Origin: Rodentibacter pneumotropicus DSM 21403
GTDB lineage: Bacteria > Pseudomonadota > Gammaproteobacteria > Enterobacterales > Pasteurellaceae
Direction: 5' to 3'
Assembly: GCF_000379905.1 (NCBI RefSeq)
Contig: NZ_KB904047.1
Location: 1 to 47,594 of the forward strand
DNA: 47,594 nucleotides
Below, piece by piece: positions 1 to 47,594 of this stretch. Both the position numbers and the translations under genes were made by a program. Under the pieces are notes generated by a model. The model did no database searches and had not been told where the DNA came from. It saw nothing but the letters and a program-made list of their open reading frames with translations. Each line of letters opens with the position of its first letter. The first letter of the stretch is position 1.

Positions 1-41
1 AATCTTAAAGGTTCACAACAGTGCGTCGTTGTGTGCCGTGC

Positions 42-69
42 ATTATAGGGATTTTTTTACACCACGCAA
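42..69 (-). promoter_or_regulatory. rRNA-operon-type P1 promoter (outward)
   Basis: Read on the minus strand, a -35 TTGCGT (69-64) is followed after 16 bp by a perfect -10 TATAAT (47-42). A-T tracts lie upstream (about 70-115), as in an UP element, and a G+C-rich discriminator (GCACGGCAC) follows the -10. A 16-bp spacer with a GC-rich discriminator is typical of stringently controlled rrn P1 promoters. In enterics hemG is followed by an rrn operon, and the same order would fit here. The rRNA genes themselves lie outside the window, so the target is inferred. Confidence 0.7.
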
Positions 70-150
70 GTGATTTTTATAAAAAAATTTAAAAAAATGA
101 GCTTTTGATTAAAAGAAAAACGGTTTGAATAAAATTTAGCTGAATTTCGA

Positions 151-666
151 CTATTTCTCCAACGCATTAATACGTTGCGCAAATTGTTTAACTTTTTCCC
201 AATTCGTATATTCGACTTCTTTGCTGATGTCGGTTTCACCACCTGTGATTTTCATAATAAATTGGATCATCACACGATCAAACCATTTATAGCGAGGATA
301 TAATAATGCCCCTGCAAATACTGCTGCCAATTTAGGCTGCCATTTTGTACGTTGCAAAAATTTGCGTACATATACGTTAGTTTCCGGATTATCTTTCCCT
401 TCTTTGCGTGCGGTTAAATTAACACAAAAAAATACCGCTCTTTTTTGCTCCAAACGAGCTAGGTTACGCACAACAAAACGATCGAGCGTTTTACTAAAAT
501 GACCATAACGTATGGACGCACCAATAATCACTCGATCAAAGGTTTCAATATCATAATCCTCTCGTAAGGCATCAACGATCACTTCTCCATCTAAAAGTGC
601 GGTTAAAAATTCAGAGATTTTTTTGGTTTGCCCATCATGGCTTGAATAAAGAATTAAGGTTTTCAT
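151..666 (-). CDS. hemG: Menaquinone-dependent protoporphyrinogen IX dehydrogenase
   Basis: A flavodoxin-like protein of 171 residues that oxidises protoporphyrinogen IX to protoporphyrin IX, the penultimate step of haem synthesis, passing electrons to quinone. The N-terminus [14 protein letters not shown] is the FMN phosphate-binding loop of long-chain flavodoxins, and the C-terminal part (KITGG, TNWEKV) is as in HemG. The frame stays open further upstream, but the ATG at 666 gives the family start and overlaps the trkH stop by one base, so translation is probably coupled. Gene order yigZ-trkH-hemG followed by an rRNA-type promoter matches enteric bacteria. Confidence 0.93.
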   Translation of the reverse strand: MKTLILYSSHDGQTKKISEFLTALLDGEVIVDALREDYDIETFDRVIIGASIRYGHFSKTLDRFVVRNLARLEQKRAVFFCVNLTARKEGKDNPETNVYVRKFLQRTKWQPKLAAVFAGALLYPRYKWFDRVMIQFIMKITGGETDISKEVEYTNWEKVKQFAQRINALEK

Positions 667-2129
667 TAAGCTTTCCAAAATGCAGGGGTGAATAAAGCTA
701 ACAGGGTAAAAATTTCCAGACGTCCGCATACCATCGCAACGGTTAAAATCCATTTTGCACTATCGGGAATCGCCGTCATATTGCTACTGACAGAACCTAG
801 CGCAAGCCCAAGATTGTTCAAACAGGCCAAGACAGCATTAAACGCATCGAAAGGTTCTACACCACAAGCAATTACACCTAGTAAACAAACTAAAAAGACC
901 AGAAGGTATGCGGAAAAAAATGCCCAGATACTCCCAATAACCCGTTCATCTAATACAGTTCTTCCCCATTTTATGGGATAGACTAAATTCGGGTGAACTA
1001 CACGTTTTAGTTCCCGTTTTCCTTGTAAGTAAAGTACCAATACCCGTGCCACACGTACCCCCCCTCCCACAGAGCCGGCGCAACCGCCCATAAAAGAGGC
1101 AAGAATTAATAGCACCGGTACAAACGAGGGCCATGTAGTAAAATCCGATATGGTATATCCTGTCGTGGTAGATATTGAGACGGCTTGAAATAGGACTTGT
1201 TCAAAATCTTGCCAAGAAGATGAAAAATAACTCTGGTTCCACATCACGAAAGAACATAGCGCCACTAAAATAATCTGAGTGCTGATAAAAAAGCGGAATT
1301 CAGGATCGCGCAAATAAATTTTGACAAAATTTTCACGCCCAATTATCGAAAATGCACGGAAATGCAAACCAAAATTGCAGGCTGAGATCAATAAAAATAA
1401 AACGGTAATACCGTTAATCAAGGGACTATTGAAATAGCCCATACTGGCATCATGTGTCGAAAATCCCCCGATAGATACGGTAGAAAAACTATGTGTCAAC
1501 GCATCAAAAGGATCCATTCCTGCTAGCCAATAAGCTAACGCGCAAGAAATCGTCAGTGAAAGATAAATCACCCACAACATTTTGGCTGTTTCCGCAATCC
1601 TTGGACGAATTTTTTGTTCTTTCATCGGACCAGACATCTCTGCGCGATAAAGCTGCATACCGCCAATACCTAATAACGGAATAATCGCAATCGCCAATAC
1701 AATAATTCCCATTCCCCCTAGCCACTGTAATAATTGGCGATAGAATAACAATGCCTTAGGCAGATTATCTAATCCTGTCATTACGGTTGCGCCCGTTGTG
1801 GTCAAACCTGAAAAGGCTTCAAATACTGCGGATGCCACCGTTAAATGAAGCTTGTCAAGTAGCAATAATGGCAACGTTGCCAAACCGCCAAGCACAAACC
1901 AAAACGCCACCACAATCAAAAAACCGTCTCGTGAACGCAATTCTTGTTTATGATGATGACAAGGCCACCACAACAACGCCCCAAACATTAAACTTAAGGT
2001 AAAGGCTTGCATAAAGGCTTTTCCGCCACCATCACCATAGATTAATGCGACAAAAGCAGGGATCAACATCGCGCCGGAAAAACACATCACGAGAATACCA
2101 ATAATTCGAATAATAGATAAAATATGCAC
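666..2129 (-). CDS. trkH: Trk potassium uptake channel subunit TrkH
   Basis: Inner-membrane K+ translocating subunit of the Trk system, which works with the cytoplasmic NAD-binding regulator TrkA (not in this window). It has 487 residues and about ten hydrophobic segments. The four pore-loop selectivity regions are recognisable: [11 protein letters not shown] (about 106-116), [12 protein letters not shown] (about 217-228), [14 protein letters not shown] (about 312-325) and the final [10 protein letters not shown] region (about 435). Length is close to the E. coli protein (483). It starts two bases after the yigZ stop and its own stop overlaps the hemG start, so the three genes form one minus-strand operon. 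Confidence 0.95.
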
Positions 2130-2131
2130 AA

Positions 2132-2752
2132 TTATTCACCTGTTCCCAAAGGTTGAATTATCAATCTTCCTGCAGATTTTTCCGTCAGTTCTATTGAAAA
2201 CGGTTCAATCATTTTTTCACTAATGCCTAAAGTTAAATGAATTTGCACTTGAAAATCCTGCGACAAAATCTCAATTTGATATTTCTCACAAAGTAACTGT
2301 ACTAACCCCATTTGCCCATAATCACAATCTAAATGAAAAGAAATACGTTCCACTTTGATTTCTGTTTCCAGCTGTTTTAATGCCTGTTGAACGCCATTAC
2401 CATAAGCACGGACCAAACCGCCTGTTCCTAACAAAATCCCTCCATAGTAACGAATAACTACCGCACTAATTTCTCCTACATTACTTCCTAATAGGGCACT
2501 TAACATCGGCTTTCCTGCCGTACCTGCCGGTTCGCCATCGTCTGAAAATCCTAATTGTTGTGAATCTGTCGGTTTACCCGCCACCGCCGCCCAACAATGA
2601 TGTCGAGCGTTCGGATGGGCTTTTTTGAGCTCAGCCCAAAATGCTCTGGCTTCACCTAAACCATTCGTGTGTTGCAAATAAGTGATGAAACGGCTTTTTT
2701 TAATTTCTTCTTCAAAAATAACCGCACTTTTAGGAACAAAATATTCCGTCAT
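2132..2752 (-). CDS. yigZ: YigZ/IMPACT family protein
   Basis: A 206-residue member of the IMPACT/YigZ family, a conserved two-domain protein of unproven biochemical role, with a ribosomal protein S5-like fold in the N-terminal domain. Family signatures are visible: KKSRFI (about 18-23), NARHHCWA (about 48-55), [15 protein letters not shown] (about 70-84) and [21 protein letters not shown] (about 97-117). Length is normal for the family (about 204). It is the first gene of the yigZ-trkH-hemG set and is divergent from tusA, with 111 bp between the two starts. Confidence 0.9.
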
Positions 2753-2863
2753 TTCATTTTTTCAAGTAATTTCAATGGCACTAGTCTATCACTGATGGAG
2801 GGGATTTGTCGAAATTTCCTAACAAGTGGTATCATACGTATTATTTTTTGGAAAGAGAAATCA

Positions 2864-3103
2864 ATGTCTGAAATTTCTATTACTCAAACTCTTGATACTC
2901 AAGGTTTACGTTGCCCTGAGCCAGTGATGTTGGTACGTAAAAATATACGCCATCTAAATAACGGTGACGTGTTGTTGATCATCGCTGACGATCCAGCCAC
3001 CACGCGCGATATTCCAAGTTTCTGTCAATTCATGGATCACACCCTAATACAAAGCGAAATGGAAACACCCCCATTTAAATACTGGGTGCAAAAAGGAAAA
3101 TAA
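2864..3103 (+). CDS. tusA: Sulfurtransferase TusA
   Basis: A small (79 aa) cytoplasmic sulfur carrier that takes persulfide sulfur from IscS and passes it to the TusBCD complex for 2-thiouridine formation in tRNA. The family signature GLRCPEPVM contains the sulfur-accepting cysteine (Cys17), and the C-terminus FKYWVQKGK is typical. The ATG at 2864 is preceded by GAAAGAGA at a suitable distance. The frame is open for 65 more codons upstream, but that extension lacks family similarity and overlaps yigZ, so it is rejected. It stands alone, divergent from yigZ. Confidence 0.93.
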
Positions 3104-3172
3104 ATAGGCATAAATCCTCAATTATCCAACAATTAAGAGAAGAGCTGGAGAAAGAAAATTCCCCACATTAAT

Positions 3173-4630
3173 TTAAAATCTCCACTCAAAATTCAGCTGT
3201 ATTTCACTTTGTTTATAACTATAAACATAATCTGCATTACTCTTATTACGGGTGTGTTTCAGCAGTAGATAAGGCGTGATGTCTTTAAAATTCCAGCTTG
3301 GTATTTTTAATATGGCTAAATAAATTTGTTGTCTATCTTTACGTTTCAGCTCAAGAGCCGCGTGATAGACTTGGTAATTATAATTTCGCCATAATGCGAG
3401 AACCGTTGCATTTAAACCAAAATCAAACTGATAATTTAATCCCAAACGGGCACCTAACATACGGTAGGATTGCGTATCATCCGGTGTATGTCGATATGAC
3501 AAATCTGCGCCGGCAAATAAGGTTGTTTGCGGAGTAAGTAGATAATACCAAGTACCGAATAATGTACTGACATCAGTTTTATCAAATGCACTGTAATGCT
3601 TGCTGTAACGCAGTTTTTTATATTCAAATTGGGTATTCCAACTGTGGCGTGGTGAAATGTTTTGCGTCCACTCAAGATGAGTTCCCCAACCGTGATAATA
3701 ACGATGATCACCAAAGGTGCTATATTCCAGTATCGGTGCAGCAGTGATCTCTGTTTTAGCATTGCGAAAGCTGTATCCACCATAAAGTTTAACGGTATTC
3801 TCATCATAGTCGTGATGACGGGGATAAAATTGTCCGTAGCCGTTAAAATAAAATTCCAAACCATGATGATTCTGTAAAGAAATACGTCGTTGAGCAGTGA
3901 AATCATAACGCCAACCATAAGTATTTATGGCATCAGGCGAACGGCGGTTAATAAAACATTGCCCCTCTTTTTCCAATAGGCATAGCTGGCGTTGCGAAGA
4001 TTGGTTCAAATTTTTATGATACAAATAACCTAAAGTGAGCGAGCTATTCCAATTTTCCCGTTCTTTGAGCGCTTGTTGGTAATCCTGAATGGTTAATAAT
4101 ACGCCATCCGGTAAGGGGTGGTGTGAAAGTTGGCGAAAAAGTGCGGTCGATTCTGTGTTTTTTTTGTCTTCAAACAAAATTCGGGCTAAATCCAATTGAC
4201 CACGCAAGAAATCCGGTTCGCTTTGTAATAATTTGCGGTAATAACGTTCCGCTTCGGGTAAATCGCCTTGTTCTCTGGCTAATGCCCCTTTGGCAAACCA
4301 AGCTAATTGGACTTTGTGATCGGGAAATTTTTCATATTGAGCCAAAAATTGCTTGGCATATCGCCATAGTTGGCGATTTAATGCGATGTAGAGCGCTTGC
4401 CCCACAGATTCCACGTTGTTTTCAACCTGAAAAGATTCGCCCTCTAGGGTGATTTCGTTAGTCGGTTGTTCACTATCAATATTTTGTTCCTGCCGTTGTT
4501 GGGCGGATTGCTGACTATACAGTCGCCACAATCTGAGTGCGTCCTGCTCTTGCATATTGGCACTTGCCGACACGCTTGAACCGCCTACACAAAACAAGAT
4601 GCCTACCAAAATAGAATAATATTTTTTCAT
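3173..4630 (-). CDS. Slam-type outer-membrane translocator of the hemophilin operon
   Basis: A 485-residue surface lipoprotein assembly modulator (Slam, DUF560) protein. Slams are outer-membrane proteins that export specific partners, usually surface lipoproteins and in some systems soluble haem-binding proteins, to the cell surface. Visible are a signal peptide (residues 1-23, ending ASA), a periplasmic TPR-like region (about 70-190, with paired-helix segments such as EQGDLPEAERYYRKLL and LARILFEDKKN), then a C-terminal half of alternating aromatic beta strands (about 195-485) ending in WRF, the terminal-Phe signature for barrel insertion. The adjacent upstream gene is a Slam-type substrate, which supports the pairing. 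Role and substrate are inferred from family and context. Confidence 0.86.
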   Translation of the reverse strand: MKKYYSILVGILFCVGGSSVSASANMQEQDALRLWRLYSQQSAQQRQEQNIDSEQPTNEITLEGESFQVENNVESVGQALYIALNRQLWRYAKQFLAQYEKFPDHKVQLAWFAKGALAREQGDLPEAERYYRKLLQSEPDFLRGQLDLARILFEDKKNTESTALFRQLSHHPLPDGVLLTIQDYQQALKERENWNSSLTLGYLYHKNLNQSSQRQLCLLEKEGQCFINRRSPDAINTYGWRYDFTAQRRISLQNHHGLEFYFNGYGQFYPRHHDYDENTVKLYGGYSFRNAKTEITAAPILEYSTFGDHRYYHGWGTHLEWTQNISPRHSWNTQFEYKKLRYSKHYSAFDKTDVSTLFGTWYYLLTPQTTLFAGADLSYRHTPDDTQSYRMLGARLGLNYQFDFGLNATVLALWRNYNYQVYHAALELKRKDRQQIYLAILKIPSWNFKDITPYLLLKHTRNKSNADYVYSYKQSEIQLNFEWRF

Positions 4631-4645
4631 AAAAACCTGCTTTAA

Positions 4646-4675
4646 CTAAAAGGAAAGGGGAGAGAGTCCTCCCCT
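4646..4675 (-). terminator. Hairpin between hemophilin and Slam genes (possible attenuator)
   Basis: On the minus strand a perfect 7-bp stem, AGGGGAG/CTCCCCT (arms 4675-4669 and 4662-4656, loop of 6), is followed by a T-rich stretch TTCCTTTTAG. It lies in the 58-bp gap between the secreted haem-binding protein and Slam genes. Its position suggests partial termination or mRNA end protection, giving more substrate than translocator. The T tract is interrupted, so strong termination is unlikely. Confidence 0.45.
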
Positions 4676-4688
4676 AAACCCCTAACAA

Positions 4689-5486
4689 CTATTTTTTGGT
4701 ACCGCCGAACGCCGTATCAAATTGGTTGTTGCCGTTAAATTTGGCATAACCGGCTAAAGCAGCAGCATCTTTACCGAAGAAGTGTCCTTTGGTTGTACCA
4801 TCCACTTTACCATTAGCAAGAGCAGTCCCAGAGAAGCTGGCATCTTTTTTATCAATACCTGCATCAACCTTAACGGTTAATCCTGTTTTACTGATTGAAC
4901 CGTTCAGTTTATTTTTAGCAAAATCAGCCTTGAATTGACCCTTTAACACCTCTCTGTCCATATCGGTATTTTTGTTGATACCGGTTACCTCATAAACCGC
5001 TACACCACCGATAGGCATTTTTTCGGTTTTATTGTTTCCGGCGTAATACACTACACGGTCTTTGTTGATATTGCCGTCTCTTGCCAACCACTCACCATAA
5101 TATAGCTCTTCCGCCCCCACTTTTTTGAAAGCGAAATTACCTAATTGATTATGGAAACCCGGCACCCATTTCGGCATATTGTTCATTTTCAGTACCACTA
5201 CGCCGTTTTTATCCACGCCACCAAAGGTTTTTAACCATTGGGTGTTTTTCGTGATTTTAGTCAGGGATTGGAAGCTGGTGACTTTTGTGCTTACACCTTT
5301 AACATCAACACCCGGTAATCCACCCGGATCTTTATGGAACCAACCATCATGTTTTGCAGAACCTTCTTTAGGCAAGCTCAATTTTGTATTACCTTGACTC
5401 ACGGCTGAAGTAACAACTGCATTAGCAGGGGTTGTAACAAAAGCAAATGCCGCTAAAAGTGCGATAGATAAAATAGATTTTTTCAT
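4689..5486 (-). CDS. Hemophilin-like secreted haem-binding protein (Slam substrate)
   Basis: A 265-residue exported protein. It has a signal peptide (residues 1-23, cleavage after PANA) without a lipobox cysteine, so the product should be soluble rather than a lipoprotein. The last third reads as an eight-stranded barrel of the TbpB/factor-H-binding type found in Slam clients, with alternating strands such as NKLNGSI and ASFSGTA, then GHFFGKDAAALAGY and the end DTAFGG. An adjacent Slam gene and a TonB receptor gene make it a hemophilin (Hpl/HphA class), which binds haem outside the cell and delivers it to the partner receptor. The haem-ligand histidine cannot be assigned here; His in GWFHKD or PGFHNQ are candidates. 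Family assignment is strong, haem binding is inferred. Confidence 0.84.
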   Translation of the reverse strand: MKKSILSIALLAAFAFVTTPANAVVTSAVSQGNTKLSLPKEGSAKHDGWFHKDPGGLPGVDVKGVSTKVTSFQSLTKITKNTQWLKTFGGVDKNGVVVLKMNNMPKWVPGFHNQLGNFAFKKVGAEELYYGEWLARDGNINKDRVVYYAGNNKTEKMPIGGVAVYEVTGINKNTDMDREVLKGQFKADFAKNKLNGSISKTGLTVKVDAGIDKKDASFSGTALANGKVDGTTKGHFFGKDAAALAGYAKFNGNNQFDTAFGGTKK

Positions 5487-5575
5487 GTTAAAATCTCCGT
5501 CTCTTGTGGGGATATTTCCCCGTTATTAATGTTTATCCCCTTTCTTTACAATTGAAAGGAGACTGTTGATGCGGT

Positions 5576-5610
5576 AAAGCGGTTGTTTGGTTGCAAGGTT
5601 TTACCGCTTT
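5576..5610 (-). other. Inverted repeat upstream of the hemophilin gene
   Basis: An 8-bp perfect stem (AAAGCGGT 5576-5583 with ACCGCTTT 5603-5610, loop 19) sits in the 148-bp gap between the receptor gene and the hemophilin gene. On the transcribed minus strand it has no T-run, so it is not a convincing terminator there. It could act as an mRNA processing or stabilising element for the downstream part of the operon. Function unproven. Confidence 0.35.
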
Positions 5611-5634
5611 TTTTAGAAGATGAACATTCACCCT

Positions 5635-8622
5635 CTAAAATCTTGCTGTTAGTCCTAATTTAAGGGTTCTACCTGGTGCCGGAATCATAGAACGGGTCAT
5701 TGGGTCTAAATAGTAACGATCCGTTAAATTCGTGCCGGTTAATTCCATGGTTAGGTTCGGTGAAAACTTATATTTAACATAAGCATCTAAGGTGAGCACC
5801 GGCTGCCATGACATTGGACGATTCCAAATGCCGCCATTCAGCACTTTTAATTCCCATAAACGATCTTCGTCTTTATTTTTTGCCTTGCTGTGATATAACC
5901 AGCGGGTACCGATCTCTAATTTATTATCCAAGAAACGGGCGCCTAGATTAGAGGTGATGGAATATTTCGGTTGGAGTTGGGTGCGTAAATAACCCCAAGC
6001 AAAACCTCCTGTCATACAGGTTGGCACACGAAGCTGCATGGGATCCATTTCCACGGCGGTATTGGCATCACAAACCTTATTTTTCAAATGATATTCGATA
6101 CCTAAATCGGCAAAATAATCGCCGTTATCATAACGGGCTTGTAATTCAATACCTTCAAGCAGGCGTTTATCAAGCTGAACAAAACGGAACTCTGTATCAC
6201 GGTCGATCACATTTTTGGTTACATTGTGGTAATAGCTTAGTTTTATATCCGCTTTGGTTGGTGAATTGAAAACATTGCTAAAATCATAGACATAACCCAA
6301 TTCAATATTCTGTGCTTTTTCCGGTTTCAATTTTGCATCTTTAAAGCGTTTGGAAATATTCGGGCTGGCAGAAAAACCTACGGTGGTTTCAAAAATACTC
6401 GGCATTCTGGCATATTGGGTATAGCGTAAATAGACACGGGAATGATCGTTTAAAAATGCCGTTGCGGAAAATGCCGGAGAAAAAGCATGCCCTCTTCTTT
6501 TTTCCACTTTTTTAATTCTATCGCTCTCTTCTAATTTTTCTGAAAAATAACCGCTGTGATACTCTTGATACTTATCCTCTATTTCACCACTAAATGGGTT
6601 TTTTACCTTTTCATTTTTTAACGTACCATTGTAAAAAGGATTATCTTCTTTATGTAAACGTCCATCAGAGCGGTAAGGGATATCAACACTAAGATGACGA
6701 CGATAACCCTCTTCAATCCAATCAGCCCCTCTTTTTAATAAAACCAATTCATCCGATAATTGATTTCTTTCTTTAATAGTTTCTTCTTTATCCCAATCCC
6801 AATCCTTATCCAATTCCGTCCGAATTTCCTGATAACGATCCCAATCCTTTTGACTCACAACTTCTTGATAAGTGATGGATTGTCCGACAACCACCGTATC
6901 ACCATTAGAATCGTAGAGTCGGTTCGTTTTTATCAAATGATCTAAATAATCATCAAAAGACCAATATTCATTATAACGTGCGCCCGCGGTGAGCATTAGC
7001 CAGTTGGTCGGGCGGTAATTAAAATTAAATGCGATATCCCATTCCTGACGGCGACCGGCACGAGGCGGGCTTTCATAAGTGCTGCTTGGGTTTGGCGTGG
7101 CGTTGAAATGGCTGCTGGTTAAACGTTCTTTTTGAAATGCGCCTGAGATAGTGAGATCTAATTTATCCGTTAAATTCATTGTATTGCTTAAATTCAATCC
7201 ACGTCGGGTGTTATAAGCATTCACTTGTGCCGCATTAACATAGCTGTATTTGCCCCCAATATTCGGATTGGCTTTAACCAGCGGATCACCGATTCGGGCT
7301 AAACACGCACGATCAGGCACAATATACTCATGAGGATTGGTCGCATCAGGGTTTACAATGACACATCCACTGGTTGCCAATGTCCAATCAACGTCCATTG
7401 ATTTCGCCTCACGGGGATTTCCGCCGGAGGTGTTGGTATCGCTCACGGTGCGGGTGTACCAAACGCCGGCATTGAAATTAATCCAAGGATTATCGGGGTT
7501 ATAGGCATAATCTAAATTAAATGCTTGTTGCTTCACAGTGGCTAACGGCCATTGCGGGATATAACCGTGAAATTCACTGAAATCAAGACGGGAAGGCATA
7601 ATTTCACCATAAGTGATTTTCGTATGGCGATAACCCATTTTTAAGGTTTGTTTATCCGTTAAGCGAACAGTATTTTTCAGTAAATAGGATTCCATTACAC
7701 TGGAGGTATTCGGTATTTCCGTACGCGGTCGATAAATGGAGGCGGCAAAAGGCAGGTTTGGTTCAATTTGTTTTAAGTCTCTTCCTGATTTCTCATCAAT
7801 AGCCCCTTCATACTTATGCGCACCACCTTTGCCAGCCAAGTAATTTCCTTTACTGCGATAACTATATGCGGCGAGCAAATCAAATTTATCTTCTTTTACA
7901 CCGACTGCCAAACGCATTGAGTTATCTTTAAAATATTTCCCTTTGGTATTTGGCTTAACTAAGGTTACCGAGGAAAAATCACCGGGCGTGCCATCGCCCA
8001 CTACACGATAATCCTGACCCCATTTAAAATCTGGAATACGTTCTTTCACAGAGTTATTACTGGTTTCTAATTTTAGTTCTACACCTACACGCCGACCGGG
8101 ATTGACAATATCATCGGCATCAATAGTACGCATTTTCACTGCACCGCCGATACCCGAGCTATTACCCGATGCCAACTCAGGCCCTTTCTCTACCGTAATA
8201 CTGCCGATCAAGTTTGGATCAATATAATTACGATTATTCGCACCGTTATAGCCCCGCCAAGTGGTTAATGCTTGCTCCGTTCCGTCAATCGTAGTCGGAA
8301 TCCGTCCTTGCCCTTGTACTCCCCGAATATTCGGGTCAATCGCCCCACTGTTACGCGCATCCCCACTATACACACCGTTAAATTCTTGGAATAAATCTGC
8401 AGGAGAAGAACCTTTGTAACGTTCTACCGTTTCTTTGCCGGCATACATATTGGTGATGTTACGTTGGTAAACTTCATCTTTACCCTGTTCATCTTTTTGC
8501 TCTGCCGTTGCGTTTACATTAATTGCCTCTAATTGTTCTGTGGTTGATGCTTGAACAAAATAGACATAGGTCAAACCATACACACTCAGCAGTAATTTTC
8601 GATAGACATCTTTATTTTTCAT
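5635..8622 (-). CDS. TonB-dependent haem/hemophilin receptor
   Basis: A 995-residue outer-membrane receptor with a signal-peptide-like start (residues 1-25). A TonB-box-like segment (LEAINVNATAE, about 31-41) precedes a plug domain (about 55-170) with receptor-family motifs such as NIRGVQGQGRIP, TTIDGTEQ and VEKGPELASG. A long beta-barrel follows, ending LGLTARF with the terminal Phe of outer-membrane proteins. The length and plug resemble haemoglobin/haem receptors of the HphR/HupA type. It is the promoter-proximal gene of the operon with the hemophilin-like protein and Slam, preceded by a Fur-box-like site, so haem import under iron limitation is the likely role. Haem as ligand is inferred from the operon. 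Confidence 0.87.
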   Translation of the reverse strand: MKNKDVYRKLLLSVYGLTYVYFVQASTTEQLEAINVNATAEQKDEQGKDEVYQRNITNMYAGKETVERYKGSSPADLFQEFNGVYSGDARNSGAIDPNIRGVQGQGRIPTTIDGTEQALTTWRGYNGANNRNYIDPNLIGSITVEKGPELASGNSSGIGGAVKMRTIDADDIVNPGRRVGVELKLETSNNSVKERIPDFKWGQDYRVVGDGTPGDFSSVTLVKPNTKGKYFKDNSMRLAVGVKEDKFDLLAAYSYRSKGNYLAGKGGAHKYEGAIDEKSGRDLKQIEPNLPFAASIYRPRTEIPNTSSVMESYLLKNTVRLTDKQTLKMGYRHTKITYGEIMPSRLDFSEFHGYIPQWPLATVKQQAFNLDYAYNPDNPWINFNAGVWYTRTVSDTNTSGGNPREAKSMDVDWTLATSGCVIVNPDATNPHEYIVPDRACLARIGDPLVKANPNIGGKYSYVNAAQVNAYNTRRGLNLSNTMNLTDKLDLTISGAFQKERLTSSHFNATPNPSSTYESPPRAGRRQEWDIAFNFNYRPTNWLMLTAGARYNEYWSFDDYLDHLIKTNRLYDSNGDTVVVGQSITYQEVVSQKDWDRYQEIRTELDKDWDWDKEETIKERNQLSDELVLLKRGADWIEEGYRRHLSVDIPYRSDGRLHKEDNPFYNGTLKNEKVKNPFSGEIEDKYQEYHSGYFSEKLEESDRIKKVEKRRGHAFSPAFSATAFLNDHSRVYLRYTQYARMPSIFETTVGFSASPNISKRFKDAKLKPEKAQNIELGYVYDFSNVFNSPTKADIKLSYYHNVTKNVIDRDTEFRFVQLDKRLLEGIELQARYDNGDYFADLGIEYHLKNKVCDANTAVEMDPMQLRVPTCMTGGFAWGYLRTQLQPKYSITSNLGARFLDNKLEIGTRWLYHSKAKNKDEDRLWELKVLNGGIWNRPMSWQPVLTLDAYVKYKFSPNLTMELTGTNLTDRYYLDPMTRSMIPAPGRTLKLGLTARF

Positions 8623-8651
8623 TTGAAGCTCCTTTAGGCTGTAAAAATATA

Positions 8652-8672
8652 AATAAAAATCATTATCATTAA
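8652..8672 (-). promoter_or_regulatory. Probable Fur box upstream of the haem-receptor operon
   Basis: On the minus strand the segment contains AATGATAATGATTTTTATT, close to the classic Fur consensus built from GATAAT-type hexamers. It lies 30-50 bp upstream of the receptor start codon, as expected for iron-dependent repression of a haem uptake operon. Recognised by consensus only. Confidence 0.65.
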
Positions 8673-8900
8673 TTCCGGTAAATATTACTGAATAACTTAT
8701 TTAACTTCAATAAGCCATAATGAAAAATTTCAAACTGTGTATCTATTTGATTAGGCTTGGAATAATGATTGAGAAAGGAAAATAGCTACCTGAAATTAAG
8801 AGATGAATAGTAAATAATGAATAATTATAAAAATGAACTACGTATTTTTGAGACGCGGTATTATGTAGTAAGTGCACAAAAGCAGGAATTTCAATGAAAT

Positions 8901-8927
8901 GTAGGGACACACTGAGTGTGTCCCTAC
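8901..8927. repeat. 27-bp perfect palindrome, REP-like
   Basis: GTAGGGACACAC and GTGTGTCCCTAC form a perfect 12-bp inverted repeat around TGA. There is no T-run on either side, and a smaller inverted repeat (CCCAAA/TTTGGG, 8936-8952) lies 9 bp away. The 394-bp gap 8623-9016 holds no convincing gene; apart from this element it contains the Fur box and the terminator at 8981-9010. The form suggests a dispersed palindromic repeat, but a genome search is needed to show copies. Confidence 0.55.
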
Positions 8928-8980
8928 AAATGAACCCCAAATGAGGTTTGGGCAGCCTGCTAAATAATACCGAAAATAAT

Positions 8981-9010
8981 AAAAAATGCGGCGAAAAATC
9001 ACCGCACTTT
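8981..9010 (-). terminator. Terminator of the DUF3298 lipoprotein gene, built on an uptake signal
   Basis: On the minus strand AAAGTGCGGT is followed by a short loop and CCGCATTTTTT. The TGCGG/CCGCA stem with a six-T tail starts just after the lipoprotein stop codon. One arm is a full DNA uptake sequence. Confidence 0.7.
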
Positions 9011-9016
9011 CTATTA

Positions 9017-9919
9017 TTATGACTTCACATCCTCGTCAAATTTAACATAGTTTTGTTGTTTAAACTCCGGTTTTAACAAATCCTTTAATTGCCACCAATT
9101 CAGCGTTAAATCCGGCTCTCCTGCCGCATAAGGCGCAATTTCATAGGCGCTATAAATAAAATGCACGCCTTCAGCATCTAAATAAATATTACCTGATACA
9201 CTAAAATCAGTTTTTTTCGTAAAAGTTTCGTCATCTTTTATTGCACCGTCTTGCGTATAATTCGCCCACAACAGCTCTTTTACCTGTGATAACGATTTCT
9301 CATCAAATAAATCATTGAGTTTTAAGATTTTGTGAGAGGTCAGATCAAGGGTGAAATAACGATTACCGCCCATTCCGTGCGCCCCACCGGTGTAATCATG
9401 ATAACCGACAGCAAAAGTCGCTAATTTCTCTTTCTGACCGATAAAATCAACCCAACGGCTACTTTCAAAAGCAATACTCGGTTCTTCCATCATACCTTTG
9501 CGGGTCTCATCAAAATGTTTCTGGTAATTTGCCACCAACTGCTCACGGCTAGGAACCTTGCCTTCTTCTTGAGTCAATTCGTCCCATAGCAACGTATTTA
9601 ACCAATCGATATTTGTTTTCAATATAGAAATCGAATAGGTAACGCTGCCTTCTTCCGGTGCATAATCTCCTTTTGATTGGGGATATTTAAAGGTTTCTGT
9701 CTTGTCAAATATCACATCTTTTTCGGTAAAAATCGCAGGAATAATCTTCTCTACCCGCTCTTTTTCTGCGGTTAAATCCGCTTTTAACTGAGTATTTTCA
9801 GCGGTGAGCTGTGTTACCGTTTGATTAAGCTGCTCAATTTTTGCTTGTGCCTCTTTATCTTGGCAACCTGTGGATAAAAGTGCGGTTAAAATTACAGCTG
9901 AAATGAATGTTTTTTTCAT
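9017..9919 (-). CDS. DUF3298/DUF4163-type lipoprotein
   Basis: A 300-residue predicted lipoprotein with signal peptide and lipobox LLSTGC (Cys19 to be lipidated). A short coiled coil follows (about 24-60, heptad-like IEQLNQTVTQLTAENTQL). The rest resembles the RsiV-like DUF4163/DUF3298 domain pair: GYHDYTGGAHGMGG (about 172-185), TLDLTSHKILKLNDLF (about 189-204) and the ending region YSAYEIAPYAAGEP. The biochemical role is unknown; related domains occur in periplasmic or anti-sigma proteins, possibly binding peptidoglycan or lysozyme. It ends 9 bases upstream of selB on the same strand order but has its own terminator downstream, so it may be cotranscribed with selAB. Confidence 0.8.
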   Translation of the reverse strand: MKKTFISAVILTALLSTGCQDKEAQAKIEQLNQTVTQLTAENTQLKADLTAEKERVEKIIPAIFTEKDVIFDKTETFKYPQSKGDYAPEEGSVTYSISILKTNIDWLNTLLWDELTQEEGKVPSREQLVANYQKHFDETRKGMMEEPSIAFESSRWVDFIGQKEKLATFAVGYHDYTGGAHGMGGNRYFTLDLTSHKILKLNDLFDEKSLSQVKELLWANYTQDGAIKDDETFTKKTDFSVSGNIYLDAEGVHFIYSAYEIAPYAAGEPDLTLNWWQLKDLLKPEFKQQNYVKFDEDVKS

Positions 9920-9928
9920 GTTTTCTCC

Positions 9929-11794
9929 TTATAAATCAAAGATATTTTTATCACGCAAAATGTGCTCATTACCTTTACGGCGTAAAAAACCGATGCGATC
10001 AAAATATTCCATGAGTTGCACAGTGAGCTTGCGACCAAAATTCAGGCGGTCACGCACTCCATTGACAGAAGCTTTCCCTTCTTCTTCAGCAATTTGTTTA
10101 ATAAGACGCGCATAAGCGTAAATAGTTTCCGTTAAAAAGAAACGATCTTTTACAATAGGTGTAAGATAACCCAGCTTACCTGCTTTATACATAAAATTAC
10201 GCATCTCGCTCTCGTCCGTCCCCAACACATTCGCCATATCGCGTACCCAAATCGCCTGCCCATTAGCCTTTTCAAATTCCTTCAACACCCATTGCCAACG
10301 AGTTTGTTCTTCCTCATTGAAGCGGATTTTATGTTCAGGTAAATGCAACCACCCTCGGGTTTGTTGAAGTTTACCATTCTCCAACATTTCATCTATCAAG
10401 TGGTAAATCAAATTTTCCGGCTGATTAAGTGCCGCCATCCGATACAAACGTGCTTTGCTCACACCCAACTGATCATCATTCTGTTTATGATAGGTGGCAA
10501 GTGCGGTTAAAATTTGCTGTGTTTTTTCTGCCTGATAATCTGCATTAAAGCACCAATCCTGATAGCGCATTGCCCCTCGTTGTGCCAACGCCTCGTCTAA
10601 TTGCGAATCACTGATCTGCTCCCCCCACATCAACTGATTCGCTGCGACCGCTGTATGTTTAAGGGTAAGTGCAATACGTTCTGCCTCATTTTCTGTTAAA
10701 GCTAAATTTGCCAAGAAATTCAACCGCACTTCCGTACGCTTATGACGTTTTGGTGAGTTAATTTCCAACACCCAAGCACCAGCTACAAGCGCTTTCGCAT
10801 CGCCACTACGCAAAATAAGTTTATCGCCAAAGGCTAAAAACAGTGGGGAATCCAGAATAATCTCCGCCAAAGTGCGGTCATTTTTGGCAACATTTTTACT
10901 TTGTAATAGGCTGAGTTTGCCCGTAGTACGAGTGGCAGCGTGATAAATATGCACAGGCTGACTTTCATTCAACGAGGTTTCCGCCCAAATTTGCACACTG
11001 ACACGTGTGGTTGGCGAAGGTGGAACATCTTGTAATAACCAATCGCCACGTTTTATCGGGATGCGATCTAAATCCACATTGAGGTTTAACGCTAAACGTT
11101 GGCCCGCCAATCCCAGCTCACTTGGCGTATTTTGCGCATGGATAGCTTTCACCCGCACTTTTTGCCCTTTGGAAAGATAGAGTTCATCTTCCACTTGTAC
11201 CGTTCCGGCAAAAGCTGTACCGGTTACTACTGTGCCTGCACCTTTGACGCTAAAAACCCGATCAATGGCATAACGGAATGGTTTTTGTGTTTCCGCCAGT
11301 TCCGGCAGTTGTTGTAAATAATCACGCAATTCCTCAATGCCCTGACCGTTTTCTGCGGAAGTAATGAAATATTTTGCCTGACATAAAAACGGGTAGTCCT
11401 GCTTAATTTGCCGGATTAATGTGTCGATTTGCACCGAATCTACACGATCCGCTTTGGTGATCACCAGTATAATTTCATGAAATTGTAACTGACGTAAAAT
11501 CGCCAAATGCTCTTTAGTTTGTGCCGCAATGCCTTCATCTGCCGCTATAATCAGCATGGCATAATGAACACCGCCTAATCCCGCCAACATATTTGAAAGG
11601 AATTTTTCATGCCCCGGTACATCAATAAAACCAAGGGTTTTCCCACCCTCACCGAGAGGTAAATAGGCGTAACCAAGATCGATCGTCATTCCGCGCTTTT
11701 TTTCTTCCGGCAAATGCGTTGTATTCACGCCGGTTAGCGTTTTGAGTAACGCTGTTTTACCGTGATCGACGTGTCCTGAAGTGACAATAATCAT
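9929..11794 (-). CDS. selB: Selenocysteine-specific translation elongation factor SelB
   Basis: A GTPase of 621 residues that carries selenocysteyl-tRNA to the ribosome and binds the SECIS hairpin in selenoprotein mRNAs. G1 motif [11 protein letters not shown] (about 7-17), G3 DVPGHEKF (about 58-65) and G4 ITKADRVD (about 112-119) are present. EF-Tu-like domains II and III follow, and the last about 250 residues carry winged-helix repeats for RNA binding (for example [21 protein letters not shown]). Length matches E. coli SelB (614). Its start overlaps the end of selA by four bases, indicating translational coupling. Confidence 0.96.
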
Positions 11795-13176
11795 AGTTCA
11801 TCTACCACCTGTAATAAAGTTTCCATATCTGCAACGCTGCGAACATCCAACCATAATTTGCCGTTTTCCATACGTCCGATAATGGGCCGGGAAAGTGTCT
11901 TGAAACGCTCGGAAAGTGCGGTTAATTTGATTTTTGTTTTTTCAGCAATCGTGACCGCAAAGGAAGGAATACGTGCCATCGGTTGTGAACCACTGCCGAT
12001 TTGTGCGTGGCTTTCTTCAATTTGAATATCAAACTGTGAATTTAACCGTTTTTCCAACCGCACTTTAAGGTGTTCTGCTTTCTCTTGTAACACTTCGAGA
12101 GATTGAGTGAGCAAATGTAATGTTGGCAAGTTTTCCGTTAATTTTTCCGGATTCAAATACAAGCGCAATGTGGCTTCCAAACCGGCTAGGGTCACTTTAT
12201 CGCAACGCAATACCCGTTTTAGCGGGTGGGCTTGCAAGCGTGCAATCCATTCTTTTTTTCCCACAATAATACCGGCTTGTACACCACCCAATAATTTATC
12301 GCCGGAGAAAGTGATCAAATCGACCCCTTGAGCCACTTTTTCTTTCACGGTCGGCTCTTTTGGTAGGCCGTATTGAGTTAAATCAATTAAGGCGCCACTA
12401 CCGAGATCAGTCACTACCGGCACATTCATCTCTTGTCCAAGTTCAACCAATTCCTGTTCCGAAACCGATGAGGTAAAACCTAAAATTTGATAATTACTAC
12501 TATGAACTTTCATTAATAAAGCGGTATTTTCACTGATTGCATTTTGATAGTCTTTTAAATGCGTGCGGTTGGTCGTGCCGACTTCCACTAAATGACAACC
12601 CGCCTGAATCATAATATCCGGAATACGAAATGCACCGCCGATTTCAATAAGTTCACCGCGAGAAATCACCACCTCTTTTCCCTGTGCGAAAGTTGCCAAC
12701 ATCAAGAGCACCGCTGCCGCATTATTATTCACCACACAAGCCGCCTCTGCCCCGGTTAAACGGGATAACAGCGTACTAATGTAATGATCACGATGACTCC
12801 GTTTGCCTTCTTCCAAATCATACTCCAATGCAACGTTTCCTTGCATTGCGGACAATGCTGCTCGCCGTGCGGCTTCCGACCATATTGCACGACCTAAGTT
12901 AGTGTGTAATATCGTTCCGGTAAGATTATGCACTGTTTTAATTTGCACAGTATTTTGCTGGTTTAAACGAGCTTGAAGTTCGGCAAAAGTACGGTCAAAA
13001 TCATTGAAATATTCAGGGAGTTGATGATTTTTTTGAATATATTGACGTGCCTGCATTAATAATTCCCGACACATTGCCACCATGGAGGAATGTCCAAATT
13101 CAGCGATCAGTTGTTCACCTTGTGGCATTTTGAGAAGTTTATCAACGGCAGGCAGCTGTTGAAAAAGTGCGGTCAT
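11791..13176 (-). CDS. selA: L-seryl-tRNA(Sec) selenium transferase SelA
   Basis: A PLP enzyme of 461 residues that converts seryl-tRNA(Sec) to selenocysteyl-tRNA(Sec) using selenophosphate. Visible motifs include [15 protein letters not shown] (about 84-98), the glycine-rich VVNNNAAAV (about 148-156) and the PLP-binding lysine region [11 protein letters not shown] (about 288-298). Length matches the family (about 463). It is transcribed divergently from the tRNA-Sec gene only 70 bp away, and is followed directly by selB. selD, for selenophosphate synthesis, and any selenoprotein gene are not in this window. Confidence 0.97.
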
Positions 13177-13199
13177 TTTTGAATCCGTTTAAAATAACG

Positions 13200-13228
13200 T
13201 TGAGTTGGCGGCTAATTTACGCTAAAGT
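13200..13228 (+). promoter_or_regulatory. Probable promoter of selC
   Basis: TTGAGT (13200-13205) and TAAAGT (13223-13228) are separated by 17 bp, each matching four of six consensus positions. The predicted start, near 13235, is about 12 bases before the mature tRNA-Sec. It lies in the 70-bp divergent gap with selA. Confidence 0.5.
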
Positions 13229-13246
13229 ACCGCCAATTTCAACCTT

Positions 13247-13341
13247 GGAAGGTCGTCATCTCCGGTGAGGTGGCAGGACTTCAAATCCTGTTGAGGACGC
13301 CAGCGTTCTCGGGTGGGTTCGACTCCCATGACTTTCCGCCA
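13247..13341 (+). tRNA. selC: tRNA-Sec (anticodon UCA)
   Basis: A 95-base selenocysteine tRNA. It has the unusual 8-bp acceptor stem of bacterial tRNA-Sec (GGAAGGTC paired with GACTTTCC, one G-U), the anticodon TCA at 13281-13283 in the loop CTTCAAA, a long extra arm (about 13290-13312), the T loop GGTTCGACTCC and an encoded 3' CCA. It decodes in-frame UGA as selenocysteine with SelA and SelB, which are encoded divergently next to it. In E. coli selC is unlinked to selAB, so the clustering is notable. Confidence 0.98.
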
Positions 13342-13388
13342 AAAAATCTCAAAAATCCCCCTAATTTCAACCGCACTTTCCTTATTTT

Positions 13389-13404
13389 TGTGAACTATAT
13401 CAAA
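13389..13404 (+). promoter_or_regulatory. Candidate CRP site upstream of oadGAB
   Basis: TGTGA-N6-TCAAA matches nine of the ten core CRP positions. It lies 60-75 bp upstream of the oadG start codon in the gap after selC. Catabolite control of oxaloacetate/citrate metabolism would make sense, but no clear -10 was picked. Confidence 0.4.
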
Positions 13405-13463
13405 GTTTTTTTTATGGAAAAAAGCTAATATATCCCGTATTTTCAATTTTCTTAGGGGTAATT

Positions 13464-13733
13464 ATGACAGGTTCAGAACTCATGTTTGAAGGGATTAATT
13501 TAATGTTTGCGGGAATGGGGTTTGTTATCTTTTTTCTATTCCTGCTTATCTACGCCATTGAGTTTGCCTCAAAAATTATCAATCGATTATTTCCCGAAAA
13601 AACTCCGCCGATATCATCACACGCCAACCAACCGCAATCACCTGCGGTGTCCGGTGCGGATGATGTCGTTCGATTGCATCCGGTTATTGTTGCGGCGATT
13701 GCACATCACCGTCGCCAACAAGGTTTAAAATAA
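13464..13733 (+). CDS. oadG: Oxaloacetate decarboxylase gamma subunit
   Basis: A small (89 aa) membrane subunit of the sodium-pumping oxaloacetate decarboxylase, which holds the alpha and beta subunits together. One membrane helix (about 12-35, [21 protein letters not shown]) is followed by a proline-rich linker and the C-terminal tail [19 protein letters not shown], as in OadG proteins that bind the alpha subunit. The ATG at 13464 follows an AGGGG ribosome-binding site. First gene of oadGAB, 31 bp before oadA. Confidence 0.9.
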
Positions 13734-13764
13734 TATATTTAATAGGCTAAGGAAGAGGTATTTT

Positions 13765-15591
13765 ATGACTGCTCAACATAAAAAAATTGCTATCACCGAT
13801 GTAGTATTGCGTGATGCGCATCAATCGCTTTTTGCTACCCGTATGCGCCTTGAGGATATGCTTCCCATTGCATCTGCATTGGACGATATCGGTTATTGGT
13901 CATTAGAAGCATGGGGTGGCGCAACCTTTGATAGTTGCATCCGTTTTTTAGGTGAAGACCCTTGGGTACGTTTGCGTGAATTGAAAAAAGCCTTGCCAAA
14001 AACCCCTTTGCAAATGCTTTTACGTGGTCAAAATCTGTTGGGTTACCGTCATTACGCCGATGATGTTGTTGATCGCTTTGTAGAACGTGCGGTCACCAAT
14101 GGTATGAGTGTATTCCGTGTGTTTGATGCAATGAATGATCCACGCAATATGCAACAAGCATTGAAAGCTGTTCGTAAGCAAGGCGGGCATGCGCAAGGAA
14201 CGCTGAGCTATACCACCAGTCCGGTTCACACTTTAGAAACTTGGTTGGATACCACAGAACAATTATTAGAAATCGGTATTGATTCTCTTGTGATTAAAGA
14301 TATGTCCGGTATTTTAACGCCGATGTCCGCCTATGAATTGGTCAGTGAAATCAAAAAACGCTATGACATTCGCCTTCATTTACATTGTCACTCCACCACC
14401 GGTATGGCTGAAATGGCATTACTGAAAGGTGTTGAAGCGGGGGCTGACGGCATTGATACCTCCATTTCCTCCATGAGCGGCACTTACGGCCACCCAGCTA
14501 CGGAAGCATTGGTCGCGACCCTACAAGGCACAGGGTATGACACAGGTTTAGATATTCTTAAACTGGAAAAAATTGCGGATTATTTCCGAACCGTTCGAAA
14601 AAAATATGCGAAATTTGAAGGGCAACTAAAAGGCGTTGACAGCCGTATTTTAGTGGCACAAGTGCCGGGCGGTATGCTCACGAATCTTGAAAGCCAGCTC
14701 AAACAACAAAACGCGTCGGATAAACTCGACCAAGTGTTACAAGAAATCCCTCGAGTTCGTGAAGATCTCGGTTTTATCCCTCTCGTTACGCCAACCTCAC
14801 AAATTGTCGGTACACAAGCCGTGATTAACGTGTTAATGGGTGAACGCTACAAAACAATAGCAAAAGAAACTGCGGGCATTTTAAAAGGCGAATATGGCCG
14901 TACTCCGGCTGCGGTGAATACGGCGTTGCAAGCGCTTGTATTAGAAGGTGCACAACCTATTACGGATCGTCCGGCAGATCACCTTGCCCCAGAAATGGAC
15001 AAACTCACTGCAGAAGTGAAGCAGCTTGCGAAGGAAAAAGGTATTAGCTTGGCTGAAAATGAAATTGATGACGTGCTGATTGTCGCGTTATTCCCACAGG
15101 TCGGCTTGAAATTCTTAGAAAACCGTGGCAATTCTGAGGCATTTGAGCCTGCTCCAACGGCAGATCAAGCAGCTGAAAAAACGGCCGAAAAACCAACCGC
15201 ACTTTCAACCGTAAAATCCGGTGGTGCAGCAGTTTACACAGTGGAATTAGAAGGTAAAGCCTTTGTGGTGAAAGTCAGTGAGGGTGGTGATATAACCAAT
15301 ATCACACCAAGCGTGCCTCCCGCTCAAACAGCCTCAACACCTCCCCCAACACCATCCTCACCGGCACAATCAGCCACAGGCACGCCGGTTACTGCACCAA
15401 TGTCAGGCAATATTTGGAAAGTGGTTGCCACAGAAGGGCAAACTGTCGCAGAAGGCGATATATTACTCGTGCTTGAAGCCATGAAAATGGAAACCGAAAT
15501 TCGTGCGGTGAAAGGCGGCATAGTTCAGAATATCGCCATTAAAGCCGGCGATACCGTCACCGTGGGTGATACCTTAATGACCATCGCATAA
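13765..15591 (+). CDS. oadA: Oxaloacetate decarboxylase alpha subunit (carboxyltransferase/biotin carrier)
   Basis: A 608-residue cytoplasmic subunit that transfers the carboxyl group of oxaloacetate to biotin, giving pyruvate. The N-terminal HMGL-like carboxyltransferase barrel begins with [16 protein letters not shown], and metal-ligand motif HLHCHSTTG (about 206-214) is present. A PycA/OadA-type middle region follows, then an Ala/Pro/Thr-rich linker (about 465-535) and a C-terminal biotinyl domain with [10 protein letters not shown], whose lysine (about 571) is biotinylated. An RBS AGGAAGAGG precedes the ATG. Middle gene of oadGAB. Confidence 0.97.
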
Positions 15592-15607
15592 GTAGTAGGT
15601 GGGAAAT

Positions 15608-16909
15608 ATGGATAGTATTATTGCATTATTTAAGGGCATGGGAATCATGCATCTGGAATGGGGGCAAGCCGTGATGATCGGAGTGAGCCTGCTCCTGCTC
15701 TGGTTGGCAATCTCCCGTAAATTTGAACCGTTGTTATTATTACCTATAGGGTTTGGAGGGCTTTTGTCCAACATTCCCGAAGCCGGAATTGCCATGACTG
15801 CCCTGGATAACCTTATCCACTCAGGCACGACGCAGCAGCTTGCTATCGTTGCTACAAAACTTAATACCTTGGCTGATCCGGCTGCTATTAAGGACGCGCT
15901 GAATAGTGCGTTACCATCGCAGATTGCCGAATTGGAAACCTTAGCCGGTGATATGGGGTATAGCGCAGGTATTCTCGCCTTATTCTATAAAGTCGCTATC
16001 GGTTATGGTGTCGCGCCACTTGTCATCTTTATGGGCGTGGGCGCAATGACGGATTTCGGTCCGCTTCTTGCCAACCCTAGAACCTTACTGTTAGGCGCGG
16101 CAGCTCAATTTGGTATTTTTACCACCGTGTTAGGCGCATTGGCGTTAAACTGGCTCGGCATTATTCCCTTCACCCTTCCGCAGGCAGCTGCGATTGGAAT
16201 TATTGGCGGTGCTGACGGTCCAACAGCGATTTATCTCACCAGTAAACTCGCACCGGAATTACTCGGTGCTATCGCTGTGGCGGCTTATTCCTACATGGCG
16301 CTAGTGCCGCTAATTCAACCACCGATTATGAAAGCCTTAACGACAGAAGAAGAGCGGAAAATCCGTATGGTACAGCTTCGTCCTGTCAGCCAACGTGAGA
16401 AAGTGTTGTTTCCAATCATACTCTTGTTATTGGTTGCCTTGATCTTACCGGATGCCGCCCCTCTATTGGGTATGTTCTGTTTTGGTAATTTAATGCGTGT
16501 CAGCGGTGTTGTGGAACGGTTAAGTGATACCACTCAAAATGCCCTAATCAACATTACCACAATTGTTCTTGGTTTATCTGTCGGGGCTAAATTGGTGGCG
16601 GATAAATTCCTACAACCACAAACCCTAGGGATTTTGTTACTCGGTGTTGTTGCCTTTAGTATCGGTACGGCAAGTGGAGTATTGATGGCAAAACTGATGA
16701 ATAAATTCAGCAAAAACAAAATCAATCCGCTGATTGGCTCTGCCGGTGTTTCTGCCGTTCCTATGGCAGCAAGAGTATCAAATAAAATAGGGTTAGAAGC
16801 GGATCATCAAAACTTCTTACTGATGCACGCCATGGGGCCGAATGTGGCAGGAGTGATTGGTTCGGCTATCGCCGCCGGTGTGATGTTGAAATATATAGCA
16901 GGAATGTAA
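15608..16909 (+). CDS. oadB: Oxaloacetate decarboxylase beta subunit (Na+ pump)
   Basis: The integral membrane subunit (433 aa) that decarboxylates carboxybiotin and exports Na+. It has about nine to eleven hydrophobic segments and family motifs such as [15 protein letters not shown] (about 147-161), [21 protein letters not shown] (about 194-214), [17 protein letters not shown] (about 376-392) and the end [17 protein letters not shown] at 15608 is chosen over GTG at 15599 because [16 protein letters not shown] matches the family start and GTAGGTGGGA precedes it as ribosome-binding site. Last gene of oadGAB, followed by a strong terminator. Confidence 0.96.
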
Positions 16910-16922
16910 TGTTTTAACGTAA

Positions 16923-16966
16923 AAAAGTGCGGTCATAAATTCTCTCGAAAATATGACCGCACTTTT
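16923..16966. terminator. Bidirectional terminator made of paired uptake signals
   Basis: AAAAGTGCGGTCATA (16923-16937) pairs perfectly with TATGACCGCACTTTT (16952-16966), a 15-bp stem with a 14-base loop and T-runs on both strands. It lies between convergent oadB and satP, and both arms are complete DNA uptake sequences. Confidence 0.85.
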
Positions 16967-16984
16967 CAAACCAATTGTTAAAAA

Positions 16985-17551
16985 TTATTTCTTTTCACCA
17001 ATTGGCAATACCGTTCTGCCATAAGACTCGTTTAATACTTCAGCAGCGGCTAAATAGAATGCACAAAGTGCCGTGATTAAACCTAAATATCCCCCAACAT
17101 TCACAATGGCGTGGTTGCCTGTCGCATCACCAATGGCTAATGCATAAAAAGTTAAGGTTAAAAAGAAGAAAATCGCTTGCAATGCACGTGGTTTTGGGAA
17201 AGTCGCTAAGAACATCATTAATGTGAATGTTCCCCAACAACCTAAATACCAACCTACAAATTGCGCTGAGGTTTCGCCTTTAAAGAACGCGACAAATAAT
17301 GCCCAAGACCACCAGAACGCACCATAACTGATAAATGCGGTAAATCCAAAGGTGTTGCCTTTTTTAAATTCAAACATCCCGGCAATCATTTGTGCTGTTC
17401 CACCAAAAGCAAATGCCATGCCGAATACCAAGCCAAGGTTTGAACTATCAAAAATACCCGCATTGATTAAACATAATAACCAAGTGGTTAATGCAAAACC
17501 ACATAATCCTAATGGACCCGGATTTGCTAAACTGTCTTTTGTTGCCGACAT
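16985..17551 (-). CDS. satP: Acetate/succinate uptake transporter SatP (YaaH/GPR1 family)
   Basis: A six-helix inner-membrane carrier (188 aa) of the acetate uptake transporter family, moving acetate and succinate with protons. The family signature NPGPLGLCGFALTT (about 10-23) is present, with hydrophobic helices throughout and an FFKGETSAQFVGWYLGCW region. Length matches E. coli SatP (188). It is convergent with oadGAB, whose product pyruvate leads to acetate, so a metabolic link is possible but only inferred. Confidence 0.92.
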   Translation of the reverse strand: MSATKDSLANPGPLGLCGFALTTWLLCLINAGIFDSSNLGLVFGMAFAFGGTAQMIAGMFEFKKGNTFGFTAFISYGAFWWSWALFVAFFKGETSAQFVGWYLGCWGTFTLMMFLATFPKPRALQAIFFFLTLTFYALAIGDATGNHAIVNVGGYLGLITALCAFYLAAAEVLNESYGRTVLPIGEKK

Positions 17552-17661
17552 AAAAATTTCCTCAAAAATAATAAAGTGATAAGGCGCGCGATTATGGCTG
17601 AAATTGATGAATAAATAAATAGTGTAATGAAGAAATTTTTAATAATGATGACGAAAAGATG

Positions 17662-17709
17662 AAGTGCGGTCAATTTCAAAAATATTTTGTAAACTGACCG
17701 CACTTTTTT
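17662..17709 (+). terminator. Uptake-signal inverted pair with T-run
   Basis: AAGTGCGGTCA (17662-17672) and TGACCGCACTT (17695-17705) form an 11-bp stem, followed on the plus strand by a T-run. Both neighbouring genes are on the minus strand, where the tail is poor, so it may mainly insulate or weakly end transcription of the PACE gene. Confidence 0.45.
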
Positions 17710-17719
17710 ATGCTTTTAC

Positions 17720-18127
17720 TTACACAAATTTTAATCTTATATTATCGTAAATCCAGTTAAAAATCAGAGCGTAAATCATAATTAGTATAGAGAGTCCGAT
17801 ATCCACCACCAATGCTTGCCATAAAGTGAGTTGCAAAAAGTAGGCGATCATTGGCACAGTAGCAATCAGAAGACCACATTCAAACATCACCGTGTGAAGA
17901 ATCCTTATACTAAGCCCCCGTGTTTCACGTGAAGCGGTAAAGATTTTGTCAAAAATACTGTTAAAAACAAGATTCCAAACCATTGCAACCAGTGACATTA
18001 ATACCCCTACACCGAGTGCATCACTGCCCTTTTCCGGACTGTTCCAAAGCACTGCAATAGTGGAAACACCTACAGCGCCGATTTCAAATAATACTGAATG
18101 TAAAATTCGCTCCTTTAGTGTCATCAT
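17720..18127 (-). CDS. PACE-family (AceI-like) efflux protein
   Basis: A 135-residue, four-helix inner-membrane protein built from two copies of the bacterial transmembrane pair domain. The repeat motif is visible twice, RILHSVLFEIG (about 7-17) and RILHTVMFECG (about 75-85); the RxxH and Glu residues are characteristic of the proteobacterial antimicrobial compound efflux family. Members export chlorhexidine, acriflavine and short-chain diamines. The natural substrate is unknown. Start may be either of two adjacent ATG codons (18127 or 18124). It is 30 bases downstream of brnQ on the same strand and could be cotranscribed. Confidence 0.88.
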   Translation of the reverse strand: MMTLKERILHSVLFEIGAVGVSTIAVLWNSPEKGSDALGVGVLMSLVAMVWNLVFNSIFDKIFTASRETRGLSIRILHTVMFECGLLIATVPMIAYFLQLTLWQALVVDIGLSILIMIYALIFNWIYDNIRLKFV

Positions 18128-18157
18128 AATAAATTCAAGAATTGATCACACTTTTAT

Positions 18158-19474
18158 TTAATTATGCACCTTTTGTCGGCGAGGTAAAAATAATGCAAGC
18201 CCTAATCCAATTAATGCCGGTATTAGCCAGGGTAAGGAAATAGTGGCAAAAGGAAGATAATTCACCCACTCGGTGAGTGCTGAAATTTGAAATTGTTCTC
18301 CCAATACACTTACCACCGAAACCAACGTTACCAATACAACGGTTAATTGCATACCGATTTTTGACAGGGCAAGCCACTTATTAACAACCACCAACATTAC
18401 GATAGCAATGGTAATCGGGTAAAGAATCAATAACACTGGCAATGAGAATTGGATAATGGCATTCAATCCTAAGTTCGCAACCGCTAACCCAAGCAGGGTA
18501 AAAATTGTCGCATACACCCGATAGGAAAAACGGGGGAAACGATCAGCAAAAAACTCAGAAGTGGAAACGATTAATCCTGCGGTAGTGGTAAAACAGGTTA
18601 TTGCCACCATCACCGCTAAAAACCATTGGGCGGATTCACCGAAAATCGCTTGTGTGGCTTGAGATAAAATATACACGCCTTTATTGATATTACTATTCAT
18701 CACCTCCGCCGGTACAGGGAAATGATTACCGAAATAAGCCAGTCCGATATAAAGTACGCTAAAACCTAACACCACCACAATGCCGACCAGCCAAATTGTC
18801 GCCACATATTCTTTTCGGGAACTAAAACCAAGCTGTTTTAGGGTTTGAAGCGCAACAACGCTAAATGCGACGGAAGCCAGTGCATCTAGGGTGTTATACC
18901 CTTCAATAAATCCCGTGCCAAATGCGCTTTTCGCATAATCCCCTATTGCCGACTGAGGAGGATTCGAACCATATTTTGTAATCCCGAGTACCACCAAAAT
19001 AACAATTAATAAGGCAAAAACCGGGGTAAGAATGCGTCCGATACTATCTAAAATTTTAGAGGGATTAAGGGCGATAAAATAAGCCGCAGCAAAATACAAT
19101 AGAGTGAAAACGACTAATCCGATTCCACTCATTCCTTCGGATAGCATAGGGGAAACGCCCACTTCATAGGCAACCGTAGCGGTACGTGGAATTGCGAAAA
19201 AAGGCCCGATTGAAAGGTATAAAATCACCAAGTAAAGGGTCGCAAACCAAGGGGAAATTTTCTGCGAAATTTCATCAACATAACCTTTCGGGTTTAACAT
19301 ACCGATGATTAAGGCAAGAACAGCAATTCCGACACCGGACAGCACAAAACCTAAAATCGCTTCCCAAAACTGCTCACCCGATAGCGCCCCTAGGCTCGGA
19401 GGAAAAATTAAATTGCCGGCACCAAAAAACATACCGAATAATAGAAGACCTGTTAAACCTGCTTTTTTAATCAT
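18158..19474 (-). CDS. brnQ: Branched-chain amino acid transport system II carrier protein
   Basis: A Na+-coupled symporter (438 aa) for leucine, isoleucine and valine with about twelve hydrophobic segments. The N-terminus MIKKAGLTGLLLFGMFFGAG followed by NLIFPPSLG is the LIVCS-family signature. The ATG at 19474 is chosen over an upstream start at 19516 because it gives the canonical N-terminus and family length (about 439); the upstream 14 residues look non-coding. Monocistronic or followed by the PACE gene. Confidence 0.95.
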   Translation of the reverse strand: MIKKAGLTGLLLFGMFFGAGNLIFPPSLGALSGEQFWEAILGFVLSGVGIAVLALIIGMLNPKGYVDEISQKISPWFATLYLVILYLSIGPFFAIPRTATVAYEVGVSPMLSEGMSGIGLVVFTLLYFAAAYFIALNPSKILDSIGRILTPVFALLIVILVVLGITKYGSNPPQSAIGDYAKSAFGTGFIEGYNTLDALASVAFSVVALQTLKQLGFSSRKEYVATIWLVGIVVVLGFSVLYIGLAYFGNHFPVPAEVMNSNINKGVYILSQATQAIFGESAQWFLAVMVAITCFTTTAGLIVSTSEFFADRFPRFSYRVYATIFTLLGLAVANLGLNAIIQFSLPVLLILYPITIAIVMLVVVNKWLALSKIGMQLTVVLVTLVSVVSVLGEQFQISALTEWVNYLPFATISLPWLIPALIGLGLALFLPRRQKVHN

Positions 19475-19630
19475 AATAATTGTTTCTCTGTAAATGATGG
19501 GCGGCGAGTATAGCATGATAGCGAGAACCTGTAATTAGTATGAAAAAATAAAGTGCGGTCAATTTTATGAGCGTTTTCCTATTTGACGATTATTGCAAAG
19601 CTTCTATAATTTTCTTTATTTGGAGGGGAC

Positions 19631-20107
19631 ATGTTTTTTATTTATATTTTAATTGCATTCGTCGCTGGGATGGCGCTTGCCTCCCAATCCGCGATTAATA
19701 CCCAGCTTGCCAAAGCGGTGGGTAACGAACCCATTATCGCCACATTTATTTCCTTTGCAGTAGGGACAATCCTGCTCTTTTTTATTGCCTTATTTAATAA
19801 AGCGGATTTATGGCAAGGTTTGACCGCACTTCCGCAGCAACCTTGGTGGAAATTATTAGGTGGTGCGTTAGGCGCATTAGCGGTGTTTACCACGATATTA
19901 CTTGCCCCTAAACTCGGTATTACCGCGATGTTATTTTTTATTATCATAGGGCAATTACTGGCTGCCGGCACGATCGACCATTTTGGTTTAATAGGTATGC
20001 CCGTACGGGAAATCAATATCACGAAATTAATTGGTTTGCTGATTGTTGGATTCGGATTGGTTTTCTACTTTTTTGGCGACAAACTGCTCGCTTTAATAAA
20101 AGGGTGA
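19631..20107 (+). CDS. YdcZ-like (DUF606/DMT superfamily) membrane protein
   Basis: A 158-residue hydrophobic protein with five predicted helices, of the DUF606/YdcZ family in the drug/metabolite transporter superfamily. Typical features are AGMALASQSAINTQLAKAVGNEP at the N-terminus (paired small residues in helix 1), the PWWKLLGGALGA segment (about 71-82) and APKLGITAM. Such proteins are half-size DMT transporters whose substrate is unknown. A GGAGGGG ribosome-binding site precedes the ATG. The gene lies alone, divergent from brnQ, and an uptake signal lies inside the coding region. Confidence 0.85.
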   Translation: MFFIYILIAFVAGMALASQSAINTQLAKAVGNEPIIATFISFAVGTILLFFIALFNKADLWQGLTALPQQPWWKLLGGALGALAVFTTILLAPKLGITAMLFFIIIGQLLAAGTIDHFGLIGMPVREINITKLIGLLIVGFGLVFYFFGDKLLALIKG

Positions 20108-20146
20108 AGTGCGGTTAAATTTAAAGAAAATTTCACTAATAAAAAA

Positions 20147-20176
20147 GCCAAACTCCGCAAAGAGTTTGGCTTTTTA
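20147..20176. terminator. Bidirectional terminator
   Basis: GCCAAACTC (20147-20155) and GAGTTTGGC (20162-20170) form a perfect 9-bp stem, flanked by A-run and T-run. It lies between the convergent YdcZ-like gene and the peroxiredoxin-glutaredoxin gene and can serve both. Confidence 0.88.
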
Positions 20177-20222
20177 GTTACAGTTCCAAATTAAAATAAT
20201 CAGCTAAAATTACATTCCTACA

Positions 20223-20954
20223 TTATGCGAAGTATTTTTCTAAATCTTCGCTACCACCGATGTAGTCGCCACCGATAAAGACTTGTGGAACACTGGTTTT
20301 GCCAGTAATTGCACGTACGGAAATTGTGCTTGCATCACGACCTAATACAATTTCTTCAAAAGTATAGCCTTTTGCTTTTAATAAGGCTTTTGCTTTCGCA
20401 CAGAACGGACAACCCGGTTTTGTGATAACAGAAACAGACGGTTTTGCAGTCCAACCCGATACTAAATATTTCATCATCGTATCTGCATCAGATACTTTGA
20501 ACGGATCGCCCGGTTCTTCCGGTTCAATAAACATTTTTTCTACAATGCCGTTTTTCACCAGCATTGAATAACGCCAAGAACGTTTACCAAATCCTAAATC
20601 TTCTTTGTTTACAAGCATACCCATGCCTTCGGTAAATTCACCATTACCATCCGGAATGACGGTGATATTTTCAGATTCTTGATCGGCCTTCCAAGCATTC
20701 ATCACGAAAGTATCATTGACAGAAATACAGATAATCTTATCTACACCGGCAGCCTTAAATTCACAGGCTAATTCATTATAGCGTGGTAAATGTGTTGACG
20801 AGCAAGTTGGAGTAAATGCTCCCGGAAGTGAAAATACAACGACAGTTTTGTTATCAAATAATTCGCTTGTCGTGACATCAACCCAAGCATCGCCCTGGCG
20901 AGTATGGAATGTAACGTCCGGTACTTTTTTACCTGTCATATCGGTTAAAGCCAT
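20223..20954 (-). CDS. Hybrid peroxiredoxin-glutaredoxin (Prx5-Grx fusion)
   Basis: A 243-residue cytoplasmic peroxidase that reduces H2O2 and organic peroxides using glutathione through its own glutaredoxin domain. The N-terminal Prx5 domain (about 3-160) has the active-site segment [12 protein letters not shown] with peroxidatic Cys51. The C-terminal glutaredoxin domain (about 170-243) has [11 protein letters not shown] with the CPFC redox pair and [10 protein letters not shown] with the cis-proline. This fusion (PGdx) is known from Haemophilus and relatives. Divergent from oxyR across 125 bp, which strongly suggests OxyR control. Confidence 0.95.
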
Positions 20955-20998
20955 ATTTTTCTCCTTAATTTTTTAATATGAATTTTATTTGCCTCTGG

Positions 20999-21029
20999 AT
21001 TATAGCCAAAGTTGTGATATAGTTACAAC
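20999..21029 (-). promoter_or_regulatory. Peroxiredoxin promoter with candidate OxyR operator
   Basis: On the minus strand a perfect -10 TATAAT (21004-20999) has a TTGTAA -35-like hexamer 18 bp upstream (21028-21023). An imperfect inverted repeat, GTTGTGA-N5-TTACAAC (21011-21029), overlaps that -35 region. Its place between oxyR and its likely target suggests LysR-type binding, but the full four-part OxyR ATAG/CTAT spacing was not found. Confidence 0.5.
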
Positions 21030-21079
21030 CAATTAATTCTATTTTTTTAATTGACTTTTTCTATAAGGAAAAATTCCCA

Positions 21080-21985
21080 ATGAACATTCGTGATTTAGAG
21101 TACTTAGTGGCCTTATCTGAACACAAACATTTTCGTCGTGCAGCAGACTCTTGTAATGTGAGTCAACCAACATTAAGCGGGCAAATCCGCAAACTTGAAG
21201 ATGAACTTGGCATTATTTTATTAGAACGTACGAGCCGCAAAGTGCTTTTTACCCAATCAGGAATGCTTCTTGTAGAACAAGCCCGCACTGTTTTACGTGA
21301 AGTAAAATTACTACAAGAGATGGCTAGCAATCAAGGCAAGGAAATGACCGGCCCATTACATATTGGTTTAATCCCAACTGTCGGACCTTATTTACTTCCT
21401 TACATTGTGCCAACCTTAAAAGAATCCTTCCCTGATTTAGAAATATTTCTTTATGAAGCACAAACACATCAGCTATTGGAGCAACTTGAAACCGGGCGTT
21501 TAGATTGCGCAATTTTAGCTCGCGTTCAAAAAACAGAAGCATTTATTGAAATCCCTATTTTTGAAGAGAAAATGTTACTCGCCGTTTCCGAAGATCACCA
21601 CTGGGCGAAAGAAGAAAAACTTTCCATGAGGCAGCTTATCGGTCAAGAAATGCTCATGCTGGACGATGGCCATTGCCTACGCCATCAAACATTAGATTAT
21701 TGTTTCACCGCAGGGGCAAAAGAAAATTCACATTTTAAAGCAACCAGCCTCGAAACACTAAGGAATATGGTTGCAGCTAATGCAGGTATCACATTTATGC
21801 CTGAACTTGCCGTGCGAAATGAAGGTCTACGCAAAGGGGTGAAATATATTCCATGTCATTCTCCTGAACCCACGCGTAATATCGCATTAGTATATCGTCC
21901 GGGTTCACCGTTACGCAATCGTTATGAACGTGTCGCAAGTGCCATCAGTTCTAAGGTTAAATCTATTCTTGCCGGAGCAAAATAA
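21080..21985 (+). CDS. oxyR: Hydrogen peroxide-sensing regulator OxyR
   Basis: A LysR-type regulator of 301 residues. The N-terminal helix-turn-helix (about 1-60, with [20 protein letters not shown]) precedes the sensor domain. The two redox cysteines fall exactly at Cys199 (DDGHCLR) and Cys208 (DYCFTAG), the pair that forms a disulfide on peroxide oxidation in E. coli OxyR. An AAGGAAAAA ribosome-binding site precedes the ATG. The stop overlaps the fabR start by one base (TAATG), and the gene is divergent from the peroxiredoxin-glutaredoxin gene. Confidence 0.97.
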
Positions 21986-22620
21986 TGGCGGGTATTCGTG
22001 CAATTCAAAAAGAAAAAACCCGTCGGGCACTGGTTGATGCCGCATTTAACCAGCTTAGTGCGGAAAAAAGTTTTTCTAATTTGAGTTTGAGAGAAGTCGC
22101 ACGTGAAGCGGGTATAGCACCCACATCCTTTTATCGCCATTTTAGCGATATGGACGAACTAGGATTAGAAATGGTGGATGAAGCAGGCTTGATCTTACGA
22201 CAGCTTATGCGCCAAGCCCGTAAACGTATTGATGCCGGTGGTAGCGTGATTTCTGTTTCTGTGGATACTTTTTTTGAATTTATCACAAACAGCACAAATG
22301 TATTCCGCTTATTACTACGGGAAAGCTCGGGGACGTCCCAAGCATTCCGTACGGCTGCCGCACGTGAAATTAAACATTTTGTGGATGAACTTACGGAATA
22401 TATTGCTTATAAGCACCAATATCCGCAATATATCGCTTATGTTCAGGCAGAAGGCATCGTAACGATTGTATTCACTGCCGGTGCAAATGCCTTAGATATG
22501 AGCAAACAGGAACGCGAACAGCTTAAACAGCGTGTTATTTTACAATTACGCATGATAGCAAAAGGTGCCGATTTCGCAGCCCAAAAAGAAAAATACGCAC
22601 ATCATAAAGAGAAAAGGTAA
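21985..22620 (+). CDS. fabR: Unsaturated fatty acid biosynthesis repressor FabR
   Basis: A TetR-family DNA-binding protein (211 aa) that tunes the saturated/unsaturated fatty acid ratio by repressing fabB and fabA. The helix-turn-helix [21 protein letters not shown] (about 33-53) is typical, as is the start [20 protein letters not shown]. The downstream body [16 protein letters not shown] matches FabR. It overlaps oxyR by one base. In E. coli sthA lies near this pair; here fabR follows oxyR directly. Confidence 0.94.
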
Positions 22621-22650
22621 CAAAAATCGACCGCACTTTTTTCTATATAA

Positions 22651-22684
22651 AAAGCGTTGCGATTATCCGCAACGCTTTATTTTT
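22651..22684. terminator. Bidirectional terminator between fabR and hel
   Basis: AAAGCGTTGC (22651-22660) and GCAACGCTTT (22669-22678) form a perfect 10-bp stem with an 8-base loop, T-rich afterwards. It separates the convergent fabR and hel genes. Confidence 0.85.
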
Positions 22685-22698
22685 AAACGCAGATTAAG

Positions 22699-23613
<915 letters not shown>

Positions 23614-23622
23614 TCATAGATT

Positions 23623-23638
23623 TGTGATTAAGATCACA
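23623..23638. promoter_or_regulatory. Perfect-core CRP site between hel and ftsB
   Basis: TGTGA-TTAAGA-TCACA matches all ten core positions of the CRP consensus, with matching flanks (TTTGTGAT and ATCACAT). The centre is 110 bp from the hel start and about 123 bp from ftsB. A hel promoter with a good -10 TATACT (23562-23557, minus) and no good -35 lies about 70-80 bp from the centre, which fits activator dependence. Confidence 0.72.
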
Positions 23639-23753
23639 TAGAAGATAAAACAAATCCAAAAACGTAACAGAAATTGACCGCACTTTCCCATCGCCTTTCT
23701 GATCATTTCAAGATAAACTATGGGCATTTCTCACAATCTTTCAGACAAAGTTT

Positions 23754-24032
23754 ATGCGTATATTTATTGCGATTCTTGTAGGCATTCTTGCTATCTTTCA
23801 ATACAACCTCTGGTTTGGCAAAAATGGTTACGTTGATTACAAAAAAGTTTCAACACAGATTACTGAAAATAAAGCTGAAAATGAAAAGTTAGTGCAGCGA
23901 AACCAAATGATCTCGGCAGAAATTCAAGGGTTAACAAAAGGCTTTGAATCCATTGAAGAACGTGCCAGAATGCAGCATGATATGGTGAAAGAAAATGAAA
24001 CCTTCTACCACATAGTGAAAGAGCATAAATAA
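23754..24032 (+). CDS. ftsB: Cell division protein FtsB
   Basis: A bitopic inner-membrane protein (92 aa) of the FtsQBL divisome complex that signals septal peptidoglycan synthesis. One transmembrane helix (about 1-20, [20 protein letters not shown]) is followed by a periplasmic coiled coil (about 30-70, [20 protein letters not shown]) and the conserved [20 protein letters not shown] end. Two bases separate it from ispD, so ftsB-ispD-ispF form an operon as in enterics. Confidence 0.95.
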
Positions 24033-24034
24033 TC

Positions 24035-24718
24035 ATGTCACGAAAAATTATTGCCATTATTCCGGCAGCGGGTATAGGCTCTCGTATGAAAGCGGGAATG
24101 CCTAAGCAATATTTAACTATTTTAGGAAAAACGATTTTAGAGCATACGTTGAGTATTATGCTCAATCACCATGCGATTTCTCGGGTTATTGTCGCTCTTG
24201 GGAAAGGTTATACTTCTTCTCCCTCGCTCTCGATTCTATCTCATGAAAAAATCCAACTTGTAGAAGGCGGAAATACTCGGGCAGAATCAGTTTTAAATGC
24301 ACTGAATGCTATTTTTGAAGAAAATGCTTGGGCATTAGTACATGATGCGGCAAGACCTTGTTTAACGGAGTCAGATTTAAACAAATTATTGGAAATCAAT
24401 GACGAACATGGTGCTATCCTTGCGACTCCCGTAACCGATACAATCAAGCGGAGTGATGAAATCAGCACGATAATAACAACAGAAGATCGTTCACAACTTT
24501 GGCAAGCTCAAACACCACAATTTTTCCGTGCAGATTTATTAAAAAACTCAATCTATAACGGATTAGCAAAACAACAGATTATTACGGATGAATCTTCAGC
24601 AATGGAACTTGCCGGATTCCGACCGCACTTAGTAGCAGGAAGAAGCGACAATATTAAAGTAACGCGACCTGAAGATTTAGCTCTCGCAGAATTTTATTTA
24701 ACAAGGAAAATTGGATGA
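24035..24718 (+). CDS. ispD: 2-C-methyl-D-erythritol 4-phosphate cytidylyltransferase
   Basis: A 227-residue enzyme of the MEP isoprenoid pathway that joins MEP and CTP into CDP-methylerythritol. The nucleotide-binding N-terminus [18 protein letters not shown] is diagnostic; VHDAARPCL (about 107-115) and [10 protein letters not shown] (about 131-140) are further family motifs. Its last four bases overlap the ispF start (ATGA), so the two enzymes are translationally coupled. Confidence 0.97.
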
Positions 24719-25188
24719 TAAGAATTGGACACGGTTTTGATGTGCACGCCTTTGGTGAAGACAGACCATTAATTATTGGTGGCGTTACCGTCCCTTACCA
24801 CACCGGATTTATTGCCCATTCTGATGGCGATGTTGTCCTTCACGCATTGACAGATGCCCTGTTAGGGGCTGCTGCGTTAGGGGATATAGGAAAACTTTTT
24901 CCCGATACTGATATGCAATATAAAAATGCCGATAGTCGAGGTTTGCTACGGGAAGCCTTTCGTCAAGTGAAGAAAAAAGGCTATAAAGTGGGTAATGTGG
25001 ATATCACCATTATTGCCCAAGCCCCGAAAATGCGCCCTTATATTGATGATATGCGAGCAGTAATTGCCGAAGACTTAACCTGCGATATTGAACAAATCAA
25101 TGTGAAAGCGACTACGACAGAAAAATTAGGCTTCACAGGGAGAAGTGAAGGCATTGCCTGTGAATCCGTTGTGTTACTGATGAAATAA
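24715..25188 (+). CDS. ispF: 2-C-methyl-D-erythritol 2,4-cyclodiphosphate synthase
   Basis: A 157-residue trimeric zinc enzyme that closes CDP-ME 2-phosphate into MEcPP in the MEP pathway. The metal-binding signature [10 protein letters not shown] (about 5-14, Asp and His ligands), [25 protein letters not shown] region (about 34-58) and [11 protein letters not shown] (about 132-142) are all present. Length is normal (about 158). Third gene of ftsB-ispD-ispF, followed by a terminator. Confidence 0.97.
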
Positions 25189-25208
25189 ATTTAGTAGGAT
25201 AAAATAAG

Positions 25209-25232
25209 GCGCAATTAATATTGCGCTTTTTT
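25209..25232 (+). terminator. Terminator of ftsB-ispD-ispF
   Basis: GCGCAAT and ATTGCGC form a 7-bp stem with a 4-base loop (25209-25226), followed by six T residues. It directly follows the ispF stop. Confidence 0.88.
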
Positions 25233-25240
25233 ATTATAGG

Positions 25241-25440
25241 CAAATACACACAAGATGGAACGGTAAGTATCATATAGTCTTTATCCCGAAGTATCAAAGA
25301 AAGAATATCTAGACCCCAAAGGGGTAAGCCATAGAGTTATTGTACGGTTGTCAGTCTTTTCACATGCCCCTTGAGGGGCATGTGAAGTACTAGAAGGCCC
25401 TTATAGGGTAGCCTAAAAACCGCCCGTTTTACGGGCGGAT
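25241..25440 (+). mobile_element. Remnant of an IS200/IS605-type element
   Basis: Reading from 25241, one frame gives QIHTRWNGKYHIVFIPKYQ then RKNI and a stop at about 25313. This is the N-terminal start of IS200/IS605 TnpA transposases (consensus-like TRWNCKYHIVFIPKYRRK). The rest of the enzyme, including the HUH motif and catalytic Tyr, is missing. The next 130 bp instead hold stacked inverted repeats: ACCCC/GGGGT (25314-25326), CACATGCCCC/GGGGCATGTG (25361-25384), AGGCCCT/AGGGTAGCCT (about 25395-25414) and CCGCCCG/CGGGCGG (25422-25438), like the end hairpins of the family. Probably an internally deleted copy. Confidence 0.65.
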
Positions 25441-25444
25441 TGTT

Positions 25445-25915
25445 ATTTAGATTAATTTTAAAGCTCATCATTGATTCACTGCCTCGGTCGGTCAGAATAC
25501 GCACATCGGTCTTGGTTTTCGAAATTAAGACAACACGTTGAGCATATCTGCCGCCGTAATCGCAGTTTTCATCGTGTAAAGCTTGGCGAACGCCACTTTG
25601 CTGTAAGTATCAATAAAGGTTTGTTGATAAATTCGCCCAACACCGTTGAGATTCCCCACATAGATGGTATCTTGAGCACCAAGATAACCCGGGTGAGACG
25701 TTTCAATTTCACCATAAGCAAGCTCATCTTCTTTTTACACTCTAAGGATTCATGGAGAATAATGCCTTGTTCAGCAACCAATTTCTCAAGTGCGGTCAAT
25801 CTTTGTTTGAAATTAGCAAGATTATGTCTTAACCAATAGAGCTGACACCGCCTGCTGAAACAAAAATACCTTGTTTACGGAGTTCATTGCTCACACACAC
25901 CTGACCAAAAGCGGA
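25445..25915 (-). pseudogene. IS481-type transposase, decayed
   Basis: Minus-strand translation in several frames gives pieces of one transposase. In order, ELRKQGIFVSAGGVSS and RHNLANFKQRLTALEKLVAE from about 25890 to 25770, then AYGEIETSHPGYLGAQDTIY and NLNGVGRIYQQTFIDTYSKV-type sequence (about 25720-25580), then a stop near 25530 and RILTDRGSE in another frame. This order matches IS481-family integrase-core proteins, with the DTYSKV and LTDRG blocks being DDE core sequence. Both the helix-turn-helix start and the C-terminus are missing, and frameshifts and stops are multiple, so it is not functional. Confidence 0.8.
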
Positions 25916-25929
25916 TTAGAAGGAACATA

Positions 25930-26115
25930 ATGACATATTACTTAGGTATTGATTGTGGTGGAACCTTTATTAAAGCCATACTAGTAAGTAGATAGTGCGG
26001 GAAATATTCTTTCGTCATCAAGACAAAACGCCACCATTCTAAGTGAAAAGAGGGTTATGCTGAAAGGGATATGACTAAATTATGGCTAGACTGTGTAAAA
26101 GTCATTCCATACCAG
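25930..26115 (+). pseudogene. FGGY carbohydrate kinase N-terminus (LyxK-like), decayed
   Basis: MTYYLGIDCGGTFIKAILVS is the ATP-binding start of FGGY sugar kinases, closest in memory to the L-xylulose kinase LyxK of Haemophilus. A TAG stop follows at 25993-25995. Continuing, SEK and, one frame away, GYAERDMTKLWLDCVKVI recover the next conserved segment of that family. After about 26110 the kinase similarity ends. An in-frame stop and a frameshift make this a broken fragment; about 60 of roughly 480 residues remain. Confidence 0.78.
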
Positions 26116-26117
26116 AC

Positions 26118-26381
26118 TCTGCATGCACAACGAAAGCATTTATTGCAACTTCTGGTGTTGATAAACAACATGGGCTAACTTGTTTTAGATTCAGTGAAGC
26201 TCAAGTAAAACAAAAAGCCATGGCAAAAACACAAAAGAAAATCCTTATTTTTGACCATACTAAGCCTAAACAAATTCATTCCACCTACATTAGTCAACTT
26301 GACGAATTTGATCTGATTGTTTGTAATAGAGCAATTTCTGAAGACTTCAGAATACCAAGTGAAAGAATTTGGAGAAAATAA
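26118..26381 (+). pseudogene. DeoR-family regulator C-terminal fragment
   Basis: The translation TTKAFIATSGVDKQHGLTCF through KKILIFDHTKPKQIHSTYIS and QLDEFDLIVCNRAIS is the effector-binding end of DeoR-type sugar regulators (compare the pattern KAFI.ASG....GLTCF..EA.VK and the D.SK...S region). The DNA-binding N-terminus is absent; in front of it lies the decayed kinase fragment. An ORF open from 26082 bridges the kinase remnant and this piece, so it appears to be a deletion product joining two genes of a lost sugar-use locus. Expression is unlikely. Confidence 0.7.
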
Positions 26382-26514
26382 ATAAATTAAGTAACGAGAT
26401 CTTTCGGTTAATCAGGAAATTAAAGAAAATGAGAGCTTCTTTTTTTAGATTGATTTTGATGATCCTATTCTAAATAGGAAGCACTCACTTATTTGTAGTT
26501 TAATAACTAAAGTT

Positions 26515-27786
26515 CTACGCCTTCTCCTCCAAAAGAGCGATTGGATTTTCTTCGTTTTTTTCCATCTCTTCAGGCTGAATCGACATCGCATTACGTAAAC
26601 TTTCTTGACGAATTTGTTCAGCAGCTGCTTTATCTCCGGCTTGCTCAAACACATAAGCCGCCATCATAGCATCGTTAGATTCAAGCTGTTTCGGACAAGC
26701 AATAACTTTCTTAAAAACTTCCGCTGCTTTAGCAAATTCATTATTACGCACATATAAATAACCAAGCGCACGATTAACACCACATTGCTGGCTTTCATCA
26801 GTATGTTTAGCACGTTTTTCCATTATCTTGATCAACTTCGTATTATCAATCGGTTGTAAACGGGTTATTTGTGTACAGAGTGTAGGGCTTAATGGCGTAT
26901 TATCCCCCCATTTTTTCAATGCTTCGAGAGTAAATTCATAAGCTGATTCGTGATCATTACAATCAATTAAACGTTGAATCAACGCCACTTTTAAATTCAA
27001 ATCGTTACGGCGGCGGCGAGGCTGTGCTTCCCACCAAGCAAGTAAACCATCCACGCCTTCTTCATTCATTTTTTCATCAAGTAAACCGTTTTCAGTTTTA
27101 AGCTGTACTACTTTAAATTCATCTGGAGAATATAAACCCGAACGCTGAATTAAATCCAAAATATTATCAAGCGCTTGGTAAGCTTTAGACTGCATATAAA
27201 TTTCGACTGCTAATTTTAAGACTTCTTTATTTCGATCAGTCATCTCCAATAAGCTATCCACAGAGCTACGCGCCGCCGGTAATTTATTTTGTTGTAATAA
27301 AATTCGGGTACGTGCAATTTCAACGAGTAAATTATCTGAACCAGCCAATTCGGTTGCTTCAATTAAATAACGATTTGCGCTAAATTCATCACCACGTTGT
27401 TGCGCCGCTTCAGCAGCTTTAATTAAATTTAAAATAGGTTCATCAGAATGTTTAGCATTCTTACCGATAAGTTTCTCTGCTTTAGTATAATCCCCTTCGT
27501 CCATTTTCATTAAACCTTCAAGGGTTTGTTTTTGTGCTTTTACACGTTTACGGCGAGAAAACCAACTGTAAGTATTATTACTTAAACGCAAGAAACGGCT
27601 AACCGCCCACTCTATGGCATAAATTACTGCAAGGGTAGCAATAAATAAAATAACGAGTGTCGTGATAGACATTTCATAAATATTGCCCGCTGTTTCAATA
27701 CGAACATAGCCTTGCTGACCTGAAAGATACGGACCGGCAATCAGTCCGGCAAGTAAAGCCAGCATTAAAAATAGTGTTCTAAACAT
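26515..27786 (-). CDS. hemY: HemY, inner-membrane TPR protein of the hem operon
   Basis: A 423-residue protein with two N-terminal membrane helices (about 1-20 and 42-64) and a cytoplasmic or periplasmic TPR domain. Typical HemY text is [20 protein letters not shown] and the [22 protein letters not shown] junction (about 64-85); TPR-like pairs include [19 protein letters not shown]. The role is poorly known, with links to haem metabolism or assembly of related enzymes. Last gene of hemCDXY, 9 bp after hemX. Its end meets the decayed sugar/IS region. Confidence 0.92.
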
Positions 27787-27795
27787 AATCTATCC

Positions 27796-29064
27796 TTATT
27801 GTTGAGGCTCAACTGGTGGTTTTTCATCTGTGGAAGAAGCATCCGGCTTAACTTGATTCTCATTCACATCATGTGATTTTGTTGATTCATCAAGATACTT
27901 TTCAGATTCAATCTCAACTTTTTTTACTTCCACTGGTGTACGATTGAGATATTTATCAAGTAAGTTCAAGCTTTGTAATTGATTCGGTACATCAACATAA
28001 ACTGATAATTCCATTAATTCATCAATAGATTTTAAGAAAGTCTGCGTTACTTCCGTGTTTGTATCAAAATAGCTACGCACCCAAGTCGCCACTGCATCTA
28101 AAGATTGTTTATATAAATCATTTTGTTGACGCGATACCGCCATAATAGCTAATTGTAAACGTAAGCGAATATTTTCACGTAAATAAATATCTTGATTCGG
28201 TGCAAGTAATTCTTTTCTATCAGTACCTTGTTTCGGTGTTATTCGAATAAAATGATTCAAAAAAGAAACCGCACTTTTTTCTACATTAGCTTGCCAATCG
28301 TCTAAAGAATCGGATAGTTTGGTCGAATCAGGGGTATCACCAAAATTAACATTCAGCAAAGGTAATTCGTCTACTGAATTAGCTAGCTGGGAAAGTTGCT
28401 GCATTACTGAATTTTGATCGACATTATCGACTGAGAGTAGCTGTTTGAGATCTTGGTTAATTGCTGTGCGAATCGCCATTGACTCAGAGCTATTTACCTT
28501 CATTAAGGTTTCATTAGCCAACTTCAATAACGAAATTCCGGTATCTACATCATTATCTAATACTAACTTACGTAATGCATTGTTAAGCAAAAAATCGGCT
28601 TCTGAGAATAACCAATCGTTAGGCTGTTGAGCCGATGCTTGTTTACTCACGACTTCAAGTTGATGACGCAGTGTACCAAGGTCTTGTTCTTTTGCTAAAA
28701 CCAATTGCTCAAATTGATTCAATTTATTTTGTGTAGCGGAAATATTTTTTTCAAGAGCCGCAACCTGTTCAGATTGAACACTCTCAGAAGAAGTTGATGA
28801 TGAGAGATTAGTGATTTTTCCTTCAAGTGCGGTCAATTTTTGCTGAATTTCACTCACTTGTTGCTGCCCTAAATAATAACCAGCGCCCCCAACACCTAGG
28901 GCAATTAAAATAGCCAACAGGCTCAAGCCAGTCCCACTTTTCTTCACAACAGTTTGAGCCGGTTGAGAATTTGTTTCGGCAGGAGTTTCAGTTGAGGTTT
29001 CAATGGTACTCTCTACAGTATCATCAAGGTTTTCTGCTACCTCATTTGATTTATTTTTCGCCAT
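27796..29064 (-). CDS. hemX: HemX, membrane protein of the hem operon
   Basis: A 422-residue protein with a Glu/Thr-rich cytoplasmic N-terminus (1-40), one membrane helix (about 48-68, SLLAILIALGVGGAGYYLG) and a long coiled coil (about 70-150, with LTALEGKITNLS and LEKNISATQNKLNQFEQLV). Older annotations as uroporphyrin-III C-methyltransferase have little support. ATG at 29064 is preferred to 29070 because the AAGGA ribosome-binding site is six bases before it and overlaps the other start. The C-terminal Asp/Glu/Pro-rich tail (about 390-422) is unusual in acidity. Between hemD and hemY. Confidence 0.9.
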   Translation of the reverse strand: MAKNKSNEVAENLDDTVESTIETSTETPAETNSQPAQTVVKKSGTGLSLLAILIALGVGGAGYYLGQQQVSEIQQKLTALEGKITNLSSSTSSESVQSEQVAALEKNISATQNKLNQFEQLVLAKEQDLGTLRHQLEVVSKQASAQQPNDWLFSEADFLLNNALRKLVLDNDVDTGISLLKLANETLMKVNSSESMAIRTAINQDLKQLLSVDNVDQNSVMQQLSQLANSVDELPLLNVNFGDTPDSTKLSDSLDDWQANVEKSAVSFLNHFIRITPKQGTDRKELLAPNQDIYLRENIRLRLQLAIMAVSRQQNDLYKQSLDAVATWVRSYFDTNTEVTQTFLKSIDELMELSVYVDVPNQLQSLNLLDKYLNRTPVEVKKVEIESEKYLDESTKSHDVNENQVKPDASSTDEKPPVEPQQ

Positions 29065-29085
29065 ATTCATTCCTTATTAGGTCAT

Positions 29086-29823
29086 TTAGCTAAGTAATGT
29101 TTTCAACAAACTTTGGTTATCCGCTTTTGAAGAGAGGATGACAGTTTGCCACCCTTGAGATTTTGCAATATCCGCAATACGGGAACTCACCGTGACTAAC
29201 TTACAATTTTTCAGCCAATCCTGTTCACTTTCAGGGAGAAATTCAATTAACGCATATAAAATTTCTAAACTCGTCACCACTAACGTATCCACGCCGGAAC
29301 GTTTAATACTGCTTTGTTCATCACTATTATAAATTATAGGCTCTCGACGGTAGCATTCCACAATTTCCACCGTTGCCCCTCTTTTTTTCGCTTGTTCGGT
29401 AAAATATTCACGTCCACCATTACCGCGTAAAATTAAAATCTGTTTTCCATTAAGTTGTTGCATCTGTGGAAGAGCAAGCAAACCTTCACTATTTTCTTGT
29501 TCAATGGGATAGCGTATAGATTGTTCGCTTCGACAGGAAAAATGCTGTGCGGTTCTTTGTCCAACAGTAAAGTATTGTAAATCTTCACGCCAATGGAAAC
29601 CGACTTCTTTTAGTGTTTTGACGGAAAAATCAACTGCACTTTTAGACACAAGAAATACATAATCACCGGATTTTAAACGATTAAATTTCCCCGGTAGGCT
29701 TTTCAGCTCCTTACCACTTTCAAAAGTAAATAAGGGCAAATGCAGCGCCACCCGACCTGCTTGATTGAGTAAATCAGTCAGCTCTTTTCCACGCTCATCG
29801 GGGCGGGTGACAAGAATCGCCAT
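29086..29823 (-). CDS. hemD: Uroporphyrinogen-III synthase
   Basis: A 245-residue enzyme that inverts ring D and cyclises hydroxymethylbilane to uroporphyrinogen III. Two-domain HemD features are seen: ILVTRPDERGKELTDLL at the N-terminus, YVFLVSKSAVDF (about 55-66) and ILRGNGGREYFTEQAKKRG (about 132-150), followed by CYRREP, a signature turn. The ATG shares one base with the hemC stop. This gene is absent or lost in X-factor-requiring H. influenzae, so its intact state is informative about haem prototrophy. Confidence 0.92.
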   Translation of the reverse strand: MAILVTRPDERGKELTDLLNQAGRVALHLPLFTFESGKELKSLPGKFNRLKSGDYVFLVSKSAVDFSVKTLKEVGFHWREDLQYFTVGQRTAQHFSCRSEQSIRYPIEQENSEGLLALPQMQQLNGKQILILRGNGGREYFTEQAKKRGATVEIVECYRREPIIYNSDEQSSIKRSGVDTLVVTSLEILYALIEFLPESEQDWLKNCKLVTVSSRIADIAKSQGWQTVILSSKADNQSLLKTLLS

Positions 29824-30764
29824 TATTTATCTCCTAATACATAAACTTTTGCAAGAATACTGTCGGCACCTTGTGCCAGTAACTGCTCTGCGATTTGAAC
29901 GCCTAATTCTTCTGCTTTTTCAACCGCACTTTTACCTTCTGCTCGAATAATTGACGAACCATCAAGTTCACCAACAAGAGCACGTAAACGAATCTGGTTA
30001 TTTTCAAGAACAGCGTAGCCCCCAATAGGCACTTGGCAACCGCCTTGCAAACGTGCGTTCATGGCTCGTTCCGCCTTCACGCAAACAGTTGTCTCTTCAT
30101 CCGCAAGCGGTGCGAGCAATTTCTGAACGAGGTGGTCGTCCATACGACATTCAATACCAACGGCCCCTTGTCCCACTGCAGGTAAAGAGGTTGCCACATC
30201 AATAAAGGAAGCGATACGTTCTTTCATACCTAGACGAATTAATCCGGCTGCGGCTAAAATAATCGCATCGTATTCACCATTATCCAGCTTACTTAAACGA
30301 GTCCCAACATTGCCGCGTAGCGAGCGAATATCCAAATCCGGTCGTAACTGTTTTAATTGACACTGACGGCGTAAACTTGATGTACCAACAATCGCACCTT
30401 CCGGCAAATCATTGAATGAAACATAATTATTTGAAACAAAAGCATCACGTGGATCTTCACGTTTACAAATTACACTTAACCCAAGCCCTTCAGGAAATTG
30501 CATTGGCACATCTTTTATTGAATGAACCGCAATATCAGCACGTTTTTCTAATAGCGCATTTTCTAATTCTTTTACAAACAGCCCCTTTCCACCAATTTTA
30601 GCCAGTGGAGTATCAAGAATTATATCCCCTTTTGTAACCATTGGAACAAGTTCCACCGTTAGGGTGGGATGAATATTTTCTAAACGCTCTTTTACAAAAT
30701 TCGCTTGCCATAATGCAAGAGGGCTTTGGCGTGTCGCTATTTTTAGAATAGTCGGTGTTGTCAT
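29823..30764 (-). CDS. hemC: Porphobilinogen deaminase (hydroxymethylbilane synthase)
   Basis: A 313-residue cytosolic enzyme that links four porphobilinogens into hydroxymethylbilane. Sequence landmarks are [13 protein letters not shown] (about 9-21), the conserved [13 protein letters not shown] (about 77-89) and [12 protein letters not shown] (about 128-139). The dipyrromethane-cofactor cysteine lies in [13 protein letters not shown] (about 236-248). Start ATG at 30764 matches the family. First gene of hemCDXY. In enterics cyaA is its divergent neighbour; here tuf lies upstream instead. Confidence 0.96.
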
Positions 30765-30884
30765 AACTATATTAATATGTCAGCAATTTGGCCACTATCC
30801 TACCATTCTTAGGAAAAAAAGTCAGTTTTCATTTAGCTTTTCTATCCAGTTAAATCATATTTATACGGTATAAGAAATGATACG

Positions 30885-30910
30885 AAAAAGGCAGATCTTT
30901 CGATCTGCCT
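30885..30910 (-). terminator. Terminator of the str operon (after tuf)
   Basis: On the minus strand AGGCAGATC-GAAA-GATCTGCCT forms a 9-bp stem closed by a stable GAAA tetraloop and followed by TTTTTC. It lies 28 bp after the tuf stop codon. Confidence 0.9.
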
Positions 30911-30937
30911 CTATCTTCATTTAATTCATCAAATAAA

Positions 30938-32134
<1,197 letters not shown>

Positions 32135-32190
32135 CTAAAAGTGCGGTATAAAAACTAAGAATTTTACACCGCTATTATGTTACAAAAATA

Positions 32191-34293
32191 TTATTTTTTA
32201 CGTGCTTCAATTACTGCTGCTGCAACACTTGTTGGCGCTTCAGCATATTTTAACGGTTCCATTGAGTATGATGCACGACCTTGAGTTTGTGAACGTAGGT
32301 CTGTTGCATAACCGAACATTTCAGAAAGTGGAACTTCTGCATCAATTTTAACAACAAATTCGTTCGCTTCTTGACCGTTAACCATTGCACGACGACGGCT
32401 TAAATCACCGATTACGTCACCCACATACTCAGGTGGCGTTTCAACTTCTACTTTCATGATTGGCTCTAGTAGAACTGGGTTTGCTTTAGCGAACGCTGCT
32501 TTAAATGCTAAAGAAGCCGCCAATTTAAACGCTAATTCGGATGAGTCCACATCATGGTATGAACCGAAGTGTAAACGCACACCAAGGTCAACTACCGGAT
32601 AACCTGCTAATGGACCGGATTTAAGCTGCTCTTGGATACCTTTGTCGACAGCCGGGATGTATTCACCAGGAATTACACCACCTTTGATTTCGTTAACAAA
32701 TTCGTATCCTGGACCTTCTGGCTCTAATGGATACAAGTCAATAACAACATGACCGTATTGACCGCGACCACCGGATTGTTTTGCGTGTTTTCCTTCTACA
32801 TCATTAACACAGGTACGGATAGTCTCGCGGTAAGATACTTGTGGTTTACCGATGTTCGCTTCCACTTTGAATTCACGTTTCATACGGTCAACGATGATAT
32901 CTAAGTGTAATTCACCCATACCTGAAATGATGGTCTCTCCAGATTCTTCATCAGTGTGAACACGGAATGAAGGGTCTTCTTGAGCCAAACGACCCAATGC
33001 AATACCCATTTTTTCTTGGTCTGCTTTAGTTTTCGGTTCTACCGCAACAGAAATTACCGGCTCTGGGAATTCCATACGCTCAAGGATAATTGGTGCCTCA
33101 ATTGCACATAATGTATCACCTGTAGTGACATCTTTTAAGCCGATTGCTGCAGCAATATCACCCGCACGAACTTCTTTGATTTCTTCACGTTTGTTAGCAT
33201 GCATTTGAACGATACGACCAAAACGTTCACGTTTTTGACGTACTGAGTTCAATACAGTATCACCTGAGTTAATTACCCCAGAGTACACGCGGAAGAAGGT
33301 TAAGTTACCCACAAATGGGTCGGTTGCAATTTTAAATGCTAATGAAGAAAACGGCTCTTCATCGCTTGCATGACGTTCACCTTCGGTTTCATCAGGGTTA
33401 ATACCTTTAATCGCAGGAATATCTGTTGGCGCAGGTAAGTACTCAACCACAGCGTCAAGCATTGCCTGAACACCTTTATTTTTGAATGCAGAACCACAGG
33501 TTACCAAGATAATTTCATTCGCTAATACACGTTGACGAAGACCAGCTTTGATCTCTTCTTCAGTTAATTCTTCACCGCCAAGGTATTTTTCCATTAGCTC
33601 TTCAGATGCTTCAGCTGCGGCATCTACAAGGTTTTGACGCCATTCTTCACAGTCAGCAACCATATTTGCCGGAATATCTTCGTAAGTGAAGGTCATACCT
33701 TGATCAGCTTCGTTCCAGTTGATTGCTTTCATTTTGATCAAATCAACAACACCGGTAAAGTTTTCTTCCGCACCGATTGGAAGTTGAAGAGGAACAGCGT
33801 TAGCACCTAAACGGGTTTTTAATTGCTCAACTACACGTAAGAAATTTGCACCGGTACGGTCCATTTTATTAACGAACGCAATACGCGGAACTTCATATTT
33901 ATTCGCTTGACGCCACACGGTTTCAGACTGAGGTTGAACACCACCTACAGCACAGTAAACCATTACCGCGCCATCAAGAACACGCATAGAACGTTCTACT
34001 TCAACAGTAAAGTCTACGTGTCCCGGAGTGTCAATAACATTGATACGGTGTTGTGGGAATTGTTGAGACATACCAGACCAGAATGCGGTTGTTGCCGCAG
34101 AGGTGATGGTGATACCGCGTTCCTGTTCTTGTTCCATCCAGTCCATTGTTGCCGCACCATCGTGTACTTCACCGATTTTGTGGCTCACACCTGTATAGAA
34201 TAAGATACGTTCAGTAGTAGTCGTTTTACCCGCATCAATGTGCGCACTAATACCGATATTGCGATATCTTTCAATAGGAGTTGTACGTGCCAT
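32191..34293 (-). CDS. fusA: Translation elongation factor EF-G
   Basis: A 700-residue GTPase that drives translocation of tRNA and mRNA. G1 [13 protein letters not shown] (about 17-29), switch [17 protein letters not shown] (about 88-102) and G4 NKMDRTGAN (about 142-150) are seen, followed by domains II to V, including [14 protein letters not shown] (about 466-479) and [15 protein letters not shown] near the end. Length matches the E. coli protein (704). Third gene of the str operon, 84 bp after rpsG. Confidence 0.99.
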
Positions 34294-34377
34294 TATTATA
34301 ACCTTGTTTAGTTTAATATCTGTTTATATAAGGGTAAGGCTTCATCAATGATGAAGCCCTTTAAATTCAAAAGCTTA

Positions 34378-34866
<489 letters not shown>

Positions 34867-34871
34867 TTAAT

Positions 34872-34990
34872 CTTCAGGATATCCAAAACTCATCAGCAAT
34901 CCTCCTTTATTGAGGAATTTTGCAGCGCAATGCGCTTTTGACTGGAGTTTATGGTTTAAATTGTTTTGCTAATTTAGACGTTTGGCCTTA
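34872..34990 (-). promoter_or_regulatory. Probable S7 translational operator in the rpsL-rpsG gap
   Basis: On the minus strand the 157-bp gap begins TAAGGCCAAACGT (34990-34978) and ends GAGTTTTGGATATCCTGAA (34891-34872) before ACGGAG. These two blocks resemble the E. coli S7 repressor site between rpsL and rpsG. Between them lie extra bases able to form two small hairpins (AGCGCAATGCGCT-like and AATTCCTC/GAGGATT-like). Comparison is from memory, so the match needs alignment. Confidence 0.55.
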
Positions 34991-35005
34991 CTTAACGGAG
35001 AACCA

Positions 35006-35395
<390 letters not shown>

Positions 35396-35460
35396 TTAAA
35401 TGTTATTCAATAATAGAATGTTGTTCAAAAAATCTACTTCAATATAGAAATAGACGCCGA

Positions 35461-35489
35461 ATTCTAATGATTTTACTAGTCCTTGTCAA
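35461..35489 (-). promoter_or_regulatory. Strong promoter of the str operon
   Basis: On the minus strand a perfect -35 TTGACA (35489-35484), a 17-bp spacer and -10 TAGAAT (35466-35461) are followed by the G+C-rich TCGGCGTC discriminator, consistent with growth-rate and stringent control. The leader to rpsL is about 75 bases. The 308-bp gap 35381-35688 also holds the dusA promoter. Confidence 0.82.
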
Positions 35490-35598
35490 TAATTAAACCT
35501 GAGGGGATCGTGAAAGGATCGCGAATCGTAAATATAGTAATATTCTTAAATTAAAGGATTATTTCAATCTTTAGTTTTTATCACACCGCCTACTACTC

Positions 35599-35627
35599 TT
35601 GATTTCCTAAACCGATATCGCCATAAT
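35599..35627 (+). promoter_or_regulatory. Probable dusA promoter
   Basis: TTGATT (35599-35604), 17-bp spacer, CATAAT (35622-35627). It lies 62 bp upstream of the dusA start codon in the divergent gap with rpsL. Confidence 0.55.
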
Positions 35628-35688
35628 CCCACGCCAATTTACATAAAGATCCTTCGCTAAATCGGGATCAACAACCAGAGAAATAAAA

Positions 35689-36672
35689 ATGCCTCAAAAT
35701 CAACCGCACTTTTATCGTGGTCGCTTCTCCGTTGCACCAATGCTGGATTGGACGACACGTCATTGCCGCTATTTTCATCGCCAATTTTCTAAACATGCAC
35801 TACTTTATACGGAAATGGTCACCGCACCGGCAATTATCCATGCCAAATATGATCTCTTGGGTTTTGATCCCCGTGAAAATCCCGTTGCGCTACAATTAGG
35901 CGGAAGCGATCCCGAACAGCTCAAATATTGTGCAAAACTGGCAGAAGATCGGGGGTATCATGAAATCAATCTTAATGTAGGTTGTCCTTCCGATCGCGTA
36001 CAAAACGGAATGTTTGGTGCGTGTTTAATGGCAAAAGCGGATTTGGTGGCGGAATGTGTCGAAAAAATGCAACAAGCGGTGAATATTCCTGTAACGGTTA
36101 AAACCCGTATCGGTATTGATGATCTCGACAGTTACGAATTTTTATGTGATTTTATCGAAAAAGTGCAAGATAAAGGCTGCCATGAATTTATTATTCACGC
36201 ACGTAAAGCATGGCTTTCCGGATTAAGCCCGAAAGAAAATCGTGAAATCCCCCCTCTTGATTATGAACGCGTCTATCAGTTAAAGCGCGACTTTCCCCAT
36301 TTGAAAATGGTCATTAATGGCGGAATCAAAACCGTGGAAGAAATGAAACAACATTTGCAATTTGTGGATGGGGTGATGGTAGGACGTGAAACCTATCAAA
36401 ACCCGAGCTTACTCGGCACGATCGATCAAGCTTTGTTTTATGCCAATATGCCGATTGTTACCCCACGAGAAGCCGTGTTAGCAATGCTGCCTTATATTGA
36501 ACAACAACTGAGCCAAGGTGTTTACCTCAACCATATTGTTCGCCATATGCTGGGAACATTTCAATGTTGTAAAGGCGCACGCCAATGGCGTCGTTATTTA
36601 AGTGAAAACGCATTCAAACAGGGAGCGGGGATTGAAGTTATTGAAACAGCGCTTAGTTTCGTTGAAAATTAA
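35689..36672 (+). CDS. dusA: tRNA-dihydrouridine(20/20a) synthase DusA
   Basis: A 327-residue FMN enzyme reducing uridines 20 and 20a in the tRNA D-loop. The barrel start [39 protein letters not shown] (with the catalytic Cys, about 101-119) and the DusA-specific [20 protein letters not shown] (about 170-189) separate it from DusB and DusC. An uptake signal overlaps codons 5-9. Start chosen at the ATG at 35689. Transcribed alone, divergent from rpsL, and followed by a CRP site. Confidence 0.96.
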
Positions 36673-36682
36673 AAGTGAGAAA

Positions 36683-36698
36683 TGTGACGCATTTCACA
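36683..36698 (+). promoter_or_regulatory. Perfect-core CRP site upstream of a small ORF
   Basis: TGTGA-CGCATT-TCACA matches all ten core CRP positions. Its centre (36690.5) is 60 to 62 bp before the start predicted from the -10 TATAAT at 36738-36743, the class I activation distance. It begins 10 bases after the dusA stop. Confidence 0.75.
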
Positions 36699-36737
36699 AA
36701 TTTCAATTTTTTTCTTTCTATCCATCCTCACTTATAC

Positions 36738-36743
36738 TATAAT
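36738..36743 (+). promoter_or_regulatory. -10 box of the small-ORF promoter
   Basis: A perfect TATAAT with no convincing -35 hexamer 16-18 bp upstream, a pattern typical of activator-dependent promoters. The start would be near 36750-36752, just ahead of the ribosome-binding site AGGGAG. Confidence 0.65.
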
Positions 36744-36772
36744 CGGTCTCAAGATTTGAGAGGGAGCTCATT

Positions 36773-36874
36773 GTGTTTCTTGACGTATCAAGTCTTACAC
36801 TTCTTGGTATTTCAAGTTTACTCCCCCTGTATTTATGTATAAATCTCCGATTTAATCCTGTTTTGTTTTTTTGA
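36773..36874 (+). CDS. Small hydrophobic ORF, 33 aa, CRP-linked, unknown
   Basis: Not recognised. From GTG at 36773 the frame gives 33 residues, beginning MFLDVSSLTLLGISSLLPLY and continuing through a hydrophobic stretch to a polar NLRFNP turn and LFF. The bulk of it (about 5-23) could be a single membrane helix. An AGGGAG ribosome-binding site lies exactly six bases before the GTG, and a perfect CRP site and TATAAT lie upstream, so the transcript is probably real. No T-rich terminator is obvious directly downstream on this strand. Alternatives are an sRNA or dual-function RNA of which this ORF is incidental. Confidence 0.55.
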   Translation: MFLDVSSLTLLGISSLLPLYLCINLRFNPVLFF

Positions 36875-36911
36875 ATTGGTCTTAACTGCGTTAGTGGTTT
36901 GATATGGAAGT

Positions 36912-36947
36912 TAAAAAAAACAAAAGTGCGGTTAGAAATAGCCGCAC
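36912..36947 (-). terminator. Terminator of glpG-glpR
   Basis: On the minus strand GTGCGGCTA-TTTC-TAACCGCAC (9-bp stem with one G-T pair) is followed by TTTTG and eight T. It follows the glpR stop, and one arm carries the uptake-signal core. Confidence 0.82.
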
Positions 36948-36954
36948 CTTCTTA

Positions 36955-37707
36955 CTAACATATCACTAATTTTGTTTTAACACTCTGTAAGTATTGGCTG
37001 ATAGGAAACGGCACTTCATCTGTAAATAAGTATTCCACATCCTCCAATTCCCCTAAACGTACAATCGCTTGTCGGGTAAATTTTGAATGGTCCGTCACTA
37101 ATAACGTTTGGCGTGAACTCTCCATAATAGCCCGTTTCACTTGTACTTCATGGTAATCGTAATCCAACAAAGAACCATCCGCATCAATAGCACTGATACC
37201 AAGAATGCCAAAATCTAAACGAAACTGAGAAATAAAATTTACGGTAGCCTCACCAATAATCCCCCCATCTGTCCGTAGCGAACCGCCCGCCATAGTAATA
37301 TCAAAACTTTCATTTTGACGGAGCAAATGGGCTGCATTCAGATTATTCGTTACAATGCGTAAAGATTTATGACCTAGTAACGCATTTGCCACAGCTTCCG
37401 GCGTTGTACCAATGTCAATAAATAATGATGCGCCATTTGGAATAAGTTTTACCACTTCTTGGGCAATACGGTTTTTTTGTGAAGAAAATAACTGCTTACG
37501 ATCAGCATAATCGGAATTTTCTGCAGAAGAAGGGGAAGCAGCCCCTCCGTGATGACGACGAATAAAATTCAATTCTGCAAGAACATTTAAATCCCGTCGG
37601 ATTGTTTGCGGACTTACATCCAATCGGGTAACTAAATCTTCTGTACTTAAATAACCATGCTGATTGACAAGCTCCATAATTTTTTGATGGCGAATGGACT
37701 GTTTCAT
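36955..37707 (-). CDS. glpR: Glycerol-3-phosphate regulon repressor GlpR
   Basis: A DeoR-family repressor (250 aa) that binds glp operators and is released by glycerol 3-phosphate. The N-terminal helix-turn-helix (about 3-58) contains LSTEDLVTRLDVSPQTIRRDLN and HHGGAASPSS; the sugar-phosphate domain has LFIDIGTTPEAVANALL (about 94-110), GGIIGEATVNFISQFRLDFG and VTDHSKFTRQA (about 206-216). Nearly the length of E. coli GlpR (252). It lies 27 bp after glpG, the usual pairing, and ends just before a terminator. Confidence 0.95.
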   Translation of the reverse strand: MKQSIRHQKIMELVNQHGYLSTEDLVTRLDVSPQTIRRDLNVLAELNFIRRHHGGAASPSSAENSDYADRKQLFSSQKNRIAQEVVKLIPNGASLFIDIGTTPEAVANALLGHKSLRIVTNNLNAAHLLRQNESFDITMAGGSLRTDGGIIGEATVNFISQFRLDFGILGISAIDADGSLLDYDYHEVQVKRAIMESSRQTLLVTDHSKFTRQAIVRLGELEDVEYLFTDEVPFPISQYLQSVKTKLVIC

Positions 37708-37734
37708 ATCGTATCTCTTTAATAAATAGCATTT

Positions 37735-38316
37735 CTACTGTAAATGATTCAAATAAATTTTACTATCAATAAATCCCCATAATAATCCAACTAACAGCCC
37801 CGAAACATGGGCAGCATTACCAATATAAATATCAAATAAAGGGCTAATAAATCCAAATATCAATCCCACGAGTAACATAGTAAAAAAGCCTTTCGGCAAA
37901 TTGAAAATATTAGCATTCAGTTTATCTACGACAAAAACATAACCTAACACCGCATACACCACACCCGATAATCCAAAAAAACCTGCGCCTGAAAAATAAT
38001 TTTGTACGATACCGCTAACCATGGCAGAAACTAAAAAAATAAAAAATAGTTTTCTTCCACCAAAATAGCGTTCAATCACACTTCCGAATAACCAAAACCA
38101 AGATAAGTTCGCAATAATGTGAATGTTCGACAAATGCACAAAAGAATGTGAAATATAACGCCAAAGCTCCCAATCCTGATCAAAATAAACCGGATAATGA
38201 AAGGCATCCATAATACTTTCTTCAAAACCGATTTGTTGCAATAAATATACGATGACACAGATCGCAGTAATAATGTGTAACGGTGTAAAATAACGGGATA
38301 AATCAGAATTTTTCAT
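37735..38316 (-). CDS. glpG: Rhomboid protease GlpG
   Basis: A 193-residue intramembrane serine protease with six predicted helices. The catalytic serine lies in GFFGLSGVVYAV (about 112-123) and the catalytic histidine in GNAAHVSGLLVG (about 165-176); HIIANLSWFWLFGSVIE (about 64-80) is the conserved helix 2 region with the His/Asn stabilising the transition state. Like H. influenzae GlpG (192 aa) it lacks the cytoplasmic N-terminal domain of the E. coli protein (276). Located just upstream of glpR on the same strand. Confidence 0.94.
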   Translation of the reverse strand: MKNSDLSRYFTPLHIITAICVIVYLLQQIGFEESIMDAFHYPVYFDQDWELWRYISHSFVHLSNIHIIANLSWFWLFGSVIERYFGGRKLFFIFLVSAMVSGIVQNYFSGAGFFGLSGVVYAVLGYVFVVDKLNANIFNLPKGFFTMLLVGLIFGFISPLFDIYIGNAAHVSGLLVGLLWGFIDSKIYLNHLQ

Positions 38317-38363
38317 AAAATAATACGTCTCTCTTAATCAACTCTCAGCATAGTAAAAAATTA

Positions 38364-38927
38364 TTATCGTAAATCGTCCAAGGAATTAAAATTCATAAAT
38401 CGACCTTCACTTGTTGTAAATTTTACCGGAATCCCTTTATTTTCCCGCATAAATTGCAACAGCCTCCGCTCTCCGGCGGCAAGGTAACTCCGTAATGCCT
38501 CTTTTAATTCTACCGACATTAAACAAAATGTAGGATGCGCCCTTTCTTCATCACAGGCATAAACAATCAAAGTGCGGTCATTTTCCACCGCACTTTTGAG
38601 TTTTGCGAGTAAATTTTTAGGAAAAAAAGGACTATCGCAAGGTGTGAACAAAACAAAATCTGTCTTGGCTTTTTCAAGTCCACTCAGCATACCGCTTAAC
38701 GGACCTTGGAAATCTGCTAATTCATCGGCAAAAACAGGAAAACCGAATTTTGCGTATTCGGCTTGGTTTCTATTGGCGTTGATTGAAATATCAACAATTT
38801 GCAACTGTAAACCTTTAATCATATGCTGGATTAAAGGTTTACCATGTAAAATCTGTAAACCTTTGTCATGTCCATCCATTCTCCGGGCTTTACCACCCGC
38901 TAAAATCACCGCACTTATCGTTGTCAT
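38364..38927 (-). CDS. mobA: Molybdenum cofactor guanylyltransferase
   Basis: A 187-residue enzyme that adds GMP to molybdopterin, making the MGD cofactor used by formate dehydrogenases, nitrate and DMSO reductases. The nucleotide-binding motif [16 protein letters not shown] (about 9-24) is diagnostic, as is [10 protein letters not shown] (about 93-102). It is divergent from yihD, the same neighbour as in E. coli. Selenocysteine formate dehydrogenase, made possible by SelAB here, would need this cofactor. The gene mobB is separate at 43140. Confidence 0.95.
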
Positions 38928-38991
38928 ATTTTATTCTGTGAGAATTTGCAGTATCATTCGTGTATTTTTTACGATTAAACAGAAAATAGCA

Positions 38992-39258
38992 ATGAAATGT
39001 AAGCGTTTAAATGAAGTTTTGGAACTTTTACAACCTTATTGGTCTAAAGCCCCGGATTTAAGCTTGATGGAAATCTTGCAAAAAATCGCAGATGAATCCG
39101 GTTTCAAACAAACATTAAATGAATTGACCGATGAAGTGATTATTTATCAACTCAAAATGGATGGAACGGATAAACACGAGCCTATTCCCGGTATAAAAAA
39201 AGATTACGAAGAAGATTTTAAAACCGCGTTGTTAAAAGCACGTGGCATTATTAAATAA
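38992..39258 (+). CDS. yihD: YihD family protein (DUF1040)
   Basis: An 88-residue conserved protein of unknown function. The start [19 protein letters not shown] and the middle [34 protein letters not shown] are near-identical in pattern to E. coli YihD. The ATG at 38992 is chosen because the frame is open far upstream through mobA but similarity begins here. It overlaps nothing and is followed 10 bp later by dsbA, recalling the E. coli mobA-yihD-rdoA-dsbA order; the kinase gene rdoA is missing here. Confidence 0.93.
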
Positions 39259-39268
39259 GGAAAAACAA

Positions 39269-39874
39269 ATGAAAAAATTTTTACTCGCCTTAGGCGCGTT
39301 AATTTCTATCAATACCTTCGCCACTGACTTACAAGAAGGTAAACAGTATATCCAAGTCAGCCAACAACCGGCAATGCAAAAAGAAGTAATTGAATTTTTC
39401 TCTTTTTATTGTCCTCATTGTTATTCCTTTGAAATGGAATATAAAATTCCTCAGCAAGTCAAAGATAGCTTACCTGAAGGTGTCGCATTTAAACAATATC
39501 ATGTGAATTTTTTAGGACGTCAGTCTGAAAATTTAACTCGTGCGTGGGCATTAGCCACGGCACTAGGCGCAGAAAATAAAGTAAAAGCCCCTCTATTTGA
39601 AGCTGCACAAAAAGAGCGTTTAAAATCAATGGACGATATTCGCTCAATCTTCTTAGATAACGGCGTGACTGCAGAACAATTCGATGGCGGAATTAATAGC
39701 TTTGCGGTAAACGGCTTAGTAAACAAGCAAGTTAATGCAGCTACCCAATTTGGTGTACGTGGCGTGCCAGATTTTTACGTAAATGGAAAATTCCGCGTGA
39801 ATCCTGAAGGATTAAATTATGATGATTTCGTTAAGGATTATGTGGAAACCATAAAAGGCTTATTGCAAAAATAA
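39269..39874 (+). CDS. dsbA: Periplasmic thiol:disulfide oxidase DsbA
   Basis: A 201-residue exported oxidoreductase that forms disulfides in periplasmic proteins and is reoxidised by DsbB. Signal peptide residues 1-19 (cleavage near TFA-TD). The active site is FYCPHCYSF (Cys48 and Cys51), and the cis-proline is in RGVPDFYV. The ATG at 39269 gives the signal peptide; an upstream ATG at 39242 would add nine polar residues and is rejected. An AAGGAAAAAC ribosome-binding site lies in front. Confidence 0.96.
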
Positions 39875-39933
39875 CAAAAAATTGGTTTAATGCCTGCCCT
39901 TTTAGGCAATCAAAAACAAAAAGAGAGATAATC

Positions 39934-40269
39934 ATGGCTGCAAGTTTCAGTATTACCCGTCGTTTTTTTGACGATAAAAACTATCCGCGCGGATTTTCGC
40001 GTCACGGTGATTACACCATCAAAGAATCACAAGTGCTTGAACAATACGGTCAAGCGTTCAAAGCCTTGGATTTAGGTGAACGTGAACCGGCAACAAAGGA
40101 AGAAAAAGAGTTTGTTGCATTCTGTCGTGGAGAACGAGCACCGGAAACTTTCTTTGAAAAAACATGGCATAAATACCGCACCCGTATTAACACAACCAAA
40201 CGTGTTTACACCCTCTCAGGTGATGTGAGCGAAGCCGCTTCCGGTAGCGATGATTATTCCGGCGAATAA
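39934..40269 (+). CDS. maoP: Macrodomain Ori organization protein MaoP
   Basis: An 111-residue member of the MaoP/YifE family, a DNA-organising protein of the Ori macrodomain in E. coli. The start [28 protein letters not shown] and [26 protein letters not shown] are highly typical, with the acidic end SGSDDYSGE. An AGAGAGATAAT leader precedes the ATG. In E. coli MaoP acts with the maoS site; whether a similar site lies here was not found. Its terminator directly follows. Confidence 0.92.
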
Positions 40270-40282
40270 GATGAGATAAGGC

Positions 40283-40304
40283 AGGCAGACGTCTGCCTTT
40301 GTTT
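40283..40304 (+). terminator. Terminator after maoP
   Basis: AGGCAGACGTCTGCCT is a perfect 16-bp palindrome (40283-40298) followed by TTTGTTT. The stem is closed without a normal loop, so hairpin formation would unpair the middle 4 bases. Confidence 0.7.
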
Positions 40305-40346
40305 ATTCTATAAATTGCTTTGACCCTATACAGCTGGACTCAACGA

Positions 40347-41438
40347 ATGCAACTCCCCGTTTCTCAATACACCGAATTACTACAAAAAAAACAGGAAAAA
40401 CTGACCGCACTTCTACGCCCATTTAATGCGCCAACAATTCAAGTGTTTGATTCACCCATCAGCCATTATCGTATGCGGTCTGAATTTCGCATTTGGCACG
40501 AACAGGATGATTTTTATCATATTATGTTTGATCAAAACACGCGTAAACCTTACCGTGTGGACCAATTCCCTATCGCAAGTAAACTCATTAACCAAATGAT
40601 GCAAACCTTGCTTCCCTTGCTCAAACAACAAGAAATTTTACATAAAAAACTGTTCCAAATTGATTATCTCAGCACCTTGAGTAATCAAATTATCGTTAGC
40701 CTTTTGTATCACAAACCGCTTACGGAAGGATGGCAACAGGCAGCGGAAAAGTTAAGAGGGCAGCTTATTGAGCTGGGTTTTGATGTTCAATTGATTGGCA
40801 GAGCAAGTAAACAAAAAATTTGTCTGAATCAAGATTATGTGGACGAAATTCTACCTGTCGCCGGGCGAAATTATGTGTATCGCCAAGTGGAAAACAGTTT
40901 CACCCAACCAAATGCCGTGGTGAATTGTAAAATGTTGGAATGGGCAATAGATTGCACAACAGGGAGTGAAGGCGATTTGCTTGAACTTTATTGTGGTAAT
41001 GGTAATTTCTCGATTGCCCTGGCACAAAATTTCCGCAAAGTGCTTGCCACGGAAATTGCGAAACCGTCCGTGGCTGCCGCACAGTTTAATATCGCAGAAA
41101 ATAACGTGAATAATTTGCAAATTATTCGAATGTCTGCCGAAGAATTTACCCAAGCCATGAACGGTGTTCGGGACTTCAATCGACTAAAAGGCATTGATTT
41201 AACCACTTATGAATGCAACACGATTTTTGTGGATCCGCCCCGTGCCGGGCTTGATCCTGACACAGTAAAATTAGTGCAGGGCTATGATCGTATTTTGTAT
41301 ATTTCATGCAACCCTCACACCTTATGTGATAATTTGCAAGAACTGTCAAAAACACACTGTATTGAAAAAGCAGCGTTGTTCGATCAATTTCCTTACACCG
41401 AGCATATGGAAAGCGGCGTATGGCTGATTCGCAAGTAA
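40347..41438 (+). CDS. trmA: tRNA (uracil-54-C5)-methyltransferase TrmA
   Basis: A 363-residue SAM enzyme forming m5U54 (ribothymidine) in tRNA. SAM-binding motif [14 protein letters not shown] (about 211-224), catalytic cysteine motif YISCNPHTL (about 317-325) and [10 protein letters not shown] (about 292-301) are as in the family. ATG at 40347 gives [12 protein letters not shown], aligning with E. coli TrmA; an upstream TTG would add nine residues. It overlaps the rsmJ start by 19 bases. Length is close to E. coli (366). Confidence 0.96.
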
Positions 41439-42193
41439 GGATTCGATTGGTTTCCGAATCAACGGAAAAAACGCTCGAAAATTTAACCGCACTTTGCGGC
41501 TCAATGGGCATTATCCATGACGATCAAAGCCCCCTTGCATTGGTACAAACGAACGACCATTTGGAATTACGCAAATTAGACGAACCCAAACTGGGTGCGG
41601 TATATGTGGATTTTGTGGGCGGAGCGATGGCTCATCGACGAAAATTTGGCGGTGGTCGGGGTGAAGCAGTGGCAAAAGCGGTAGGCATTAAAGGGAATGA
41701 ATTTCCTACAGTCATTGATGCCACCGCAGGATTAGGGCGTGATGCCTTTGTCCTAGCCGCTATCGGTTGCCAAGTACGTTTGGTAGAACGCCATCCCGTT
41801 GTGCATTTACTGCTGCAAGACGGCTTAACTCGAGCCTACCAAGATGAAGAAATTGGGGAAATGTTGCAGCAAAATTTGCATTTATTAAAGGTTCGTCATA
41901 TTCATGAATTAACCTCTGAAACGGACTGTGCAGACGTGGTTTATCTTGACCCAATGTATCCCCACAAACAAAAATCCGCCTTGGTAAAAAAAGAAATGCG
42001 AGTGTTTCAGCATTTAGTCGGGGCGGATTTGGATGCGGATGAATTACTTACCCCGGCCTTGCGGCTCGCCCGAAAACGCGTGGTAGTAAAACGCCCTGAC
42101 TATGCGGAATTTCTCGCAAAAAAACAACCGCACTTTTGTCGCGAAACGAAGAATCACCGCTTTGATATTTATTTGGGAGAAGCGCAATGTTAA
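41420..42193 (+). CDS. rsmJ: 16S rRNA (guanine-1516-N2)-methyltransferase RsmJ
   Basis: A 257-residue SAM methyltransferase that makes m2G1516 in 16S rRNA (formerly YhiQ). Characteristic blocks are [22 protein letters not shown] (about 55-76), [16 protein letters not shown] (about 95-110) and [20 protein letters not shown] (about 174-193). Its start lies inside the end of trmA, and its end overlaps rseC by 7 bases, giving a compact trmA-rsmJ-rseC run. No separate promoter is evident. Confidence 0.95.
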
Positions 42194-42621
42194 AAGAAAG
42201 TGCGGTCGTCATCAGCTACGAAAATGGCCTTGCAAAAGTGAAATGCCAATCCCAAAGTGCCTGCGGACAGTGTGCAGCAAAAAACAGTTGTGGCACGTCA
42301 AGCCTTTCCGAACTCAACGGCAAACGTGGCGAACATATTCTCACCGTAGAAACCATCATGCCTTTACGTGAAGGACAAATAGTAGAAATTGGTTTAGAAG
42401 AAAAATCCATGTTGTTTTCCGCCTTATTGATGTACATCGTGCCGCTTGCCATTTTGCTTCTGGCGACGGGGTTATCCCATTACATCAGCGAAAATGAATT
42501 GAGCCGTGCTTTGGTTATTTTTCTTTTTACCACCACTTCCTTTGTTTTCATTAAGAGATACACTAAAAAACTAGGGCAACAAACAGAGTTTCAGCCGGTT
42601 TTGTTACGTGTGCTTTCTTGA
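42187..42621 (+). CDS. rseC: RseC/MucC family SoxR-reducing membrane protein
   Basis: A 144-residue membrane protein of the RseC/MucC family with two helices (about 77-98 and 104-122). The N-terminal part carries the conserved cysteine set [17 protein letters not shown] (about 20-36), likely a metal or Fe-S site. Family members link to sigma-E control or SoxR reduction. In enterics it lies in rpoE-rseABC; here it follows rsmJ instead, with a 7-base overlap, so any sigma-E link is uncertain. Confidence 0.9.
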
Positions 42622-42748
42622 AAATGTGGGAAAATTTAACCGCACTTTTAATTTTTTCTGCGAAACTCCTCGCAAATTTGAATACTTGGCGAAGTAAAGA
42701 AACATAAAATCAAACAAAATCCCGTTTTTATTTAAAACGGAGAAAATC

Positions 42749-42971
42749 ATGTTTAATTTATTCCGCTCCCCCATTGAGAAAAGCTCATTATCAGCTTGGT
42801 CAAAATTAACGGATGATATTGCAAAAGTTGCCATTCTAGCGATGCCTGTTATACTCTCATGGCGAAAATTCCCTTGCTTTTAAAGGGGCTAATATTGCTT
42901 TTTTACTTATCATTGCTTATATTTTTTTAGTAATGGGCCGGTTTTTTCGTCAACTATCGGAGAAAAGATAA
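42749..42971 (+). pseudogene. Small membrane protein gene, probably frameshifted
   Basis: Not recognised as a named family. From ATG 42749 (RBS AACGGAGA) the first frame gives MFNLFRSPIEKSSLSAWSKL then a hydrophobic DIAKVAILAMPVILS and stops early at 42883. One base later in phase, the next frame continues GENSLAFKGANIAFLLIIAY then IFLVMGRFFRQLSEKR to a stop at 42969-42971. Together they form a coherent 70-80-residue protein with two membrane helices. One extra base near 42860 would explain it. Natural shifting or sequencing error are alternatives. A 7-bp hairpin CCGTTTT/AAAACGG lies just before the RBS. Confidence 0.55.
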
Positions 42972-42972
42972 T

Positions 42973-43062
42973 ATGGAACTTACAATTGGTCTTGGCATTA
43001 TTGCATTGATTGGTATCGCTGGCGCTATTTGGGCAAATCATCTCTTAAAAAATTCCCGATAA
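42973..43062 (+). CDS. Tiny hydrophobic ORF, 29 aa, unknown
   Basis: Starts ATG one base after the stop of the frameshifted gene, with GGAGAAAAGATAAT as ribosome-binding region. The product begins MELTIGLGIIALIGIAGAIW and ends ANHLLKNSR: one membrane helix and a short positive tail, a typical small membrane protein. A good terminator follows 8 bases after its stop, which supports that the pair is a real transcription unit. Function unknown. Confidence 0.6.
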   Translation: MELTIGLGIIALIGIAGAIWANHLLKNSR

Positions 43063-43070
43063 ATATCATC

Positions 43071-43095
43071 AACCCCGATTTATCGGGGTTTTTAC
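43071..43095 (+). terminator. Terminator after the small membrane genes
   Basis: AACCCCGA (43071-43078) and TCGGGGTT (43083-43090) form a perfect 8-bp stem with a 4-base loop, followed by TTT. It ends the transcript of the tiny genes before mobB. Confidence 0.88.
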
Positions 43096-43139
43096 TGTTT
43101 GAAAATCGTTAAAGTGCGGTCGTTTTTAAGGTTATTTTT

Positions 43140-43652
43140 ATGCGTATTCAAATTCCCCTTCTTGGTATCACCGGTTATAGTGGTAGCGGTAAAACCACTC
43201 TTTTGGAAAAACTCATTCCCGAACTTATCGCACGCAGAATTCGAGTGTCTGTGATCAAACACAGTCATCATAATGCACAGGTGGATAAAGAAGGGAAAGA
43301 CAGTTGGCGAATGAAAGAGGCAGGCTCTGCCCAAGTGATAATGGCATGCGATAACCGCTGGGCGATGATGACAGAAACACCCTCACCGGTTTCGATAAAT
43401 TATCTGGCTCAACAATTTGATCGCACATTAACGGATTTAATTCTTATAGAAGGGTTTAAACAAGAGCCGATTCCGAAAATTCTTTTACACCGTCAGGAAA
43501 TGGCACAATCCTTGCCGGAAATAGACAACAATGTCCTTGCCCTCGCTACCAATTATTCCCTTGAAATCGACCGCACTTTGTTAGATATTAACCAAATTCC
43601 ACAAATAGCTGATTTTATCGAAACTTGGCTCCGTTCACAGGAAAGAAAATGA
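43140..43652 (+). CDS. mobB: Molybdopterin-guanine dinucleotide biosynthesis protein MobB
   Basis: A 170-residue GTP-binding accessory protein for MGD cofactor synthesis, a partner of MobA. P-loop GYSGSGKTTLLEKLI (about 12-26), SVIKHSHHNAQVDKEGKDSWR (about 37-57) and LILIEGFKQEPIPKI (about 99-113) are the standard motifs. Its last four bases overlap the start of the MFS gene. It is away from mobA (38364), unlike the mobAB pair of E. coli. Confidence 0.95.
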   Translation: MRIQIPLLGITGYSGSGKTTLLEKLIPELIARRIRVSVIKHSHHNAQVDKEGKDSWRMKEAGSAQVIMACDNRWAMMTETPSPVSINYLAQQFDRTLTDLILIEGFKQEPIPKILLHRQEMAQSLPEIDNNVLALATNYSLEIDRTLLDINQIPQIADFIETWLRSQERK

Positions 43653-45043
43653 CGGATACCCGCACTTATCAAGGCTTGGCTTGGGTAGCGGCAATGGCGC
43701 TTTTTATGCAAAGCCTTGATGCCACGATCTTAAATACCGCATTACCGACAATTTCTGTCGATTTGCATAAATCGGCGTTTGAAATGCAAATGGCGATCAT
43801 CACCTATTCTTTAGCAGTCGCCTTGTTTATTCCCCTCACAGCATGGGTGACGGCAAAATTCGGTACACTCACTGTTTTTCGAAGTGCTGTCTTCACATTT
43901 GTATTAGGATCTGTAGCTTGTGCCGCTGCACCTAATTTAGAAATCCTCATTCTCGCACGCGTTATTCAAGGCATTGGCGGGGCATTTATGATGCCGGTCG
44001 CCCGTTTAGCCATTATTCAATCCGTTCCTAAACATCAACTCCTTAACGCTTGGAATTTAATGGCAACAGCCGGTTTAATCGGACCGATTTTAGGACCGAT
44101 CTTAGGGGGATGGTTGGTGATTCATGCAACTTGGCACTGGATCTTTTTAATTAATATCCCTATTGGTATATTGGGTATTTGGGCTTCTAGTAGGGTAATG
44201 AACAATATCAAGGGCGATGAAGAAAAGTTGGATTGGATAGGCTTTTTATTGTTCGCGCTAGGTTTGGTGGGATTAACGCTCAGTTTAGATTTACTGGGTG
44301 AAACTCGTCAAAATCCATTACCCACTTATAGTGCACTTATTCTCGGCATCTGCTTATTGGCTATTTATGTGATTTATGCGAAAGGAAATGAACGGGCGCT
44401 CCTACCACTTTCCCTATTTCGCACTAGAACATTTAGCTTGGGCATACTGGCTAATTTATTTATTCGTTTGTCCGCTTCCGGCGTACCATTTTTATTACCG
44501 TTAATGTTTCAACTTTCTTTTGGATATAGTGCTGAAATGTCCGGTTGGTTACTTATGCCCATTGCCTTAATGTCAGTGATATTCAAAATCTTCATCGGAC
44601 ATATTCTGAATAAATTCGGCTATAAAACTACGCTGATTTCATCCGCACTTTTTATGGCTATGGGGATTATCTCAATGGCATGGCTCAGCGCTCAAACCTC
44701 ACTTGGCTGGATTATCTGTAATTTAATGTGGTATGGGGCCTGTATGTCAATGATTTTCACCGCTGTGAATACATTGGCTGTAGGCGATCTTTCTCAAGCA
44801 CAAGCCAGTGCAGGAGCAACAGTGCTCAGCATTGTCCAACAAGTGGGCATTAGCTTTGGGATTGCCGTCTCATCTATTATTTTGAATGTTTATCGTCAAC
44901 TTTTTGGTGATGAAGGGGAGCTATTGCAACAAGCCTTCAGCTATACATTCTTAACCTCATCTATTTTTGCTGTTTTATTGCTCTTGATCTTAGCCAAACT
45001 ACACAAAGGAGATGGAAATCATTTACGCAAGAATTGTAGTTAG
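43649..45043 (+). CDS. MFS multidrug efflux transporter (DHA2/14-TM-like, MdtD type)
   Basis: A 464-residue inner-membrane exporter with about fourteen hydrophobic segments. Motif DATILNTALPTIS (about 24-36), the GSVACAAAPNLEILILARVIQGIGGA region (about 90-115) and LGPILGGWLV (about 149-158) match the DHA2 drug:H+ antiporters and MdtD-like proteins. The ATG at 43649 is used because it overlaps the mobB end by four bases and gives the family start; an upstream ATG at 43625 would lie within mobB. Substrate unknown. Confidence 0.88.
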   Translation: MTDTRTYQGLAWVAAMALFMQSLDATILNTALPTISVDLHKSAFEMQMAIITYSLAVALFIPLTAWVTAKFGTLTVFRSAVFTFVLGSVACAAAPNLEILILARVIQGIGGAFMMPVARLAIIQSVPKHQLLNAWNLMATAGLIGPILGPILGGWLVIHATWHWIFLINIPIGILGIWASSRVMNNIKGDEEKLDWIGFLLFALGLVGLTLSLDLLGETRQNPLPTYSALILGICLLAIYVIYAKGNERALLPLSLFRTRTFSLGILANLFIRLSASGVPFLLPLMFQLSFGYSAEMSGWLLMPIALMSVIFKIFIGHILNKFGYKTTLISSALFMAMGIISMAWLSAQTSLGWIICNLMWYGACMSMIFTAVNTLAVGDLSQAQASAGATVLSIVQQVGISFGIAVSSIILNVYRQLFGDEGELLQQAFSYTFLTSSIFAVLLLLILAKLHKGDGNHLRKNCS

Positions 45044-45121
45044 CCCTCATTACGTCGAAGAAAAATTTTATTCTTGGCTTATTTTTTCGTGTTCTTTATT
45101 TTTCTATACTCTATTCAAAAA

Positions 45122-45150
45122 TTGCGTTATTATTCGACAATATTTATACC
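45122..45150 (+). promoter_or_regulatory. Candidate promoter of the adhesin gene
   Basis: TTGCGT (45122-45127) and TATACC (45145-45150) are 17 bp apart. The leader of about 70 bases contains an 8-bp inverted repeat TTTTACCC/GGGTAAAA (45167-45174, 45190-45197) before the weak ribosome-binding site AGGGA. Confidence 0.45.
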
Positions 45151-45228
45151 GAGTAGCTAAGTTGGTTTTTACCCGACACTTTTTATGAAGGGTAAAATTA
45201 TACTAATTCAACCTATAGGGATACTATC

Positions 45229-47594
45229 ATGAACAAAATCTTTAAAGTAATTTTCAACCACACCACGCAAACTTGGATGGCGGTATCTGAGTTAGCAAAA
45301 GGGCATTGTAAATCCTCCTCTAATAGCACCGTTGAGGTTTCGGATAAAAGTGAAGTAAAAGGGAAATCTTTTGCCGGTATTAAGACTATTGCTATTACAT
45401 CTGCAGTGATGATGGCAGTGGTGGTACCAAATGCTTTCGCCATACAAGCCGGTAGTGGGGAAATTAAACACAAATCGGGGCAAGGTACTGCAATTGCAGG
45501 TGGTGAAGCAACTGGTGATAGTAATGCAATTGCTATTGGTATAGAAAATAATAAACAGTGGGGTGAAACTCGAGCAAAAGCCGCAGCCCCAGGAGCTATC
45601 GCAATTGGTACCGGCTCGAATGTAACAACAAGAATTGGGGTAGCACTTGGTTATCGGGCAAGTGCTACGGGAAGTAATAACGGTGATCAGGATTTCCCTT
45701 CAGTAGCAGTTGGTGGATATACAAATGCTAATGGTTTGGAAGCTACTGCAGTTGGTGGTCGCTCTCAAGCAGACGGAAGAGGTACTGCATCCTTCGGAGC
45801 CAACGCTACAGCAAATGGTGAAGGAGCAACAGCTGTTGGTTTTTTATCTAAAGCGACAGCGGCAGGTGGTACAGCTATTGGTACGAATACTACCGCAGGA
45901 ACAGGTGTTGCGATTGGTCAATATGCCTCTGCATCAAATGGTCGTACTGATAAAGCCAGTGTGGCAGTAGGGGTAAAGGCAACTGCAAATGGTGAATTAA
46001 CAACCGCTATTGGAACAGGGGCTACTGCTAAGTCAGGTGAAACCGTAGCGTTAGGAGCGAATGCTACGGCAGGCGCTCCTTGGCAGAACCATGCAACTGC
46101 GATAGGGGCTAATTCTAAAGCCGTTCATCAAGGTGGTGTGGCATTAGGCTTTTATTCAGAAACTGAACGAGCTGGAACATCAACAAACTTTACAGTAAAG
46201 AATGATTCTGGCAACAATATTAACACTGATAATTTTGCTGGAGCAGCCAAAACAGGGGATCCTAGCGATAGTAATGATATTACTAGGGTTGTATCTGTTG
46301 GCAATGGAACAATGAAACGCCAAATTATTAATGTTGCAGCAGGGCGGGTTTCAGCAACATCAACCGATGCAATCAATGGTAGCCAACTTTATCAAGCAAT
46401 GAAACATACGGGTTTTAATATTCAACAAAACGGCAGTACAAAATCTCGTATTAATAATGATGGTTTAGTGAATTTCACTAATGGCGACTATACAACAGCA
46501 GTGGTTACCGATGGTGATAATAGTTCATCTGTCAAAATGAATGTGGTGACACAAAATATTTCTACTGATGCAAAAGGAATGACCAACGTTTCAGGCACAT
46601 CAGGTTTAACAACCGCTAAAACCGTATCAGATGCAATTAATAATGCACTCAATAATTCTAGTTTCTTGCTTAAAGTTAATGATGATGCTGGTGAGAAGAT
46701 CACACGAAATAGTTCAATCAATATTGCTCAAGGAAAAAATATTAATGTAGAGCGTAACGGTAGCACAATTACAGTCAAGACCGTTGATAATCCGAAATTT
46801 ACTCAAGTCGATGTGGACAAGAAATTGAATGTAGCCGCCGGTGGTTCATTAACAGTATCCGGTACATCAAATTTACGTGGTAACATTCTACTTGGAGGTG
46901 AAGGTAAAAATATTACTTTCCAAAGTGGTTCCACTGTACACATGGGTGATAATAAGATCACTAATGTTAAGAATGGTACAGAAAAAACAGATGCGGTAAA
47001 TAAAGGACAGTTAGATGATGTAAGCAAGGTTGCTAACGCCGCTAACACGACGGCAAATACAGCTAATACGACTGCGAATGCAGCTAATACAACGGCAAAT
47101 GCAGCTAACACAACTGCAAATACTGCTAATACGACTGCGAATGCAGCTAACACAACTGCAAATACTGCTAATACAACTGCAAATGCAGCTAACACAACTG
47201 CAAATACTGCCAATACAACTGCAAATGCGGCTAACACTACGGCAAACACCGCCCTAAATAAAGTTAATCAAGGTTGGAACATCAATACAGGAAAGGCCGA
47301 AGGCGGTAATGTAGAAGGTAATAGTTCGACCAATGTTCAGATGGGCGATACTGTAAAAGTTATTGCAGGAAAAAATCTTAATATCACTCAAAGCGGCAAA
47401 GATATTACATTATCTGTTAATGATTCACCGAATTTCACCAGCATTACAACGAGCAATGGTGCAACGATTGGCGGAGATTTAACTGTTAATGGTACAACCA
47501 GAACTAAAGACTTAAATGTCACCAATAATGCTACCGTTAGTAATTTAACAGCAACCAACGGTACAATCACTAACTTGAATTCTACCAACGGTAC
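45229..47594 (+). CDS. Trimeric autotransporter adhesin (Hia/YadA-like), 5' part
   Basis: The reading frame from ATG 45229 is open to the window edge (788 codons), so no stop is seen. The start MNKIFKVIFNHTTQTWMAVS and following SELAKG are the extended signal peptide (ESPR) of large Gram-negative autotransporters, with a hydrophobic core and probable cleavage after NAFA (about 70). Then come many YadA-head-type repeats (AIAIG, AVAVGG, AVGVK, ALG; about 95-310), neck-like NVAAGRVSATSTDAINGSQL (about 365-384) and VNKGQLDDV (about 590), then a coiled-coil stalk with heptads. The C-terminal YadA anchor should lie beyond the window. Surface trimer for adherence; receptor unknown. Confidence 0.92.
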   Translation, partial: MNKIFKVIFNHTTQTWMAVSELAKGHCKSSSNSTVEVSDKSEVKGKSFAGIKTIAITSAVMMAVVVPNAFAIQAGSGEIKHKSGQGTAIAGGEATGDSNAIAIGIENNKQWGETRAKAAAPGAIAIGTGSNVTTRIGVALGYRASATGSNNGDQDFPSVAVGGYTNANGLEATAVGGRSQADGRGTASFGANATANGEGATAVGFLSKATAAGGTAIGTNTTAGTGVAIGQYASASNGRTDKASVAVGVKATANGELTTAIGTGATAKSGETVALGANATAGAPWQNHATAIGANSKAVHQGGVALGFYSETERAGTSTNFTVKNDSGNNINTDNFAGAAKTGDPSDSNDITRVVSVGNGTMKRQIINVAAGRVSATSTDAINGSQLYQAMKHTGFNIQQNGSTKSRINNDGLVNFTNGDYTTAVVTDGDNSSSVKMNVVTQNISTDAKGMTNVSGTSGLTTAKTVSDAINNALNNSSFLLKVNDDAGEKITRNSSINIAQGKNINVERNGSTITVKTVDNPKFTQVDVDKKLNVAAGGSLTVSGTSNLRGNILLGGEGKNITFQSGSTVHMGDNKITNVKNGTEKTDAVNKGQLDDVSKVANAANTTANTANTTANAANTTANAANTTANTANTTANAANTTANTANTTANAANTTANTANTTANAANTTANTALNKVNQGWNINTGKAEGGNVEGNSSTNVQMGDTVKVIAGKNLNITQSGKDITLSVNDSPNFTSITTSNGATIGGDLTVNGTTRTKDLNVTNNATVSNLTATNGTITNLNSTNG
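47038..47247 (+). repeat. Ten 21-bp tandem repeats in the adhesin stalk
   Basis: Ten consecutive 21-base units each encode (A or T)ANTTAN, a seven-residue period, so copy changes keep the frame and the coiled-coil register. Units differ by third-position and A/T-switch changes but keep a common pattern. They are flanked by non-repeated coding sequence (AVNKGQLDDVSKVAN before, ALNKVNQ after). A minus-strand open frame across them is a by-product of the repeat. Confidence 0.93.

Follow-up and report, generated by a model that had tools for sequence, protein, structure and literature searches.

A predicted CRP-activated structured RNA beside glpR in Rodentibacter and the Haemophilus parainfluenzae group, with possible CsrA-binding hairpins

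The gap between dusA and glpR in Rodentibacter pneumotropicus DSM 21403 contains promoter-like elements, which raises the question whether these serve a small protein or a non-coding RNA. The gap was analysed within a stretch of 47,594 nucleotides (assembly GCF_000379905.1, contig NZ_KB904047.1), which will be referred to as the window. Its upstream neighbour is dusA, encoding a dihydrouridine synthase with a Pfam Dus domain (35689..36672, + strand), and the convergent neighbour is glpR, encoding a DeoR-type regulator with a Pfam DeoR domain (36955..37707, − strand); both names rest on the Pfam domains and on the original prediction. The latter, made from the letters of the window, had proposed a CRP-controlled gene for a hydrophobic product of 33 residues or a small RNA. 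The elements on which it was built were all confirmed at their positions, with the CRP core TGTGA-CGCATT-TCACA found by direct sequence check at 36683-36698, a TATAAT, an AGGGAG at 36761-36766 separated by six bases from a GTG at 36773, and an open reading frame for 33 amino acids. Aligning the gap with its relatives, as the prediction had proposed, demonstrated conservation of the promoter and of the predicted transcribed region, but not of the reading frame. By alignment and covariance models, we predict a non-coding RNA of ~205 nt (36751..36955, + strand), with a 5′ end inferred from the −10 element and a conserved block and a 3′ end placed at the terminator; for H. parainfluenzae, the predicted length is ~290 nt.

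The predicted promoter comprises a CRP site (AAATGTGACGCATTTCACAAAT, 36680..36701, + strand) with all ten core bases and its centre at 36690.5, which is 60.5 bp upstream of the modelled RNA 5′ end in the window and corresponds to a class I position. The −10 element TATAAT (36738..36743, + strand) lacks a good −35 partner, as originally noted, and the promoter is missing from the list of a sigma-70 scan. For comparison, 19 loci were used, comprising the ten of Rodentibacter, eight from the eleven genomes of the H. parainfluenzae group and one from a third genus (G118). The distance from the CRP centre to the modelled RNA start varied only between 60.5 and 62.5 bp, the class I pattern (near −61.5), and that to the −10 element between 47.5 and 48.5 bp in 19 of 19 loci. 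The −10 element retained five or six of its six consensus bases throughout, and the ten core CRP bases (TGTGA-N6-TCACA) were intact at 18 loci, the one decayed core belonging to a Rodentibacter genome (G011). The sequence between the CRP site and the −10 element diverges among the 19 loci. In the three further H. parainfluenzae-group loci outside this set (L049, L056 and L057), the CRP core was intact as judged by eye. Since the promoter is absent from the covariance models R1 and R2 described below, its conservation represents independent support for a gene at this place. The comparison thus supports the CRP-controlled transcript of the original prediction, and we infer class I activation of this promoter by CRP.

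The 33-codon reading frame starting with GTG (36773..36874, + strand) was rejected as a gene. Its start codon is GTG in six of the ten Rodentibacter loci and GTA in the other four, one of which additionally carries a 5-nt deletion that cuts the frame, and the length of the frame ranges from 20 to 33 codons among the six GTG species. Variable columns fell on the first, second and third codon positions 3, 4 and 5 times in the six GTG species and 4, 6 and 9 times in nine species, so that a third-position excess is slight at most. A Pfam search of the 33-residue product yielded no match, and by eye no such reading frame was apparent in the related RNAs of the H. parainfluenzae group. The hydrophobic protein was consequently not sustained, as neither start codon nor frame is kept across the Rodentibacter loci. 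The AGGGAG, originally interpreted as a ribosome-binding site, may instead represent the GGA loop of the first RNA hairpin.

The whole gap was matched in 10 of 15 Rodentibacter genomes including that of the window, and the covariance models find the same ten. These have kept the CRP core (9/10), the −10 element, the 5′ block GATTTGAGAGGGA and the hairpin-forming blocks. In the remaining five (G008, G010, G012, G013 and G014), glpR is present, the RNA was not found beside it and neither R1 nor R2 yielded a match. Model R1, a covariance model built without the promoter from the 5′ 82 nt of the ten Rodentibacter sequences, was run on 140 genomes of the family. In addition to its training genomes, it matched 10 of the 11 H. 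parainfluenzae-group genomes (E 1.6e-6 to 6.6e-5), each match being preceded by a full CRP core, and several genomes more weakly. Among the latter is that of the third genus (G118), whose match (E 0.067) is not significant alone and carries a full CRP core, the −10 sequence TATAAC and matching helices. Two further models were trained on some of the RNA-bearing genomes, making their E-values partly circular: R2 added the one H. parainfluenzae-group genome that R1 had missed (G130, E 1.1e-5), and R3, which contains the promoter, recovered 22 genomes at E 9.2e-18 or better, with the next match at 0.0013. In total, the RNA was found in 22 of 140 Pasteurellaceae genomes, 10 from Rodentibacter, 11 from the H. 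parainfluenzae group and one from the third genus. At least five of the eight weak R3 matches inspected were, by eye, promoters of protein genes. Searching 394 genomes of the order with R2 under strict filters gave six matches at E ≤ 0.01, all in Rodentibacter or the H. parainfluenzae group. Twenty glpR 3′ regions, taken from the five Rodentibacter genomes without a match, from eight of the ten genomes of G118's genus and, in seven cases, from other genera, contained neither a CRP core with at least nine of ten bases nor an R2 match below E 1.1. A pattern scan of genome contigs produced 32 matches, five in Rodentibacter, five in Haemophilus and 22 in others. Three of the Haemophilus matches were inspected and are identical in sequence to loci of the H. 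parainfluenzae group; the one inspected among the 22, from Vibrio, showed by eye no CRP core just upstream. As a separate observation, three loci of G118's genus (L192, L196 and L197, at about 1501-1600) have a CRP core before a gene with a ribosome-binding site containing five Gs (AAGGGGGA), the complement of the RNA's CCCCC stretch; their genomes gave no R1 or R2 match to the RNA at E below 0.6.

The gene order dusA, RNA, glpR is found in the ten Rodentibacter loci, and glpR adjoins the RNA in 21 of the 22 RNA-bearing genomes. On the other side, a gene reading by eye as trmL-like precedes the RNA in the two H. parainfluenzae-group loci (of 11) with translated flanks (L048 and L052), and in G130 the upstream gene reads, likewise by eye from its translation, as mazG-like. 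In G118, the RNA is located away from glpR, between genes that by eye read as plsB and rsmG. After this copy (L059, 1501-1579), the only one separated from glpR, comes sequence that by eye resembles the final part of a porin gene. In the window, RNA and glpR meet at an inverted pair of AAGTGCGGT-type sequences (36924..36949, unstranded), which we take to be uptake sequences and which probably act as a shared terminator; it has a long T run on the − strand, the glpR side, and a weaker tail, CTTCTTACTA, on the + strand, the RNA side.

The structure of the predicted RNA consists of three elements followed by the terminator. Hairpin 1 (UGAG-AGGGAG-CUCA, 36757..36770, + strand) has an ANGGAN hexaloop and shows compensatory changes, and hairpin 2 (CUUGA..UCAAG..CUUGG..UCAAG, 36779..36816, + strand) can be drawn as one long hairpin or as two short ones. 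The C-rich stretch ACTCCCCC (36820..36827, + strand) can pair with the GGGAG of hairpin 1 in a competing fold. Hairpin 3 (UUGAU-AUGGAA-GUUAA, 36899..36914, + strand), again with an ANGGAN hexaloop, shows covariation and lies in a block kept as far as the H. parainfluenzae group. For hairpin 1 together with the nested form of hairpin 2, 93.1% of the cells were paired in 17 sequences, and 7 of 18 pairs had changed on both sides, compared to a mean of 2.6 after shuffling (0/500 shuffles reached the observed value) and 1-2 for slid structures. Further pair types were no more frequent than in shuffles (165/500), and the same structure with hairpin 2 in its local two-hairpin form gave five two-sided pairs (2/500 shuffles). 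For hairpin 3 in 18 sequences, 92.2% of the cells were paired, 17 cells had changed on both sides against a shuffled mean of 7.6 (0/500) and the covariation score was 0.612 against 0.349 (0/500), whereas neither the two-sided pairs (3 vs 2.5) nor the pair types (6 vs 6.6) exceeded the shuffles. These shuffle controls ignore relatedness, and related sequences can outdo shuffles without structure; the slid controls were far lower. Compensatory changes in helices, by which a structured non-coding RNA is recognised, are accordingly found in the aligned sequences, which also supports the small-RNA option of the original prediction.

Folding of complete RNAs gave a less uniform picture. The window RNA is more stable than its shuffles (z −2.69), with part of this contributed by the terminator hairpin. 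In its best whole-RNA fold, GGGAG is base-paired to CUCCC, as is the U run to the A run, and the hexaloops of hairpins 1 and 3 have a closing-pair probability of 0.00, the GGA of hairpin 3 being 0.75 unpaired. In the other Rodentibacter RNAs, the hexaloop closing pairs reached at most 0.08. For ten H. parainfluenzae-group RNAs, the corresponding values lay at 0.95-0.98 in a middle hairpin and ranged over 0.02-0.98 in hairpin 3 and 0.02-0.42 in hairpin 1; in G130, hairpin 3 gave 0.12. The pairing between loop and C-rich stretch was also considered as a conserved pseudoknot, and the excess complementarity in 17 sequences was not significant (32/300 shuffles as good).

Taken together, the conserved promoter, the model matches preceded by CRP cores, the covarying helices and the unconserved reading frame lead us to conclude that the gap very probably harbours the gene of a CRP-activated, structured non-coding RNA of ~205 nt. 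An Rfam scan of the window gave no over-threshold match for this RNA; in its region only sub-threshold matches were obtained, to families other than McaS, CyaR and Spot 42, all three of which have Rfam models. CyaR and Spot 42, CRP-controlled small RNAs of enterobacteria, resemble the predicted RNA in this control and differ in that its region has no Rfam match over threshold. The same difference applies to McaS, a CsrA-binding small RNA of E. coli that is activated by CRP and shares with the predicted RNA its small size, at least two GGA sites and CRP control. In the whole window, the single Rfam match above threshold was a tRNA-Sec gene (13246-13341), and no other tRNA was found.

How might such an RNA act? 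The hexaloops of hairpins 1 and 3 may point to CsrA. In a review (PMC7652899), the SELEX consensus for CsrA is given as RUACARGGAUGU, with AC and GU paired in most ligands, and the RsmE site as an ANGGAN hexaloop. Under a strict rule modelled on these sites, both GGAs of the window RNA are presented in ANGGAN hexaloops (UGAG-AGGGAG-CUCA and UUUGAU-AUGGAA-GUUAAA). Of the 11 H. parainfluenzae-group RNAs, eight carry three GGAs, each of them in such a loop; these eight are close relatives with five distinct sequences, which counts slightly against the CsrA reading. Two others of the group have two hexaloop GGAs, and G130 has one of five. The other Rodentibacter RNAs have one hexaloop in seven cases and none in two. 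G002 and G130 have lost the GGA of hairpin 1, and the RNA of G118, with a single GGA in 300 nt, lacks a strict hexaloop. Two hexaloops were reached by 6 of 20,000 shuffles of the window RNA (G000) and three by 0 of 20,000 shuffles for each of the two RNAs from the H. parainfluenzae group examined in this way. When 256 hexaloop classes were compared, ANGGAN was the sole top class in the three RNAs of that group so analysed, tied with three others in G000 and tied at one in G009. As background, 46 other fetched loci (182,628 bases), excluding the locus that holds the RNA itself, contained 14 ANGGAN hairpins, and none of 1118 windows of 290 nt held two or more; this cleaned count speaks in favour of the CsrA reading. 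On the + strand of the window, hairpins 1 and 3 are the sole ANGGAN pair within 200 nt. In the loop of hairpin 3, the A and the GGA are invariant in 18 of 18 sequences and the second base is U, G or C, as would be expected of a protein site. On the − strand, two ANGGAN hairpins about 30 nt apart were observed in the interior of glpR (37095-37125), the only such pair within 200 nt on that strand, which might be a CsrA site in the glpR mRNA or due to chance.

Other counts were less favourable. The RNAs contain 1-5 GGAs each, compared to 22 in E. coli CsrB. With a looser hairpin rule, the excess was weak or absent: out of 400 shuffles, 38 did as well as G000, 13-31 as well as the eight RNAs with three hexaloops, 55-220 as well as the remaining nine from Rodentibacter and 115-286 as well as the remaining three from the H. 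parainfluenzae group. E. coli CsrB scored nine on the loose rule (1/400 shuffles) and 0 on the strict rule in spite of its 22 GGAs; the strict rule therefore fails this positive control and models the SELEX and RsmE type of site, not CsrB.

We suggest the following mechanism. Cyclic AMP-CRP would bind at about −61 and bring in RNA polymerase at a promoter that has a good −10 element and lacks a −35, so that the RNA would be synthesized once preferred sugars are exhausted; via CRP, the link to carbon use in the original prediction is plausible. Transcription would end at the inverted uptake-sequence hairpin common to glpR. The GGA hexaloop hairpins, two in the window RNA and three in most RNAs from the H. 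parainfluenzae group, would be presented to CsrA, and the predicted RNA would thereby lower free CsrA, or else act as a CsrA-bound RNA itself. CsrA binding is the best single mechanism that we can offer and is favoured tentatively, because GGAs are few, the looser count is weak and the Rodentibacter folds do not favour the hairpins.

The main alternative, which we consider possible though rather unlikely, is a CRP-activated base-pairing small RNA, perhaps working with Hfq and not involving CsrA, in which conserved parts would pair with target mRNAs, candidates being GAUUUGAGAGGGA, the hairpin 2 loop and the C-rich stretch. Well-known CRP-controlled small RNAs do pair with mRNAs, and the 5′ block GATTTGAGAGGGA ranks with the best-conserved segments of the Rodentibacter RNAs. 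Against this alternative, the loop of hairpin 3 has an invariant GGA preceded by a variable base, as would be expected of a protein site, and the + strand tail CTTCTTACTA is weak for a terminator. It is improbable that the RNA does both, pairing with mRNAs and binding CsrA through two GGA hairpins in the manner of McaS. According to PMC7652899, the base-pairing small RNAs McaS and GadY contain two or more GGA motifs and bind CsrA, and the window RNA has two GGAs; the comparison with McaS and GadY, made by Rfam scan, gave no match over threshold. A cis effect on glpR, exerted where the two genes converge on their common terminator by opposing transcription or by antisense pairing, is very improbable. 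It is suggested by the convergent glpR adjoining the RNA in all but one genome; against it, none of the conserved helices falls within glpR, transcription of glpR should already stop at the T run behind its hairpin, before the RNA body, and the G118 copy lies away from glpR. Finally, the 33-residue membrane protein is scarcely credible, its open frame with a Shine-Dalgarno-like AGGGAG and a GTG in the window and the likeness of its first 16 residues among the six GTG species being outweighed by GTA in place of GTG at four of ten loci, a cut frame, varying length, an unclear codon-position bias and the lack, by eye, of such a frame in the H. parainfluenzae group.

A csrA gene was found in all 29 genomes searched, 15 from Rodentibacter, 11 from the H. 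parainfluenzae group and three from the third genus. The CsrB model (RF00018), which detected the E. coli positive control, gave no match over the cut-off in 140 Pasteurellaceae genomes under strict filters; below it, a single fragment scored 18.3 bits, in G131. Proteins resembling UvrY were matched in 120 of 140 genomes, with a best identity of 38% among the matches listed; no close UvrY was found in the family among these matches, and we read them as other response regulators.

By sequence, the predicted RNA resembles CsrB, CsrC, RsmY and RsmZ in having GGAs in potential hairpin loops, which fit the ANGGAN loop of RsmE type (PMC7652899). It differs from CsrB in having 1-5 GGAs instead of 22 and in giving no match with the CsrB model. 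RNAs of the CsrB type are under BarA-UvrY control according to PMC4682653, whereas here a CRP site is located at the promoter. In Salmonella, as reported in PMC7591399, CRP-cAMP acts on the CsrA antagonist CsrC and lowers it, proposedly via Spot 42; with a CRP site in activating position at the promoter, a CRP-activated antagonist would therefore represent the opposite wiring. Among the literature matches listed, which cover open-licence papers, none was found to describe this RNA or any Csr small RNA from Pasteurellaceae. In their accessible text, the papers on small RNAs of Actinobacillus pleuropneumoniae (PMC4986893 and PMC9577009) and Histophilus somni (PMC10204968) refer to CsrA only in general, as a gene or in a reference, and a Pasteurella multocida paper (PMC5698555) mentions csrA expression in biofilms, with no Csr small RNA term found in the portion available.

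Pasteurellaceae thus appear to have kept CsrA without a recognised CsrB or a close UvrY, and it is conceivable, if still doubtful, that a new small RNA family wires CsrA directly to cAMP-CRP in Rodentibacter and the H. parainfluenzae group. Among the literature found, the predicted RNA would represent the first candidate CsrA antagonist for Pasteurellaceae, where no CsrB was detected, and it defines a testable CRP-linked small RNA family in bacteria with few described small RNAs. If the proposal is true, sugar starvation itself would make the antagonist of CsrA.
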